Shown piece by piece: positions 1 through 64,000 of a stretch of 64,000 bases of DNA. This stretch comes from Chitinophagaceae bacterium DXS. GTDB lineage: Bacteria > Bacteroidota > Bacteroidia > Chitinophagales > Chitinophagaceae. Location: contig CP128386.1 of NCBI GenBank assembly GCA_030345135.1, positions 5,422,209 through 5,486,208 of the forward strand. The letters run 5' to 3'. Numbering within the stretch: position 1 is the first letter of the stretch; every line of letters starts with the position of its first letter. Both the position numbers and the translations under genes were made by a program. The notes below the pieces were generated by a model, which saw only the letters and a program-made list of their open reading frames with translations, did not search any database and was not told where the DNA came from.

Positions 1-1379
1 GCAGGTCCTGAATAGTTTAGCCCCTGTAAATTAATATAATTTGTACCCCCTGAAATATCCAACGTTAACCCCGGAGCAAACTGATATTTCATTCCTAATA
101 GAATATTGGCCGATGTATTTTGTTCGGTTTTATTCTGATCAAGTAATATAGCTACCGGGTTATAAGTAATGGAACTGACCGGATCATTGACAGTGAAGTT
201 ACCTGACGCATCCCTCACAGGTACAGTTGGCGACCATGCCAATGCCTGGGTAACCGGCGACCATCTTCCCCCATCTCCATTCACATTATTTTTTTCCTGC
301 CTTGTTACAAATGAGTTTATGTACAGTGAAAGCTTGTTTGAAAGCTGAGAATTCAGGTTAGTTCTCAACGAAAACCGTTTATAGTAAGAATTAAGAAGGA
401 CACCTTTTTGATCTAAATAATTTCCTCCAACATAAAAAGTAGTTTTATCTCCGCCACCTGAAATACCCAACAAATACTCCTGGCCTGGCGCTGTTCTAAA
501 CACCTCATTTTGCCAATCGGTGCCGCCATATTTTGCAAAAGAGTCAATTTGGGATTGCGTAAAAGTAGGCGCAATACCTGTTGCTATTGATCTGTCGTTG
601 ACTGTTCTGGCAAAATCTGCAGCATTCAGCAGATCCATTTTCTTAATAACTTTTGCAGTGGTGAACCTGGTAGAAAATTCCACCTGCACAGCTCCGCTTC
701 TACCCTTTTTGGTAGAGATAAGCACAACGCCGTTTGCTCCGCGGCTACCATAGATAGCCGTCGCAGAAGCATCTTTTAAAACTTCAATGCTTGCGATGTC
801 GGATGGATTGATAGCGCTATAATCGGCCCCAACAAAACCATCAATGATGTATAACGGATTATTATTGCCCATTATTGAATTGTTACCACGAATGCGAATG
901 GACACGTCGCCACCAGGAGATCCTGCATTCGAGATCACCTGCACTCCTGCAGACCTGCCCTGTAACACCTGTGAAACAGATGTTACCGGCTGGTCCTTGA
1001 AATCTTTTGTTGAAATAGATGTAACAGAACCCGTAAGATCTTTTTTTCGTTGCGATCCATAACCTATTACAACAATATCATCCAGCTTTTCGTAATGATT
1101 TTTCAATTGGATATCCATTGTACCGGAGGCAGCAATCACTTCTTTTGTTTCGAAGCCAACGTGCGAAATTACAAGTGTACCGCCCGAAGGTACTGTTAGG
1201 ATAAAAGCTCCTGATGCATCTGTTTTTACAGCAACTCCTGAGCTCTTTAATGCAATTGTTACCCCCTGAAGAGGCTTGTTGTCCTGATCTTTTACAATGC
1301 CATTTACGTTCATATTCTGTGCCGAACCATACAGAACAAAACAAAACAACATACCAAGCAATAGCAGAATCTTTTTCAT
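1..1379 (-). CDS. SusC/RagA-family TonB-dependent outer-membrane receptor, 5' part (3' end beyond window)
   Basis: Reading the minus strand from the ATG at 1379 gives a signal peptide (MKKILLLLGMLFCFVLYGSAQ), then a carboxypeptidase-regulatory-like beta-sandwich (starting VNGIVKDQDNKPLQGVTI). Next come a TonB-box-like stretch (DDIVVIGYGSQRKKDLTGS) and a plug domain with the family hallmarks QVLQGRSAGVQV, GSPGGDVSIRIRGNNSI and YGSRGANGVVLISTKKG. The barrel has begun when the window ends, at about residue 459 of a family that usually exceeds 1000. Such proteins import oligosaccharides across the outer membrane together with a SusD lipoprotein, which should lie off the left edge. The two-component system just upstream on the same strand probably controls it. 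Family assignment is very secure; the substrate cannot be told. Confidence 0.95.
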   Translation of the reverse strand, partial: MKKILLLLGMLFCFVLYGSAQNMNVNGIVKDQDNKPLQGVTIALKSSGVAVKTDASGAFILTVPSGGTLVISHVGFETKEVIAASGTMDIQLKNHYEKLDDIVVIGYGSQRKKDLTGSVTSISTKDFKDQPVTSVSQVLQGRSAGVQVISNAGSPGGDVSIRIRGNNSIMGNNNPLYIIDGFVGADYSAINPSDIASIEVLKDASATAIYGSRGANGVVLISTKKGRSGAVQVEFSTRFTTAKVIKKMDLLNAADFARTVNDRSIATGIAPTFTQSQIDSFAKYGGTDWQNEVFRTAPGQEYLLGISGGGDKTTFYVGGNYLDQKGVLLNSYYKRFSLRTNLNSQLSNKLSLYINSFVTRQEKNNVNGDGGRWSPVTQALAWSPTVPVRDASGNFTVNDPVSSITYNPVAILLDQNKTEQNTSANILLGMKYQFAPGLTLDISGGTNYINLQGLNYSGP

Positions 1380-1783
1380 AACGGTTTGATTTTAGACGGT
1401 GCCCTTTGCCTGTATCAACGGTAATACCGCATGATACCAGCATCACTTTTTTAATAAAATTTAAGATTCGCCGGAAACAGCCAAATTTGCAGTGTTATCA
1501 AGAAATTAATGAAGTAAGATGCTATGGCAACCAGTCAATTTATAATTCTACATAAGCGCAGTATGTTTTGTCTTTCCTGTTTATATTAACTGCATAGCCA
1601 AACGTATTAGTTCATCATCATTACAGCAAACAATTGTGCAATTCCAGCAAGTTTTGTACTGTAAATCTGATTAAAAGCGGGGATTCAATGGGGTGATAAA
1701 AATCTTCATTTGGGGTGAAAATTGTATGTCCCGGTATACTTATTATTTAATGCAAAATCAACTTGTAAAGCATTATGAAGTAA
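1380..1783. other. Non-coding region between response regulator and susC-like gene
   Basis: About 400 bases separate the end of the response-regulator gene from the susC-like start. I find no convincing reading frame, no strong hairpin with a T-run and no clear Bacteroidota -33/-7 promoter. By position it should hold the regulated promoter of the SusC/SusD operon and a binding site for the upstream AraC-type regulator, but I cannot point to the site. Confidence 0.4.
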
Positions 1784-2557
1784 TTATTCGTATTTTCCTT
1801 TGGCACGTTCGATATATTCTGAAGGCGTTTTGCCAAACTGCTTTTTAAACTCCTTACTAAAATATTTGCTATCGCTAAAACCCACTTCCCAGGCCACTTC
1901 TGCTACATTCAATTTGTCTTTTGAAAGTAATACTGCTGCTTTTCGTAATCGAAGTGATTTGATAAATTCGCCGATGGGCGTTTGTGTTAATGCATTAAAC
2001 TTTTTATAAAGCACTGCTTTGCTCATGCCAATGTCCTTTGACAGGTCTGATACGTTGTAGTCGGCATTTGACAAATTTTCATTAATAACAAGCATTAATC
2101 TTTCCATAAATTTTTTATCAACCGTTCCCACTTCTACTTCCAGCGGTTCCAGCAAAACCTTTTGACTATATCGCTCGCGAATAGCTTCCCGCGATTTCAG
2201 TAAATTGTTGATATATGATTGAAGTATCTGTACACTAAAAGGCTTGGTGAGATAAAGATCGACGCCACTTTCAAGTCCTTCGAGTTGTTGCTCAACAGCT
2301 ATCTTCGCCGTTAACATAATCACCGGTATATGACTGGTGCGCTCATCATTTTTAAGTTTTCTGCAAAACTGGTTACCATCCATTTCCGGCATCATTACGT
2401 CGGTCACAATCAAATCAGGGATTTCTGTAACCGCAATTTCCCACCCTTGTTTGCCATTACTTGTTTCAAGAAACTCGTAATATGGCACCAGGCACATCTT
2501 TATAAACTCACGGAGTTCGGCATTGTCTTCTACAATAAGAATTTTATTGACTTTCAT
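1784..2557 (-). CDS. Response regulator with REC receiver and AraC-type HTH (regulatory half of a split hybrid two-component system)
   Basis: The 257-residue protein opens with a receiver domain (residues about 5-120): acidic pair E10/D11, phosphoacceptor D53 in DLIVTDVMMPEMDG, and K105 in YLTKPF. A linker follows, then an AraC-type double helix-turn-helix (about 150-253) with the typical end WEVGFSDSKYFSKEFKKQFGKTPSEY. In most Bacteroidota these domains are fused to the C-terminus of the reporter sensor kinase. Here they form a separate gene starting 18 bases after the kinase stop codon. Probable role: once phosphorylated by the upstream kinase, it activates the susC-like operon just downstream. 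No truncation is seen in either domain. Confidence 0.93.
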   Translation of the reverse strand: MKVNKILIVEDNAELREFIKMCLVPYYEFLETSNGKQGWEIAVTEIPDLIVTDVMMPEMDGNQFCRKLKNDERTSHIPVIMLTAKIAVEQQLEGLESGVDLYLTKPFSVQILQSYINNLLKSREAIRERYSQKVLLEPLEVEVGTVDKKFMERLMLVINENLSNADYNVSDLSKDIGMSKAVLYKKFNALTQTPIGEFIKSLRLRKAAVLLSKDKLNVAEVAWEVGFSDSKYFSKEFKKQFGKTPSEYIERAKGKYE

Positions 2558-2575
2558 AACTGATAATAAAGTGGA

Positions 2576-5500
2576 TTAAGAAACTTTTGAGTTAAGAACA
2601 ATGCTTTTAGGAACATACTCTTTCTCCAGCGTAAGTGTTATTGTAAAACAGGTTTCAGGCTGCGCATTATGAGCAGCGTCATCGCTGCGAAACACCAGCT
2701 TTCCTCCGTGCAACTCTACGAGACTTTTTGAGAATGCCAACCCTATTCCTGTACCAGAGGTATTATTAATGGCATTATCAGCTCTGTAAAAGGTACTGAA
2801 AATTTTATCCTGATTTTCTTTCGGAATGCCCGGTCCGTTGTCGTGCACTTCTATGTCTATTTCCTTCGCTTTTCTTTGAATTTTCAGCCACACTTTTCCA
2901 TGCTCCGGCGTAAACTTTAATGCATTCGACAAGAGATTTGATACTACAATTTCCAGGTAATGCGCGTCAAAATATACCAGGCAACTTTTCTCCGAAGATT
3001 CCAACTGATACGCGATCATTTTCTTGTCCGCCATCTCCCTGAACTTCTCAAAAACTGTCCCAACAAATGGAACAATATCGCGTGGCTCAATGGTCAACTT
3101 CATATGCCCGGTATCAATTTTACGGACTTCCAGCAAATCTGTCGCAAGCTTCAATAACCGTTCAGCATTTGTTTTTATCATCTCCAGAAGCCGTTGATCC
3201 TCCTTCCTGCCACTTAGCTTCATCATCAGCATTTCAACAGGCCCCATGATCAGGGATAATGGCGTACGGATCTCATGAGAAATATGCGTGTAAAAATCCA
3301 TTTTCATCTGATGCAATTCCTGCTGTTTCACAGCCAGCATATGTTCATATTTGAGCTTTCTGCGAAGTGCTGTACGTGATGATACGAACCAGACGATAAT
3401 TGATGCAATCAGCCCTGTTACCAAAAAATAAAAGGTATACGCCCACCAGGTTTTCCATGGAGGCGGAAGGATGGTGATACCAAGGGCGGTTGGAGATTGC
3501 GTCCATATTCCGTCATTGTTGCCGGCTTTGACAAGCAGGCGATAATGGCCTGGTTGTAAACTGTTGAATGTGGCCGAATGAGCATGGGTAAACTGCCAGT
3601 CTGCATCGTATCCTTCCAACTTATATGCAGACTTGTTCTTGCCTGATTTTATAAAGTTTAAGACAGCATAATCTACCGTTATCACATTTTGATCATACTT
3701 CAGTTCTATGTCTTTTGTTTGCAGGATATTGCCGGAAAGAATGCCGGTACTGTCAGATTTCGAGATTTGTTTACCATTAACAGCAAGGCCGGTTAGTACC
3801 ACATCCGGGGCTGTACCATTGGTTTGAATGTCTTGTGGAGTAAATTCTACCAACCCCTTAAAGGTTCCAAAAAACATATGTCCGTTCAGATCCTTGAAAT
3901 AAGAGTTATAGTTGAATACGTTTGCCGGCAATCCGTCCTCTACAGTGAATGTGTGCCATACCTTGCGGGCAGCATCCAAAAAGCTCAGCCCGCCATTGGT
4001 GCTGATCCATAAATTGTCGTTATCGTCATTCAAAATTCCGGTCACCTTGTTTCCTGCCAACCCATCGGAAGCGCTAAATGTTACAAATGCATTTTTATCC
4101 GGATCATAAAAACAAAGGCCCTCATAGGTGCCGATCCAAATCTTGTGATGTTTATCTTCTGCAATGCAATTGATGTAGTCAGATAGCATTTTTCCATGAA
4201 CATTGTTGCGTAAGTAGCCTGTAAGGTTTTCACCATCTGCATGCAGTTTGTTTAATCCCTGACGTGTGCCGATCCAGATATTATTTTTTGAATCGCGAAA
4301 AAAACAGGTGATTGCCTTGTTGGTTAATCTCCGGTTTGAAAGTATATCTTCAAATTTCTCAACGCGGTTAGTCGCCAGGTCAATAACATCTACGCCATTT
4401 TCCTCTGTACCAACCCAAATCCTTTTTTCACCATCATACAGTAAAGCGATCACGTCATTGGAATTAAGTGCACCACTTTTTGTATTGCTATTAAACTCTT
4501 TTATCTTTTTCCCTGTTGAAGTAAGAACGTTGATGCCCCCACCATGCATTCCCACCCATATATTATTTTGATCATCTCTGATCAGCGTTTTCACCAGGTT
4601 TGAACTCAGCGAAGCAGGGTTTGTTTCGTCATTGCGGAATTGCTTTATTATGTTTGTCTTCCTGTCAATAAAATTCAACCCTTCAGCCTCTGTACCTACC
4701 CAAAGGTTGCCAGAACCATCGTTAATGATAGGATTCACTACGTTGCTGGATATTGTATTTTTGGCGCCTTCGTTCCGGTATACTTTGAAAGGAGTAGAAA
4801 TAGATTCCGCTACGTTGAGACCACCAAAGAACGTTGCCACCCACATTGAACCCTGTCGGTCCTGCATAATATCCCAGATAGAATTAAAGTTCAGTGTCCG
4901 GTCATCACCGGGATCATGCACATATGTTTCAAATTTCAAGGAAACAGGATCCAATATGTCCAGCCCCTTTAAAGTGCCGATCCAAAGTTTTCCATTTTTA
5001 TCACGGATAATCTTACGGATGATATTACTGATTGGTCCCTCGTCTATATTTTTGCCTCGTGCAAAGTGTCGTACAAGTCCATTATCCCCGGATATTCTGA
5101 AGATTCCATTTGAAGCAGTGCCTGCCCATATATTTTGGTATTGATCTTCTGCAATAGCAGTCACCTTATTTCCTTGCAGAATATGCTGTTCGTTTCGCCA
5201 ATTGCGTGAAGACGGCGATGTAGCTAATGAGACCAACCCATTTGCTGTGCCGGCAAACATTCTGCCGGTGATACTTTGAAACAGCGAAGATACATCCAGA
5301 AGTGTTGAATCATTTGTATCAAAGGAGACTGAAGAGCATTTAAAGCCGAAACTTCCCGTCCTTGTAAAAATACTTATTCCTGCCTCAGTACCTACCCATA
5401 AATTCTTCCTGTTATCAAAGCATAGTGCTTTTACATCATTGTGGCAAAGGCTATTCTTATCTGCAGGCGAGTGATAGTAGACGCGGAATGAATCAAGTTT

Positions 5501-5878
5501 TATGTTGTACACATATAAACCATTATTGGTCCCGATCCATACATTGTCGTATTCATCGGCACATAACTGATTTATTTTGATACTTGCCCCAATGAAATTG
5601 TCGCGATAAAATGACTTGAAAACTTTGACCCTTGTACCGTCGTAGCGATTTAAGCCATCCATGGTACCCGCCCAAATAAACCCTTTGTTGTCCTGAGCAA
5701 CAGATAGAACAGACCCGGATGAAAGCCCGTCCTCAACTGTAAGGTGTTTAAATATAAGCGGCGACTGTGCAATAGCTGCTTCAGCGATGAGTTGTAACAA
5801 AAGCAGTGCTGACAATCCTAATATTGCGCGAACATTCTTCATTGGCATAGCATATGCTGCAAAAATAATCAGGTTCAA
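2576..5878 (-). CDS. Reporter-propeller sensor histidine kinase (two-component system sensor)
   Basis: The frame gives 1100 residues. The likeliest start is the third methionine (5842), which places a signal peptide (KNVRAILGLSALLLLQLIAE) at the N-terminus. About 14 two-component-regulator propeller blades follow (each with a core like IWVGTxxGLNxxD), forming two periplasmic seven-blade propellers. Then come a Y_Y_Y domain, one membrane helix (WWAYTFYFLVTGLIASIIVW), HisKA with the phospho-accepting His in FYTHISHEIRTPLS, and HATPase_c with N, G1 and G2 boxes (NLLSNALKF, DNGPGIP, GTGIGLAFS). It ends after the ATPase domain without the usual fused receiver and HTH, which the next gene supplies. 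Family knowledge: these sensors bind oligosaccharides in the periplasm and switch on a polysaccharide utilisation locus. Confidence 0.95.
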   Translation of the reverse strand: MNLIIFAAYAMPMKNVRAILGLSALLLLQLIAEAAIAQSPLIFKHLTVEDGLSSGSVLSVAQDNKGFIWAGTMDGLNRYDGTRVKVFKSFYRDNFIGASIKINQLCADEYDNVWIGTNNGLYVYNIKLDSFRVYYHSPADKNSLCHNDVKALCFDNRKNLWVGTEAGISIFTRTGSFGFKCSSVSFDTNDSTLLDVSSLFQSITGRMFAGTANGLVSLATSPSSRNWRNEQHILQGNKVTAIAEDQYQNIWAGTASNGIFRISGDNGLVRHFARGKNIDEGPISNIIRKIIRDKNGKLWIGTLKGLDILDPVSLKFETYVHDPGDDRTLNFNSIWDIMQDRQGSMWVATFFGGLNVAESISTPFKVYRNEGAKNTISSNVVNPIINDGSGNLWVGTEAEGLNFIDRKTNIIKQFRNDETNPASLSSNLVKTLIRDDQNNIWVGMHGGGINVLTSTGKKIKEFNSNTKSGALNSNDVIALLYDGEKRIWVGTEENGVDVIDLATNRVEKFEDILSNRRLTNKAITCFFRDSKNNIWIGTRQGLNKLHADGENLTGYLRNNVHGKMLSDYINCIAEDKHHKIWIGTYEGLCFYDPDKNAFVTFSASDGLAGNKVTGILNDDNDNLWISTNGGLSFLDAARKVWHTFTVEDGLPANVFNYNSYFKDLNGHMFFGTFKGLVEFTPQDIQTNGTAPDVVLTGLAVNGKQISKSDSTGILSGNILQTKDIELKYDQNVITVDYAVLNFIKSGKNKSAYKLEGYDADWQFTHAHSATFNSLQPGHYRLLVKAGNNDGIWTQSPTALGITILPPPWKTWWAYTFYFLVTGLIASIIVWFVSSRTALRRKLKYEHMLAVKQQELHQMKMDFYTHISHEIRTPLSLIMGPVEMLMMKLSGRKEDQRLLEMIKTNAERLLKLATDLLEVRKIDTGHMKLTIEPRDIVPFVGTVFEKFREMADKKMIAYQLESSEKSCLVYFDAHYLEIVVSNLLSNALKFTPEHGKVWLKIQRKAKEIDIEVHDNGPGIPKENQDKIFSTFYRADNAINNTSGTGIGLAFSKSLVELHGGKLVFRSDDAAHNAQPETCFTITLTLEKEYVPKSIVLNSKVS

Positions 5879-7021
5879 ACTTAATAAAATTACGATTAAG
5901 GCAAATCAATAATTGACCTGATGGCCTCATGAAAACAGACTCCTGCTTTAAGCAGAGCGTGGCTTTCCATTACATACACTATGTCTTTTTAAAGAGGGCA
6001 TTTTTGTATTCCCCGCTTTTTCTAGCAGGTGTCTGAGGAAATCGATCCCCAGTTGAATAGCATTGAAAGCCCTGCTGAATAAGCACTATAGATAGTGAAT
6101 TGAGTCCAGATTGTTTCATTCCCTCCCTTTCACCTTCTTGCCAGGTTTTCTGCTCTCCTCTCAATTAAGCCTGCCAATCTACGAGAATTATATGTAGACG
6201 TTTGTTGATTTTTTAACTTCAACATTATCAATGAAGTCTTCTACAAAACCTACATGCCCCTACAACTATTACAATATTACTCGTTAATAGCTGCCACAGA
6301 GCAATTGAAGATGGTAATGTTCGAAATACATAGCCGTGTTCTTTTTCTGTTTGTAAAATTTGAGAGAGCACATAACTGATGCATGTTCTTTACCTTAGAA
6401 AATTGTGAATGTTAATTGTAAAAGTTGGTATCGAAAAACGAGGTACAATTTTGATTGTAGATTTGAAATTGCTGTAAAGCGCGCAACTTTACATACTGAG
6501 CGTTTGGGGAGGAATAAAGAATGTTCAAACAAAGTCGCAAAGAACAAACAGCTTTAAAAGACAACAAGTCAAAGGATAAAAGTATTTATTGGATACACCC
6601 AAGCGTAATCAGCAAGGCCTCATCCGGCCATTGGATAACGGGCTAAAGTCGTCAACAAGCAATCATCAGCAGATTTAAAAAATACATTTCAAAAAATTTT
6701 TTTATCAAAAAACACTCAAAAATTTTTCATAATTGAAATTCAATAATTTTTACAAATAACCCCGAAACATCAATAAAATCAACCATTACAGCGCATCTAA
6801 TCATTTTTTTAAAAATAAATCTGAGATTTTTTTTTCACGCTATTGCTAATAAAAATGTTTCGCATTACTTTCACTAAAATTTTTCAACAATAAAACCTCA
6901 AGTAGTCCGTCACAAAGCAAATGACATAGTCCGTTACCAGTTTACCTAGTTTTATTTCCACTTTTAAAATCCTTTCTCCCACTGAAAAAACCCGCTATAC
7001 CACACGCACTGTTACTTAGTC

Positions 7022-7033
7022 TAGCGATAGCTA
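7022..7033 (+). promoter_or_regulatory. ops-like hairpin motif, copy 1 (TAGC-GATA-GCTA)
   Basis: A four-base-pair stem closes a GATA loop about 150 bases upstream of the upxY-like gene. The core GCGATAGC differs at one base from GCGGTAGC, the hairpin part of the E. coli ops element that recruits the NusG paralog RfaH. Two further copies lie after the upxY-like gene. Functional role is inference from similarity and position. Confidence 0.4.
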
Positions 7034-7061
7034 TATCTTAAAGCCAAAACTTTGAGATAAT

Positions 7062-7085
7062 GCACTCTCTGTGCCTTTAATTTTC
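7062..7085 (+). terminator. Weak attenuator-like hairpin in the upxY leader
   Basis: A GCAC/GTGC stem with a five-base TCTCT loop at 7062-7074 is followed by CTTTAATTTT. The stem is only four pairs and the T-run is interrupted, so it is weak as an intrinsic terminator. Its place between the first ops-like motif and the antiterminator gene is what makes it worth marking. Confidence 0.2.
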
Positions 7086-7180
7086 GCTTACATCAATGCA
7101 CGTCCCCGCCTGATGTAATTCTTTCCCAGAGAATACAGTAGCCGAGCTATAAACCATTATGAAAACTAACCGTATAACAA

Positions 7181-7690
7181 GTGAAAAAATTCCGCCCCAG
7201 TTGGTATGTGATCTATACCAGGCCACGCCATGAAAAAAAACTTGCGAGCGAGCTAACTGAAATGACCATCACTAGCTTCTTACCTACCATCAAAAGCCTC
7301 AGGACATGGAACGATAGAAAAAAATTTGTTGACTCGCCACTGTTCCCGTCTTACATTTTTGTATATCTGAAAACTGCGCAGGAATACTTTACCTGTTTGG
7401 GCCATGATAGTGTCCTCTTCTTTATAAAGCAAGGTAAAGATATTTGCCAGGTGCCTCAATCAATCATCGACGATATTAAGCTGATCGTTGCAAACGGAAA
7501 AAATATTGAGGTTTGCGAGGATAAACTTTCTCCGGGAAAACGTCTCATAATAACAGAAGGTCCATTCACAGGCTTCTCCTGTGAAATAATTGAATATAAA
7601 GGCAGACAGAGAATATGGGTGCGAATTGATTTGCTTAAGCGAAACATATTACTGGATCTGCCAATTGATTACCTGGCTCAAACCGGGTAA
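7181..7690 (+). CDS. UpxY-type NusG paralog, transcription antiterminator of the polysaccharide locus
   Basis: A 169-residue protein with an N-terminal NGN domain (SWYVIYTRPRHEKKLASEL, then LFPSYIFVY) and a C-terminal KOW domain (SPGKRLIITEGPFTGFSCEI). This is the architecture and size of the Bacteroides UpxY proteins, which load onto RNA polymerase in the leader of a capsule locus and prevent premature termination. The start is GTG at 7181: an in-frame stop at 7175-7177 excludes anything upstream, and translation from GTG leads straight into the NGN core. It is the first gene of the long plus-strand locus, is followed by two copies of a small hairpin motif, and has an ATG-initiated 24-codon frame overlapping its start in another frame (7159-7233). 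Role is assigned by family and position. Confidence 0.88.
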   Translation: MKKFRPSWYVIYTRPRHEKKLASELTEMTITSFLPTIKSLRTWNDRKKFVDSPLFPSYIFVYLKTAQEYFTCLGHDSVLFFIKQGKDICQVPQSIIDDIKLIVANGKNIEVCEDKLSPGKRLIITEGPFTGFSCEIIEYKGRQRIWVRIDLLKRNILLDLPIDYLAQTG

Positions 7691-7716
7691 TTAATAACAA
7701 AATTGTGACTGACACG

Positions 7717-7730
7717 TAGCGATAGCTTTG
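7717..7730 (+). promoter_or_regulatory. ops-like hairpin motif, copy 2
   Basis: AGC-GATA-GCT followed by TTG lies 27 bases after the upxY-like stop codon. The 13-mer AGCGATAGCTTTG is repeated exactly at 7753-7765. Its core resembles the E. coli RfaH recruitment hairpin (GC-GGTA-GC). It sits in the 106-base gap before the exporter gene, where an antiterminator would be expected to load or pause. Confidence 0.45.
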
Positions 7731-7751
7731 TCCGAAAGGCAAGCCACGCTT

Positions 7752-7765
7752 AAGCGATAGCTTTG
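7752..7765 (+). promoter_or_regulatory. ops-like hairpin motif, copy 3 (AAGC-GATA-GCTT)
   Basis: Third copy, 35 bases downstream of copy 2 and sharing the 13-mer AGCGATAGCTTTG with it. The outer pair of the stem is A-T here and T-A in copy 1, a small compensatory change that hints at selection for the hairpin. It lies 31 bases before the exporter gene. Confidence 0.45.
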
Positions 7766-7796
7766 CAATTCCGTCCCCACACCACAACCTTAACTT

Positions 7797-8552
7797 ATGT
7801 TAAAAACATCTTGCACCTATGCATTCTTACTTATTATAATTCTACTTACAGCCTCATGTGCCAACTCAAAAAAAGTTGTGTACTTCAATAACCTAACAGA
7901 TTCGATGGTAGTCTCTCAGACCGGTAGCCTTGAACCCGTTATTCAACGAAACGACGTACTAAGTATTTATGTCACGAGTATGGATGAGACTGTGACGCAA
8001 ATGTTCAATGCCCCAAATTTATCTGCATCACAAGCTGCGGGATATTTGGTTGATCAGGACAGCACCATTCAATTTCCAATAATTGGCAAGATCAAAGCGG
8101 CAGGCATGACTAAGAAAGCGCTTGCGGATTATATTAGAAGCCAGCTTATAAAAAAGGATCTACTTAAAGATCCAATAGTACAAGTTCGATACCTGAACTT
8201 TAAAGTTGTTGTACTGGGAGAAGTTGCTCACCCTGGTGTGATAAATGTAACCAATGAAAAAATAACATTGATGGAAGCAATCGCTTCTGCCGGAGATTTA
8301 ACACCTCAGGCAAAAAGAAGTAACATTCTTTTAGTACATGAGGAAGATGGAACCAAAACGATTAAAAGGCTTGACTTAACAAAAGCCGAATTATTAACAT
8401 CACCGTCATATTACCTCAAGTCGAATGATGTAGTATACATTGAGCCAACCAAGACAAAAATGGCGGGAAGCAGCAGATTCCTCCAGCTTTTCCCGATAGT
8501 ACTTGCCACGCTCACATTTGGCTTATTGGTCATTAACCAATTCGAAAACTAA
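7797..8552 (+). CDS. Wza-like polysaccharide export outer-membrane lipoprotein
   Basis: The 251-residue protein has a lipoprotein signal peptide with lipobox TASC (Cys21). A Poly_export domain follows (about 45-130, with RNDVLSIYVTSMDE and DSTIQFPIIGKI), then an SLBB-type domain (VVVLGEVAHPGVINVTNEKITLMEAIASAGDLTP). A C-terminal hydrophobic helix (about 228-247) ends in NQFEN. This is the short, C-terminally membrane-anchored form common in Bacteroidota. It should form the outer-membrane pore through which the polymer leaves, partnered by the Wzc-like kinase encoded eight bases downstream. Confidence 0.93.
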   Translation: MLKTSCTYAFLLIIILLTASCANSKKVVYFNNLTDSMVVSQTGSLEPVIQRNDVLSIYVTSMDETVTQMFNAPNLSASQAAGYLVDQDSTIQFPIIGKIKAAGMTKKALADYIRSQLIKKDLLKDPIVQVRYLNFKVVVLGEVAHPGVINVTNEKITLMEAIASAGDLTPQAKRSNILLVHEEDGTKTIKRLDLTKAELLTSPSYYLKSNDVVYIEPTKTKMAGSSRFLQLFPIVLATLTFGLLVINQFEN

Positions 8553-8560
8553 TCAGCGGT

Positions 8561-10855
8561 ATGAAAACAAGCAACGCATTCAATCAGCTCACGTACCGGT
8601 ACCTGCCCTACTGGACCTTGTTCTTGTTGTTAGTTGTGGCATGCTGCCTTGCCGCACGCTATTACATAAGATTTATAACCCCTCTGTATGAGTCAACGGC
8701 AACAATACTTATCAAAGATGAAACGCAGGAATCCGCAGATGTTAAAATGATGGAAGCGCTGAATATGTTGCCCTTCAAAAAGAATGTAGAGAATGAACTT
8801 CAGATCATTCAGTCACGAACAATCATGAGAAGGGTAATTGAACAACTGGGTCTCTATGCAGAAATATTTGAAGAGGGAGAAGTACAGCCAGTTCCGGCAT
8901 ACACATCATCACCAATAAGCATCAAAGCAAAATATCCCGAAAGACTGGCTGAATACCACAACATCCCGTTCAGGTTTGACAGTGCAAAAAATATTGTCAT
9001 CATTGGCAATGCAGATTATCCTATTGATACATGGACCCAAACAAAATACGGTGAGCTGATGTTCATAAAAAACATTCATCTTGTATCTGCTGCCACTAAG
9101 CCGTTATTTTTTTCTATTACACATCCGGCCAATGTGACAAAGGCCTTGCTTGCAAACCTGAATGTATTCCCTGTTAACAGAAACTCATCAGTAGTAGTCT
9201 TAAAATTCAAAGATCATGTCCCTAAAAAGGGCGAAGACATTTTAAATGCACTTTGCAAGGAATATTATCAGACATCCATCAATAGCAAAAACGCCCAGAC
9301 ATCTTCAACAATGACTTTCGTTGAGGATCGTATCAAGTATGTAGAAGATGATCTCGACTCGCTTGAAAAGAAAATTGAACACTACAAGGCGGAGAAAGGA
9401 ATAACTGATCTTAGTGCTCAAGGCCAATATTTCCTTGAAAATGTTGGAACCAATGATAAAAAAATGGCCGAAATAAAAATACAGCTGGCGGTTTTGGATG
9501 AAGTCGAAAAATATGTAGATTCAAAAAAAGATAAGGCAGGAATTGTCCCGTCAACACTCGGCATAAGTGACCCCTTGTTAAATCAGCTACTACAAAAATT
9601 GTACGACGCTGAGATAAGCTATGACAAGCTAAGTAAAATAACAGCCCCCAATAATCCATCATTGCTTGCAATTAAGAGCGAACAAGAAAAAATACGGCCA
9701 AGCATACTAGAAGTCATTGGAAATCTTCGGACGAGCCTAACGACAAGTCTGCAAAACATAAACAAATCGAGAGATCAATATGCTTCACTGTTAAGTACTA
9801 TTCCTCAGAAAGAAAAAGATCTGCTGGACTTCAGCAGACAGCAGGCAATCAAAAGCAGTGTATATACTTTTCTGCTTCAAAAACGCGAAGAAACTGCACT
9901 TTCCAATTCAACAACAGTTGCAGACAGCGAGATTATTGATGCAGCAGAATCATCCATGATACCAAACAGTCCGAATAAGTCTATCATATACCTTATGGCA
10001 CTGGGAATGGGCGTACTGCTGGGCATTGGCATTATTACAATACGCGAAATGCTGAATGCAAAAATATTGTTCAGGCATGAAATAGAATCGTACACAAGCG
10101 CCCCTGTAATAGCTGAACTTACACAGGCCAAGACGCAAACGCCGCTTGCTGTGGATGATCCAAAACAGGTTTTTATCTCAGAACAATTCAGACAATTAAG
10201 AACTTCACTCGGCTTGTATGGAGAGCATCGTTATAACCGGAAAATGCTGGTCTCATCCAGCATTAGCGGTGAAGGAAAAAGCTTCGTAAGCAGCAATCTT
10301 GCAGTTAGCATCGCATTATCGGGAAAGAAAATTGTGCTGCTTGATCTTGACCTTCGTAAACGCAGAACATCCGAAATTTTCAATTTACCAAATGAAAACG
10401 GCGTAATTGAATTCCTGGAAAACAGCAAAAATCCCGAAGAGATTATTCAAAAAACTGCATATAAAAACTTATTCGTGATACCTGCAGGCATTAGCGAGAA
10501 TCCGGCTTCAGACCTGCTTTTGAACGGAAATCTTGCTGCGCTTATAAAGTTTCTCGAAAACAAATTTGATTACATCCTCCTGGATGGCCCCCCAATAGAT
10601 CCGGTGGCAGACACTTGCATTCTTGGAGAATTTTGCGATATAACACTTTTCGTTGTAAGGCATGGCGTAACCCCCAAAAGTATGATACAGCTTCTGGACA
10701 CAAACACCAAAATAAAATCCTTTAAAAATCTTTCTATCATTTTCAACGGCATTAAGCCAAGAGGCTTTATGATCGGCAAAGGATATGGCTTCGGTTACGG
10801 ATATGGATTTGAAAATGTGTACAAAAACTACAGATACAAAGTAAGACGCGCTTAA
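8561..10855 (+). CDS. Wzc-like chain-length determinant fused to BY-kinase (polysaccharide copolymerase)
   Basis: 764 residues. A Wzz-type region is bounded by membrane helices at about 16-40 and 473-494, with a coiled-coil-rich periplasmic part between (GNVR-type PNNPSLLAI near 365). The cytoplasmic C-terminal domain has Walker A (SISGEGKS, about 567-574), Walker A' (VLLDLDLRKRR, about 592) and Walker B (YILLDGPP, about 670). The tail is tyrosine-rich (GYGFGYGYGF, then YKNYRY), the usual autophosphorylation cluster. Family knowledge: it controls polymer length and couples Wzy polymerisation to export through the Wza-like pore. No separate Wzb-type phosphatase is seen nearby. Confidence 0.94.
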   Translation: MKTSNAFNQLTYRYLPYWTLFLLLVVACCLAARYYIRFITPLYESTATILIKDETQESADVKMMEALNMLPFKKNVENELQIIQSRTIMRRVIEQLGLYAEIFEEGEVQPVPAYTSSPISIKAKYPERLAEYHNIPFRFDSAKNIVIIGNADYPIDTWTQTKYGELMFIKNIHLVSAATKPLFFSITHPANVTKALLANLNVFPVNRNSSVVVLKFKDHVPKKGEDILNALCKEYYQTSINSKNAQTSSTMTFVEDRIKYVEDDLDSLEKKIEHYKAEKGITDLSAQGQYFLENVGTNDKKMAEIKIQLAVLDEVEKYVDSKKDKAGIVPSTLGISDPLLNQLLQKLYDAEISYDKLSKITAPNNPSLLAIKSEQEKIRPSILEVIGNLRTSLTTSLQNINKSRDQYASLLSTIPQKEKDLLDFSRQQAIKSSVYTFLLQKREETALSNSTTVADSEIIDAAESSMIPNSPNKSIIYLMALGMGVLLGIGIITIREMLNAKILFRHEIESYTSAPVIAELTQAKTQTPLAVDDPKQVFISEQFRQLRTSLGLYGEHRYNRKMLVSSSISGEGKSFVSSNLAVSIALSGKKIVLLDLDLRKRRTSEIFNLPNENGVIEFLENSKNPEEIIQKTAYKNLFVIPAGISENPASDLLLNGNLAALIKFLENKFDYILLDGPPIDPVADTCILGEFCDITLFVVRHGVTPKSMIQLLDTNTKIKSFKNLSIIFNGIKPRGFMIGKGYGFGYGYGFENVYKNYRYKVRRA

Positions 10856-10910
10856 TTTCTCTGACATCTTTATACTATGCCACAACATTCCTAACCATTA
10901 ATCACTAATT

Positions 10911-11453
10911 ATGGAACAAAAATGGTATGCTGTATATACAAAGCCAGGAAATGAAAAAAAAGTGTGTTCTGTATTATCAAAAAAAAATATTGAGCACTAT
11001 TACCCTGTCAACAAAGTTGGCGGCCACAACAATTCGCTGCGCAATACAACTTGCGAGCCACTGTTCCCCTGTTTTGTATTTGTTAAGACAACTGAACAAC
11101 AGCACATTTTTCTGCAACAAATAACCGGCGTCATCAACATGGTCTATTGGAAAAACGCACCCGCGGTATTCCCTGATGAAGAAATTAACTGCCTGGCAGA
11201 CTTCATTAGCAACCATCAAAATATCAGCACAAAACAAATTGCAGTAAATCAGACAAACAGCATTAAACCCAAACGGGTAATCTATCCTGTACATACAGAA
11301 CAAACCGAGCAGCCAGTTAAGCTGATTGTAGAAGTCACGCTTCCATCCATTGGATATTCACTAAGCGCTGAATTGCGCAATTCAGAAGTTGAAACAACCG
11401 GCGTTTCAAATGTTTTCCCCTTTGAAACATTTTCCAATAAATATGCTGTTTAA
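10911..11453 (+). CDS. Second NusG/UpxY-like protein, NGN domain only (KOW not recognisable)
   Basis: A 180-residue protein. Its first half is a clear NGN domain (KWYAVYTKPGNEKKVCSVLSK, then PLFPCFVFV), related to the first gene of the locus. The second half lacks the KOW signature: where GxxVxVxxGPFxGxxG is expected, the sequence reads IKPKRVIYPVHTEQTEQPVKL and runs to the end with no match. It lies between the Wzc-like gene and the first glycosyltransferase. It could be an antiterminator that no longer contacts the ribosome or NusE, or a competitor that modulates the first paralog. The NGN assignment is firm; the loss of KOW is my reading by eye. Confidence 0.8.
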   Translation: MEQKWYAVYTKPGNEKKVCSVLSKKNIEHYYPVNKVGGHNNSLRNTTCEPLFPCFVFVKTTEQQHIFLQQITGVINMVYWKNAPAVFPDEEINCLADFISNHQNISTKQIAVNQTNSIKPKRVIYPVHTEQTEQPVKLIVEVTLPSIGYSLSAELRNSEVETTGVSNVFPFETFSNKYAV

Positions 11454-11497
11454 TCATTCCGCATTGTTATCAATATACCCACAACGTTAAATGAATT

Positions 11498-12754
11498 ATG
11501 CGTAACAGTTTTCCTAAAAAAATACTGCTCATTGGCGGCAATTATTTTCCGGAACCAACAGGTATTGGTAAATACAACGGAGAGATGATTGATATGCTTG
11601 CGCAGATGGGATATAGCTGTACCGTTGTAACATCTTACCCTTATTATCCTCACTGGCAGATACAGGAACCCTATACAAAACATGCCAGCTGGTATAGCAA
11701 AGAATTTAAGATCACCACCCGGAACCTGGCTCATCCCGTTGAGATCCATCGCTGCCCGCAATATGTTCCTCACAACCCAAGTGGCAGCAAAAGAATGTTA
11801 CTGGACCTCTCCTTTCTCTTTTTTGCATTCTGTAAAGTTGCAAAGCTATTGCTGACAAACAGGTACAACTATGTAATAACTGTAGCACCATGCTTCCAGG
11901 TAGGCTTCCTTGGAATGTTCTGCAGATTAGTGAAAGGTTCAAAATTCATTTATCATATCCAGGATCTTCAGATAGATGCCGCAAGCGAATTAAAAATGAT
12001 CAAATCAAAAAAGCTTCTCAGCACGCTGTTTGCGATGGAGAAATTCATTCTGAAGAAAGCTGATGTTGTAAGCAGCATATCCAAAGGAATGATTGATAAA
12101 ATTCAAGCAAAATACGCAAGGAACATTGTATACTTTCCAAACTGGGTTGATACAAATTCATTCTATCCCCTGACAAAAAATGACGGCTTAAAAGAAAAAT
12201 TCAACCTGAAAGAAACGGACATTGTCTTTTTGTACTCCGGCGCAATTGGCGAAAAACAAGGATTGGAAAATCTGATATATGCAGCCGAAAGCTTCCGCAA
12301 AATCTCCCATATCAAATTCGTGATTTGTGGTGCGGGGCCTTACAAAAAAAAACTTGAATGTTTAACTGAAGAACTACAACTAGAAAACATTGTCTTTCTT
12401 GATACGCAGCCTTTTGAAAAACTTAACCTTCTGCTGAATATGGCAGATTATCACCTGGTATTGCAAAAAGCAAATGCAGCAGATCTGGTGATGCCATCCA
12501 AGCTAACGAGCATATTGTCTGTCGGCGGTATAGCAATCGTCTCAGCCACCCCTAACTCTACCTTATACGAACTGATTTCCGGCAATGAGATAGGAATAGT
12601 TATACCGCCCGACAGCAAGTCATCATTAATCAGGGCAATTACAACCTCTCTTATTAGCAATTACGATCATATTAAAAACAACGCACGGAGATATGCTGAA
12701 GAATATCTTTCGTCAGAACGAATACTACAAAGCTATCTGCAATGCATAAAATAG
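11498..12754 (+). CDS. GT4-family glycosyltransferase, WcaI-like
   Basis: 418 residues with a GT-B fold. The N-terminal donor-side loop ILLIGGNYFPEPTGIGKYNGEM matches the WcaI type of colanic-acid glycosyltransferases. The C-terminal domain carries IVFLYSGAIGEKQGLENLIYAA, FVICGAGPYKKKLE and a late VMPSKLTSILSVGG region in place of the classic E-x7-E motif. It should add a sugar, possibly L-fucose given gmd and fcl, to the lipid-linked repeat unit at the inner face of the membrane. Donor specificity cannot be read from the sequence. Confidence 0.85.
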   Translation: MRNSFPKKILLIGGNYFPEPTGIGKYNGEMIDMLAQMGYSCTVVTSYPYYPHWQIQEPYTKHASWYSKEFKITTRNLAHPVEIHRCPQYVPHNPSGSKRMLLDLSFLFFAFCKVAKLLLTNRYNYVITVAPCFQVGFLGMFCRLVKGSKFIYHIQDLQIDAASELKMIKSKKLLSTLFAMEKFILKKADVVSSISKGMIDKIQAKYARNIVYFPNWVDTNSFYPLTKNDGLKEKFNLKETDIVFLYSGAIGEKQGLENLIYAAESFRKISHIKFVICGAGPYKKKLECLTEELQLENIVFLDTQPFEKLNLLLNMADYHLVLQKANAADLVMPSKLTSILSVGGIAIVSATPNSTLYELISGNEIGIVIPPDSKSSLIRAITTSLISNYDHIKNNARRYAEEYLSSERILQSYLQCIK

Positions 12755-12794
12755 CATTTAAAAAGTCAATATATCCTGACCAAAAACACTTCTT

Positions 12795-13892
12795 ATGAAG
12801 ACTGCATTAATTACCGGCGTTACAGGACAGGACGGCGCCTATCTTGCCGAACTGCTCCTGCATAAAGGGTACATGGTTCATGGAATAAAAAGACGTTCGT
12901 CTTCACTCAACACAGAACGAATAGATCATTTATACAGGGATCTGCATGAGGCGCAGGTTCGCTTCAAACTGCATTATGGCGATCTATCAGACAGTACAAA
13001 CCTGATTCGCATAATACAACAGGTACAACCTGACGAAATCTATAATTTGGGGGCAATGTCTCATGTGAAGGTTTCATTTGATACACCTGAATACACAGCC
13101 AACACGGATGGCATAGGCACACTTCGGTTGCTGGAAGCAATAAGAATACTTGGACTGGAAAAGAAAACAAAAATTTACCAGGCATCTACTTCGGAACTAT
13201 ATGGTCTTGTGCAGGAAACACCTCAAAAAGAAACTACCCCGTTTTACCCACGATCTCCTTATGGAGTTGCAAAGCTATACGCATATTGGATTACAGTTAA
13301 TTACAGGGAAGCATATGGAATATTTGCAAGCAATGGCATTCTGTTCAATCATGAAAGCCCGCTACGTGGCGAAACATTTGTAACCAGAAAAATTACCAGG
13401 GCAGTTGCTGCTATAGCGCTTGGGTTACAGGACTGCCTTTATATAGGCAACCTGGATGCCTGTCGTGACTGGGGCCATGCGAAAGACTATGTAGAAGCCA
13501 TGTGGCGCATTCTTCAGCAGGATACTCCTGATGATTATGTAATTGCAACAGGCATTGCGACCAGTGTTCGCGACTTTGCAAAAATGGCTTTTGAAGAAGT
13601 TGGCATCTCCATTGCATTTGAAGGTGAAGGTGCCTCCGAGAAAGCAATAGTAATTGCCTGCAGTAATGAAGCTTTTCAACTTGAAACAGGCAGAACCGTT
13701 ATTAGTGTAGATCCGAATTATTTCAGGCCCACCGAAGTGGATATGCTGATAGGCGACGCTACAAAAGCAAGAAACACGCTTTGTTGGGAACCCTGCTACA
13801 CACTTCGCGAAATGATCAGCGAAATGGTTGAAGAAGATCTGAAAAAATTTCAACCAAAGGCTATTATCCACGCAGATCTTGTTGCGGACTAA
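12795..13892 (+). CDS. gmd: GDP-mannose 4,6-dehydratase
   Basis: 365 residues, full length for the family. The extended-SDR nucleotide motif [15 protein letters not shown] (residues 8-22) with following [12 protein letters not shown] is characteristic of GMD. STSELYG (about 130-136) and [10 protein letters not shown] (Tyr about 155, Lys about 159) give the catalytic residues. Further family blocks are [17 protein letters not shown] and [14 protein letters not shown]. It converts GDP-D-mannose to GDP-4-keto-6-deoxymannose. That intermediate feeds GDP-L-fucose (fcl-like gene at 46846) and possibly GDP-perosamine via one of the aminotransferases in this locus. Confidence 0.96.
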
Positions 13893-13939
13893 CTGAATAA
13901 AACATTATCCGCCCTTTTGAAAACAGCTTTTTTAATTCT

Positions 13940-15550
13940 ATGCCAATACCGGTAATCCTAATGCAGCCCCGTGTTAACACTGCCAATCTGATAAGAAGTC
14001 AACTTTGGAAACAGTGGGCAATAGCCGCTACAATAGTCGTCCTCATTTACGCAGTCACTATACCATTTGCACCATACCTGCATCCGGATGAACTATTGAC
14101 GCTTGACATGGGGAGAACAATTCTTAATCCACACAAAAGCTGGTCCATCGGGTGGCTTTTAGATCAGGGACAACCTGTTTTACTTTTCACTTATGTCGGC
14201 CCTGTTCTGCAGGAATTCAGTTATTGGGTAATGGGTCAGTTTGGACCAAGAATCTCTGCTTTGTCAGGAGCAATACTTGCGGCAACGGTGATGATGGCCT
14301 GGCTTAAAAATAAGCGTATACCTGATAATGCAGCATTGCTTCTTTCGCTGGCATTTTTGCTGGATCCATTATTTGTGCAGGCTTACACAATCGGACGTGT
14401 TGATGGCTGGGCAATGGCATGCTCACTTTCTGCCTGCCTCATTATTAGCAACGCAACCAATCAACCAGCTAAATGTGCCTTTGCTAAATATAAGCTGCTC
14501 TTTGCAGGAGCTTTAACATGCCTCAGTGTTTTTGTATGGGCGTCTGCAGCTTTTTTAATTCCGCTTGTTATTTTAGAATTGGTAAGTTTTATACGCTCCT
14601 ATAGCAAATGCGCGGAGCAAAATAACAGGGGAAAATCCGTACTGTTTTTTGTTGCAGGTGGTTGCTTAATGCTTGCCTTGTTGCTGGCTCCGATACTTGG
14701 CTGGCTAACCCGTGAATTCACCGATGTGCTATCCTCAATCGTAATTAATCTTAAGTCCGGCCAGGATGCAAATAAACCTTCATTTGCCAGTAAAACGCTT
14801 ACATCATTAGCCAGACTGTTTGGCATTCTTAAGTTCACACCCGTTATTGTAATGGCAGCACTTGCTGGCATTGTTTATCGAAAAAGCATTGGCCTTATTA
14901 TCAGTATGGCTTTCGCAGTTTTCTTAATGATAGAAACATTTGTCTATATACAACGTGTTCAATATCTGCTACCATATCTGATAGCATGTACGGCCTTACT
15001 TTACCAGGAAGATGAAAGCAGACGATCAATTGCCCCCGGGAGCAAATTTAAATCTGCCAGCCTGATCATTATCCTTATCTGGTGCACCGGTCTATCTGTT
15101 GCAGCCCGTACCGTTCTTGCTTTCAATGGAAGTGAGACCCGCAACCGTCACATTATTTCACTTGCCGCCCAAACATTCCTTAACAGAGGCAACTACCGGG
15201 TTTTTGCGCCTTACGAATTTTATTATACAGGCACATCGTTAAGATGGCGAATGTATAGCCCTTATATTCCGATCAATGATACGTTTACGACCGGCATACT
15301 TCAAAAACTGATGCCACACGTTGATTATATCATTGTAAAATCCGAAACGGAACTACCTGATGAATACCTGCAGGTACTACACAATAACAATGTTTACCTG
15401 GAAAGCACATTCAATCCCTATGTAGTTCCCGATGCAAAATTTGACGGCAAAACCACCAATATAACCAGATTACGCAACCTTTATTCACTGTTCCGGCAAC
15501 CTTACGGCCCATACCGTTTCTATAAAAGAAAAGAACTTTCTTCGAAGTAG
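13940..15550 (+). CDS. Polytopic membrane glycosyltransferase, PMT/ArnT-like (GT-C)
   Basis: 536 residues with about ten to twelve hydrophobic segments. The first periplasmic loop carries YLHPDELLTLDMGR, the acidic motif typical of GT-C enzymes that use polyprenyl-phosphate sugars, followed by an ArnT/PMT_2-like helix pattern (YTIGRVDGWAMA). The C-terminus is a soluble domain (from about 400). It likely decorates the polymer or its lipid-linked precursor outside the membrane, using a polyprenyl-phosphate sugar that could be made by the GT2 at 18980. Family level is moderately sure; substrate unknown. Confidence 0.7.
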   Translation: MPIPVILMQPRVNTANLIRSQLWKQWAIAATIVVLIYAVTIPFAPYLHPDELLTLDMGRTILNPHKSWSIGWLLDQGQPVLLFTYVGPVLQEFSYWVMGQFGPRISALSGAILAATVMMAWLKNKRIPDNAALLLSLAFLLDPLFVQAYTIGRVDGWAMACSLSACLIISNATNQPAKCAFAKYKLLFAGALTCLSVFVWASAAFLIPLVILELVSFIRSYSKCAEQNNRGKSVLFFVAGGCLMLALLLAPILGWLTREFTDVLSSIVINLKSGQDANKPSFASKTLTSLARLFGILKFTPVIVMAALAGIVYRKSIGLIISMAFAVFLMIETFVYIQRVQYLLPYLIACTALLYQEDESRRSIAPGSKFKSASLIIILIWCTGLSVAARTVLAFNGSETRNRHIISLAAQTFLNRGNYRVFAPYEFYYTGTSLRWRMYSPYIPINDTFTTGILQKLMPHVDYIIVKSETELPDEYLQVLHNNNVYLESTFNPYVVPDAKFDGKTTNITRLRNLYSLFRQPYGPYRFYKRKELSSK

Positions 15551-15592
15551 TTGTTCAGATAATTTAATCACTCCTGATAAACATTCAAGCGT

Positions 15593-16651
15593 ATGATTAA
15601 CATCGGTATAATAGGCTATGGATATTGGGGTCCTAACCTCGTAAGAAATTTCTATGTAGCCAATAATTGCTGCGTAAAATCAGTTGCAGATACTCAGCCT
15701 GGCCGGCTAAGACAATTACAGCAATTATTTCCCTGCATTAACGCGTGCATTTCAGCCAATGAGATACTTAATGACCCGGATATAGACGCTGTTGTTATTG
15801 CAACACCCGTTTTCACCCATTTCCGTCTTGCAAAAAAAGCATTTAACAAAGGAAAACATGTGCTGCTCGAAAAACCACTCACTACATCCAGCAAAGAAGC
15901 CGAAATATTGATTGACATGGCTATTCAGAAAAATCTACTGTTAATGGTTGATCACACGTTTCTTTATACCGGTGCTATTGAAAAGATGAAGCAACTTACA
16001 GAAGAAGATGAACTGGGCACAATCAAATACCTCGATTCAACGCGCATCAATCTTGGCCTGTTTCAGCCTGATATTAATGTGCTGTGGGATCTTGCACCCC
16101 ACGACCTTTCAATTCTAAGATACCTGGTAACTGAGCGCCCTTACAGCGTAAACGCAACAGGCATTACCCATACCCGGAACGGGATAGAAAATATCGCCTA
16201 TTTAACGGTCAATTACCAATCAGGGTTTATTGCACATTTTAATTGCTCATGGACAAGCCCCGTGAAAGTCCGTATGATGTTGCTTGGCGGCGACAAAAAG
16301 ATGATTCTGTATAACGACCTCGAACCATCTGAAAAAATAAAAGTATACGACACCGGTTACAGCCATAAAACAGGCGAAGAAAAACGAAGAATATTGGTTG
16401 ATTACAGAACCGGAGATATTCATGTACCAAAACTACGTACCGGTGAAGCACTACTGGCAATGGCCAATGATTTTATTGAAAGCATTATAAGCAGCAAACA
16501 ACCCAGATCCTCCTGGATGGTTGGGTTGGAAGTGGTTAAAATTCTGGAAGCCTCAGATAAATCTATCAGGAACAATGGCAAAGAAATATTTATCGATGCA
16601 CCAAGAAGATCCACGAAGAAAATGATTTCCGAAAACTCAATACAGGAATAA
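15593..16651 (+). CDS. Gfo/Idh/MocA-family NAD-dependent sugar oxidoreductase (WlbA/WbpB-like)
   Basis: 352 residues. A Rossmann fold opens with [17 protein letters not shown] (Gly8-x-Gly10-x-x-Gly13), followed by the family EKP motif at about 93-95 ([11 protein letters not shown]). The substrate domain contains [13 protein letters not shown] with the catalytic-type D-x-x-x-H pattern. It overlaps by one base a WlbB-like acetyltransferase, and a DegT aminotransferase follows. That trio matches the oxidation, amination and acetylation steps that make 3-acetamido sugars from UDP-GlcNAc uronate. The partner UDP-GlcNAc 6-dehydrogenase is not in the window, so the exact substrate stays open. Confidence 0.85.
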
Positions 16652-17169
16652 TGAAAATAATCACCGAAACAAGCGATAAACAGATGCTCCGGAACGTAAC
16701 TGTTGGAGAAAATGTTATGATCTATCATTTTGTCAACGCGTACGGATGCCTCATTGACGATGGTACAAGGATCGGTTGTTTTGTAGAAATACAAAAGGGC
16801 GCCACGATCGGAAAAAATTGCAAAATATCCAGCCACACTTTCATCTGCGAAGGCGTGCATATTGAGGACAATGTTTTCGTCGGCCACAATGTAACTTTTA
16901 TCAACGATAAATTTCCCAGGGCCACTAACGAGGATGGATCTATGCAAACTGATGCTGACTGGAACTGTATTGAAACAATTGTGGAAGAAGGTGCCTCAAT
17001 TGGCTCCGGGGCAACCATACTTTGCGGTGTACGCATAGGAAAACATGCAGTTGTAGGAGCTGGATCCGTAGTAACAAAAGATGTTCCTGAAAATGCGGTT
17101 GTGGCAGGAAATCCTGCAAGATCTATAAAGTCACGTGTGCCAACACTTGTTGAAGTGAACATTGATTAA
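16651..17169 (+). CDS. Left-handed beta-helix N-acetyltransferase (WlbB/WbpD-like)
   Basis: 172 residues made mostly of hexapeptide repeats ([41 protein letters not shown]) with the loop NDKFPRATN typical of the WlbB/WbpD sugar acetyltransferases. [11 protein letters not shown] cap ends the helix. The ATG overlaps the stop codon of the oxidoreductase by one base, so the two are translationally coupled. With the aminotransferase downstream it should N-acetylate a 3-amino sugar nucleotide. Confidence 0.87.
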
Positions 17170-17219
17170 ACCTTCAAAAGTCACCAAGCATCCCCCTTTA
17201 CTACACAAACTTTTCCTTT

Positions 17220-18335
17220 ATGAACAACACTATCACTACCAGCAAAATTCAGTGTCTCGATCTGAAAGGTCAACACCGGCAGATCAAGCAGGAAGTGTTT
17301 GACCTTTTTGAATATGTGTACGACAACAATGCATTTTCCGGCGGCCCGTTTGTAGAAAAGTTTGAAAAAGAATTCTCAGCATTTTGCAATACCAGTTTTG
17401 CTGTCGCTGTTAACAACGGCACATCTGCATTACATCTTGCACTGCTAACTTTAGGCATTGGCCCGAATGACGAAGTGCTTGTGCCGGCCAATACTTTTAT
17501 AGCAACCGCATGGGCGGTTTCTTACACAGGTGCACGCCCGGTTTTTGTTGACTGCACCGCGGACACCTGGCAAATAGATGCATCTCTTTTGGAATCTAAA
17601 ATTACCAGTCACACTAAAGCCATCATCGGCGTGCATTTATACGGCCAGCCTTTTGACGTGGATGCAGTTAAAACAATCTGCACCAGGCATAACTTATTCC
17701 TTCTTGAAGATGCGGCCCAGGCGCATGGGGCACTTTATAAAAACGAAAGCGTGGGCGCATTTGGAGAAATGGCCTGCTTTAGCTTCTACCCCGGCAAAAA
17801 TCTTGGTGCATGCGGAGAAGGCGGCGGAATTACTACCAACAATGAAAATCACTACAGTCACTTATTAAGCTTAAGAAATCACGGTTCTAAATTTCGCTAC
17901 TATCACGACGAACTGGGGTTCAATATGCGTATGGGCGGCATGGAAGCAGCTTCATTAATAGTAAAGCTGAAATACCTTGATGATTGGAACTGCAAACGCA
18001 GGCAGATTGCAAAAAGATACCAATCTGAAATAAAGAACCCGCGCATCAGGCTACAATATCAGCCGGATTGGAGTAGCTCGGTTTATCACCTTTTTGTGAT
18101 CACGACCCCGGACAGAGATCAGCTAATTAACTATCTAAACAACAACAACATATTTCCGGGATTACACTATCCTGTTCCGTGCCATCTACAAAAAGCATAT
18201 CAGCATTTGAATTATCAGCATGGGGATTGTCCTAACGCTGAATATCTTTCCCAACACTGCTTATCGCTTCCAATTTATGCGGAATTGCAGGAGAACGATG
18301 TGGATCATGTGATACAAATACTCAACAATTATTAA
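17220..18335 (+). CDS. DegT/DnrJ/EryC1/StrS-family PLP-dependent sugar aminotransferase (WlbC/FdtB-like)
   Basis: 371 residues. Blocks typical of the family are VNNGTSALHLALLTLGIGPNDEVLVPANTFIATA, LLEDAAQAHGA, and the PLP-lysine segment FSFYPGKNLGACGEGG (Lys about 192), then RNHGS. GYNMRM-type motif is present as LGFNMRMGGMEAA. Sequence style is closest to 3-keto-sugar aminotransferases (WlbC, FdtB, QdtB). Its position after the Gfo/Idh oxidoreductase and WlbB-like acetyltransferase supports a 3-amino sugar. Family is certain; the regiochemistry is inferred. Confidence 0.9.
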   Translation: MNNTITTSKIQCLDLKGQHRQIKQEVFDLFEYVYDNNAFSGGPFVEKFEKEFSAFCNTSFAVAVNNGTSALHLALLTLGIGPNDEVLVPANTFIATAWAVSYTGARPVFVDCTADTWQIDASLLESKITSHTKAIIGVHLYGQPFDVDAVKTICTRHNLFLLEDAAQAHGALYKNESVGAFGEMACFSFYPGKNLGACGEGGGITTNNENHYSHLLSLRNHGSKFRYYHDELGFNMRMGGMEAASLIVKLKYLDDWNCKRRQIAKRYQSEIKNPRIRLQYQPDWSSSVYHLFVITTPDRDQLINYLNNNNIFPGLHYPVPCHLQKAYQHLNYQHGDCPNAEYLSQHCLSLPIYAELQENDVDHVIQILNNY

Positions 18336-18336
18336 A

Positions 18337-18975
18337 ATGGCAATAAAGAACCTCCTGATCTTTCCATTTAACGGAAACGGAAGAGAAGCCATTGACGCAA
18401 TTGATCCATCCGAGTACAAACTCATTGGATTTATTGATGATGACGGAGAAAAACAGTCAGATAACTACGAAATCTTCTCAAGGGAGATTCTAAAAAAATT
18501 CCCGGAAATGTACTTATTGGCTGTACCGGGAAGCCCAACATCCTTTAGAGAAAGGACATCAATAATAAGTTCATTTAATGCAAAAAACTTCGCAACCGTT
18601 ATACACCCCCAAGCCTCGATAGGCAGAGATGTAAAAGTTGGCTATAACTGTCTTATTATGGCAGGTGTGGTTATCACAGCAAATGCACTCATTAAGAATC
18701 ATGTTTGCATACTTCCCAATTCTGTCGTACATCACGATTCAATTATTGAAGACTACACGTTGATTGGCAGCGGGGTAGTAATAGCAGGAAATGTTACAAT
18801 AGGACAATCATGTTATATAGGCAGCGGCACTAATATTAAAAATGGTATACATGTCGGCAACTTATCGCTGATTGGGTTGGGCAGTAATGTCATCAGCAAT
18901 ATTGAAGCCAACTCAGTAGTTGCGGGAAATCCGGCATCAGGTATTCATCGCAGTTCAAATCAATTGCAGCTATAA
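18337..18975 (+). CDS. PglD/NeuD-like sugar O- or N-acetyltransferase
   Basis: 212 residues. An N-terminal Rossmann-like half (NLLIFPFNGNGREAIDAID, then LIGFIDDDGEK) binds the sugar nucleotide. A C-terminal left-handed beta-helix carries hexapeptides (TVIHPQASIGRDVKVGYNC, VVIAGNVTIGQSCYIGSG) and the catalytic-type His-His pair in VVHHDSIIED. This is the PglD/NeuD/PerB form. With gmd and the aminotransferase at 20975 it could make GDP-N-acetylperosamine, but it may also serve another 4-amino sugar. It starts two bases after the preceding stop codon. Confidence 0.85.
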   Translation: MAIKNLLIFPFNGNGREAIDAIDPSEYKLIGFIDDDGEKQSDNYEIFSREILKKFPEMYLLAVPGSPTSFRERTSIISSFNAKNFATVIHPQASIGRDVKVGYNCLIMAGVVITANALIKNHVCILPNSVVHHDSIIEDYTLIGSGVVIAGNVTIGQSCYIGSGTNIKNGIHVGNLSLIGLGSNVISNIEANSVVAGNPASGIHRSSNQLQL

Positions 18976-18979
18976 TGTT

Positions 18980-19966
18980 ATGATAAAGCTTAGTGTGATC
19001 ATTCCGGTTTTTAACGAAGAAGAAAATATTGAGTTCCTGGTAAATGAACTGAATATTTACTTTGGCACGCATAAAAATTTTTCAGCGGAGATTATTTTTG
19101 TAAACGATGGCTCGTCAGACCGGTCGCTTGTTAAACTAAAAAACGCGAGACACAGTTTCTATAATTTCCGCATTGTAAGTTTTTCCAAAAATTTTGGCTC
19201 ACACGCTGCAGTACGTGCCGGCATTTTAAATGCACAGGGCGATTATATTACATTTATGTATGCTGATCTGCAGGATCCGCTATCGCTTATCAATCGCATG
19301 CATGAAGAAATAATAAAGAGTGAAGCAGATATTGTATGGGCGTGGCGCGCCTCTGTGCAATCAGGCAAGAAGGAAAAATTGTTCTCTCAAATGTATGCCT
19401 ATCTCATGCGCAAATATGCGGTTGGCAATTTTCCCGAAAAGGGTTTTGATGTAGTAATGTTCACTAAAAAAGTAAGAACGCTGCTAAATAAGAATATCGA
19501 AAACAACTCTTCCATTTTTATACAAATACTCAACCTGGGTTTTAAACAGTCCGGCATTACTTATAATAAGCAGGAAAGACAGGCAGGAAACTCAAAATGG
19601 ACCTTATCCAAAAAAATAAAACTGCTGATCGATTCATTTGTTTCATTTTCATTTGCGCCCATCAGGCTTGTGTCAATGGTAGGCATTTGCTTCTTTATCG
19701 TAGGTATTGCATGGTCACTATACATAGTAGCAAGAAAACTGATCTATAATGACCTTGCAAGTGGCTGGCCCGCACTTATCTCCATACTAACAGTAGGCTT
19801 TGGCATTACAAATATTTCACTGGGCATACTTGCAGAATACTTGTGGCGGACACTGGATGCCAGCAGAAACAGACCTGTATTTGTTGTTGATGAGATCTTT
19901 GAGGGCCTTCAGAACGAAGACCATTTAGAAACCGAAAATTATTACCAGCTTAACGAAGGTTTATGA
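18980..19966 (+). CDS. GT2-family polyprenyl-phosphate glycosyltransferase (DPM1/GtrB-like)
   Basis: The ATG at 18980 (ATGATAAAGC) is preferred to one 60 bases upstream, since it clears the preceding stop and starts directly at IKLSVIIPVFNEEENIEFL. The 328-residue protein has a GT-A domain with IIFVNDGSSDRS and MYADLQDPLSLI, plus two C-terminal membrane helices (about 240-262 and 275-297). That layout is typical of enzymes that load a sugar on undecaprenyl phosphate for use outside the membrane. It may supply the GT-C enzyme at 13940. The gene overlaps the next by four bases. Confidence 0.88.
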   Translation: MIKLSVIIPVFNEEENIEFLVNELNIYFGTHKNFSAEIIFVNDGSSDRSLVKLKNARHSFYNFRIVSFSKNFGSHAAVRAGILNAQGDYITFMYADLQDPLSLINRMHEEIIKSEADIVWAWRASVQSGKKEKLFSQMYAYLMRKYAVGNFPEKGFDVVMFTKKVRTLLNKNIENNSSIFIQILNLGFKQSGITYNKQERQAGNSKWTLSKKIKLLIDSFVSFSFAPIRLVSMVGICFFIVGIAWSLYIVARKLIYNDLASGWPALISILTVGFGITNISLGILAEYLWRTLDASRNRPVFVVDEIFEGLQNEDHLETENYYQLNEGL

Positions 19967-20943
19967 AAACAACGCTTGCCAACGCTAAGATCCTTGTAAC
20001 CGGTGGTGCGGGATTTATTGGTTCATATGTCGTAAAACTATTGCTGAAAAATGAGGCCTCATCAGTTGTTATTCTTGACAATTTATGCAGAGGCAGTCAT
20101 GAGAACATGCGCAACTTTATATCCGATCCGAGGGTAACATTCGTGGAAGGCGATATAAGGAATAAAGAATTACTGGAAGCATGCATTCACGGCACTGATT
20201 ATATTTTTCACATGGCGGCATTACGAATCAATGCCTGCGCAGCAAATCCTTCCGATGGTTTTGATGTAATGATTAAGGCTACATTCGAGCTTGCACAATT
20301 ATGTGTAAAGCATCATGTAAAAAAAGTGATCTACAGCTCCAGTGCATCGGTGTATGGATTAGCCCAACACTTTCCTACACCTGAAACTGACAATCCCTAC
20401 GACAATCAGACGTTTTATGGCGCCGCAAAACTCTGGGGCGAGCAGTTGTTCCGCAATTACTTCTTTATGTATGGATTAGACTATGTTGCTCTTCGGTACT
20501 TCAACGTATATGGTCCCGGTATGGATACTGATGGGAAATACACAGAAGTCATGATCAAGTGGCTGGATTGCATCCACAATAACAAAAATCCGTTGATATA
20601 TGGTGATGGAAGCACTACAATGGACTTTGTGTATGTGAAGGATGTGGCCGAAGCTAATGTACGTGCATTGCTATCTGACATCACTGATGAAACATTCAAT
20701 ATCGGAACCGGTGTTGAAACCAGCCTTAAGGAGTTGCTGGAACTTATGCTTAAAGTAAACGACTCGACACTTCAACCGGAATTCCGTGAACAAAACCTGG
20801 TCAACCCGGTAAGCAGAAGACGCGCAGACACAACCAAGGCTGCTAATATGCTAGGCTTTCAGGCATCATTTTCAATTGAAAACGGCCTGGCTGACTTAAG
20901 CAAATGGTACTTCCAAAGAAAGACGCAATATGTTACCGACTAG
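19963..20943 (+). CDS. NAD-dependent epimerase/dehydratase (UDP-hexose 4-epimerase-like)
   Basis: 326 residues, extended-SDR fold. NAD motif VTGGAGFIGSYVVKLLL; then FHMAALRINACAANP; catalytic SSSASVYG and YGAAKLWGEQLF (Tyr about 152, Lys about 156); RYFNVYGPGM and a late GVETSLKEL. This is the GalE/WbpP-type subgroup acting on UDP-sugars. It is coupled to the preceding GT2 by an ATGA overlap. It probably interconverts a donor such as UDP-Glc/Gal or their N-acetyl forms for the repeat unit; which one is not decidable here. Confidence 0.85.
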   Translation: MKTTLANAKILVTGGAGFIGSYVVKLLLKNEASSVVILDNLCRGSHENMRNFISDPRVTFVEGDIRNKELLEACIHGTDYIFHMAALRINACAANPSDGFDVMIKATFELAQLCVKHHVKKVIYSSSASVYGLAQHFPTPETDNPYDNQTFYGAAKLWGEQLFRNYFFMYGLDYVALRYFNVYGPGMDTDGKYTEVMIKWLDCIHNNKNPLIYGDGSTTMDFVYVKDVAEANVRALLSDITDETFNIGTGVETSLKELLELMLKVNDSTLQPEFREQNLVNPVSRRRADTTKAANMLGFQASFSIENGLADLSKWYFQRKTQYVTD

Positions 20944-20974
20944 CCCTCTTTCTTAAAAGTCAGTACAGTTACTT

Positions 20975-22147
20975 ATGATACCAATTGCAAAACCATTTTT
21001 AGCGGAGGAAGAAGCACAGGCTGCTTATGACACCATACTTACGGGATGGATAACACAAGGCCCGAAAGTACAGGCGTTCGAAGCACAATTTGCTACATAT
21101 ACCGGAGCTAAATACGCAGTTGCAGTCTCCAATTGTACAACTGCCCTTCACCTGGCAATGATAGTGGCAGGCATAGGTAAAGACGATGAAGTGATCTGCC
21201 CTTCTATGAGCTACATTGCTACAGCCAATGCGATAACATATGTTGGAGCAGTACCCGTTTTTGCAGAAGTGCAAAGAGGCACCTATAATCTTGACCCCGT
21301 AGATGCTGAACAGAAGATCACTTCAAAAACAAAAGCAATATTATTGGTTCACCAGATTGGCCTGCCGGCAGATATTGATGCTTTTACAACCCTTTGCAAC
21401 AGATATAATCTCCAATTGATTGAAGATGCAGCCTGCGCGGCAGGCTCTTCTTATAAGGGGAAAAGAATTGGTTCTCATTCTTCGCTGGTTTGTTTTTCAT
21501 TTCATCCAAGGAAAGTGATTTCCACCGGGGACGGAGGAATGATAACGACCAGCGACGAGAACCTGTACAACAGATTGAAATTATTGCGCCAGCACGGCAT
21601 GTCCGTAAATGACAGAGTGAGACACGAATCAACTCAATTGATTTTCGAGGATCACATTGAAATAGGATACAACTACAGAATGACCGATATACAAGCTGCA
21701 GTAGGCATTGAGCAATTAAAAAAACTGGATTGGATTGTTACTGAACGCAGAAAAATAGCCTATGCATACAATGAAGCATTCAAAGATATTGATTGCATTT
21801 CTCTTCCTTTTGAAAGCGACGGATACTTCTGCAATTACCAGTCTTATTGCATTTATCTGCAGCCGGGTTGTCACATTAAAAGAAACGACCTGATGCAACA
21901 ACTGCTCGATAAAAAAATCGCAACCAGGAGAGGCGTTATGAATGCCCACAGGGAAACCGCATACAGGGAACTATACAGAAATGCATCATTACCGGTATCT
22001 GAAAACCTGCAGGACAATTCCATAATGCTCCCGCTATTCGTACCAATGAGCAAAGAAGAAATAGATTATGTAATAGATACATTCCTGTCGCTCTTATCAG
22101 CGCAAAAGAATCTTATTGCTCCTATTGAAGAACCTGCAATCACCTGA
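20975..22147 (+). CDS. DegT-family PLP-dependent sugar 4-aminotransferase (perosamine-synthase-like)
   Basis: 390 residues with AVSNCTTALHLAMIVAGIGKDDEVICPSMSYIATANAI, LIEDAACAAGS, and the PLP-lysine block CFSFHPRKVISTGDGGM (Lys about 181), followed by LRQHGMS and IGYNYRMTDIQAAVG. The SFHPRK form is common among 4-keto-sugar aminotransferases such as GDP-perosamine synthase and PglE. Since gmd in this locus provides GDP-4-keto-6-deoxymannose, GDP-perosamine is an attractive but unproven product. Differs clearly from the aminotransferase at 17220 (SFYPGKN), so the locus probably makes two amino sugars. Confidence 0.88.
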   Translation: MIPIAKPFLAEEEAQAAYDTILTGWITQGPKVQAFEAQFATYTGAKYAVAVSNCTTALHLAMIVAGIGKDDEVICPSMSYIATANAITYVGAVPVFAEVQRGTYNLDPVDAEQKITSKTKAILLVHQIGLPADIDAFTTLCNRYNLQLIEDAACAAGSSYKGKRIGSHSSLVCFSFHPRKVISTGDGGMITTSDENLYNRLKLLRQHGMSVNDRVRHESTQLIFEDHIEIGYNYRMTDIQAAVGIEQLKKLDWIVTERRKIAYAYNEAFKDIDCISLPFESDGYFCNYQSYCIYLQPGCHIKRNDLMQQLLDKKIATRRGVMNAHRETAYRELYRNASLPVSENLQDNSIMLPLFVPMSKEEIDYVIDTFLSLLSAQKNLIAPIEEPAIT

Positions 22148-22157
22148 ACAGGCAACA

Positions 22158-23480
22158 ATGACTATTACTATTACCAGGAAACATTTTAGCGCATTGCAGG
22201 AAAAGCTTAAGCGGCATGCCCCTTTGTTTGCAAAATTCTTTAGCGGGCATATTGCTGTGCAAGTACTTAATATGCTCAACGGCTTTTTATTGCTGAGGTG
22301 GTTGAACATAGAAGACATTGCCATATTCAGCATGCTCTTTAGCATTCAAACTGTAATGAACAGCATCAGTGATTTGGGTTTTAGCGGCAGCATTGTTGCT
22401 TTAACAGGTGAAAAATACAGGGATAAAAAAGTATTGGGTGCATACATGGCTGCAGCACGCCATCTCAGAATGCTGTTTTTCGCCGTTATTGCAGCTATAA
22501 CCCTGTTAATTGCTCCTTTTTATCTGAATAACCAGGCGGTAAACAGCTACCAGATGTGGGGCGGTTTTTTCGCCATTATTGCAACTGTTTACTGGCAGGC
22601 AGACTGCAGCATATATACAGCCCCGTTATTGATTCATAAAAAGCTAACTGCTTATTACCGGCCACAGATAATTTCTTCTGCACTTAGAATAGCAGTGAAC
22701 TATGCGCTTTTCTCTTTTAATGTGATAAACGCTTTATCTGTACTGTTAATTAACGGTCTTATTATTTTATACATCGGGAGACGAAACAAAAAAAACGCCG
22801 CAGGTTATTATGAAAAGAATGTGTCAAACGAAGCCGCCAGGAAAGAAATATTAAGATACCTCTATCCTATTATGCCAAGCAATATTTTCAATGCTTTTTT
22901 CGGGCAAATCCAGATTCTTATCATTACTTACTTTGGCAACCTGCGCAACATTGCAGAAGTTGCTGCGTTGGGAAGAATTTCACAACTCTTCCTTTTTCTT
23001 TCTGCAATAAATCTCACGATCATTGAACCGGCAATCGCTAAATCAACAAATGAGGCACTGCCAAGGAAATACATGTTCGTCGTGTTTGTGGCATTAATCA
23101 TTGCTACGGGCATTACATGGACGTCCTACGCATTTCCCTCCGTTTACCTTGCAGTGCTTGGCCGCAAGTATGCACACCTGCAGCAGCAGCTGGTATGGCT
23201 GATCGCCGGCGCATCGGTAAATTTTGTATCAACAACCATGTGGACGATGAGCAGCGCACGAAAATGGGTATTCTGGTGGGGAACAATCGCTTATATCACT
23301 GCAGTAGTTGCCTGTCAGCTGGCCGGCGTTTACAAACTTGACCTGTCTGCTACAACCGGTGTACTTCAACTTTCCCTGATAACAGCCATAGCTGTATTAC
23401 TGGTACAGCTCAGCATAACGATCGTTGGCTTTACGAAAGACAACAGGTACTACCGTACCCTTTATTTTCAAAATACCTGA
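22158..23480 (+). CDS. Wzx-like polysaccharide repeat-unit flippase
   Basis: The ATG at 22158 is chosen because the upstream in-frame ATG at 22116 lies inside the preceding aminotransferase gene. The 440-residue product has about twelve hydrophobic helices arranged as in MOP-superfamily exporters ([69 protein letters not shown]). It should flip the undecaprenyl-linked repeat unit to the periplasm for the Wzy-like polymerase at 31320. The gene is two bases from the next. Confidence 0.85.
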
Positions 23481-23482
23481 AC

Positions 23483-23977
23483 ATGTTCACACGCATCGTG
23501 TACAAAATTGTCTTCGCCGCCAACAGGAGAATTCAGCAACAACAGATGAAGAGAAACAATGCCCTGCTCAAGTATTGCGGATCAAAAGTTTTTATACATC
23601 CCTCCTGTCATATCCTCGTGCCGCAGCAAATGGAAATTGGCGATAACAGCTCAATTTCGTCTTATACAACCATCTATGCAGCATTTGGTGTTAAGATTGG
23701 CTGTAACTGCCTTATTTCAAGTAACTGCGGCATATCTTCTATCAATCACATAATGGACTCGACCAACAGGATACGGGACGACCGAGAGGGTAATTTTTGC
23801 AGACCGGTGATCATTGGTGATAATGTGTGGATCGGAATGAATGTTTGCGTGCTTCCCGGCGTGCAAATTGGCGACAATGCAATTATAGGCGCAGGAAGCG
23901 TGGTCACAAAAGACGTTCCTCCAAATGAAATATGGGGAGGCAATCCGGCGCGCCTGCTTAAAAAACTCAATATCTAA
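23483..23977 (+). CDS. Hexapeptide-repeat acyltransferase (LbH, CatB/WcaF-like)
   Basis: 164 residues. A short charged N-terminal helix is followed by a left-handed beta-helix: [39 protein letters not shown], then [39 protein letters not shown] and cap [11 protein letters not shown]. The His in SSINH is positioned like the catalytic His of galactoside/maltose acetyltransferases. Likely O-acetylates a sugar of the repeat unit. It starts three bases after the flippase gene and ends three bases before a glycosyltransferase-like gene. Confidence 0.85.
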
Positions 23978-23980
23978 CCA

Positions 23981-24832
23981 ATGCAACTTTCGAAGATCAT
24001 TACTTTAGCAAACAGGAAGACGCGGTTGTCATTTCTGGCAATGGAACGTTCTTTAAGAGCAAGCGGATGCAACTTACCGTTATGGGTAATACCTTATGAT
24101 GATAACACTTTTGAGCTACCCGAAAACAGCAAATGGTGGCAAATTCCAATTGTAATATCATGGACTATCCAGAATAATATATGGCCCGCTTTAAGAAAAA
24201 TACAATGTCTTACCACAGAGAACTACCAATTTGTTGACAGTGATGTAATTTTTTTTAAAAATCCCGAACAGGTATTAAGAGATTACACCGGCTTTGTAAC
24301 ATCCTGTACACACTGGAACAATCCCGGCCACACATATACAACAGAAACGCTGCGTTACCTCAGATCTAAAACAAGCACGTGGCCCAGGATGGTATTTAAC
24401 AGCGGCCAGTGGGCATGTGACAGAAAGCTTTACGATAGTGAGTCGATGATCTACTTTTGCGAACATTTTTATACTGATACGCTGTTTACAAAAACACAGA
24501 TCTACAAAGATCAGGCAGCAATTAACCTGCTTGTTAACTATTGTGACGTACCTATTACAAATTTAACACTGCCACCTACGAACATGGAAAGTACATGGGC
24601 CGGTGATTACCAGACTGAAGAGTTCTTTAGCCTGTTTGAAAAAAAAGACAAACCCTACCTGATCCATTGGGCCGGCACTCCTGTCCAAAACCAGTGCTTT
24701 ATTAACCAGTTCATTTACAAAAATCTTACGGCAGGAGAACAGGCCGAGTTCATATTAAATGAACAACAAAAACAATTGCAGAAAAAGACAATTCAAAAGC
24801 TAATACATAAGCTAACCAAATTTGCCTTGTAA
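23981..24832 (+). CDS. Putative GT-A-like glycosyltransferase of unassigned family
   Basis: 283 residues, no signal peptide or membrane helix. I do not recognise the family with certainty. Features that suggest a nucleotide-sugar transferase are FVDSDVIFFKNP, a DxD-type metal-binding motif after a beta strand, and a late LIHWAGTPV segment with a His at the place where many GT-A enzymes have a metal ligand. The N-terminus (ITLANRKTRLSFLAMERSL) resembles the start of capsular glycosyltransferases of the DUF6492 kind. Context, between an acetyltransferase and a GT2, supports a role in repeat-unit assembly. Confidence 0.6.
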   Translation: MQLSKIITLANRKTRLSFLAMERSLRASGCNLPLWVIPYDDNTFELPENSKWWQIPIVISWTIQNNIWPALRKIQCLTTENYQFVDSDVIFFKNPEQVLRDYTGFVTSCTHWNNPGHTYTTETLRYLRSKTSTWPRMVFNSGQWACDRKLYDSESMIYFCEHFYTDTLFTKTQIYKDQAAINLLVNYCDVPITNLTLPPTNMESTWAGDYQTEEFFSLFEKKDKPYLIHWAGTPVQNQCFINQFIYKNLTAGEQAEFILNEQQKQLQKKTIQKLIHKLTKFAL

Positions 24833-24841
24833 TCTTTTAAG

Positions 24842-25702
24842 ATGGAGATTTCTGTTGTAATACCAACCTGCAATCGTGCAGGCTTGCTGCAAAGGTGCCT
24901 GAACCTTTTGCATCCGTCTGTTCAAAAACCAACATACTGCAGCTATGAAATCATTGTAACAGATGATAGCAGTGATATATTTACAAAGCAACTCGTTACA
25001 GAAAATTATCCATGGGTAAAGTGGTATGCAGGCCCGGGCAAAGGGCCTGCCGCCAACAGAAATAACGGTGCCGCAAGAGCTAAAGGTAACTGGATCGTCT
25101 TTATTGACGACGACTGCATTCCCGATGAGCACATTATACGATGTTATAAAAGGGCCATAGAGCAAAATCCAGATATAATGGCGTTTGAAGGCGCGATTTT
25201 ACCGGACAACTGGTCGTTATTAAGAAGAGATTTATCAGAATGCCCCGTCAACATCGGCGGCAATTTATTCTGGAGTGCAAATATTTGCATTAATGCGGCC
25301 TTGTTCTGGCAGATTAAAGGCTTCAATGAAAACTACCGGATAGCAGCACAGGAAGATCAGCAAATGAAACTGGACATAGTGCATTACAAAAAGAAAGAAA
25401 TAAAATTTTTGCCCCAGTGCCAGGTAGTTCACCCGGTTCGGTTCACCTCAATAGGACGACAATTAAAAAAAATTCCGGCTGCATCAAAAAACTATGCTGT
25501 ATATGCTTACAAAAACAGAGAAGTTCTCCATTATGAAAACCTGTCAGCGTTCATAAGCGAACAAACAAAATTTCATTTGAGAAATGCCTTCAGGCAAATG
25601 AAAACCAGGAAATTCAGATCAATGCTTGTATCGCTTGCATGGGTCGTGTATGGTGTTCCTTTAAATATAATCAACCTTCAAAAGCAAAAAGGACTGGTTT
25701 GA
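24842..25702 (+). CDS. GT2-family glycosyltransferase
   Basis: 286 residues. GT-A start ISVVIPTCNRAGLLQRCL, IIVTDDSSD, GKGPAANRNNGAARAKGNWIVFIDDDCIPD (metal-binding DDD) and AQEDQQMKLDIVH (the ED acceptor-side pair). The C-terminus has a hydrophobic segment that may lie on the membrane. It should add one sugar to the lipid-linked repeat unit. The stop codon overlaps the TTG start proposed for the next gene. Confidence 0.88.
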   Translation: MEISVVIPTCNRAGLLQRCLNLLHPSVQKPTYCSYEIIVTDDSSDIFTKQLVTENYPWVKWYAGPGKGPAANRNNGAARAKGNWIVFIDDDCIPDEHIIRCYKRAIEQNPDIMAFEGAILPDNWSLLRRDLSECPVNIGGNLFWSANICINAALFWQIKGFNENYRIAAQEDQQMKLDIVHYKKKEIKFLPQCQVVHPVRFTSIGRQLKKIPAASKNYAVYAYKNREVLHYENLSAFISEQTKFHLRNAFRQMKTRKFRSMLVSLAWVVYGVPLNIINLQKQKGLV

Positions 25703-26754
25703 ACATATTGTTTTTACATTCCGGCATACCCAACTACGTTACGGATGGGCTTTTTCATGGACTCAGATCCATTAATGGCATTAACGTGGTCGACATACCG
25801 CGGATTGATTATATGTATACTGATGCAAGCTGTAAAGACCTGGAAAAAACGGGAAGCAAAGGCAACACGTTATATCATTTACTGACTGAAGCTGAAGAGA
25901 TAAAAGGGATGCGCACGTATTGGCAGGCGGACCTGGACGACTATGATTTTATTATTTTCAACGACATCTTTCATTTATGTGACCAGTTCCATTATATCTA
26001 TAATTCACTCAAGCCTTCAAAACGCAATAGCATTTGTATTATAGATGGTTACGATGCCGCATCTATGTTTCCGTTTATACGCAATTCCTTCAACCTTAAA
26101 ATAAGACCCTGGTCCTATTTCTATAAAACAAAAAAAGTAAAATATTTTAAGCGGGAGTTTGTAGATGTTGCAAGCCTGTTCGGTTTATCGAAAGAATGTT
26201 TTCCCCGTTGCCACAAATTATTCTCAAAAATATTTAACCGCCCGGTAAAATTATTTCCGATTTCGATGTCTATTCCTGAGGAACATGTCGAATATATTCC
26301 CATGGCTGAAAAATCAACAACATTTATACGATACAATGTCGATGAGGAATTGGGTGATTTGCTACCCAACACAACGGTGGCCGAATTAGGCAAATGGCAA
26401 CCAGCCTTTAGCAATCAACAGCAATACTACGATGAAATAAGAAATTCGATGTTTGGCATTACGGCGAAACGGGCAGGCTGGGATTGCCTGAGACATTATG
26501 AGTATGCAGCGAAAGGCGCTATACTATGTTTTAAAAACCTTGAAAAAAAAGACCCTTTATGTGCACCTTTGGCGCTCAACGAAACCAATTGTATTCCATA
26601 TTCAGGAAAAACAGACCTGCTAAGTAAAATCACGAAAATGTCTTTCGCACAGCTTCAGGATATTCAGGCTGAACAATATAAATGGGTTAATGAACATACA
26701 ACAAAAAATGCAGCTTACCGCTTTTTGGAACGTCTTCAATCCGATTTGCGCTAA
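25699..26754 (+). CDS. Putative glycosyltransferase-like protein, unknown family
   Basis: An upstream in-frame ATG at 25639 lies 64 bases inside the GT2 gene. The TTG at 25699, seven bases after an AAAAGGA sequence, gives LNILFLHSGIPNYVTDGLFHGL, a good GT-B-type first strand, and a TTGA overlap with the preceding stop. The 351-residue product has no clear donor motif. Its C-terminal half (MFGITAKRAGWDCLRHYEYAAKGAILCFKNLEKKDP) resembles the R-x-G-W-D-x-x-R-x-x-E region of exostosin/CgeB-like transferases. Function is inferred from this and from its neighbours. Confidence 0.55.
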   Translation: MNILFLHSGIPNYVTDGLFHGLRSINGINVVDIPRIDYMYTDASCKDLEKTGSKGNTLYHLLTEAEEIKGMRTYWQADLDDYDFIIFNDIFHLCDQFHYIYNSLKPSKRNSICIIDGYDAASMFPFIRNSFNLKIRPWSYFYKTKKVKYFKREFVDVASLFGLSKECFPRCHKLFSKIFNRPVKLFPISMSIPEEHVEYIPMAEKSTTFIRYNVDEELGDLLPNTTVAELGKWQPAFSNQQQYYDEIRNSMFGITAKRAGWDCLRHYEYAAKGAILCFKNLEKKDPLCAPLALNETNCIPYSGKTDLLSKITKMSFAQLQDIQAEQYKWVNEHTTKNAAYRFLERLQSDLR

Positions 26755-26814
26755 GCACCCTTTACAATTAAAAAAACAAACAAAATTATCCTTCCGGATA
26801 AGACCGAAACTTTC

Positions 26815-27948
26815 ATGAAAATTATCTTTCTGTGTGGTTCGATGCAACCGGGAAAGGACGGTGTAGGCGATTATGTGAGGTGTTTAAGTGATAAAGTAAT
26901 TACGCAGGGACACAGCGTAGCCGTAATTGCCTTAAATGATAAACATGTAGACGTTGCCGATGAAACCATTCAAAAAACAAACAGTCACAAGCTAAGGGTG
27001 CTGCGTTTACCTTCAAACACATCACTTAAAAGAAGACTCGGACAGGCTTTAAATTGGATCAATGACCAGGATCCGGACTGGCTAAGCATACAGTTTGTTC
27101 CGTATGCCTTTCAGGAAAAAGGAATGCCGTTTGTTTTTGTTCAGCATATCAGAAAGCTTGCCGGAACAAGAAAAACACACATCATGTTTCACGAGACCTG
27201 GGTTGGCAACAATAAGCTTAAACTCAGGATCATACTGCGGATTCAGCAATTCCTGATTAAGAAAATGGTGGATCGGATAAATCCGCTGGTCATCCATACC
27301 CATCTCCCATTAAATGCATGGCGTTTACAAAAAATGGGATACAGACCATTAAAGCTGCCATTGTTCTCAAATATTCCGGTAAAGAAAGAAACAGCGATTG
27401 CTGAAAAAAAAATATTCAGGATCGGTCTTTTCAACCAGGTGCAACAAAACGATACAATCGCCAATTTCCTCACCCGCATCGGATGGGAAGCAATATTGGA
27501 CGGTCTTAAACCGGAAATACTCATTATGGGAGGTGCGGATGCCGAATTGAGAGCTTTCGGAGACTTCGCATCAGGATTAAAACCCTATTGGAATGCAGTG
27601 ACTTATACAGGCTTTCTTGATGAAGATTCGTTATCGGAAAAGCTGCAAACCTGCCATTTGGGATTAACACCAGTTCCAAGACATATACTTGGAAAGAGCG
27701 GAAGTGTAGCAGCATTTATTTCACACGGTATTCCAGTCGCGGCCCCGATTGTAAGCAAGGGACAAAGATCCGATGACATCGGCTTCTTCTCGCCGGAACT
27801 TTGGGCTGCGATATTAACCCAACCTAACCTTCAAAACATGCGAAAATTAAAGTCCGCTGCAAAACATGCCGCACACAATATCCAGGTAAGTGCAATTTCG
27901 AAAAAATTTCTCGCAGACCTCGAAAATGCCTCCCGGGACTGTTATTAA
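26815..27948 (+). CDS. GT-B-fold glycosyltransferase
   Basis: 377 residues. The N-terminal strand and loop KIIFLCGSMQPGKDGVGDYVRCL is of the GT4 kind (glycine-rich, ending GVGDY). The middle has IMFHETWVGNNKLKLRIILR and the C-terminal domain TYTGFLDEDSLSEKLQTCHLGLTPVPRHILGKSGSVAAFISHGIPVAAP, with the donor-site E-x7-E replaced by less conserved residues. Probably a repeat-unit glycosyltransferase. The donor is not predictable. Confidence 0.75.
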   Translation: MKIIFLCGSMQPGKDGVGDYVRCLSDKVITQGHSVAVIALNDKHVDVADETIQKTNSHKLRVLRLPSNTSLKRRLGQALNWINDQDPDWLSIQFVPYAFQEKGMPFVFVQHIRKLAGTRKTHIMFHETWVGNNKLKLRIILRIQQFLIKKMVDRINPLVIHTHLPLNAWRLQKMGYRPLKLPLFSNIPVKKETAIAEKKIFRIGLFNQVQQNDTIANFLTRIGWEAILDGLKPEILIMGGADAELRAFGDFASGLKPYWNAVTYTGFLDEDSLSEKLQTCHLGLTPVPRHILGKSGSVAAFISHGIPVAAPIVSKGQRSDDIGFFSPELWAAILTQPNLQNMRKLKSAAKHAAHNIQVSAISKKFLADLENASRDCY

Positions 27949-27990
27949 ACTTTCGTCGCTAAACCTGCAAAGAAATAAATACTTGCTACA

Positions 27991-28869
27991 ATGAGACAAG
28001 AAATAACTGTGGTAATACCGGTTTATGGACAATGGCAACTTGTACAGCGAAACATTGATAGCCTTCTGACATACGAAAAAGAAAACATCAAAGAAATAAT
28101 TATCATTGACGATTGTTCTAAAGAACCAAATACCTGCACCATTAATGACGGGCGAATTAAAATCTTCAAAACACCCGTAAATCTTGGATATACGGGAACA
28201 GTAAATTTTGGCTTAAAAAAGGTAAGAACAGACATTATTGTTCTGCTCGATTCAGATGCCTATGTAAAAAATGCTTTTATAGAAAAGCTTTTAGCTTACT
28301 ACGACGATAAAACCGTAGGCTGCGTGGGTTTTGCAACAACGGATGATGATGGTTATGAAACAGGAAGTCATCAATATGAACCCACGGTTGCAGGATTGGT
28401 AATGGGCCAGGCGATGGAATTTAAATTTAGTTTTTTAAGATCATCAAAAAACATACTGCCCTATTCTTGTGCCGTAAGTTTTAGAAGATCATGTCTTGAA
28501 GATCTCAACTATTTTGATGACACATTATTTAAAGTACTGGAAGCTGACAATGATCTCTGTATGCGCATTCACCGCTCAAAATGGAAACTGCTTTTCACAA
28601 AGGATATTGTAATCTGCCACAAAGGCGGCAATTCTTACAAGATCGATTCTGAACGTGTGTTGCTATTTTATCAAAGCCGCTGGAACCTGCTAAAAAAACA
28701 CAGGCAGATAAAGTCTCCCGCATTTGTAAAAAGAATGATGCAATTGAGGGTATTAATAGAAATAGTAGTACTAAAATTACTTGTTCTCACCAGCAATTCC
28801 AGACAAGCTTACCAGGATAAGCTCAATGGCAGAAAATTACTGCTAAAGCAAATTGCTTTATATAATTAA
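27991..28869 (+). CDS. GT2-family glycosyltransferase (rhamnosyltransferase-like)
   Basis: 292 residues. ITVVIPVYGQWQLVQRNIDSL, IIIIDDCSKEPN, NLGYTGTVNFGLKKVRTDIIVLLDSDAYV (DSD metal motif) and FKVLEADNDLCMRIH (acceptor-side acidic pair). This is the WcaA/rhamnosyltransferase-like GT2 group. A His-Lys-Gly-Gly (CHKGGNS) sits late in the domain. Should act at the cytoplasmic face on the lipid-linked oligosaccharide. Confidence 0.87.
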   Translation: MRQEITVVIPVYGQWQLVQRNIDSLLTYEKENIKEIIIIDDCSKEPNTCTINDGRIKIFKTPVNLGYTGTVNFGLKKVRTDIIVLLDSDAYVKNAFIEKLLAYYDDKTVGCVGFATTDDDGYETGSHQYEPTVAGLVMGQAMEFKFSFLRSSKNILPYSCAVSFRRSCLEDLNYFDDTLFKVLEADNDLCMRIHRSKWKLLFTKDIVICHKGGNSYKIDSERVLLFYQSRWNLLKKHRQIKSPAFVKRMMQLRVLIEIVVLKLLVLTSNSRQAYQDKLNGRKLLLKQIALYN

Positions 28870-28873
28870 GATT

Positions 28874-29953
28874 ATGCCTCCAATGCCTTTAAAAATATTG
28901 TTTTTATCGCACCGGTTTTACCCGGACATTGGTGGCATTGAAACCATCGCAGAAATACTTGCGCAAAGCTTCGTTTGCAAAGGCAACGATGTGAAACTGG
29001 CTACATGGTCAATTGATCCTTCAGAAAAAAAATTCGGCTTCCCGGTTTATCGAAACCCCAATCTGCCGCAATTGATCAGGCTACATAAATGGGCGGACGT
29101 TGTTTTTGAAAATAATGTGTGCCTTCGTTTATCCTGGCCCGCATTTCTGCTAAAAAAGATATCTGTAGTGTCACTGCAAACATGGGTTTCAAGGTTAGAT
29201 GGCTCTATTAAACTGCCGGACAAACTTAAATTCCTGTGGCTAAAGCGCGCGGGCAAAGTTATAGCATGCAGCAACGCGGTAAAAGAACGTTGCTGGCCGG
29301 ATGCAATTGCCATCGGCAATCCATACAGGGAAAGCATTTTTCGCGAGTTACCGGATATAAAACGAGATAAAGATTTTGTATTTCTAGGCAGACTGGTATC
29401 AGACAAGGGCGCAGACCTGGCCATTAAAGCTATAAGTAAACTTGTAGTATCCGATCAATATTCGCAAGACAACAATATTAAGCTGAGTATTGTTGGTGAC
29501 GGACCGGAACGAAAACATCTTGAACAGCTTAGCACAGATCTCGGTTTGCAAAATCACGTTTGCTTTACCGGTTCCCTAACAGGCGACACACTCGTTCATT
29601 TTCTTAACAGACATAAATACATCATCATTCCTTCACTGTGGGAAGAACCATTTGGCGTGGTTGCGCTTGAAGGAATGGCGTGTGGCTGCCTGCCTGTATT
29701 CTCAGATGGAGGGGGCCTGAAGGATGCAGTTGGCGGCGCCGGGATCAGTTTTGAAAGAGGCAATGTTGATTCACTTGCCGATGCGTTAAAAGAAGTTATA
29801 ACAAATACGAATTTAAAAACGGAATTGACAGTTGCTGCAGAAAGACATTTAAAAAAGCACTCCTCCATAGCCGTTTCCGGCAAATACCTGGAAATTTTTG
29901 AGGAAGCAATGTCCGGGTGCAATAAAAAACAACTCACAAAAATCATAGCATAA
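28874..29953 (+). CDS. GT4-family glycosyltransferase
   Basis: The ATG at 28874 is preferred to one at 28853, which lies within the preceding gene; a further ATG at 28883 is possible. The product is about 359 residues with the GT4 pattern KILFLSHRFYPDIGGIETIAEILAQSF, VFLGRLVSDKGADLAIKAI, LSIVGDGPERKHLEQL, and the donor-binding E-x7-E in PSLWEEPFGVVALEGMACG followed by DGGGLKDAVGGAG. Retaining glycosyltransferase of the repeat unit. Confidence 0.9.
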   Translation: MPPMPLKILFLSHRFYPDIGGIETIAEILAQSFVCKGNDVKLATWSIDPSEKKFGFPVYRNPNLPQLIRLHKWADVVFENNVCLRLSWPAFLLKKISVVSLQTWVSRLDGSIKLPDKLKFLWLKRAGKVIACSNAVKERCWPDAIAIGNPYRESIFRELPDIKRDKDFVFLGRLVSDKGADLAIKAISKLVVSDQYSQDNNIKLSIVGDGPERKHLEQLSTDLGLQNHVCFTGSLTGDTLVHFLNRHKYIIIPSLWEEPFGVVALEGMACGCLPVFSDGGGLKDAVGGAGISFERGNVDSLADALKEVITNTNLKTELTVAAERHLKKHSSIAVSGKYLEIFEEAMSGCNKKQLTKIIA

Positions 29954-30046
29954 GTAAAGATTTAAACAGCAGGATAAAGCACGTTTTCGCCGTAACAGCA
30001 AGCAGCTTACTGCCTGTATTGCCCGTTTTTATCCGTTCAACTTAAT

Positions 30047-31291
30047 ATGAAACTGATTATTTCACATCCGACAGGCAACGCAAACGTCCGTGCTGCAACG
30101 TTGGGATTTGCAAAAGCTGCTTTGCTTTTTAAATATTATACAACCATTGCTACATTCCCGGACAGCTGGTTGTCGGCCCTGGCAAACATACCTTTGTTTA
30201 AAGAAGCAAAGCGAAGAGAACTGGATGCAGTTTTGCGGCCATTCACAAGTTTATGGCCATGGCGGGAAATAGGTCGCCTGGCTGCTTCAAAAGCCCAATT
30301 AACAAAATTGAATGCCTGTGAAAAATCGTTTTTTAGTATTGATGCAGTCTACAGAAATCTTGACAAACATGTAGCATCAAAATTATCTGGCTGTTCACGT
30401 AAAGATGTTAAAGCGGTATATGCTTATGAAGATGGAGCAGCAAACATTTTTTTAGAAGCAAAGCATCTTAACCTTCAATGCCTGTACGATCTGCCTATCG
30501 GCTATTGGCGCACTGCAAGAAAGCTGATGGCGGGGGAAGAGGAACGATGGCCGGGGTGGTTTAACACAATCACAGGCTTTAGTGATTCACCGGAAAAACT
30601 TAACAAGAAAGATCGCGAGTTAACGAAGGCTGATCACATATTTGTTGCAAGTAGTTTTACAGCCGGGACTTTAAGAGACTTTCCCGGTACACTGGCACCG
30701 GTACACGTTATACCTTATGGCTTTCCACCGGTAGTTACTGATCGTGTCCGCGTTAATAAAAATACTTATCAGCCATTGAAAATTCTATTTGTAGGTAGTC
30801 TGTCGCAGCGCAAAGGAATTGCTGATCTCTTTCATGTAGTTGATCAGTTAAAACAGCACGTGCAACTAACTGTTGTGGGACAAAAAGTAACCAATGATTG
30901 CGAACCACTCAACAAAGCACTCGACGCGTGTCAATGGATCCCCGCGCTGGCACATAATCATATTCTTCAATTGATGAGAGAACACGATGTACTTGTTTTT
31001 CCCTCATTGTTTGAAGGTTTCGGACTCGTAATTACAGAAGCTATGTCTCAGGGCACTCCTGTAATAACAACCAATCGCACTGCAGGCCCTGATCTTATAC
31101 AACATGGAGAGAACGGATGGCTTTTTGAGGCAGGCCATACAAATGCATTAAGAGAAAACATCGAATATATTTTAGAGCATCCTTCCTCTTTAAAACGTAC
31201 CGGAGAGGCTGCGTTACAAACAGCAGCAAAAAGACCGTGGGAACAGTACAGCACAGAGCTAGCAGATGCAGTTAAACAATGTATAGCCTGA
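30047..31291 (+). CDS. GT4-family glycosyltransferase
   Basis: 414 residues. The N-terminal half is less typical (LIISHPTGNANVRAATLGFAKAALL), with AYEDGAANIFLEAKHLNLQCLYDLPIGYW. The C-terminal half is classic GT4: KILFVGSLSQRKGIADLFHVV, LTVVGQKV, and VLVFPSLFEGFGLVITEAMSQGTPVITTNRTAGPDLI with the E-x7-E motif. Preceded by a 93-base gap, larger than most in this locus. Likely retaining glycosyltransferase; donor unknown. Confidence 0.88.
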   Translation: MKLIISHPTGNANVRAATLGFAKAALLFKYYTTIATFPDSWLSALANIPLFKEAKRRELDAVLRPFTSLWPWREIGRLAASKAQLTKLNACEKSFFSIDAVYRNLDKHVASKLSGCSRKDVKAVYAYEDGAANIFLEAKHLNLQCLYDLPIGYWRTARKLMAGEEERWPGWFNTITGFSDSPEKLNKKDRELTKADHIFVASSFTAGTLRDFPGTLAPVHVIPYGFPPVVTDRVRVNKNTYQPLKILFVGSLSQRKGIADLFHVVDQLKQHVQLTVVGQKVTNDCEPLNKALDACQWIPALAHNHILQLMREHDVLVFPSLFEGFGLVITEAMSQGTPVITTNRTAGPDLIQHGENGWLFEAGHTNALRENIEYILEHPSSLKRTGEAALQTAAKRPWEQYSTELADAVKQCIA

Positions 31292-31319
31292 CTATTTATC
31301 ATGATTTATCAGGAAGAAC

Positions 31320-32708
31320 ATGTATATCGTTGCACATAAAAAAACAAAAGGTGCCGGTTTCATTCCTGGCACGCTACCGCGGGATGAGAATGCTGCAATA
31401 ATATCGGCCGTAAAAAAAGCCATTTGGCTATATTACTTGTTGCTGATTTTTGAAGGGGCATTAAGAAAATGGATCCTGCCTCCTCTTGCAACACCGCTAT
31501 TGCTTGTAAGAGACCCTGTTGCCTGTTATCTGATATTTATGGTCTGGCACCACAAGCTTGTTAGATTGAGTCCATCGGTAGCCGTAGTATCATTTATTGG
31601 AATAGCCGCCATTTATTCGGCTGTTTTCATGGGGCACGGAAACCTTTGGGTAGCTCTATTCGGTGCGAGAATTATGCTTCTGCACTTCCCTGTGATTTTT
31701 ATCATTGCCCAAATACTAACGCGAAAAGACATTATACAAATGGGAATAGTTACTATGTGGATCTCGATTCCCATGGCACTACTAATAGCCAGCCAGTTTT
31801 ACAGCCCGCAAAGTGCGTGGATCAATCGCGGTCTTGGAGGCGACATCAACGGCGCCGGATTTGATGGCGCTATGGGTTATTTCAGACCACCCGGTACATT
31901 CTCATTCACCAATGGCATTACACTTTTTTACGGATTTGACGCATGTTTTCTTTTTTATTTTTTACTCAACCAGAAAGAAGTGAATAAACTGTTGCTTGCC
32001 GGTGCCACACTTGCACTTCTTGCAGCAATTCCGCTGTCTATCAGCAGAGGCCTGTTTTTCCAGGTTCTTACCTGTACGGCATTTACACTGATGGCCATCT
32101 CGAGAAAGCCACAATATATAGGCCGAATATTATTGGCTGCATTAATTGGCACACTTGCATTACTGCTTCTGAATAAAGCCAGCTTTTTTCAAACGGCTAC
32201 GGCCGCTTTTACAGACAGATTCACCACAGCCAGCGAACATGAAGGCGGGTTGCATGGAACGCTGAATGACCGGTTCCTGGGCGGTCTTATCCTGCAGTTA
32301 TCAGAGGCGTTTAACAATCCGTTTTTCGGATACGGAATAGGAATGGGAACGAATGCAGGGAGCCAATTACTCGTCGGCAACCGGAGCTTTTTAATCGCGG
32401 AATCAGAGTGGGGAAGATTGTTTGGAGAGTTGGGCGCCGTGATGGGAATAATAATTATAATGGTGCGCCTGTCCATTTGCCTTAAAATGCTTTTTGGCGC
32501 CTATCGCAAATTAGCTACAGGAGATCTGTTACCATGGATCATGCTGAGCTTTTCACTGATCGCCATCGGGCAGGGCGGATGGGCTCAACCGACGTCTATG
32601 GGATTCAGTATTATTTGCGGCGGCGTCGCACTTGCTTTGGTCAAACGTGAAAAAGAAAAGAAAGCAGACATTGAAAGGCCGGTGCGAAAAATAAATCCCC
32701 AACACTAA
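31320..32708 (+). CDS. Wzy/O-antigen ligase-like polysaccharide polymerase
   Basis: 462 residues with about ten to eleven hydrophobic helices (IWLYYLLLIFEGALRKWIL, IMLLHFPVIFIIAQIL, LLAGATLALLAAIPLSIS, ILLAALIGTLALLLL). A large loop between late helices (about residues 285-370, TASEHEGGLHGTLNDRFLGG to SQLLVGNRSFLIAESEWGRLFGELG) carries conserved-looking Arg and Glu residues, as in the Wzy_C/O-antigen ligase family. It is the only such protein in the locus, so it most likely polymerises the flipped repeat units. Confidence 0.75.
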   Translation: MYIVAHKKTKGAGFIPGTLPRDENAAIISAVKKAIWLYYLLLIFEGALRKWILPPLATPLLLVRDPVACYLIFMVWHHKLVRLSPSVAVVSFIGIAAIYSAVFMGHGNLWVALFGARIMLLHFPVIFIIAQILTRKDIIQMGIVTMWISIPMALLIASQFYSPQSAWINRGLGGDINGAGFDGAMGYFRPPGTFSFTNGITLFYGFDACFLFYFLLNQKEVNKLLLAGATLALLAAIPLSISRGLFFQVLTCTAFTLMAISRKPQYIGRILLAALIGTLALLLLNKASFFQTATAAFTDRFTTASEHEGGLHGTLNDRFLGGLILQLSEAFNNPFFGYGIGMGTNAGSQLLVGNRSFLIAESEWGRLFGELGAVMGIIIIMVRLSICLKMLFGAYRKLATGDLLPWIMLSFSLIAIGQGGWAQPTSMGFSIICGGVALALVKREKEKKADIERPVRKINPQH

Positions 32709-32718
32709 ATCAACAAAT

Positions 32719-33939
32719 TTGAACATAATTATTTTCTCTCACCCGCTTTTCTTTTCATCTAACAGCATGCCGAGGTATACAAGGATGATAGCACAGGAAA
32801 TGCGTAACCGCGGACATGATGTGGAAGTCTGGATACCTGAAGCTCACACCGTAAACTGGACGCATTTAGGGTACTTAAAAAAATGGCTTGGATATATTGA
32901 TATGTACCTGTTATTTCCTGCTGAAGTAAAAAAAAGATTGAAACACACACCTGCCAAAACACTTTTTGTTTTCTCCGATCAGGCACTGGGCATGTGGGTG
33001 CCGCTCGTAGCGAACAGACCACATATTATCCACTGCCACGACTTTATGGCGCAAAAATCAGGAATGGGACTACTGGCAGAGCACCACACTTCATGGACCG
33101 GAAAAATCTATCAGCGCATGATCAGGAATGGATATTCAAAAGGCAGGCATTTCATTTCCGTATCATACAATACAGCAAAGGATCTGCAAAATATGCCCGG
33201 ATGCAAACCGGAAACATCTTCGGTGGTGTACAATGCAGTTTCACCGGATTTTAAAGCATTAAATAAACAGGAAGCACGTGTGCATGTTGCCGGGCAAATT
33301 AAACTCCAAAGCGAAATAAACCTCAGCCAGGGATACCTGTTGCATGTAGGAAACAATGCATGGTACAAGAACCAGCAAGGTGTTCTCCAGATTTATAACG
33401 CATGGCGAAAGCTAAGTAAACCAGCCTTGCCATTGGTAATAGTTGGCAACAAGCCTGATAATATTGACAGCTTAAATGAACCAATTATCAACCTGTGGAA
33501 AAATGATATAATTTTTATAACGGGAATATCTGATCAGTTACTTGCAAAAATATACGGAGGCGCATCTATGCTGCTTTTTCCTTCGCTGGAAGAGGGATTT
33601 GGCTGGCCAATTGCGGAAGCGATGGCTTGCGGTTGCCCGGTTATTACAACCAACAAATCACCAATGAACGAAGTGGGCGGTGACGCTGCATGGTACATTC
33701 CACGGATGCCCTCTACGACTAACACCATAAAACAATGGGCGTGCAATGCGGCAATTACCGTTAATACTATTCTTTCTTTAAGCAAGGAGCAAGAGATTTC
33801 GGCAACAAAGGCCGGACTGTTGAATGCAGAACGGTTCACGCTTCCGGTTATGATGGACGCAATTGAAAAAATATACGGCAATACATTAGGGTGCTACATG
33901 AAAAGCAAGTTGCCCAAACGTGCACCTCAAACATTCTAA
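32719..33939 (+). CDS. GT4-family glycosyltransferase
   Basis: 406 residues from a TTG start at 32719; no ATG in this frame precedes the conserved first strand NIIIFSHPLFFSSNSMPRYTRMIAQEM. Later motifs are FISVSYNTAKDL, YLLHVGNNAWYKNQQGVLQIY, LVIVGNKPD and the E-x7-E block LFPSLEEGFGWPIAEAMACGCPVITTNKSPMNEVGGDAAWY. This is typical of mannosyl- or rhamnosyl-type GT4 enzymes. TTG starts recur in this locus (25699, 35172). Confidence 0.88.
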   Translation: MNIIIFSHPLFFSSNSMPRYTRMIAQEMRNRGHDVEVWIPEAHTVNWTHLGYLKKWLGYIDMYLLFPAEVKKRLKHTPAKTLFVFSDQALGMWVPLVANRPHIIHCHDFMAQKSGMGLLAEHHTSWTGKIYQRMIRNGYSKGRHFISVSYNTAKDLQNMPGCKPETSSVVYNAVSPDFKALNKQEARVHVAGQIKLQSEINLSQGYLLHVGNNAWYKNQQGVLQIYNAWRKLSKPALPLVIVGNKPDNIDSLNEPIINLWKNDIIFITGISDQLLAKIYGGASMLLFPSLEEGFGWPIAEAMACGCPVITTNKSPMNEVGGDAAWYIPRMPSTTNTIKQWACNAAITVNTILSLSKEQEISATKAGLLNAERFTLPVMMDAIEKIYGNTLGCYMKSKLPKRAPQTF

Positions 33940-33948
33940 CTCCTTTAT

Positions 33949-35151
33949 ATGCATATCCTGCATTTAATTGCAAGTATGGATCCTCGTGGCGGTGGACCAA
34001 GCGCCGGAATCCGCAATTTAATTCCGGCACTCGAAACATTGGGCATAACCGGCGAAGTAACGTGCCTGGACAAGCCGGATGAACGCTTTATTAAAAATGA
34101 CCCTTTCACAACATATGCACTTGGTCCGGCAGAGAAAAAATGGTGCTACAGTCAAAAGCTTCAGCCATGGCTGCTAAATAACCTGCATAACTATGATGCA
34201 GTACTTCTTCACGGCTTATGGCTTTACCCCGGGTACGCGGTATCATCGGTTATAAAGAAAATAAAAAGACGGCAGCAGGAAGGCTCTAATAAAATCCCAA
34301 AAGTTTTCATTATGCCGCATGGTATGCTTGACCCCTATTTTCAACGCGCTACCGAACGAAGACTCAAAGCAGTTCGCAACTGGTTGTACTGGAAATTAAT
34401 TGAAAGAAAAGTGGTGAACGATGCTGATGGAATTTTCTTTACGTGCGATGAGGAGCAGTTACTTGCCAAACGCTCGTTTGCCGCATATGCCCCTAAAACC
34501 GAAACCAATATTGGCTGCGCGGTTGAAGCACCACCTGCTTTAAACAAAAGAATGCGCCGGTCTTTCCTGGAAATATGTACAGGATTAAGCGACGCACCAT
34601 ACTTACTTTATTTTGCGCGCATCCATGAAAAGAAGGGCATTGACTTGCTGCTTAATGCCTTTAAAACTTTTAAACACGAAACAATTAATAGAAAAGCTGC
34701 GCTTCCTAAAATTGTCATTGCAGGTCCCGGGATTGAAACCACATATGGTCAGAAAATTCGCTCACTTACAGATAATGATCCCTTTCTAAAGAGCAATGTG
34801 TTTTTTACCGGGATGCTCGCCGGTGATGCCAAGTGGGGAGCGTTGTACGGGTGCGAGGCGCTTGTTTTGCCAAGCCACCAGGAAAACTTCGGCATTGCAG
34901 TTGTTGAAGCGCTTGCCTGCTGCAAGCCGGTACTCATTTCTGACAAAGTAAATATCTGGCGTGAAATAAATGCTGCTAATGCGGGGATCATAAAGACCGA
35001 TTCACTCACGGGGGTAGTTGAACTGCTTTCAGAATGGTTCAACACATCCCCACAGTCAAAAAGGAACATGGGATTTAATGCAGCCAATCTTTATCACAGT
35101 CATTTTAACGTCGAGCAAGCTGCTTCGCGATTTAAAGCTGCTCTCTGCTAA
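33949..35151 (+). CDS. GT4-family glycosyltransferase
   Basis: 400 residues. HILHLIASMDPRGGGPSAGIRNLIPALE opens a GT-B fold. Then VFIMPHGMLDPYFQRATERRLKAVRNWLYWKLIERKVVNDADGIFFTCDEE (typical GT4 middle), YLLYFARIHEKKGIDLLLNAF, IVIAGPGIET and ALVLPSHQENFGIAVVEALACCKPVLISDKV with E-x7-E. It begins nine bases after the preceding stop. Probable mannosyl- or glucosyltransferase of the repeat unit. Confidence 0.9.
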   Translation: MHILHLIASMDPRGGGPSAGIRNLIPALETLGITGEVTCLDKPDERFIKNDPFTTYALGPAEKKWCYSQKLQPWLLNNLHNYDAVLLHGLWLYPGYAVSSVIKKIKRRQQEGSNKIPKVFIMPHGMLDPYFQRATERRLKAVRNWLYWKLIERKVVNDADGIFFTCDEEQLLAKRSFAAYAPKTETNIGCAVEAPPALNKRMRRSFLEICTGLSDAPYLLYFARIHEKKGIDLLLNAFKTFKHETINRKAALPKIVIAGPGIETTYGQKIRSLTDNDPFLKSNVFFTGMLAGDAKWGALYGCEALVLPSHQENFGIAVVEALACCKPVLISDKVNIWREINAANAGIIKTDSLTGVVELLSEWFNTSPQSKRNMGFNAANLYHSHFNVEQAASRFKAALC

Positions 35152-35171
35152 AAGTATTAATAACAATCATT

Positions 35172-36308
35172 TTGAAAATAACCATTTTACAAGGCGCATT
35201 CTTTCCTGTTCCCGCCGTTAAAGGCGGCGCAGTTGAAAAAATATGGTATAAAATGGGAATAGAATTCGCAAAAGCCGGTCATAATGTAACACATGTCAGT
35301 CGCGCCTTTGGAGATATGCCAGACGAAGAAGTACGTTATGGTGTAAGGTATATTCGCGTGCGTGGTTATGAGTTTCCTTCTTCATTGGTTAAGATCAAAA
35401 TTCTGGACTTTTTTTACACATTGCGTGCATTGAGAAAAGTTCCGAAAGACTCTGAGATCATCGTCACCAACACTTTTTGGGCACCTTTCATCCTAAGGAG
35501 AAATAAAGGTAGAAAAGTATATGTAAACGTCGAACGCGTGCCCAGGGGACAAATGAAGTTTTACAAACATGTCGGAATGCTTCGGGGCTCTTCACCCGTA
35601 ATTTGCAGCGCAGTACAAAAAGAGCTTTCAGAACAATATCACCGGTTGGTAACATTCGTGCCCAATCCCGTGCCCTTCTCTCTCACAAACAACGCTCATG
35701 ATAGAAATAAAACGATACTGTTTGTAGGTAGAATTCATCCTGAAAAAGGCGTGCATGTTTTGATTGAAGCATTTTCGATCCTTTCTGCTGAAGCAGCAAA
35801 AGACTGGCAACTGGTTATCACCGGACCATGGGAAACTTCAGAAGGCGGCGCCGGCGAGGAATACAAGAACAAGCTGATGCTTTCAGCTAAAAATCTTAAT
35901 GTACAATTCACAGGACCAGTATTTAATGATGAATACCTCATCAACCAATATTCGCAGGCAAGTATTTTCTGTTATCCGGCGCAAAAAGGCAGTGGAGATG
36001 CAGCTCCGGTAGCGCCACGGGAAGCGATGGCCTGTGGCTGTGTTCCGGTGGTTTCCACATTGGAATGTTTTAGAGACATTATCAGTGATGGTGTGAACGG
36101 CTGTATATATGACGAATCTTCCACTAACCAGGCACACACGCTTGCAAAAACATTGCAACCACTTATGCAAGACACAGAACTGCTGCAAACCATGTCATCA
36201 AAAGCGAAACTTATATCCGAAATCTATTCAACAAAAGCCATAGCAAACAAATTCTTACATGATTTCGAAAATATCCGGACTACCAACAATTCCAGCAGCA
36301 TATCATGA
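35172..36308 (+). CDS. GT4-family glycosyltransferase
   Basis: 378 residues from a TTG start at 35172 (TTGAAAATAACC), the only start that gives the N-terminal strand KITILQGAFFPVPAVKGGAVEKIWYKMGIEF. Downstream are TILFVGRIHPEKGVHVLIEAF, LVITGPWET and IFCYPAQKGSGDAAPVAPREAMACGCVPVVS, where Pro-Arg-Glu replaces the usual donor-site start of E-x7-E. Last of three GT4 genes in series. The end overlaps the next gene by 50 bases. Confidence 0.87.
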   Translation: MKITILQGAFFPVPAVKGGAVEKIWYKMGIEFAKAGHNVTHVSRAFGDMPDEEVRYGVRYIRVRGYEFPSSLVKIKILDFFYTLRALRKVPKDSEIIVTNTFWAPFILRRNKGRKVYVNVERVPRGQMKFYKHVGMLRGSSPVICSAVQKELSEQYHRLVTFVPNPVPFSLTNNAHDRNKTILFVGRIHPEKGVHVLIEAFSILSAEAAKDWQLVITGPWETSEGGAGEEYKNKLMLSAKNLNVQFTGPVFNDEYLINQYSQASIFCYPAQKGSGDAAPVAPREAMACGCVPVVSTLECFRDIISDGVNGCIYDESSTNQAHTLAKTLQPLMQDTELLQTMSSKAKLISEIYSTKAIANKFLHDFENIRTTNNSSSIS

Positions 36309-36819
36309 GCAAACATCCCCTTATGGAAGCCCATGGACAAAGCAAAGGAGAATAAAAATGTTGTTGTGGAACGTATGCTGGAGTTTGCTTTGTGTGTGGA
36401 CGCCGAAGCCTGCAAACAGATGGCGGCTATTTTGGATGAAGCTGTTTGGTGCAAAAATTTATGGAACACCGTTTGTTCATCAGCGCGCACGCATTCAAAT
36501 ACCGTGGAACCTGACCATGCATCACCGCGCAACCCTCGGGGACAGAGCTAACGCATATTCTCTTGGACCAATTGAAATAGGCGAACACGCAACCGTTGCA
36601 CAGGAAGCATATCTCTGTACCGGCACTCATGCATTTGATCAGCCTGCACACAATCTTGTAACAATGCCTATAATAATTGAACAATATGCTTTTGTAGGCG
36701 CAAGGGCGTTTGTCCTTCCGGGCGTAACAATCGGCAAACATGCAATTGTAGGCGCATGCAGCGTAGTAACAAAGAACGTTCTTCCCCATAGTGTAGTAAA
36801 AGGAAATCCAGCTAAATAA
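36259..36819 (+). CDS. WcaF-like hexapeptide-repeat acetyltransferase
   Basis: 186 residues. SPWTKQRRIKMLLWNVCWSLL followed by RLFWMKLFGAKI is the N-terminal signature of colanic-acid-type WcaF acetyltransferases, then beta-helix repeats (MHHRATLGDRANAYSLGPIEIGEHATVAQEAYLCTGTHAF, VLPGVTIGKHAIVGACSVVTKNVLP) and cap VKGNPAK. The only ATG ahead of the signature is 36259, which overlaps the preceding gene by 50 bases in another frame; the next is at 36358 and would remove part of the signature. Start is therefore uncertain. Likely O-acetylates a repeat-unit sugar. Confidence 0.85.
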   Translation: MISKISGLPTIPAAYHEQTSPYGSPWTKQRRIKMLLWNVCWSLLCVWTPKPANRWRLFWMKLFGAKIYGTPFVHQRARIQIPWNLTMHHRATLGDRANAYSLGPIEIGEHATVAQEAYLCTGTHAFDQPAHNLVTMPIIIEQYAFVGARAFVLPGVTIGKHAIVGACSVVTKNVLPHSVVKGNPAK

Positions 36820-36856
36820 AAACACCTGCTGCTATTTTAAACAAACAGAATGTATT

Positions 36857-37765
36857 ATGATCTCAGTAATTATTCTCACCAAGAACGAAGAGCTTGATTT
36901 AGACAAATGTTTAAAGGCAGTGCAATGGTCAAATGATGTGCATGTACTTGATTCAGGAAGTACTGATAGCACACTTAAAATAGCTGATCGGTATGCAGTC
37001 AATGTCTCCAGCAATGCCTTCAAAAGTTTTGGCCAGCAAAGAAATCATGCATTGGACAATCTTCCTCTAATCAACGATTGGATCTTGTTTATTGATGCAG
37101 ATGAAATTGTTACAGACCCTTTCAGAATTGCGATTACAGAAGCTGTACAAAATGCCAACGAAAACATCGCAGGCTTTTATTGCTGCGCCAAATTAATGCT
37201 TGAAGACACCTGGTTAAAACGCTCAGACACTTTTCCCAAATGGCAATTCAGGTTAATGAGAAAAGGGAAGGCCAGGTTTACAGACTTTGGCCATGGTCAA
37301 AAAGAATATGAAGTTAATGGCGGGATAAAGTACATTAAAGAACCTTACCTGCATTATGGTTTATCTAAAGGATGGTACAAATGGATAGAGCGGCATAATA
37401 CATATTCAAACCTGGAAGCCATTGTGAGACTGGATCATCGCCCTTCTTTCAAACATGTTTTCTCAAAACACGGAAGTATTCGAAACACGGCGCTAAAATG
37501 CCTGCTGAGCAAAATTCCTGTGTGGCCAGCAATTCGTTTTATGCATGCCTACTTTATAAACTTTGGTTTTATTGAGGGCATTCCGGGGCTACTGTATTGC
37601 ATCAGCAATTCTTATTATGAGTTTATGATCCAGATAAAGATGCGCGAAATAAGACGGGCAAGAAAAAACATCGCAATAAATACAGTTAAAACCGAAACAC
37701 TAACCCAATTCACCAACATTACCGCAACCAATAATGTAAATGAAGTTCCCGTAAGAATGCACTAA
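36857..37765 (+). CDS. GT2-family glycosyltransferase (WaaE/KdtX-like)
   Basis: 302 residues. ISVIILTKNEELDLDKCLKAVQWSNDVHVLDSGSTDSTLKIA is the start of the WaaE/KdtX group of lipopolysaccharide-core and capsule glucosyltransferases. FGQQRNHALDNLPLINDWILFIDADE carries the DAD metal motif, and KWQFRLMRKGKARF with GHGQKEYE lies on the acceptor side. The C-terminus has a hydrophobic stretch (FMHAYFINFGFIEGIPGLLY) that may anchor it to the membrane. Adds a sugar to the lipid-linked oligosaccharide. Confidence 0.88.
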   Translation: MISVIILTKNEELDLDKCLKAVQWSNDVHVLDSGSTDSTLKIADRYAVNVSSNAFKSFGQQRNHALDNLPLINDWILFIDADEIVTDPFRIAITEAVQNANENIAGFYCCAKLMLEDTWLKRSDTFPKWQFRLMRKGKARFTDFGHGQKEYEVNGGIKYIKEPYLHYGLSKGWYKWIERHNTYSNLEAIVRLDHRPSFKHVFSKHGSIRNTALKCLLSKIPVWPAIRFMHAYFINFGFIEGIPGLLYCISNSYYEFMIQIKMREIRRARKNIAINTVKTETLTQFTNITATNNVNEVPVRMH

Positions 37766-37804
37766 TCCTACTATACCACGTTTCAATTTTAAACCGTTAA
37801 ATAT

Positions 37805-38704
37805 ATGTTGAAAAAAATCGCCACCTATCTTCTCCCCGGCGCAGATGTTAAAGAAGAAAATAATTTATTGGTCACGCCCATTGATCCTAACAGGTCAAAA
37901 ACGTTTTGGGCAAATTCGTATTATTTTAATCATCCTGAATGGGCCGAAGAATATCTTTTTTATTGTCACAGGAGCGATGAATTTATAGGACGGTGGAAAG
38001 CGGCAGTTGGTGACTGGTCCAACAAAATTGTTCTGGACATAGGCTGTGGTCCGGGAAATATTTTTGCCTCTCTTCAGGGAACTCCCAAATTACTGATCGG
38101 TGTTGACATAGCGCCAAAGTCTCTCGAAATGGCTGCAAAAATGGGTTACACGCCGCTTTTAGCAGACGCTGCGAACCTTCCATTCAAATCAGGGTTTGCA
38201 GACGTTGTAGCGTTAAATGCTGCGCTTCACCATTGTGATGATATGGAGACCGTGTTGAGAGAAGCAGCAAGATTGGTAAAACCGGGCGGATTACTGGTTA
38301 CCGACCACGATCCTCAGCTGAGCGCATGGAACTACAAAGGTTTGGCAAAATTACTCTGGAACAGCCGGCTGATATGGTATAAGATCATTGGACATGGATT
38401 TCATAAAACAACTAATCAGCAATACTGGGGGCTAGCTTGCGAAACACATCATAAACCGGGCGATGGTGTAACAAAAGAACTTTTCAAAAACACACTGGAA
38501 ACAAAAGGGTTTTCTGTAAGAGTATTTCCCCACAATCACAATATTGGTGCAGAAATATTGCAAGGCAAAAAAGATAAAGCCGCTTTTAAATACAGGCTTG
38601 GAAATGTTTTGTCAGGAAGAAATCCCAATAGCGAAAAAAGCGCTCTTTCACTAATGTGCGTTGCAAAGAAATCAGCCACATACAACGAACCGGCTTTTGA
38701 ATAG
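37805..38704 (+). CDS. Class I SAM-dependent methyltransferase
   Basis: 299 residues. The SAM-binding motif I is IVLDIGCGPGNIFASL (residues 76-91), followed by LIGVDIAPKSLEMA (acidic motif II), PLLADAANLPFKSGFADVVALNAALHH and LVKPGGLLVTDHDP. This is the Methyltransf_11 type. Found among glycosyltransferases, it most likely methylates a sugar hydroxyl or caps the growing chain. A generic cellular methyltransferase cannot be excluded. Confidence 0.85.
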   Translation: MLKKIATYLLPGADVKEENNLLVTPIDPNRSKTFWANSYYFNHPEWAEEYLFYCHRSDEFIGRWKAAVGDWSNKIVLDIGCGPGNIFASLQGTPKLLIGVDIAPKSLEMAAKMGYTPLLADAANLPFKSGFADVVALNAALHHCDDMETVLREAARLVKPGGLLVTDHDPQLSAWNYKGLAKLLWNSRLIWYKIIGHGFHKTTNQQYWGLACETHHKPGDGVTKELFKNTLETKGFSVRVFPHNHNIGAEILQGKKDKAAFKYRLGNVLSGRNPNSEKSALSLMCVAKKSATYNEPAFE

Positions 38705-38709
38705 CAATG

Positions 38710-38760
38710 AGGTGTAAGGTTTCAGGCATCAGGTGTCAGGAGTAAGTTTTCAGGTGTAAG
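38710..38760. repeat. Three degenerate 21-bp tandem repeats upstream of the initiating transferase gene
   Basis: AGGTGT starts at 38710, 38731 and 38752, exactly 21 bases apart, with similar flanks (TTTCAGG, TAAG). The block is in the 137-base gap between the methyltransferase and the polyprenyl-phosphate transferase genes. Two helical turns of spacing could suit a multi-site regulator, but it may be a decayed genomic repeat. Confidence 0.45.
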
Positions 38761-38841
38761 TCACTCCTTGCACTTCAGGCTAATTTTCACTAAAGTTATC
38801 AACCCACTTTCAATAAGCTTTTCGGCTATAAAACAACTGCA

Positions 38842-40230
38842 ATGAACAGCCGCTTTATATATCACCTGCAGGTTGTGCTTTTTCTTCTTGACCTGGTAGT
38901 TTGTGGAAGTCTTTTCGTAACAGAATATTTTTTATTAAAAGGAACAATATTCTTTCCTGAGGCTAACTTTTTCGAAAATGGAATCTGCTTGCTTTTTATC
39001 TGGATCTCTATTACTTACACTGTGCACGTGTATAATGCCGATCAAATAATTTCATTTTACAGCCTGGTGCAAAAAACCAAAAGGAGCTTTTTATATTTTG
39101 TTATTGCTTCTGTATTTTTTTCCCTGCTTCTCAAGGCTATTCACATACCGCTTGGCGCAGTAATATATTTCACCTGTTCACTTTTTATTTCACTAGCGAT
39201 AAACAGAATACTATATCTTGGCGTATATAGCTATTATAGCAAACAAAAACATATTCTTAGTAACGTTGTAGTAATTGGCTTCAACAGTCTTTCAAAAAAA
39301 ATTATTGAGTCGCTCGAAAGGTCAGCAGTCAACAAAAAGATCATCGGCATTTGCGACGAGCCGGAGAACCAACAGGAACTGTTCCACTATCCCATCATCA
39401 GCAGTATCACGGATACGATAGAAACATGTAAAAAGCTACATGTTACCGAAATATATTCAAGCATTGCTCCTGAGCAGAATTCAGCTATTTATCATCTTAT
39501 AGAAGAAGCGGAACAACACTGCATACATTTCCGCATAGTACCGGATATGAGTGTTTTTTTTAAGCAACAGTTTCATATGGATTATATGCATGGCATGCCG
39601 GTAATATCTCTACGTAAAGAACCATTAGAAGACTTGAGCAACCGGATCTTAAAACGATTGTTTGATATTTTATTTAGCCTGGCAGTTATGATCTTCATTC
39701 TTTCATGGTTGATGCCACTCATCGGCATTTTAATACTTATGGATTCCGAAGGCCCCATCTTTTTCATACAGATGCGCAGCGGCAAAAATCTCCTGCCGTT
39801 TCCCTGTATTAAATTCAGAAGCATGAGAGTCAATAACTCTGCGAATGAGAAACAGGCTACTAAAAACGATGAGCGCTTTACCCGGTTAGGAAAGTTTCTC
39901 CGTCATACTAACCTGGACGAGTTTCCGCAATTCTTAAATGTATTAAAAGGTCAGATGAGCATCGTTGGTCCGCGTCCGCACATGCTTAAACACACAGAAC
40001 AATATTCTCAGAACCTGCATCAATATATGTCAAGACATCTCGTAAAACCGGGCATAACCGGCTGGGCCCAGATAAACGGATACAGAGGGGAAATTACATC
40101 TGCAGATAATTTACGGAACAGGATCCGGTACGATCTGCAATACCTGGAAAACTGGAGTATCTGGCTTGATCTGAAAATAATTCTTCTAACAGTCATAAAC
40201 ACAATTAAAGGCGACAAAAATGCATTCTAG
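38842..40230 (+). CDS. Polyprenyl-phosphate sugar phosphotransferase initiating repeat-unit synthesis (WcaJ/WbaP-like)
   Basis: 462 residues. Four to five N-terminal membrane helices (residues about 7-30, 44-62, 82-104, 108-126), a CoA-binding-like middle (VVVIGFNSLSKKIIESLE), and one helix (LFDILFSLAVMIFILSWLMPLIGILILM) lead into the bacterial sugar transferase domain. That domain has IKFRSMRVN, TRLGKFLRHTNLDEFPQFLNVLKGQMSIVGPRPHM and KPGITGWAQINGYRGE. It transfers a hexose-1-phosphate to undecaprenyl phosphate, the first step of the repeat unit. It is the last gene before the terminator, a common place for it in such loci. Confidence 0.95.
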   Translation: MNSRFIYHLQVVLFLLDLVVCGSLFVTEYFLLKGTIFFPEANFFENGICLLFIWISITYTVHVYNADQIISFYSLVQKTKRSFLYFVIASVFFSLLLKAIHIPLGAVIYFTCSLFISLAINRILYLGVYSYYSKQKHILSNVVVIGFNSLSKKIIESLERSAVNKKIIGICDEPENQQELFHYPIISSITDTIETCKKLHVTEIYSSIAPEQNSAIYHLIEEAEQHCIHFRIVPDMSVFFKQQFHMDYMHGMPVISLRKEPLEDLSNRILKRLFDILFSLAVMIFILSWLMPLIGILILMDSEGPIFFIQMRSGKNLLPFPCIKFRSMRVNNSANEKQATKNDERFTRLGKFLRHTNLDEFPQFLNVLKGQMSIVGPRPHMLKHTEQYSQNLHQYMSRHLVKPGITGWAQINGYRGEITSADNLRNRIRYDLQYLENWSIWLDLKIILLTVINTIKGDKNAF

Positions 40231-40280
40231 ACCTGCATATTTTTATTCATGAGAACACGGTTTTATTTGTCATGAAGAAT

Positions 40281-40316
40281 GGGGCGTAGAGCCTTCGGGC
40301 TTCGCGTCCCTCTTTT
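40281..40316 (+). terminator. Intrinsic terminator closing the polysaccharide locus
   Basis: A two-tier hairpin: outer stem GGGGCG/CGTCCC (40281-40286 with 40305-40310, one G-T pair), a two-by-two internal loop, and inner stem GAGCC/GGCTT capped by a TTCG tetraloop (40289-40302). TCTTTT follows directly. It lies 50 bases after the initiating-transferase stop codon and 78 bases before the giant-protein start. Confidence 0.75.
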
Positions 40317-40393
40317 AAACCTGCTGCCATTTATCGCCACCACTCCTTATTTACGTGTGCACTATCTCTTACGTTTTAAAAAACTTTCTTGCT

Positions 40394-43300
40394 ATGAAAA
40401 CAGCGAAACTATTTTTCCAACAAAAGTACTTTCATTCAGTTCGCAATCTGCGACTGGCACTAAACCTGTGTTTTAGAGTTATTTCATGCATCGTCGTCTT
40501 GTTTACGGCGCATGCAGTTAACGCTCAAAATGCTATCGTTACAGAAAACCAGTTACCCGGAAACCCTTCTGCACAATGGGATATACAAGGTGCGGGCGAT
40601 TTAAGCATACAGGGGTTTGCTACAGACATTAGTGTCAATAAGGGAGAAACGGTGCATTTTAAAATTAAGACCAACGCGAGCAATTATTCAATCGACATCT
40701 ACCGCATTGGTTACTACCAGGGCAACGGTGCAAGAAAAGTTGGCACCGGCGTTATTACAGCAACACTTCCGCAAACGCAACCAAATGATCTGTATGATGT
40801 TGCTACAGGTCTGACAGATTGCGGCAACTGGAATGAATCTGCGCACTGGGATGTGCCTGCGACGGCGGTTTCGGGCATTTACATTGCTAAGCTAACCCGT
40901 GCGGATAACAACGGATCCAGCCACATCACTTTTGTTGTAAGAGATGATGCAAGCACTTCAGATCTGTATTTTAAAACATCGGACGGCACCTGGCAGGCTT
41001 ATAACAACTATGGAGGCAACAGCCTCTACGAAAACAATTCGGGAACGGCCGTTCCGGGATTTAACCACGCAACAAAAGTAAGTTACAACCGGCCATTCTA
41101 TACACGTAATGGCGGCGATGCAGGTGAAGGCGGCATAGCTGAAGATTGGGTTTTCAATGCCGAGTACCCAATGATAAGATGGTTAGAAAAAAATGGCTTT
41201 GATGTTTCATATACATCAAATGTAGATGCAGACAGAAGAGGTGATCTGATCAGGAATCACAAAGTCTTCCTGTCTGTTGGCCACGATGAGTACTGGTCCG
41301 GTCAGGAAGTAGCAAATGTCACAGCTGCAAGAAACGCAGGTGTGCATCTGGCGTTTTTCAGCGGCAATGAAATCTATTGGAAAACACGTTATGAAGCGAG
41401 TACAGATGGCTCCGCCACTTCATACAGAACGCTTGTTTGCTATAAGGAAGGAACACTGGGTGAGAATGTATGTGGTGGTAAATGCGATCCGCTTCCCAAC
41501 GTATGGACAGGCCTTTGGCGCGCCGGGTGCGAATATCCGAATGCAGATGGCTGCAAACCGGAAAACGGGTTAACCGGACAAATTAGCTGGAAAGATTATA
41601 CCGGGGCTATTACAGTTCCGGATACCTATAAAAATTTACGTTTCTGGCGCAATACTTCAATTGCTTCACTCGGAGCAGGACAAACGGCAACATTATCAGC
41701 CGGCACACTTGGCTATGAGTGTGATTTTGAACAATACGAATCTTATTACCCGGCTGGACGCATAAGACTATCAAGCACAGCTATTGGCAACGACAAACAT
41801 GCATTATCCCTATATAGGCATGCAAGCGGAGCATTGGTTTTTGGCGCAGGAACTGTACAGTGGTCCTGGGGACTTGACGGGGTTCACGATCGCGGCGGTT
41901 CTGTTGAAGACCCCCGCATGCAGCAGGCTACTGTTAACCTGTTTGCAGATATGGGCGTGCAACCTGCTAGCCTGCAAAGCCCGTTAACAATTGCAACCAT
42001 GTCTACAGACTTGATCGCTCCTTCGTCTGTTATTGCAACGCCTGCTGCCAGTGCACTGCTGCCTACCGGTACTGCTGTGGTAATTAGTGGTACCGCAGCA
42101 GATGACGGAGGCGGTGTTGTTGCCGGGGTTGAAATTTCAACAGATGGCGGCGTAACGTGGCAAAGAGCTGACGGAACAACAAACTGGAGTTATTCATGGA
42201 CACCAACTACAACCGGTTCAGTCACCATTCACAGCAGAAGTTTTGATGACAATGGAAATATTGAAGCCATGGGCTCAGAAAGCGGAGCCAATACCGTGAA
42301 CGTAAAAGTTTACAATCCATCAGAACCCAATTGCCCCTGCAATGTATTTCAACCAACTGACGTGCCCGCTATAGCAAAGGATAACGATGGTACTTCTATT
42401 GAAATTGGATTCAAGTTCAGATCCAACACAAGCGGGTTTATAACAGGCGTTAGATACTATAAGGGCGCAGGCACAACAGGAACACATATTGGCCACTTAT
42501 GGTCATCCAGCGGCGCATCCCTTGCGCAAATAACTTTTAACAATGAAACAGCTTCCGGCTGGCAAGAGGCGAAGTTTTCAACCTCTGTAGCTATAACAGC
42601 AGGTGTTACGTATGTCGCTTCGATATTCAGCAGCTCCGGAGACTATGCCAATACCAATCCCTACTTCACGAGCACGGTGACTAACGGTCCTCTTTCCGCA
42701 CTCGCCACAAATATTGACGGGCCTAATGGTGTATACAAGTACAGTCCAACGCCTGTATTTCCTACCGATTTTTACCAGTCAACCAACTATTGGGTAGACG
42801 TGGTTTTTGAAACCCAGGCAGGACCGGATATAACTCCTCCTGACATTGCATTTACTGCACCGGATAACGGATCAACCAAAGTAAATGTAAGCACGGCTGT
42901 AACGCTAACATTTGATGAACCGATCAACACATCATCGATTACGGCGTCTACCTTTATGTTGCTTGATTCTTCCGGCGCAGCTGTTCCGGCGAACATCACC
43001 TATGACAACCAGGCAAACACTGCCACTTTAAAACCAATTGCAAACCTGGCCTATTCAAAAAAATATACGGTGGTAGCAAAAGGCGGCAGCTCCAATCCGG
43101 CCATTAAAGATCTCGCAGGAAATGCGCTGAGTGCTGACACCAGTTTTTCCTTTACAACACAAGCTGTTCCGCCGCCGCCACCAACCAACGGCACGGGTGG
43201 TCCTATTCTTATCGTGAGCGATCCAACCAATCCTTTCAGCAGATACACAGTTGAGATTTTAAGAGCTGAAGGCTTGAATGAATTTAACGCGATGGATATT

Positions 43301-46300
43301 TCCCAGGTAACTACATCTGTTCTTAACAGCTATGATGTAGTGGTACTGGGCGAGATGAGTATTTCATCGGCACAGGCAACTATGTTCAGCGACTGGACCA
43401 ACGCCGGCGGCACACTGATTGCATTCAGACCCAATGCACAGCTATCAGCTTTATTGGGAATTACACAAACGGGTTCAACATTAAGTGACAAATACATAAA
43501 AGTTGATACCTCTACAATCTCCACAAGAGGCATTGTGAGCCAGACAATACAATACCACGGCACGGCAGATCTTTACAACCTGAACGGCGCGACAAGCCTG
43601 GCTACGTTATTCAGTGATGCTAATACTGCAACCACATATCCGGCGGTAACAATTAAAACTGCCGGAACAGGAACAGCAGTGGCGTTTACATATGACCTGG
43701 CGAAATCAGTCATTTATACAAGGCAGGGCAATCCTGCATGGGCAGGCCAAAAACGTGACGGACAGATTGATCCTATCCGCTCAGATGATCAATTCTTCCC
43801 GGACTGGATCGACTTCAGCAAAATTGCTATCCCGCAGGCAGATGAACAGCAACATTTACTTGCTAACCTTATCATTAAAAACAGTTTGAAAAGGAAACCA
43901 CTTCCTAGACTTTGGTTCCTTCCGAAAGGCTTTAAAGCTGCTGTCGTAATGACCGGAGATGATCACGGAGATGCTGGCATGCAGCCGCGGTTTGACATCA
44001 ACATTTCTGAAAGTCCTACGGCTTGTTCCGTGAAGGATTGGGAATGCATACGATCCACCGGCTATCTTTATGTTGGCTCCACATTTACCAATGCACTCGC
44101 TAAACATTATGATAGTCTTGGCTTTGAAGTTGCACTGCACGTAAACACCAACTGTGGTAACGTTACGGCCACCCAATACCAGTCATTTATTACCGATCAG
44201 ATGAGCGCCTTCAGCAGCACCTTACCGGGTGTACCCACACCTTCCACCAACCGCAATCACTGCATAACGTGGAGCAACTGGAGCACGGTACCTGAAGTTG
44301 AAGTTGCTAACGGTATAAGGCTTGATGCCAACTACTATTACTGGCCAGATGCATGGATACATGGCATGTCAGGCATGTTTACAGGCTCCGGAGTTCCAAT
44401 GCGGTTTGCAAAGATCAACGGTGAATTAATTGACTGCTACCAGCTAACCACTCAAATGCCTGATGAATCCAATCTTACGTTCCCCAATTTTATTGACACG
44501 CTTTTAGATAAGGCAACAGGTCCGGAAGGCTACTATGGCGTGTTTACAGCCAACATGCATTTCGACAATCCCGATCATCCGGGTGCAAATGCAATTGTTG
44601 CATCAGCCAAAGCACACAGTGTGCCCGTTGTTTCCGCCAAACAAATGCTTGACTGGCTGGATGCAAGAAATGCCGTATCATATACCAACATGTCGTGGAA
44701 TGGATCATCGCTTACTTTTACGCTAACTGCCGGAGCTGATGCGCGCAACCTTCAATGTATGATCCCACATGCATCAGCAGCGGGTATGTTAAGCAGCATT
44801 ACAAGGAATGGAGCTGCTGTTACCTATCGTACCGAAGTAATTAAGGGTATAAACTACGCTTTCTTTACTGCTACAACAGGTGATTATACAGCTAACTATG
44901 GAACTGCTGACAATTCAGCTCCGCAAATTACTGCCGTTACCGCCACTGTATCAGCAGACAGCGCAACCATTAAGTGGACTACAAATGAAGCTGCCAGCTC
45001 AAAAGTAAACTACGCTCCTGCCGGCCAGCCATTAACCAACATGGTATCAGACACAGCATTAGTCACCTCTCATACCATGGTAATTAACGGTCTTACTTTT
45101 GGAACAACCTATTACTACCGTGTTACATCAGCAGATAAAGCAGCAAACAGTTCAAGCAGCCCGGTTGCTCCCGATTCGTTAACCTTCAATGTACCGGTTC
45201 CAAACTCAGCACCGGTAATTACACTGCAGCCACAATCAAAAGCTGCTTGTCCCGGCGCAGTAATTACATTTAAATCCACAGCAACAGGAACACCTGCTCC
45301 AACCGTTCAATGGCAGTCAAGCACCACCGGAACAACATGGAGCAATATAACCGGTGCAAAAGACACAATTCTAACAGTAACTGCATCAACAACGATCAAC
45401 GGTACACGATACAGAGCCGTGTGGTCGAACAGTGCAGGCTCCATTACATCCGATTCAGCAAAAATTACCGTTAGCACAACTGTTACAGTTGCCCTCTCTG
45501 CAAAAAGCGCTGTAACCTGTAATGGAGGTTCCAACGGAACATTAACCGTAACCGCAAGCGGCGGCACCGGTCCTTATCAATATAAACTGGGTAGCACAGG
45601 CACTTATCAGCAAAGCCCGACATTTATGAACCTGAGAGCCGGCAGCTACACCGTTTATGCAAATGACCTGGGATGCGGCGGAACAGGCAGTTTAGTTGTG
45701 ACAATCACACAACCAACCGCGGTCAAGGTAGTACTGGTTAGTCAGACAAATCTTACCTGCTATGGAGTGGCCACAGGTTCTCTGACAGTATCGGGCACCG
45801 GTGGAACCGGATCAATTTATACATTCAGAATTGGCACCACAGGTACATTCCAGAGCTCGCCTACTTTCAGTAATCTTGCCGCTGGTAGTTACAAAGTTTA
45901 TGCACAAGACTCCGTGGGTTGTATTTCTCCCACTGCATTAACCGTAACCATCACACAGCCCGCTGTAGTTAAGGCAGTATTGATTTCAAAAACAAATACA
46001 TCCTGCAATGGAGGTTCAGACGGAACTGCCACTGTATCCGGTACCGGTGGAACAGCGCCTTACCAATTCAGGAATGGCGTTAGCGGAACATTCCAAACTT
46101 CACCAACGATTACCGGATTACCGGCAGGATCTGCTAAAATATATGCCATGGACAACGTTGGCTGCGTTTCTCCAAGTGCACTTTCAGTGTCGATATCACA
46201 ACCCGCGGCGCTGAAACTCTCCATAGCCAGCCAGACAAATGTAAGCTGCTCCGGCGGTTCAAACGGATCAGTAACCGTATCTGCAACCGGGCAAAGCGGA

Positions 46301-46777
46301 ACTTATCTGTATCGCCTTGGCACAACAGGAACATTCCAGGCAAGCCCAATATTTACTGGTCTTAAAGCAGGCACATATACCATATATGCCCAAACAACGT
46401 TGTGCCCAACACTTGCCAGCATAAACGTAAAAATCACGCAATCAAATACACCATGTATTGCCGGTGCAAGAATCGGATCAGGAGAAACTTCCATAAGGCA
46501 ATCTTCCGCAATGGATTCTGTTGTAGCGAGCACATCAAAATTTGACGCCAGCGTTTCACCGAATCCTAGCGCCAGCGATTTCAGTCTTGTTGTTAAAGGA
46601 ACAGACGATAAGGAGGTGACAGTAACTGTTTCCGACATCCTGGGCAGACCGGTATATTCATCTAAGGGCGTTATCACCGGCGCAATACGCTTCGGCGAAA
46701 ATCTACAGCCAGGAGTTTACATTGTAAATATTCAACAGGGCAAAGAAGTTATATCACTACGGATAATTAAGCAGTAG
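40394..46777 (+). CDS. Giant T9SS-secreted multidomain protein: dimethylformamidase-beta-like, Ig-like, DUF4082, deacetylase-like, SprB repeats
   Basis: 2127 residues from the ATG at 40394 (an in-frame ATG at 40355 would precede an implausible signal). Order by approximate residue: signal peptide 1-46 ending HAVNAQ; N,N-dimethylformamidase-beta-like region 47-530 (MIRWLEKNGFDVSY, SVGHDEYWSGQEV, FFSGNEIYWKTRYE); Ig-like 540-640; DUF4082-like 650-805 (GVRYYKGAGTTGTHIGHLW); Big_5-like 813-925; a Rossmann-like plus polysaccharide-deacetylase-like module 935-1505 (AAVVMTGDDHGDAGM); Fn3-like 1512-1600; Ig 1604-1695; four SprB-type repeats 1697-2017 (CNGGSNGTLTVTASGGTGPYQYK); T9SS type A sorting domain at the end (SPNPSASDFSLVVKG). 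It should be exported and attached to the cell surface, where it may act on or hold the exopolysaccharide. Confidence 0.88.
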   Translation: MKTAKLFFQQKYFHSVRNLRLALNLCFRVISCIVVLFTAHAVNAQNAIVTENQLPGNPSAQWDIQGAGDLSIQGFATDISVNKGETVHFKIKTNASNYSIDIYRIGYYQGNGARKVGTGVITATLPQTQPNDLYDVATGLTDCGNWNESAHWDVPATAVSGIYIAKLTRADNNGSSHITFVVRDDASTSDLYFKTSDGTWQAYNNYGGNSLYENNSGTAVPGFNHATKVSYNRPFYTRNGGDAGEGGIAEDWVFNAEYPMIRWLEKNGFDVSYTSNVDADRRGDLIRNHKVFLSVGHDEYWSGQEVANVTAARNAGVHLAFFSGNEIYWKTRYEASTDGSATSYRTLVCYKEGTLGENVCGGKCDPLPNVWTGLWRAGCEYPNADGCKPENGLTGQISWKDYTGAITVPDTYKNLRFWRNTSIASLGAGQTATLSAGTLGYECDFEQYESYYPAGRIRLSSTAIGNDKHALSLYRHASGALVFGAGTVQWSWGLDGVHDRGGSVEDPRMQQATVNLFADMGVQPASLQSPLTIATMSTDLIAPSSVIATPAASALLPTGTAVVISGTAADDGGGVVAGVEISTDGGVTWQRADGTTNWSYSWTPTTTGSVTIHSRSFDDNGNIEAMGSESGANTVNVKVYNPSEPNCPCNVFQPTDVPAIAKDNDGTSIEIGFKFRSNTSGFITGVRYYKGAGTTGTHIGHLWSSSGASLAQITFNNETASGWQEAKFSTSVAITAGVTYVASIFSSSGDYANTNPYFTSTVTNGPLSALATNIDGPNGVYKYSPTPVFPTDFYQSTNYWVDVVFETQAGPDITPPDIAFTAPDNGSTKVNVSTAVTLTFDEPINTSSITASTFMLLDSSGAAVPANITYDNQANTATLKPIANLAYSKKYTVVAKGGSSNPAIKDLAGNALSADTSFSFTTQAVPPPPPTNGTGGPILIVSDPTNPFSRYTVEILRAEGLNEFNAMDISQVTTSVLNSYDVVVLGEMSISSAQATMFSDWTNAGGTLIAFRPNAQLSALLGITQTGSTLSDKYIKVDTSTISTRGIVSQTIQYHGTADLYNLNGATSLATLFSDANTATTYPAVTIKTAGTGTAVAFTYDLAKSVIYTRQGNPAWAGQKRDGQIDPIRSDDQFFPDWIDFSKIAIPQADEQQHLLANLIIKNSLKRKPLPRLWFLPKGFKAAVVMTGDDHGDAGMQPRFDINISESPTACSVKDWECIRSTGYLYVGSTFTNALAKHYDSLGFEVALHVNTNCGNVTATQYQSFITDQMSAFSSTLPGVPTPSTNRNHCITWSNWSTVPEVEVANGIRLDANYYYWPDAWIHGMSGMFTGSGVPMRFAKINGELIDCYQLTTQMPDESNLTFPNFIDTLLDKATGPEGYYGVFTANMHFDNPDHPGANAIVASAKAHSVPVVSAKQMLDWLDARNAVSYTNMSWNGSSLTFTLTAGADARNLQCMIPHASAAGMLSSITRNGAAVTYRTEVIKGINYAFFTATTGDYTANYGTADNSAPQITAVTATVSADSATIKWTTNEAASSKVNYAPAGQPLTNMVSDTALVTSHTMVINGLTFGTTYYYRVTSADKAANSSSSPVAPDSLTFNVPVPNSAPVITLQPQSKAACPGAVITFKSTATGTPAPTVQWQSSTTGTTWSNITGAKDTILTVTASTTINGTRYRAVWSNSAGSITSDSAKITVSTTVTVALSAKSAVTCNGGSNGTLTVTASGGTGPYQYKLGSTGTYQQSPTFMNLRAGSYTVYANDLGCGGTGSLVVTITQPTAVKVVLVSQTNLTCYGVATGSLTVSGTGGTGSIYTFRIGTTGTFQSSPTFSNLAAGSYKVYAQDSVGCISPTALTVTITQPAVVKAVLISKTNTSCNGGSDGTATVSGTGGTAPYQFRNGVSGTFQTSPTITGLPAGSAKIYAMDNVGCVSPSALSVSISQPAALKLSIASQTNVSCSGGSNGSVTVSATGQSGTYLYRLGTTGTFQASPIFTGLKAGTYTIYAQTTLCPTLASINVKITQSNTPCIAGARIGSGETSIRQSSAMDSVVASTSKFDASVSPNPSASDFSLVVKGTDDKEVTVTVSDILGRPVYSSKGVITGAIRFGENLQPGVYIVNIQQGKEVISLRIIKQ

Positions 46778-46780
46778 AAA

Positions 46781-46820
46781 GACGTTCTTCCGGCCGGTCC
46801 GGACGAACAACGTCACTTTA
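46781..46820 (+). terminator. Probable hairpin terminator after the giant gene
   Basis: GACGTTC...CCGG, a five-base loop, CCGG...GAAC and AACGTC can fold into a hairpin spanning 46781-46814. ACTTTAAAT follows, only a poor T-run. It starts four bases after the stop codon of the giant gene and precedes the GDP-fucose synthase gene. The stem is good, the tail weak. Confidence 0.45.
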
Positions 46821-46845
46821 AATAAACAATTCTAAAACGCTTTCC

Positions 46846-47808
46846 ATGAAAACTTCTTCAAGAATATTCGTAGCCGGCCATAAAGGCATGGTCGGCTCAT
46901 CGTTGGTAAGATTGCTTTATAAACAGGGCTACCATAATATTGTTACCAGAACGTCCATACAACTGGACCTGCGGAATCAACAGTCCGTTGCAGATTTTTT
47001 TGAAAGCGAAAAGCCGGAATATGTTTTTCTGGCCGCTGCAAAGGTTGGTGGCATTATGGCAAACAACACTTACCGCGCTGAGTTTATCTACGATAACCTG
47101 GCAATTGAAGCCAATGTTATACACCAATCATGGTTGTCGGGCGTTGACAAGTTGATGTTTTTAGGGTCGTCCTGTATATATCCAAGGCTGGCGCCACAAC
47201 CATTAAAGGAAGAATATCTTTTAACCGGTATGCTGGAACCAACAAATCAGCCATATGCCGTGGCAAAAATCGCAGGAATTGAACTTTGCGACGCATACAG
47301 GGCGCAATACGGATGCAATTTCATTTCAGTAATGCCAACCAATTTGTACGGCGCCAACGATAATTTTGATCCGGAAAAATCACACGTGCTGCCAGCATTA
47401 TTGAGGAAGTTTATTCTTGCTAAAAGAAATAACGATCCCTTTGTTGAGCTTTGGGGAACAGGAAAAGCTTTGCGTGAATTTATGCATGTAGACGATCTGG
47501 CGGATGCCTGTATATTTTTGATGAATACCTACGATAGCGCCGGAGTAATAAATATTGGCACGGGAAAAGACATCACGATTCATGACCTCGCTCTCACTAT
47601 TGCGGGGATCACCGGATACACAGGAAATATATACTTTGATACATCCAAGCCCGACGGTACGCCTCGTAAACTCCTGGATGTAAGTAAGCTCAATGCGCTT
47701 GACTGGCATGCCACAACGCCACTTGAACAAGGGTTAAAGGTTGTATATGAAGAAATAAAGGATATAGACTTTGATATGGAGAAAGCGAAGGTTGCTTATT
47801 ATAGTTAA
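46846..47808 (+). CDS. fcl: GDP-L-fucose synthase
   Basis: 320 residues, the usual length. IFVAGHKGMVGSSLVRLL (NADPH motif), VFLAAAKVGGIMANNTYRAEFIYDNLAIEANVIHQSW, LGSSCIYPRLAPQPLKEEYLLTG and YAVAKIAGIELCDAYRAQYG (catalytic Tyr about 136, Lys about 140) are diagnostic. It epimerises and reduces GDP-4-keto-6-deoxymannose, the product of gmd at 12795, to GDP-L-fucose. Placed outside the terminated core operon, after the giant secreted protein, it may have its own promoter. Confidence 0.96.
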   Translation: MKTSSRIFVAGHKGMVGSSLVRLLYKQGYHNIVTRTSIQLDLRNQQSVADFFESEKPEYVFLAAAKVGGIMANNTYRAEFIYDNLAIEANVIHQSWLSGVDKLMFLGSSCIYPRLAPQPLKEEYLLTGMLEPTNQPYAVAKIAGIELCDAYRAQYGCNFISVMPTNLYGANDNFDPEKSHVLPALLRKFILAKRNNDPFVELWGTGKALREFMHVDDLADACIFLMNTYDSAGVINIGTGKDITIHDLALTIAGITGYTGNIYFDTSKPDGTPRKLLDVSKLNALDWHATTPLEQGLKVVYEEIKDIDFDMEKAKVAYYS

Positions 47809-47952
47809 CAGGCATTTTTCATTATCAGGATGCACTTGCCATCCCGCAAAGAGCGACCCAAAATTCAAAGCTTACAAGAACACTAACAGATGCTCTCGCA
47901 ACCAATTCACAGATAAAGAAACAACCCATTTAGTTAACGCAAAAGGAATTCA

Positions 47953-47999
47953 AAAACAACAAAGCCAGCAAAGTCTATTTTTGCTGGCTTTGTTGTTTT
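47953..47999. terminator. Strong bidirectional intrinsic terminator
   Basis: A perfect 20-base-pair inverted repeat (47953-47972 with 47980-47999, core AACAAAGCCAGCAAA) with a seven-base GTCTATT loop. One end is an A-run and the other a T-run, so it can stop transcription in both directions. It lies between the convergent fcl and sigma-factor genes. Confidence 0.9.
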
Positions 48000-48173
48000 G
48001 TAGCCGCCACTACATTTTTACTAACAGTGGTGCCGCAGATTACGCCTGTTTTAATAGAAGATAAAAAGTTACGCCACCTTAGAATCGTGAATTTCCAGCT
48101 TTCGTTACTGCTGCCATAAAACTTAAAAAATAACGGGAAGCAAGGCCTGCATCATCATTCATATGATCGGGGA

Positions 48174-48323
48174 ATGCAACATTACCAAGGTAATGTGTTA
48201 GTACAGTTACGGAAGCATAAGAGAGCGTTGAATGAGCAGCAGGAAATTCAGGATGAGCGTGCAGGATTGAAAGGCCCGGGAGATACTCTCTTTGACCTGG
48301 AACAGGCTTTAATAACCTTTTGA
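48174..48323 (+). CDS. Small hypothetical ORF, 49 residues
   Basis: ATG at 48174 to TGA at 48323 encodes a hydrophilic, probably helical peptide containing LRKHKRALNEQQEIQDERAG and ending DTLFDLEQALITF. The composition looks more like protein than the surrounding frames, and the frame is open back to 48120. I recognise no family and see no clear ribosome-binding site. It could be a small gene, a remnant of a larger one, or chance. Confidence 0.25.
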   Translation: MQHYQGNVLVQLRKHKRALNEQQEIQDERAGLKGPGDTLFDLEQALITF

Positions 48324-48326
48324 GAA

Positions 48327-48986
48327 TTATTTAATTTGACTCATCACCTTGTCTACCATTCTGTCGCACCTGGAAAGGTGAAAATTGAAAATATCTTCTT
48401 TTCTGTAATAATTAGAAAGCAAGTCTCTCAACAATGCTTTGGCACGGTTTAATCTCACCTTTACGTTCACTTCGCTGATAGAAAGACACGCTTGTGTTTC
48501 AGCAACATTCATATTTTCAATCTCACGCATAACAAAAACGGTTCTGTATATTTCGGGCAGTTTACGGATAGCTTCCTCCAATATCGTTTTCAGTTCTGAG
48601 TTAAGAACTTTAGTCGCTGGAGTTTGGGTTTCACCTGCCAGTCGATATTGCCATTCACGTTCCATATTATCATCATTCATTGTGATGGTGCTACCCCTCT
48701 TTTTTAAACGTAATAAGCACTCATTAATCAGTATTCTTGTAAGCCACGTGGAAAAACTTGCTTTAAAGCCAAACTTGCCAAGATTCTCATAAGCATTGAT
48801 ATAAGTCACCTGCATGACATCTTCAACCTCCGTATCGTCATTAAGGATAGAGATACCCACCTTGAAGAGCCGCTGGTTATACCGGCGTACAATAAACGCA
48901 TAAAGGTCTTTCTCTCCCTGTAATATCCTGGTTATCAACTCGCCGTCTGATGTGGTGGTTGTTTCACTCATTTCTTCGTGATTCAT
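48327..48986 (-). CDS. ECF-type RNA polymerase sigma factor
   Basis: 219 residues. Region 2 (DLYAFIVRRYNQRLFKVGISILNDDTEVEDVMQVTYINAYENLGKF, then FSTWLTRILINECLLRLKKR) and region 4 (LPEIYRTVFVMREIENMNVAETQACLSISEVNVKVRLNRAKALLRDLL) are clear. The tail FNFHLSRCDRMVDKVM is common in Bacteroidota members of this type. A second ATG at 48971 is an alternative start. No anti-sigma gene is adjacent. A promoter-like motif about 20 bases upstream recurs before the DUF4142 and cytochrome genes, pointing to autoregulation and a small local regulon. Confidence 0.93.
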   Translation of the reverse strand: MNHEEMSETTTTSDGELITRILQGEKDLYAFIVRRYNQRLFKVGISILNDDTEVEDVMQVTYINAYENLGKFGFKASFSTWLTRILINECLLRLKKRGSTITMNDDNMEREWQYRLAGETQTPATKVLNSELKTILEEAIRKLPEIYRTVFVMREIENMNVAETQACLSISEVNVKVRLNRAKALLRDLLSNYYRKEDIFNFHLSRCDRMVDKVMSQIK

Positions 48987-49005
48987 TTTGGTTATTGATA
49001 CTTGT

Positions 49006-49036
49006 ATTAGAGTGTGTGCTACAAAAAAAGGTTACA
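49006..49036 (-). promoter_or_regulatory. Putative ECF promoter of the sigma-factor gene
   Basis: On the minus strand TGTAACC (49036-49030), followed by TTT, is separated by 17 bases from CTCTAAT (49012-49006), about 20 bases before the sigma start codon. The same two boxes occur at 49206-49235 and 50322-50351 with a spacing of 16. The -35 contains the AAC core usual in ECF promoters. Confidence 0.65.
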
Positions 49037-49055
49037 AAAATACTGCAGTATTTTT
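49036..49055. promoter_or_regulatory. Perfect 20-bp palindrome touching the sigma -35 box
   Basis: AAAAATACTG is followed by its exact reverse complement CAGTATTTTT. The palindrome abuts the proposed -35 box of the sigma promoter. It has no loop, so it is a better candidate for a dimeric-protein operator than for a terminator. No regulator gene of obvious fit is in the neighbourhood. Confidence 0.4.
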
Positions 49056-49205
49056 TGCAATCTTTTTCCTTCTCTCCCACTCATCAACTGAATTATAGAA
49101 ACAACAGAAACAGGAATGATATTAAACGCGGATGAAGAAACATTGTAATTATGTATATGTTCATACACATTGCAATGAAATAGAAAAATAAAATCCCAGG
49201 CATCC

Positions 49206-49235
49206 TGTAACCTTTCTCCTTCTGTTTACTCTAAT
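49206..49235 (+). promoter_or_regulatory. Putative ECF promoter of the DUF4142-cupredoxin operon
   Basis: TGTAACC (49206-49212), 16 bases, then CTCTAAT (49229-49235), 30 bases upstream of the DUF4142 start codon. It matches the motif before the sigma gene and before the cytochrome gene, including TTT after the -35 box. Confidence 0.68.
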
Positions 49236-49265
49236 TAGTATTAAGAACACACAAATAAATTAAAA

Positions 49266-49811
49266 ATGAAAAGAAAAGAACCCGTAGGGGTTGTAGCAAC
49301 AATTGCTATTACTGGCTTAATGTTGTTCTCCATTCCGGCTATAGCCCAGCAACCGCTCAAACTATCCGACCCTGAAGTAGCTTCAGTAGCTGTTACTGCC
49401 AATCAGATTGATATAGACTATGCACAGATCGCCTTGGCAAATTCAAAAAATGATGATGTATTGAATTTTGCAAAGACAATGACAAATGACCACAAAGCAG
49501 TTATTGCGCAGGCTGTAGCCCTGGTAACTAAGCTAAAAGTCACGCCGCAAACTAACAGTCTTACTAAAAAATTGTTGGATGACGCCGAAAAAACAAAGAA
49601 AGAATTACGTCCCAAGAAAGGGAAAGAATTTGACAAGGCCTATATTAATAATGAAGTGGCTTATCATAAAGCTGTTATTTCAGTAGTAGAAACAGTACTC
49701 ATTCCGGAGACAGATAATTCAGAAGTAAAATCATTATTACAGAATGTAGTACCCGCATTAAAAACACATCTTTCACATGCAGAAATGTTACAAAAAAAGA
49801 TCGTTGAATGA
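49266..49811 (+). CDS. DUF4142-family exported ferritin-like helical protein
   Basis: 181 residues. A signal peptide ends at about residue 28 (MLFSIPAIAQ), followed by a four-helix DUF4142 domain: ASVAVTANQIDIDYAQIALANSKNDDVLNFAKTMTNDHKAVIAQAV and KAYINNEVAYHKAVISVVETVLIP, with His residues at the typical places (NDH, YHK, LKTHLSHAE). Function of the family is not established; it is periplasmic and often stress-linked. It is coupled to the cupredoxin gene by an ATGA overlap and preceded by the ECF-type promoter. Confidence 0.9.
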   Translation: MKRKEPVGVVATIAITGLMLFSIPAIAQQPLKLSDPEVASVAVTANQIDIDYAQIALANSKNDDVLNFAKTMTNDHKAVIAQAVALVTKLKVTPQTNSLTKKLLDDAEKTKKELRPKKGKEFDKAYINNEVAYHKAVISVVETVLIPETDNSEVKSLLQNVVPALKTHLSHAEMLQKKIVE

Positions 49812-50173
49812 AAAACCTGAATAGGATATTTAAAAGGGTTACTTATTTTCTCTTCGCCTTAGTAGTGTTGGGTAGTTGTTCGGGTAGAAAAAACGGCGAG
49901 GCAGGCCCTGTAGCTGAAAGGGCACCACAAACACATATCGTTGAAATACGCCAAATGGTTTTCTCACCTGCAGAAATCAAGGTGAAAAAGGGAGATTCAA
50001 TAACATTTATAAATCATGATCTTGTTGCTCACGATATAACAGAAGCGTCTTCAAAGGCATGGACTTCGTCTCCCCTGCAACCAGAGCAAAGCTGGAAACT
50101 GAAAGTTACAGCATCTGCAAACTATTACTGCAGTCTGCATGCGGTGATGAAAGGTAAGATAATAGTTGAGTGA
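49808..50173 (+). CDS. Cupredoxin (plastocyanin/amicyanin-like) lipoprotein
   Basis: 121 residues. Lipoprotein signal with lipobox LGSC (Cys24). The cupredoxin fold starts at VEIRQMVFSPAEIKVKKGDSITFINHD, with the full type-1 copper set: His75 in VAHDIT, Cys108, His111 and Met114 in YYCSLHAVM. It should be a membrane-anchored periplasmic electron carrier. It overlaps the DUF4142 gene by four bases, and a good terminator follows. The diheme cytochrome encoded next, under the same kind of promoter, is a plausible redox partner. Confidence 0.92.
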   Translation: MKNLNRIFKRVTYFLFALVVLGSCSGRKNGEAGPVAERAPQTHIVEIRQMVFSPAEIKVKKGDSITFINHDLVAHDITEASSKAWTSSPLQPEQSWKLKVTASANYYCSLHAVMKGKIIVE

Positions 50174-50226
50174 TATTTTGTGAAAGTGGCTGGTATGTTA
50201 TTGTTGGTTGCTTTTGATAATGGACA

Positions 50227-50262
50227 ACAAACGCTTCGCTTCCTGCGGAGCGTTTGTCTTTT
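50227..50262 (+). terminator. Intrinsic terminator after the DUF4142-cupredoxin operon
   Basis: A 13-pair stem ACAAACGCT-T-CGC / GCG-G-AGCGTTTGT (one T-G pair) at 50227-50257 with a five-base loop, followed by CTTTT. It separates the two-gene operon from the cytochrome gene, which has its own ECF-like promoter 60 bases on. Confidence 0.85.
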
Positions 50263-50321
50263 AATTCATACCCTGTCAAATTTTAACCTTGATATTCTAC
50301 AGAAAAAATAGCTGAATTGAA

Positions 50322-50351
50322 TGTAACCTTTCTGTCATCAAAATCTCTAAT
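50322..50351 (+). promoter_or_regulatory. Putative ECF promoter of the diheme cytochrome gene
   Basis: TGTAACC (50322-50328), 16 bases, CTCTAAT (50345-50351), 67 bases before the start codon. Identical boxes and spacing to the promoter at 49206. It follows the intrinsic terminator, so the cytochrome gene is a separate transcript of the same regulon. Confidence 0.68.
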
Positions 50352-50418
50352 GAAGAGATAAACGGCAGGAATAAAGATTGGCCAGGCATAGATGAAATCA
50401 TAATTAAACAATACTATT

Positions 50419-51720
50419 ATGAGATACAAAAAACAAATAATCATAGCACTGATATCCTCAGCGGTTGTCTGCTTAACTCAATGCAAAAAAAGTAACGACA
50501 GCAGTCCTGAACATACCGATCCTGGTTTAGTTACCGATGGAAAAAATATTTTTCGCTTTGACACTTTCGGTGATGAGGATTTTTGGAGTAACCTGCTTCA
50601 TATTGACAAAGCGATTGCCGGAGCAGCCAATGGCGGATTTGGTGGTGGGGTAAGCCCACGAACAGCACTGGCAGTGGGCCTAAAAGTGGATGCGGAATCG
50701 TTGCCGGCAGATGTAGTGGCAGGCATCCGGTCCGGCACAGTTAATCTGGATGATCCGGCAACTACACTTGTTCTTTTAAAATTTAATTCAGTAGTAGGTG
50801 TCAAGGGTACATTTAATGAAAAGGGTTCTTTAACATCAATCGGCATTACGTGTGCAGCCTGTCATTCAACAGTAGACAATTCATTTGCACCCGGTATAGG
50901 TAAAAGGTTGGATGGGTGGCCTAACAGGGATCTGAACGTGGGCAAAATCATTTCATTAACCGACAATGCACAACCGATTGCGAATATGTTGCATGTTGAT
51001 GAAACAACACTACGCACAGTTCTTGGAATGTGGGGACCGGGTAAATTTGGAGCTATATTATTTATGGATGGAAAAGCTTTACGTCCTGATGGCGGAGTTG
51101 CTGCTAATCTTATTCCGGCTGCTTTTGGATTAAAGGATGTAGCACTTACCACTTATACCGGGTGGGGTGATATCAGCTACTGGAATGCATTTGTGGCTAA
51201 CCTGGAAATGCATGGTAAAGGAAATTTCTCGGACCCGCGATTGAACGACCCGGTTAAATATCCGATTGCAGTTGAAAATAATTTTTTCAATGTAATGAAT
51301 ACACCTGACCTTATAACATCTAAACTGCCTGCATTAAAAGCATATCAACATTCTATTGACGCACCCAGGCCACCGGCTGGTAGTTTTGATATAGCAGCAG
51401 CAGGCCGTGGCAAGGGGATATTTATGAATAAAGCACAATGCGCATCCTGCCACTCACCACAGTTATATAAAAATCCAGCAACCATTTTGCATACTCCTGC
51501 TGAAACAGGTATTGATGATTTTGAGGCAAAACGTTCTCCTACCGGCAAGTACCGCACCACTCCATTAGCAGGGTTATTTGCAAGAGCAAAAGGCGGTTTT
51601 TATCATGATGGCAGGTTTGCAACAATCCCTGATGTGATTAACCATTATAATAATCAGAAGAGTCTGCATTTGACCCTATCGGAGAAACAAGACCTGGCGG
51701 AATATCTTAAATCACTTTAA
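50419..51720 (+). CDS. Diheme c-type cytochrome lipoprotein
   Basis: 433 residues. The N-terminus is a lipoprotein-type signal (Cys22 in CLTQCKKS). Two haem c sites are visible: CAACH (Cys145, Cys148, His149) and CASCH (Cys341, Cys344, His345). The C-terminal domain, with TPLAGLFARAKGGFYHDGRFATIPDVINHYN, resembles the second domain of cytochrome c peroxidases and related di-haem proteins; the first domain is less familiar. It is therefore an exported electron-transfer protein or peroxidase-like enzyme. Motif-linked to the sigma factor and cupredoxin by its promoter. Confidence 0.87.
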   Translation: MRYKKQIIIALISSAVVCLTQCKKSNDSSPEHTDPGLVTDGKNIFRFDTFGDEDFWSNLLHIDKAIAGAANGGFGGGVSPRTALAVGLKVDAESLPADVVAGIRSGTVNLDDPATTLVLLKFNSVVGVKGTFNEKGSLTSIGITCAACHSTVDNSFAPGIGKRLDGWPNRDLNVGKIISLTDNAQPIANMLHVDETTLRTVLGMWGPGKFGAILFMDGKALRPDGGVAANLIPAAFGLKDVALTTYTGWGDISYWNAFVANLEMHGKGNFSDPRLNDPVKYPIAVENNFFNVMNTPDLITSKLPALKAYQHSIDAPRPPAGSFDIAAAGRGKGIFMNKAQCASCHSPQLYKNPATILHTPAETGIDDFEAKRSPTGKYRTTPLAGLFARAKGGFYHDGRFATIPDVINHYNNQKSLHLTLSEKQDLAEYLKSL

Positions 51721-51740
51721 CATTGACTTTTTAATTGTTC

Positions 51741-51789
51741 AAAAAAAGATATGCGTTCTTTATAAATGAGAGACCTTATATCTTTTTTT
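51741..51789. terminator. Possible bidirectional terminator between convergent genes
   Basis: A 12-base inverted repeat AAAAAAAGATAT (51741-51752) / ATATCTTTTTTT (51778-51789) with a 25-base loop. A-run and T-run ends fit termination of the cytochrome transcript. The stem is AT-only, so efficiency is uncertain. Confidence 0.45.
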
Positions 51790-51987
51790 GTGTTCCGATT
51801 AACTTATTCATCTGCGTTTCAATTATATTGTTTTTCAAATTTCAAATCAACATTACATCAATATCGGCTTCGGTTGTAGCGAAGCAAATCCAGGTGATAA
51901 CAAACATAACCAGCAGCATGCTTTGCCGGTGGTGGCTCATGGTTTTTAATAGTAACTTGACTTAATAGTCGAATGCATTTCTATTTT

Positions 51988-53619
51988 CTATTTGACAATA
52001 CTTATAACAACCTTGCCCGAGCGCACCCTGTTTACCCGTAAAGCATAATCACCATTGCCAAGATTTTTTATTGTATAACTATCATGCCCACCCCTTAAAG
52101 TGTCTAAAATCTTTTCTCCATCAAGGGTTATTTCAACTGGTTTAAAAGAAAGGCGCAGGTAATCCGTGCCGTCTTTTTCCCTCGCTTTATAGGTAACGTT
52201 CTTGTGGCTATAAACCACATCCGTCAAAACGCTTGTTGAATAAAGAATATGGTTTTCATGTGCAGGCGCCCATTCGGGAATGGCGGCAAACACATGGTAA
52301 AACATCCTGGGGCCTTCGCCATAGCAATCGGACCACCACGAATGCACATCTTTACTCACAGGGCTTTCAAAGGCCTTACCACTTTCATCATTGCAATAAG
52401 TAACCCAGTTCAGAGAACGGAACGCTTTTTCTTTATAAACTTCATCGCCTGAAACTGCATACCAGGCCGCGCATTGGGCAGCATATCTTGCGGTTTGGTA
52501 ATCCATCTTTGGCATAAAATCAACTTGCTCACTTACAAGGTTGGCTCCCCACAGCGTGGAAGGCTCGCCGGGCGCAGACTTGGTGATGAAATTATCCTCT
52601 GTCCATTTTATCAAACGCGGAAGGGTGTTCTTCCATCCGGGATCAAAATCCCTGGAATCAGCAATAAACAGTCCTGCATTGCTGGCGCTCATATTACTGA
52701 GATTGCGTGTGCCCTGTGTAAGATTATCCGTATGTCCATCTACCCATAAACCGTTTTGTACGGGATACTTCAACAACCAGTCTCTCACATTTTCCAATGC
52801 TGTTTTATAAGCACCTGTTTCACCGGCATCATCTGCTATCAGCATTTTTAACAGCCTGATACAACCAAACCAGTTGGTGCCATAATCAGACACTACTTTC
52901 CCCGTACGCATGTTTACCACATAAGGCCAGGGGGACCGGGTAGCATTGCCCGGAGCAATTTTTTTCGCCAGCACATTGGCGACATTGATCGCGGCTTCCT
53001 TGTATTTTTTATCTCCGTAAAAAAGATAAGCGCGATAAAAGGTTGCACCTATATCGCCGGCATGGTCTACCTGCACATCGTCAGTTGAAAATCTTTTCGC
53101 GGTGGTAAAACCGCGGTACTCGGTCTCGCCGGCGTCTGATCCTGTCTGTGGAAACCCTGGCCAGGTATAGCCGGCAGGGGTTATTCCATGCGCAAGGCTA
53201 TAATCTATCAAGCCTTTCGTAATGGTCAGCGGTTTCATATCGCCCGTGTAGGCATAGAAGGAAACTGCGGATTCAAACCAGTTCGGAATTTTTTCACCAA
53301 CATCATTCATCCAGCTATCCGGCATCAGCCCATGGTCCGAATCGATAAAAGCGCAATAAAAATAATACTGTGGATAAGAAGACCGTGGTGCTGGCCCCGG
53401 GCTCATAGGCACCTTTGTTTCCATAAAATTCCAGCGGAGCCGGAGGAAATGATCATAAGCGTTCGATGCATTATTTTTCCATGGAAGTAGTTTCCCTTTG
53501 TCGTCCAATTGTACAATGTGTCCACAAAGTGTGTTGTCAGTATAATATTGCGCGCCCACGCGCAGTCCCAACAAACAAGGTAAAATAAAGAAGATGCTGT
53601 ATTTGATCGTTGCACGCAT
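51988..53619 (-). CDS. Secreted (alpha/alpha)6-barrel-like protein, putative glycoside hydrolase or lyase
   Basis: 543 residues with a signal peptide (FFILPCLLGLRVGAQ). The body is rich in aromatic, helix-pair segments (NWFESAVSFYAYTGDMKPLTITKGLIDY, GDIGATFYRAYLFYGDKKYKEAAINVANVLAKKI, TARYAAQCAAWYAVSGDEVYKEKAFRSLNWVTY), the pattern of six-hairpin glycosidases and polysaccharide lyases. A C-terminal beta domain (LRLSFKPVEITLDGEKI) completes it. I cannot assign a GH or PL family. Last gene of the minus-strand catabolic cluster, so it may trim the imported glycan in the periplasm. Confidence 0.65.
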   Translation of the reverse strand: MRATIKYSIFFILPCLLGLRVGAQYYTDNTLCGHIVQLDDKGKLLPWKNNASNAYDHFLRLRWNFMETKVPMSPGPAPRSSYPQYYFYCAFIDSDHGLMPDSWMNDVGEKIPNWFESAVSFYAYTGDMKPLTITKGLIDYSLAHGITPAGYTWPGFPQTGSDAGETEYRGFTTAKRFSTDDVQVDHAGDIGATFYRAYLFYGDKKYKEAAINVANVLAKKIAPGNATRSPWPYVVNMRTGKVVSDYGTNWFGCIRLLKMLIADDAGETGAYKTALENVRDWLLKYPVQNGLWVDGHTDNLTQGTRNLSNMSASNAGLFIADSRDFDPGWKNTLPRLIKWTEDNFITKSAPGEPSTLWGANLVSEQVDFMPKMDYQTARYAAQCAAWYAVSGDEVYKEKAFRSLNWVTYCNDESGKAFESPVSKDVHSWWSDCYGEGPRMFYHVFAAIPEWAPAHENHILYSTSVLTDVVYSHKNVTYKAREKDGTDYLRLSFKPVEITLDGEKILDTLRGGHDSYTIKNLGNGDYALRVNRVRSGKVVISIVK

Positions 53620-53648
53620 GTTGATTCATTTAGAAGCTAAAAGATGTT

Positions 53649-54560
53649 TTATTGAATAACGAAAGAACGGACCAGGGGAAGAAGAATATCATCAATCGAT
53701 TGCTCTGTTCCGGGTAGTGTTGCTTCAGCCAGCAACCAGTGCTCTGTATGTTCAATTGTCTCACCGGGCGCCAGCGTCGACAAAGGACCAAGTGTTTCTA
53801 TTTCAAGATAATTTCCATTAATGTAGATCTCATTATTACAGTTGTAATCGGGATATACGGCCGACGGATCAAAACTGATTTTTTTAATCAGCACTTCATT
53901 ATTTAAACAGTAAGCCATCCAGCCCTGCCTGTTGGTTACACCAATTTTTTGTTCCGATGTGTATAAGGCATCCTGTTTTGCGCAGATATATTTCTCTCCC
54001 CATGTCCATCTCGGGTCATTCATTTTTGTGTAGTGCCATAGCGCCAGTGAGCGTGCGGGCAACAAATAAGCATCTCCTTCCCCAAACGGCTCCTGCGGCA
54101 ATATAGCCGTGCCTCCGGGGGAGAGCATGGTGATTGGCCACACGGACAATTGCACATCGCGCTCGTTTTGGTTTGTTACGCGATGTACCACTGTGAGCTC
54201 GGCCGAATCGCGGGATAGCGTGAGATCCATTTCTTTTACTATTCCTGTAACGGATTCCCTGTGCTGGATCAAAGTGACATTATTGTCACACGCAAAATAC
54301 TGCACCATATCATTATCCGGGCTATAACTAAATGGTATGGCCTCCGGTGCCAGCCACAAACGGTGTCCGCCGTAAATGCGCCACTCATCTCCACCTGCAG
54401 TGCCCCGGTGTGACGGCACCAGGTATAAAAAATCCTGGCCATTTATAAAGCCGAATTTCACGATGCGCGGACCTACATCAGTGGTAACAATCAACTCCAC
54501 GCGATCATTGTAGAGCCTGATGCAGTTGGGCCAGCCCCCGTAACTTATTTTTTCATACAT
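53649..54560 (-). CDS. DUF4380-like (galactose-mutarotase-like) protein
   Basis: The ATG at 54560 gives 303 residues and overlaps the upstream gene by eight bases; a TTG at 54587 would extend it by nine residues. The sequence NCIRLYNDRVELIVTTDVGPRIVKFGFINGQDFLYLV begins a beta-sandwich like DUF4380/aldose-1-epimerase proteins, with GGHRLWLAPEAIPFSYSPDND and VTNQNERDVQLSVWPITMLSPGG further on. No signal peptide, so cytoplasmic. A role in sugar-anomer handling or in binding a sugar is suggested by fold and by its neighbours only. Confidence 0.7.
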   Translation of the reverse strand: MYEKISYGGWPNCIRLYNDRVELIVTTDVGPRIVKFGFINGQDFLYLVPSHRGTAGGDEWRIYGGHRLWLAPEAIPFSYSPDNDMVQYFACDNNVTLIQHRESVTGIVKEMDLTLSRDSAELTVVHRVTNQNERDVQLSVWPITMLSPGGTAILPQEPFGEGDAYLLPARSLALWHYTKMNDPRWTWGEKYICAKQDALYTSEQKIGVTNRQGWMAYCLNNEVLIKKISFDPSAVYPDYNCNNEIYINGNYLEIETLGPLSTLAPGETIEHTEHWLLAEATLPGTEQSIDDILLPLVRSFVIQ

Positions 54561-55704
54561 GCGCTGATGGTTGTGTTTGCTGTTCAAAAGAGTGGTTAAA
54601 TGTTGTCAGCACTTCGCACCCGTCATCCGTTACCGCTACCAGGTGTTCCAGTCTTATTCCAAAGTCATCTTTATACACCGCAGGCTCCAGGGCGATGACC
54701 ATTCCCGGTTGTAATAGCATTGTATTGTAAGGTGTAATGCGGGGTTCTTCATGATAAACAACTCCCACACCATGGCCGCCGTGATGTTCAAAGTTTCCGG
54801 CCGCCTGAAGATGGCGACGCATGGCGCTATCCACCTCCTTTGCCTGCACGCCCGGGCGAATGGTGTTGATCCCAATTTCGAGCGCCTCCCTTACAAGATT
54901 GAAAGTGTTTTGTTGTTCGGTTGTTGGCATTCCCACCGCAATGGTGCTGCAGGAATCGCCCCAATATCCGTTGAGGCAAGGCGTAAAGTCGCTGAGAATA
55001 AGATCGCCTTCGTTGATTATTTTATTCGTGGGCAATCCGCCGCCAGTGGCTGTTGAAGCCCCGCTAACAAAGTCTGCCATAAGCGGCACCCTTGTACCGG
55101 CAGCTTCTTCTATTTGGCGCCGAACGAGGTTAAAAAGTTCCAGCTCACTCATACCGCTCCGGGCAAGCCGTAACACAGCTGACTGCCCAATATCACTTAG
55201 CCTGGCACTCTGCCGGATAAGTGCTATTTCATCTGCGTCTTTAATGATCCTCAGGCCGGCTATATCGGCGGTTATATCAACCAGTTCAACCGCGGGATAC
55301 CGCGAACCCAGGAAAAGCAGCAGGCTTGCCGGAAGCGCATTTGGTTCAACACCCAACCTGCCTGTCTTTATTCCAAGCTGTTTGAAAGTTTCATCCAGTT
55401 GAAAAACGAATTGATTAACGGCGTCAATGTCCTTTTGATACACGTAGCTTTCATAAGTACTGATAGAAATAGCGGGGTGAATAAAAGGCAACTGCTGTGT
55501 TTCATTATCCGCAAGTATAAGGCCGGCCTGTAGCTCCGGTCCAACAACCAGGGCGGCGGGTAACAATTGAAACGGGGACAAGCCGTGCTCAAAATAAAAA
55601 AAATAGCCACTCAAATATTTTAGCGAAGCAAAAGAAGTGATAAGGAATGCATCCAGTTTCTTCGCTTTTTGTATTGCTTTTAATTTTTGAATCCTGTTTT
55701 CCAA
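54553..55704 (-). CDS. M24-family metallopeptidase-like protein (Xaa-Pro aminopeptidase/creatinase fold)
   Basis: 383 residues from a TTG start at 55704; no ATG is available before the conserved N-terminal creatinase domain (LDAFLITSFASLKYLSGYFFYFEH). The C-terminal pita-bread domain has the full metal set: Asp239 (LSDFTPCLNG), Asp250 (GDSCS), His311 (HHGGHGVGVVYHEEP), Glu340 (ALEPAVY) and Glu353 (RLEHLVAV). It could be a prolidase or a creatinase-like C-N hydrolase. In a sugar-catabolic cluster the substrate may be an amide or amino-acid conjugate, which is speculation. Confidence 0.85.
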   Translation of the reverse strand: MENRIQKLKAIQKAKKLDAFLITSFASLKYLSGYFFYFEHGLSPFQLLPAALVVGPELQAGLILADNETQQLPFIHPAISISTYESYVYQKDIDAVNQFVFQLDETFKQLGIKTGRLGVEPNALPASLLLFLGSRYPAVELVDITADIAGLRIIKDADEIALIRQSARLSDIGQSAVLRLARSGMSELELFNLVRRQIEEAAGTRVPLMADFVSGASTATGGGLPTNKIINEGDLILSDFTPCLNGYWGDSCSTIAVGMPTTEQQNTFNLVREALEIGINTIRPGVQAKEVDSAMRRHLQAAGNFEHHGGHGVGVVYHEEPRITPYNTMLLQPGMVIALEPAVYKDDFGIRLEHLVAVTDDGCEVLTTFNHSFEQQTQPSAHV

Positions 55705-56524
55705 ATTACTTTTTTTAAGAGGATGATATCTGAATTGAATGTTTGTTAATTCAATGTCGTTTAGTCAAGCGTATTTATAGCTCCAGCGGAGCTTCCTGTT
55801 TGCAGGAGATCAGGATTTTAAAAATGTCATCGGACTCCAGTGAAGTCTCCTGTAACGCTTTACAGGAAGCTCCCAATTGAGCCTAGAGAATCTATTTTTT
55901 TTCTTTCTACAAACAGGAAGCTCCTACGGAGCAACACAAGCAAAGTATCTTAACTAAATGACATTATGCTTTAGTTGAGAGTTGTCATACCAAACGCTCG
56001 TAAAATATCACCATCTGTTCGATATTTGGGAGACCTCTCCTATCGTCGAGGTGACAATGCGGTTGCTGACTTGCTCAATATTATATACTTGTTATCGATG
56101 CTGTTGTGATTACTTTTTCTGACAAGCCATCATCGTCATATCGACAACAGGAGATATCTCCCAAAGTTGAGAATGTCTGCCCGGCTAAATGACATTGAGC
56201 TAAAGCGCGCCTGAATGCAGAGCGGGCAGGCAGACGGCAATGAATCAAAGGCAACAATAGTATCCGCGGCGTCGATAGTCCGTAGGACTTTAAGCTCAAT
56301 AGAAGCTGAAACACGCAAGGGCTTCCTTGTCCGTAGGACATTAACCTTTTTTATTTGGTTGAAGCCCTAACGGGCTACGATGTCCAGGATTCGACCATTT
56401 CTATTGAGCTTAATTCCCTACGGGAAAACCTGCCACTGTTCCATAATCAGTCATTGGCACGACAGCAGCGTTATCCCGAATGTCGATCGTGACGATTCTT
56501 AACTAACCGGCATTGACTTGTTAA
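55705..56524. repeat. Intergenic patch of palindromic repeats
   Basis: This 820-base gap holds no credible gene. It is packed with small inverted repeats: GCTCC-N3-GGAGC units at 55780-55802 and 55910-55932 forming a 23-base imperfect inverted pair; CCTGTAA-CGCT-TTACAGG at 55849-55866; CTAAATGACATT twice (about 55955 and 56183); GTCCGTAGGAC twice (56278 and 56329); AGCCCTAACGGGCT near 56363; and a 15-base inverted pair at 56290-56304 and 56399-56413. This looks like accumulated REP/BIME-type elements. It interrupts the otherwise tight minus-strand cluster, so genes at 51988-55704 may be transcribed separately. Confidence 0.75.
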
Positions 56525-57643
56525 TTACATCGACACACCATATTTGTCGATCACTTCCTGGTTCAATGTAATCCCTAGTCCCGGCGCCGTCGGCACACTT
56601 ACGTATCCATCTTTTAATTCAAATGGTGTTTCCAGTATACCCTTACGTATAGGCGATTCTGTCACCGAAAATTCCAGTACCGGCGCATTGGGAACAGCAG
56701 CAATTAAATGAATAGAGGCGGCCACCAGGATGCCGGTTTTAAAAGCGTGCGGCACACATAAAATATTCTTGTCCGCAGCCATCGTCGCAATCTTTTTTGC
56801 CTCGGTCAAACCACCGCAACGTGACATGTCAGGCTGAATTACATCCACATGTGTTTCATTGATCAGGCGCGCAAATGCCAGTCTGCCGCTTTCTTCTTCG
56901 CCGGTGGCGATCCTGAGTGTAGTGGCTTCGGTTAGTTTTTTGTAACCAGTATAATCTTCCGCAGGCAGTGCTTCTTCCAGCCAGTAAATATTCAGTTGTT
57001 CCAATGCTTTGGCTACATAAATAGCCTCCTTCAGGCGGTAGCGTTTGCCAATATCAATCATGATATCCATCTTGTCTCCGGCTGCTTTCCGCGCAGCCTT
57101 AATAAGGCTGATATCAAAATGAACATCATATCCGAGTGGTCCCCACCCGAACTTTAATGCAGTGTAACCCAATGCGGCATGCTTCTCCACCATTCTGGTT
57201 ACTTCATCTGCATTTTCCGGCATTAGTGCGCTGGCATAGGCCCTGGCTTTATCTGCATAACTTCCGCCCAGTAATTTGTGTACGGGCTTTCCAACCGCTT
57301 TTCCCATAATATCCCATATCGCCATGTCAATGCCGCTCATTACATGCATTACAGGGCCAAAGCGGCCGTAGTAATATGTCTTTGCCCACATATTGTTCCA
57401 GATCTGTTCATAATCAAAAGGGTCGCTGCCCACTACCACTTCTCTCAACCCATAGCAGGTGCCGTGGGACATGTATGCGTCAACGACCGCTTTTCCAACA
57501 AAAGGTGCGGTATCTACTTCCCCGTAACCGGTGATGCCTTCATCAGTCTCAACAGTAATAATTAAATCGTCCTGGGTGCCGTCTGCTGCGTCTGAAATAT
57601 TTGGAAGACGAAGCACCGTGGCTGTTACATTGGTGATCTTCAT
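56525..57643 (-). CDS. Enolase-superfamily (mandelate racemase/muconate lactonizing) sugar-acid dehydratase-like enzyme
   Basis: 372 residues. The N-terminal capping domain is followed by the barrel. Candidate catalytic and metal residues are Lys164 (LKFGWG), Asp197 (MIDIG), Glu223 (WLEEAL), Glu249 (IATGEEE) and His299 (VPHAF), with PDMSRCGGLTEA between. The Asp-x-Gly at 197 instead of the common Asp-x-Asn is a small deviation. Family members dehydrate aldonic or aldaric acids or racemise hydroxy acids. The gene overlaps the transporter gene by four bases, and its neighbours RraA and SDR fit sugar-acid catabolism. Confidence 0.88.
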   Translation of the reverse strand: MKITNVTATVLRLPNISDAADGTQDDLIITVETDEGITGYGEVDTAPFVGKAVVDAYMSHGTCYGLREVVVGSDPFDYEQIWNNMWAKTYYYGRFGPVMHVMSGIDMAIWDIMGKAVGKPVHKLLGGSYADKARAYASALMPENADEVTRMVEKHAALGYTALKFGWGPLGYDVHFDISLIKAARKAAGDKMDIMIDIGKRYRLKEAIYVAKALEQLNIYWLEEALPAEDYTGYKKLTEATTLRIATGEEESGRLAFARLINETHVDVIQPDMSRCGGLTEAKKIATMAADKNILCVPHAFKTGILVAASIHLIAAVPNAPVLEFSVTESPIRKGILETPFELKDGYVSVPTAPGLGITLNQEVIDKYGVSM

Positions 57644-58650
57644 TGGTGACTTTTATTAATGATGTGAATTTTTTTTTGTGTTAGATCACTTTTAATCCTG
57701 TTGCCTTTACTTGTTTTACGAAAGAAAGCCAGCAACCTGCTTTCATATACGGTTACCATCAGCGTGCCGGCGAAAATGATCACACCACCGGCGGCCATTG
57801 CTGCGGTCATCTTTTCGCCAAGCAACAGGATGCCGAGTAGTGCGATGAAAAACGGCAGCAGGTAATTACCGAGTATTGCCTGTGTTACATCCATTCTTTT
57901 CAGGATGTAAAAGAAGAGGAGCATGGATACGCCATACACAATAAAACTCAGTTCCAGCAGGCCGAAAAGAACAGTAGCGCCGGCATGCATGATCGCGGAT
58001 AAGTGCAGTGGCTCTACCCATATCAACAAGGGAATGCAGGCAATACTTCCTATCACGGAACAATACACGAGTATTTCCAGCTCGGTAAAATTTTTGTCAA
58101 TCAGCAGTTTGCTGTATGTATTAAAAAAAGCGGCGCAAGCGCAGGCAACCAAAAAAATAAGGTTGCCTTTGAAATAGGCGCCTTCCGAAAAACTTGCGCC
58201 TTTAATATCCGGCAATGATGTTAATAAAACGCCGCCAAGGGCAATAATGAAGCCGGCTATTCTTACAACGTTCAATTTTTCTTTCAGCAGAACCGAAGCA
58301 AATACAGCAACAAGCACAGGAATCGTTAACGTAATGATCCCGGCGTTTGACGCCAGTGTAAGTGTAGAACCAACCGTATACAGGTACTGCATTAAAAAGA
58401 TGCCGATGAGCCCGGGCATAATAAAATACCTGAGATCCTTCCATGTGCGGCGATCAGTTGCTTTTCTTTTTTTGTTCTGCACCCATAAAAAAGGAATAAA
58501 CAAAACGGTGCTTATGAGCATCGGCACAAATGCAATCGTCATTGGGCCAAGTTTATCACCTATTAATCGAATGACCGGCACCTGTGTTGCCCACATAAAA
58601 TTTACGACAATGATCAGGATCCAGTCGCTTGCCTTTTGCATTTTAAGCAT
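57640..58650 (-). CDS. EamA/DMT-family transporter
   Basis: 336 residues with ten hydrophobic helices in two repeats (IIVVNFMWATQVPVIRLIG ... IAGFIIALGGVLLTSLP; NLIFLVACACAAFFNTYSKLL ... AAGGVIIFAGTLMVTVYE), each of the EamA type. It belongs to the drug/metabolite transporter superfamily and sits in the inner membrane. Four-base overlap with the enolase-superfamily gene suggests that it moves the substrate or product of that enzyme. Confidence 0.9.
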   Translation of the reverse strand: MLKMQKASDWILIIVVNFMWATQVPVIRLIGDKLGPMTIAFVPMLISTVLFIPFLWVQNKKRKATDRRTWKDLRYFIMPGLIGIFLMQYLYTVGSTLTLASNAGIITLTIPVLVAVFASVLLKEKLNVVRIAGFIIALGGVLLTSLPDIKGASFSEGAYFKGNLIFLVACACAAFFNTYSKLLIDKNFTELEILVYCSVIGSIACIPLLIWVEPLHLSAIMHAGATVLFGLLELSFIVYGVSMLLFFYILKRMDVTQAILGNYLLPFFIALLGILLLGEKMTAAMAAGGVIIFAGTLMVTVYESRLLAFFRKTSKGNRIKSDLTQKKIHIINKSHQ

Positions 58651-58682
58651 AGTATCTCTGTTATTAATGGAGCATAAAAGAA

Positions 58683-59453
58683 TTATTTGGGAGGCATGCC
58701 CGAGCCGAAGCCTCCATCCACTACATAAGCGGAACCGGTAACAAAAGAAGCGTCATCGCTGGCCAGAAATACCGCCACCTGCGCCACTTCTTCTGCTTTT
58801 CCAATGCGCCATAAGGCGTGTAGCTTGCCAGCTTCGGCGCGTGCCTTTGCAGGATCGGCCTGAATTTGAAAATAGCCTTCTGCAAGCCCGGTATCAATAT
58901 AGCCGGGGCAAATACAGTTCACCCGTACACCTTCATGTCCATGATCTATTGCCATTGCTTTTGTTAGTCCGATAATGGCTGCTTTGGTAGCACAATATCC
59001 TGCACAAGCGGGTTCGACAAAAAACCCGTTTACGGACGACAGGCTCACAATGTTGCCGCGGCTCGCTTTCAGATGAGGCAGGAACAGTTTTGAACAAAGA
59101 AAGATGCCACCAACGTTAATCGCCATCTGCCTGTTCCATTCTTCAAAACTGGTGTCTTCTACTGTCTTGTTCACCTGTATGGCTGCGCTGTTTATCAGGG
59201 CATGTACCTTGCCGTACTGTTGTATTGTTTTTTCAACAAGCGAAGCAACGCTTGACGGATCAGACACATCGGTTTTACAGGCAAGGGCATTGCGGCCCGC
59301 TGCCTGTATCAGTTTTTCTGTTTCACTAGCGCCTTCTTCATTAATATCGGCAATAATTATATTCGCGCCTTCTTCGGCGCATTTGATGGCACAGGCGCGC
59401 CCTATTCCCGATCCGCCACCAGTGACCACAACTGTCCGGTTCTGTAATTTCAT
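58683..59453 (-). CDS. Short-chain dehydrogenase/reductase
   Basis: 256 residues, classical SDR. Cofactor motif TGGGSGIGRA (residues 11-20) with Asp36 (IIADIN) favouring NAD(H); NSAAIQ; catalytic Ser139/140 (VSLSSVNG), Tyr153 and Lys157 (YCATK); GYIDTGLA. It probably oxidises a hydroxyl of the sugar acid handled by the neighbouring enolase-superfamily enzyme. Starts 11 bases after the RraA-like gene. Confidence 0.93.
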   Translation of the reverse strand: MKLQNRTVVVTGGGSGIGRACAIKCAEEGANIIIADINEEGASETEKLIQAAGRNALACKTDVSDPSSVASLVEKTIQQYGKVHALINSAAIQVNKTVEDTSFEEWNRQMAINVGGIFLCSKLFLPHLKASRGNIVSLSSVNGFFVEPACAGYCATKAAIIGLTKAMAIDHGHEGVRVNCICPGYIDTGLAEGYFQIQADPAKARAEAGKLHALWRIGKAEEVAQVAVFLASDDASFVTGSAYVVDGGFGSGMPPK

Positions 59454-59464
59454 GATAACTTATT

Positions 59465-60148
59465 TTATAAAACTTTGTAGGTATCGTACACTTCTTTTAA
59501 TGATTTTCCGGCGAGCAGGGCTGCCCTGGACAAATTTTCGGCACCCACTTTTTCCGTCGCTTTTTGAATCACTTCTTTTTCTACAGCCTGCGGGATCACG
59601 ACAATGCCATCGAAATCTGCAAAGATCAAATCACCCGGATGCACCAGCACCTGTCCGCATGTCACAGGTACGTCGTATGCCATCACAAGTCCCCTTCCTT
59701 TTGAATCCAGGGGCCTGATGCCGGCATAGAATACCGGGAAATTCATATCGATTATTTTGATGCAATCCCTGATCTGGCTATCGCAAACGCAACCTGCCAC
59801 TCCTTTTCTTTTTGCGAGTGTAGACATCAGTTCGCCCCAGGGTGCATTTGTACTGTTGACATCTGTAGAATGGACCACTACATCATTTTCATGGAGCGAA
59901 TCCATGACTTCAATTTCGAGCTTATACGGATTGTCCTCATCCACGTAGTCCACTTCTTCCCAGAGCAATGTTCTTGCCCTGCCCACAAATCCGCAGTTAC
60001 GGATATCGGGCAGGAGTGGTCTTAACCGGTGATGCATTGCCTGGTTCCGGTAGCCTAATTCATCCAGTATATCGCAAATAGCAGCCGTATAAAGATCCGG
60101 CGAAATGCCTTTCAGAAAGTCACGGTCAAAATCCGATTCATGTACCAT
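59465..60148 (-). CDS. RraA-family protein, putative aldolase/decarboxylase
   Basis: 227 residues. The RraA fold is shown by TAAICDILDELGYRNQAM, the GELMSTLAKRKGVAGCVCDSQIRDC block (Arg127-Asp128 and Gly105-Glu106, the metal- and substrate-site residues of the HMG/CHA aldolase branch) and VHPGDLIFADFDGIVVIP. Many such proteins cleave or decarboxylate oxaloacetate-type or 4-hydroxy-2-oxo acids rather than inhibit RNase E. Here, beside a dehydratase and an SDR, a C-C lyase step in sugar-acid breakdown is the best reading. Confidence 0.87.
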   Translation of the reverse strand: MVHESDFDRDFLKGISPDLYTAAICDILDELGYRNQAMHHRLRPLLPDIRNCGFVGRARTLLWEEVDYVDEDNPYKLEIEVMDSLHENDVVVHSTDVNSTNAPWGELMSTLAKRKGVAGCVCDSQIRDCIKIIDMNFPVFYAGIRPLDSKGRGLVMAYDVPVTCGQVLVHPGDLIFADFDGIVVIPQAVEKEVIQKATEKVGAENLSRAALLAGKSLKEVYDTYKVL

Positions 60149-60215
60149 ATTGTTTTTTTATCAGATGATTTTTTAAAAGTTTTTTTTGCTAGTCGCATGA
60201 ATAGCATGATACACA

Positions 60216-62075
60216 CTACCTGGGTTGAGCATAGCTCACGGCTACGTGATAAGAAGTACCCGGGCGTACGGCAAGCAGCGCATAGTCTCGTTCTTTTATT
60301 GTTCTTACCAGGTATGGCTGGTTTGTATCATTGCTGGTTATTCCATTGATCTTTCTTCCGTTGTATACCAGGGGAATCATGTATGAGATATTGCTGCTGT
60401 GTGATAACGATGAACGGATGTCAAAGAACAGCGTATTGTCCTTCCACGTTATGCCGGTAAAAGCTGCTTCATCTTTAGCCCGCATAAAATCGAGAAACTT
60501 TATTTCCGTCCACACGGGAATGTTCCTGCTGTTTGCATAATCCAGCATTCTCATAAGCGGTTTCTCAGAAAAAAAGTATTCGGCATTGTGCGCTTTTACG
60601 CTTACGAAGGAATAGACTCCCGAGTCAAGGCTTCTGTCCATCAGCCCCTTGAAACAATTGAAGAATCCATCCTTATCATCATGTTCCATGTATTGCTGGT
60701 CATACACATTATTAAAATGCTGGTACACATCAATCAGGTTGCCTTCCAGATTCGCATACTTCATGGTAAGTCCGCTGCCTGTATAATTACCCTGGTTGAT
60801 ACCGAAACTTCCCAAAAAATGTCCCTGGCTTGAACCGTTGTCATAGTGCGCATAATTGCAGTCCATCTCTATTCCATTGTTCTTTTCAAGCTGCACCTGT
60901 GCCGAGAAGTCCTGGTCGCCATGCTCATTTTTTCCGCACCATACAAACCAGTGATTGGTCACCGTGCGCATGGGTTCAACACCATAACTGTTCTTAAGCT
61001 TGCTGTTTAAATTTTTGAAAACAGTATCCATTGTTTGCCAGTCGGGGTTAGTGGCCTGTTTGGTATCATCGGGATGTCCTGAAATTTCAAAGCCTTTATC
61101 TGCCCAGTGCCGGATCCATTTTTTGGAAATAAAATCGACCTCTTTAACATACAGGGTCATCTTCGCGCCTTTGGCATCCACATCTTCAAACTGTTTGGTG
61201 AATTGCGCCTCCTTCGTGTCTTCGCCGTCATTGTTCAACGTAACAAGGCACTGCAGGGTATCAGGAAAATACCAGAAGCGTGGCAGCGGCTTTTTAGAAG
61301 CACTCATTACTTCAATGCTGTGAGAAAGTAATCTCATCTGCTCATCTGCCTGGTTAATCGTGTTCTTCGTTGTATCCACCCAGCCATTGGTAAAAAGGTC
61401 CATGGCCCGGATGCCGGTGATCCCGTCCATTTCTTTACCTGCACTATGCAGGTTGCCCTGCCGCGTGTAGACAATGTTTTGTGGCAGGTTGTAAGCGAAA
61501 GCTATTGCATGTCCTTTACCGTAATCATTCATTACAACGGCAGGGTATGGTGTGGTATTAACGGCGTTACTGTACAATGTTGCAATTTGCTGACTGCCCT
61601 GTAGCATGTATTGGCTGGCCGGCACATGCAATTGCAGGGGCTGCGAAGTCAATCCACGACCGATATCAGTTACCGCATTGATGGCAATGTATCCCGTGTC
61701 GACGGCACCGGCCGTAGTGGTGATTCCAAACACATTGTTCAGTTTATTGTCCGGTTTGAAGGCAATCAGGTTACCACCTTCATTCACATACTTCGTGAGC
61801 GTTGAAGCTTGTTGATCCGTTAATGAATCAGCTGTCAGTATCACCACATCAAAGCTTTGTAAAAAAGTATCGGTTATCTTTTCTCCGCTGAGCGACTCAA
61901 GCTGGTATTCACTAAACCCTTCCGTCTTAAGCATCTCGCCCGTGTAAGGGCCATAACTTTTTTCACCTGAAATTACCAGGATCGGATTTTGTGAGTACGC
62001 TTTTGTATAGCCGGCGAGCATTATTAAAACAGGCAAAAAGAGCGATGATATGGATCTCATATTGCAGTACTTCAT
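60216..62075 (-). CDS. Secreted Rossmann-like/polysaccharide-deacetylase-like protein
   Basis: 619 residues with a signal peptide (start at 62075 or, better, the second ATG at 62060: MRSISSLFLPVLIMLAGYTK). The first half (PILVISGEKSYGPYTGEMLKTEG, VVILTADSLTDQQASTLTKYVNEGGNLIAFKPDNKL) looks like a class-I amidotransferase-like Rossmann domain. The second (LPRFWYFPDTLQCLVTLNNDGEDTK, GFEISGHPDDTK, IEMDCNYAHYDNG) resembles polysaccharide deacetylases. The whole matches residues about 935-1505 of the giant T9SS protein in this window (TRQGN, INQADEQ, LPR-F/W blocks). Probably acts on a glycan outside the inner membrane; activity is unproven. Confidence 0.75.
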   Translation of the reverse strand: MKYCNMRSISSLFLPVLIMLAGYTKAYSQNPILVISGEKSYGPYTGEMLKTEGFSEYQLESLSGEKITDTFLQSFDVVILTADSLTDQQASTLTKYVNEGGNLIAFKPDNKLNNVFGITTTAGAVDTGYIAINAVTDIGRGLTSQPLQLHVPASQYMLQGSQQIATLYSNAVNTTPYPAVVMNDYGKGHAIAFAYNLPQNIVYTRQGNLHSAGKEMDGITGIRAMDLFTNGWVDTTKNTINQADEQMRLLSHSIEVMSASKKPLPRFWYFPDTLQCLVTLNNDGEDTKEAQFTKQFEDVDAKGAKMTLYVKEVDFISKKWIRHWADKGFEISGHPDDTKQATNPDWQTMDTVFKNLNSKLKNSYGVEPMRTVTNHWFVWCGKNEHGDQDFSAQVQLEKNNGIEMDCNYAHYDNGSSQGHFLGSFGINQGNYTGSGLTMKYANLEGNLIDVYQHFNNVYDQQYMEHDDKDGFFNCFKGLMDRSLDSGVYSFVSVKAHNAEYFFSEKPLMRMLDYANSRNIPVWTEIKFLDFMRAKDEAAFTGITWKDNTLFFDIRSSLSHSSNISYMIPLVYNGRKINGITSNDTNQPYLVRTIKERDYALLAVRPGTSYHVAVSYAQPR

Positions 62076-62115
62076 TTTATTTTTTTAAGTCGGTTTTCTT
62101 TTCCGGAATCCGGGA

Positions 62116-63450
62116 TTATTTGTCTGTAGTTTCCTTTAAGATCTGCTGATAAACATTTTTTGCTTTCGTGTACCGTTCTGTGACGGTGGCCAGGTCGTTA
62201 GGGAAATACTTGTTCCATTTGCCGCCAGGCTTGATATTTTCCAGGATATTCTCTATCCACCTGACAAAGAATTCCGCATCTTCCTTTGATGCGCGCACCG
62301 GTTTACTATCCACAGTTATATATACGGGTGCCGTGTGTGTTTCGTGGCCGTGCTCATCCATTCTTCTTGCACACAGCCAGCCACTTTGGGTGAAGTCTGC
62401 AGTTGTATCAAAGACCAGTGGTTCACCTGGTTTGGCATTGCCTGCCATGGTTGCAATCACCTTGCCGTTGCTTACCAGTTCTATTCTACCCGAAAGATCT
62501 TTGTTTGCCGTCCATGTAGCTTTAATGCTGACCTTGCCGTTGTTTTTCATCCTGACCTCATCGCCCGGACCATATTTCCTGTTAACTTTTAATTCAAGAA
62601 ACTCATCGTGGCCGTTACGTGACACCACAGTTCGCCCTGCTTTAATTCCATCGATCCATTTGCGGTAGGTGAGTTTGTCTTTTACATTGACGTAAGTGAG
62701 CAACGTTCCCAACGGTTCATTTTCGTTGCATGGAAAATCAGTTCCTGCCGCCAGGCCAAGGCGAAAACCGCAGTTCAGCAACCTGTAATAAGCAGTAACA
62801 ACACCTTCACTAAAGTAGTTGCCGTTATTGGGAGACCGCATTCCATAAACATCTTCAGACACAAAACCGATTGTTCCCAATGCTGCTTCCACGGGAAAAT
62901 CAATAGGGATGCAACAGTTCAGTTGATTCTGTATGCTGTCATTTAAATATTCGAGATGGGCAAAGCCACCAATGGCGTTTTGTTTTCTTGCCCACTCAAG
63001 TATTTTATAAGGCGACTCTTCCCAGATCTGGCTTGCATTTTTCAGGCCGAGTAAAACAAGATGCCCGCCGAGTGCTTGTTTGCTAAAGTTGGTGTAGGTA
63101 GCATCCCAATGCCATTCTGTGTCCCAGTGAATAATGCGGCCGGTCCTTGACTGCCTTGCATCGCGGCCGTTTACCTTAGGAAGGTCCCTTTTGCTGTCGG
63201 CCACTTCACCATTGCCCATATCGGCCAGCAGGCTGATCACATCGAGGTCGTTCCGCTCCATCATCCGCACCAGTGAATCCTCAGGCAGTACAATCGTGCC
63301 CTGCCCGCAATTGAGGTGCACATGTATATCCCCTGTATACCAGCCTTTCGGTTCCGGCCTTAAAGATGTTGCGTTACCACTTCCTTGTGCGGAAGCCCTT
63401 GATCCGGCAACAAAAAAACAAATACAAAAGATCAGCAGATATTTATTCAT
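62116..63450 (-). CDS. Secreted CehA/McbA-like PHP-domain metallohydrolase
   Basis: The ATG at 63450 is chosen because it begins a signal peptide (NKYLLIFCICFFVAGSRASAQ); upstream in-frame ATGs overlap the susD-like gene. The 444-residue product has the PHP-type start GWYTGDIHVHLN (His43, His45), LDVISLLADMGN, FAHLEYLN and LGLAAGTDFPCN, which fit metal-site residues of the CehA/McbA group. A C-terminal beta domain follows (KVSIKATWTANKDLSGRIEL). Substrate of such exported members is mostly unknown; an ester or phosphodiester on the imported glycan is possible. It begins 16 bases after the susD-like stop codon. Confidence 0.75.
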   Translation of the reverse strand: MNKYLLIFCICFFVAGSRASAQGSGNATSLRPEPKGWYTGDIHVHLNCGQGTIVLPEDSLVRMMERNDLDVISLLADMGNGEVADSKRDLPKVNGRDARQSRTGRIIHWDTEWHWDATYTNFSKQALGGHLVLLGLKNASQIWEESPYKILEWARKQNAIGGFAHLEYLNDSIQNQLNCCIPIDFPVEAALGTIGFVSEDVYGMRSPNNGNYFSEGVVTAYYRLLNCGFRLGLAAGTDFPCNENEPLGTLLTYVNVKDKLTYRKWIDGIKAGRTVVSRNGHDEFLELKVNRKYGPGDEVRMKNNGKVSIKATWTANKDLSGRIELVSNGKVIATMAGNAKPGEPLVFDTTADFTQSGWLCARRMDEHGHETHTAPVYITVDSKPVRASKEDAEFFVRWIENILENIKPGGKWNKYFPNDLATVTERYTKAKNVYQQILKETTDK

Positions 63451-63466
63451 AGATCGGTTTATGACA

Positions 63467-64000
63467 CTAGTAATTGGGGTTTTGTGTAAGATTCTTACCA
63501 AGATCCATCTGGCTTTGCGGCACCGGCCACAGGTAATTTTTAGCCGGATCAAACACCCTGTCTTCAATCTTCGCATGGTCTTTGGATGTGTAGGTAACAT
63601 TTCCGGCAGCATCTATGTTACTAAGGCGGGCACCGTATACCGGTCCATTCATTACTTCATTGCCAATTTTCCAGCGTTGTATATCGTACCAGCGTAATCC
63701 TTCCATGGCAAGCTCCACCCTTCTTTCCCTGCGCAGCAGTGTACGCAGTTGCGCCTGTGTTGCATATTTGGCCTGGTCAACTTTGGGCAAGCCGCCACGC
63801 ACGCGCACCTGGTTAAGCGCATCGTATACGGTTTGATCAATCTGATTCTGTTCTATTTTAGCCTCCGCATAGGTAAGCAGTACTTCGGCATAACGGATAA
63901 GCGGTATGTTGAGGCCAGCCTTATAAAGATCCGCAAAATCAGATTTATAATGAATATATTTTCTGCCCACATAACCTGTATAATTGTACGTTGGCCAGTA
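63467..64000 (-). CDS. SusD/RagB-family nutrient-binding lipoprotein, 3' part (5' end beyond window)
   Basis: The frame is open to the window edge on the minus strand and shows the C-terminal SusD signature: IPLIRYAEVLLTYAEAKIE, ALNQVRVRGGLP, LRTLLRRERRVELAMEGLRWYDIQRWKIGNEVMNG and the ending YLWPVPQSQMDLGKNLTQNPNY. SusD proteins bind glycan at the cell surface over the SusC channel, so a susC-like gene is expected just beyond position 64000. It heads the catabolic cluster on this strand. Confidence 0.95.
   Translation of the reverse strand, partial: YWPTYNYTGYVGRKYIHYKSDFADLYKAGLNIPLIRYAEVLLTYAEAKIEQNQIDQTVYDALNQVRVRGGLPKVDQAKYATQAQLRTLLRRERRVELAMEGLRWYDIQRWKIGNEVMNGPVYGARLSNIDAAGNVTYTSKDHAKIEDRVFDPAKNYLWPVPQSQMDLGKNLTQNPNY

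Follow-up and report, generated by a model that had tools for sequence, protein, structure and literature searches.

Three short hairpin repeats located around an upxY gene in the genome of Chitinophagaceae bacterium DXS are real and are part of a Bacteroidota-wide signal. With a probability that we place at about 0.8, these repeats are a signal that, when transcribed, recruits UpxY-type NusG paralogues, in the way that ops/JUMPStart acts for RfaH. The binding of UpxY, the pausing of RNA polymerase, the action of the element as DNA rather than as RNA, and antitermination are the parts of this reading that we infer.

Results

In the window, that is, the whole 64,000-nt stretch of DNA that was analysed, the 10-mer AGCGATAGCT is present on the + strand at positions 7023-7032, 7718-7727 and 7753-7762, with no further copy, as stated in the preliminary description. 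Shuffled sequences give an expectation of 0.08 copies, and none of 100 shuffles contained three. At the density of this 10-mer in the genome itself, about 0.0014 copies are expected per 750 bp, and the probability of at least three is about 5e-10. The 8-mer GCGATAGC has three copies on the window's - strand as well, distant from the upxY locus. The extension of copies 2 and 3 to a common 13-mer was found as described (AGCGATAGCTTTG). The core is present in all three copies, but copy 3 (7753..7762, +) consists of the mini-hairpin core and lacks the upstream half of the element. Copy 1 is of full length (7007..7040, +; CACTGTTACTTAGTCTAGCGATAGCTATATCTTA; core 7023-7032), as is copy 2, which carries one inserted base (7701..7735, +; AATTGTGACTGACACGTAGCGATAGCTTTGTCCGA; core 7718-7727). 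The copies had been said to flank the first UpxY gene. Copy 1, placed 158 nt before the GTG start at 7181, is the sole copy upstream of upxY, and copies 2 and 3 are both downstream of it, before the export gene.

The upxY gene (7181..7690, +) encodes a NusG paralogue composed of an NGN and a KOW-type C-terminal domain, as determined by Pfam (NusG, 1.6e-16), profile, AlphaFold and Foldseek comparisons. It is followed by a polysaccharide export gene of the Poly_export/SLBB type (7797..8552, +), which is the first gene after copies 2 and 3, and by a gene for a Wzz/GNVR chain-length determinant with a tyrosine-kinase-like AAA domain (8561..10855, +), both assigned by Pfam. A second NusG paralogue (10911..11453, +; Pfam NusG, 4.6e-15) is placed within the operon, and scanning of the locus revealed no recognisable element beside it. 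The product of the first gene belongs to the UpxY family, as it has a NusG N-terminal domain and its gene heads a polysaccharide operon with Poly_export and Wzz genes (Pfam). When the UpxY family profile was compared with solved structures, RfaH was the best match (1.5e-20), and E. coli NusG reached 3e-9. The AlphaFold model of the upxY product (mean pLDDT 78) contains the NGN fold, which Foldseek places near RfaH in the ops-paused complex 8pen, with a TM score of 0.86 by the target's length; the C-terminal domain is modelled as beta at low confidence (pLDDT about 60-70). Folding of the leader as RNA gave a 10-bp hairpin, TATCTTAAAG-CCAAAA-CTTTGAGATA, directly 3' of copy 1 (7034..7059, +), and an inverted repeat, TTACATCA...TGATGTAA, followed by TTCTTTCCC (7088..7118, +). 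The latter is possibly a weak terminator or pause hairpin, which is offered only as a suggestion because the terminator scan of the leader gave none. A convincing promoter was also not found in the leader, and the Bacteroidota promoter consensus, sought upstream of copy 1, had poor matches only.

The repeats are retained beside upxY in related bacteria. UpxY orthologues of other Chitinophagaceae (40-52% identity) carry TAGCGATAGCT about 50-110 nt upstream in the same orientation. The scanning of named genomes with a six-member alignment yielded 80 loci, and in Chitinophaga, Niastella, Pedobacter and Mucilaginibacter most loci have the motif or a loop variant of it 30-500 nt upstream. Among the AGCNNNNGCT sites in the leaders of relatives, the loop is GATA in 34 cases, GGTA in six and GACA in five, the others being single. 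At a threshold of at least 12 bits and with the training loci included, the element was detected in sense orientation beside upxY in 128 of 222 loci versus 7 in antisense, and the remaining 94 loci (about 40%) lack it at this threshold. The position is upstream of upxY in 104 of the 128 positive loci and not more than 160 nt after the upxY stop in the other 24. Moreover, 72 UpxY loci outside training were scored by a matrix built from the earlier loci, and the 14-bit cut-off was passed by 26 sense, one antisense and no shuffled sequences. The enrichment in homologous leaders is thus strong and strand-specific. Several Chitinophaga loci head NRPS or PKS genes. At L050 and L051, the element precedes upxY by about 590 nt, and a helix-turn-helix-like protein is encoded between the two. 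Two loci before NRPS-type genes, L098 and L100, contain four tandem elements about 60 bp apart, at -300 to -119 of upxY, and an outer GGGAC...GTCCC stem, which was noticed by eye only.

The alignment of sites replaced the earlier view of the element as a mini-hairpin alone with a longer, two-part element of about 34 nt, in which TG[T/G]NAC is followed, after 6-7 nt, by [A/G]GC-G-N(1-2)-A-GC[T/C]NT. Tetraloop sites have 7 nt between the blocks, and triloop sites have 6 or 7 nt, apart from two with 8. The compensatory outer pair proposed before (T-A or A-T) is not borne out by comparison. In relatives, its first position is T in 90% of sites, and the partner is A in 45%, T in 26%, G in 16% and C in 13%; in copy 2, T stands opposite T. 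Covariation is absent across 62 sites, and this fourth, outermost pair was rejected as covariation evidence. The next pair inward, which closes the hairpin, covaries in triloop relatives (GC 17, AU 14, GU 2, other 1). The hairpin is therefore supported at the closing pair, where A-T and G-C replace each other in compensation, and the two inner pairs, being invariant, are uninformative on pairing. In most relatives, a variable hairpin immediately precedes the core, and its loop contains or adjoins the TG[T/G]NAC block. The 26 nt upstream of the core fold more stably than shuffles (z -12.3; mean -4.2 vs -2.0 kcal/mol; 88 sites). Of the window copies, copy 1 has a weak form of this upstream hairpin, and copies 2 and 3 have none.

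These structural features bear on the question of whether the element is read as RNA, with UpxY or another factor binding the nascent hairpins. The precedent for such a mode is LoaP, which reads an RNA UNCG hairpin (PMC12691694). The stability of the upstream hairpin in most relatives would agree with it, as would the tolerance of G-T closing pairs (12 of 53 triloop cores), which fit RNA at least as well as DNA. However, the window copies and L098/L100 have the upstream hairpin only weakly or not at all and yet keep the core loop and the block spacing, and the closest solved relatives of UpxY are RfaH proteins, which read a DNA hairpin. GNA and GNNA loops in GC stems form very stable DNA mini-hairpins. 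Reading as RNA is therefore regarded as unlikely, and we prefer a signal recognised as DNA.

The element exists in two loop classes. In the clade of the window gene, the loop is a GNNA tetraloop (GATA, in some cases GGTA), and in other clades it is a GNA triloop (GCGAAGC). In a more distant set of 29 loci (Tenacibaculum, Kordia, Aquimarina and others), no 8-mers were more frequent than GCGAAGCT and AGCGAAGC, which represent the element with a three-base loop, TGTGACT-N6-AGCGAAGCTTTG; in these 29 leaders, GCGNAGC was counted 25 times in sense and never in antisense. Mapped on the UpxY tree, the loop type changes twice, as compared with a mean of 40 and a minimum of 33 changes after shuffling. 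Leaders are inherited together with their genes, and clade-matched loops therefore show shared inheritance and are only consistent with matched specificity.

In the whole 7,287,640-base genome, AGCGATAGCT has 17 copies, and the reversed control pattern has four. Thirteen of the 17 are inside open reading frames. The fourth intergenic copy, at C1:3062914-3062923 (-), is followed after about 100 nt by a second UpxY gene, C1:3062533-3062808 (-), which is one of the five NusG-domain genes found in the genome. Since the three window copies and this one are all beside UpxY-type genes, every intergenic AGCGATAGCT adjoins such a gene. The same was obtained with R1, a model of 39 tetraloop sites that includes none from the window genome. 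Its three best matches genome-wide are copy 1 (38.2 bits), copy 2 (29.0 bits) and the site at the second UpxY gene (27.4 bits), after which the score falls to 17.8. The genic copies of AGCGATAGCT lack the rest of the element and are not among the R1 matches of the genome. Copy 3, to which R1 aligns over positions 17-30 only (13.4 bits), was not recovered by the genome-wide search. The motif is thus not an evenly spread common repeat, and this distribution, along with the enrichment in leaders, supports the recruitment sites suggested in the preliminary description, at which UpxY would bind the non-template strand. The second UpxY gene (locus L058, G000:C1:3050000-3066500) heads a contractile tail-sheath, injection-system-like gene cluster, and sheath-type neighbours were also observed in eight other tetraloop loci.

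Elements are also found away from upxY. A triloop model, R2, was built from 34 sites, all beside UpxY genes, and searched against 147 Chitinophagaceae genomes at E <= 0.02. It gave 120 matches, of which 43 are no more than 700 bp away from a listed upxY, as compared with an expectation of 0.05. Forty of the remaining matches were inspected in two batches, with gene classes assigned partly by Pfam and partly by reading. In one batch, 15 of 20 sites head polysaccharide genes, which are export genes in ten cases and glycosyltransferase, transporter, flippase or sugar-modification genes in the other five; one further site heads a NusG paralogue that the list does not contain, and the last four are found beside genes that are integrase-like or could be given no class. 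Pfam searches with 160-residue pieces confirmed Poly_export in nine of the ten export genes, and the tenth, which encodes a large protein, had no Pfam match in its first 160 residues. The other batch was more mixed. Besides two NusG paralogues (L305 and L319) and several operons for polysaccharides, it comprised several genes of unrelated kinds, among them those at most sites of one 3.0-Mb genome, G145. This genome has seven good R2 matches (loci include L311, L313, L314 and L324), several of them at non-polysaccharide genes. All 70 R2-positive genomes possess UpxY and none of the 26 UpxY-less genomes is positive (P = 4e-9). In another genome, G113, an export/Wzz operon is closely preceded by an R1 site with a GGTA loop, and the 10 kb read there contain no upxY. 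On the basis of sequence, the R1 and R2 sites remote from upxY are candidate targets in trans. The R1 match at G122:C1:802380, antisense in a predicted ORF, was treated as chance. At L327, a phage-integrase SAM-like domain is encoded by the gene that follows the element after 40 nt, and L329, in another genome, heads a similar-looking gene; such sites possibly reflect a mobile or integron-like use of the element.

The above results allow two further explanations to be weighed. The element might be an ordinary double-stranded operator or promoter part, bound by an unrelated transcription factor of polysaccharide genes, and its shortness, conservation and closeness to gene starts are what such a site would exhibit. 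Its single orientation relative to the operon, its location past the upxY stop in 24 loci, its absence from UpxY-less genomes and the agreement of loop type with UpxY clade speak against an operator, which is accordingly considered improbable. The repeats could also be a dispersed sequence or a chance cluster devoid of any regulatory role, for which the genic copies in the window genome and the sites of G145 at non-polysaccharide genes might be cited. This is scarcely credible in view of the absence of the remaining element from the genic copies, the conservation across families, the strand bias and the functional linkage of matches that had not been selected for it. For the window, a simple dispersed repeat is refuted by the R1 ranking in the genome, by the held-out loci (26 vs 1) and by the orientation beside upxY (128 vs 7).

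Discussion

In the preferred reading, recruitment of UpxY during transcription, the GC-GATA-GC sequence in the exposed non-template strand would form a mini-hairpin with a G-A closing pair and contribute to the pausing of RNA polymerase. The NGN domain of UpxY would then recognise both this mini-hairpin and, about 10 nt before it, the TG[T/G]NAC block, whose place would be in the upstream duplex or at the fork. UpxY may remain on the polymerase afterwards and see it through the long operon. Loading of UpxY ahead of upxY itself would fall to copy 1, and loading or reloading ahead of the export gene would fall to copy 2 and perhaps also to copy 3, the degenerate one.

In broader terms, we lean slightly towards the view that the element is a phylum-wide counterpart of the RfaH-JUMPStart system. 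This would be a two-part, strand-specific signal, with triloop and tetraloop forms matched to UpxY clades, which also marks operons devoid of upxY, so that UpxY would have polysaccharide, contractile-injection and NRPS/PKS operons as its targets in trans. The element provides a sequence-level definition of where UpxY probably boards RNA polymerase, and it can be used in any genome of the Bacteroidota for the prediction of UpxY targets, also where an operon has no upxY itself. Moreover, the way in which NusG paralogues distinguish operons becomes directly testable, because two natural loop classes track the protein clade.

Recruitment of UpxY by DNA is not without precedent. The preliminary description was aware of no defined DNA recruitment hairpin for UpxY proteins. 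Saba et al. 2024 reportedly already describes DNA-guided recruitment in Bacteroides, where UpxY is said to recognise the paused polymerase via the non-template strand and the upstream duplex, with nascent RNA hairpins as an aid. The protein family is the same in both cases; the present work differs in being a comparative genomic study of Chitinophagales, Sphingobacteriales, Flavobacteriia and Bacteroidia at large, and in the two loop classes and the sites at upxY-less operons. PMC12691694 cites Saba et al. 2024 for UpxY contacts with the upstream duplex. Antitermination by UpxY of its own operon is known for B. fragilis (PMC7819879).

LoaP of the Bacillota is likewise a NusG paralogue, and its cis element also resides in a long operon's leader; some of the relatives considered here head NRPS/PKS genes, as in that system. 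In contrast to LoaP, the core described here is GNNA or GNA, and the window copies have not retained the upstream hairpin. In other bacteria, long operons of the types described above are under the control of RfaH, LoaP and paralogues related to them (PMC6391919, PMC7819879, PMC12691694).

The closest likeness is to ops/JUMPStart and RfaH. E. coli ops comprises 12 nt and forms a non-template hairpin with a two-base loop (PMC11001881). The JUMPStart sequence was found in 5375 of 5426 E. coli genomes; in strain C, it is flanked by galF and rfbB. RF01707 aligns the E. coli JUMPStart as a stem-loop followed by GGGCGGUAGCGUG, with a control score of 61.1 bits. At its gathering score, RF01707 has no match in window positions 6900-7850 and in 12 related loci, and in Rfam nothing meaningful was matched. 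R1 recognises the core only of E. coli JUMPStart (3.8 bits); on this score, direct homology beyond the core was rejected, and the likeness is therefore one of layout and core, not of overall sequence. The Bacteroidota element belongs to another phylum, has a GATA loop or a GNA triloop and is mostly spaced by 7 nt. Its factor, unlike RfaH, is usually encoded in the target operon. For the C-terminal domain, which in RfaH is alpha-helical and autoinhibited, the model of UpxY suggests beta structure at low confidence. The parallel with ops drawn earlier is good, since the GC-GNNA-GC core matches, GC-G-N-T-A-GC is shared, and some relatives have the exact ops loop, GGTA, and the exact ops core, GCGGTAGC. 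The order of parts is also the same, with a TGTTA-containing hairpin loop upstream, 6 nt and the core in JUMPStart. Both elements reside in the leaders of polysaccharide operons, and the predicted partner in Bacteroidota is a NusG paralogue closest to RfaH. The core and the layout are thus close to those of the gamma-proteobacterial ops/JUMPStart, by convergence or by very old descent.
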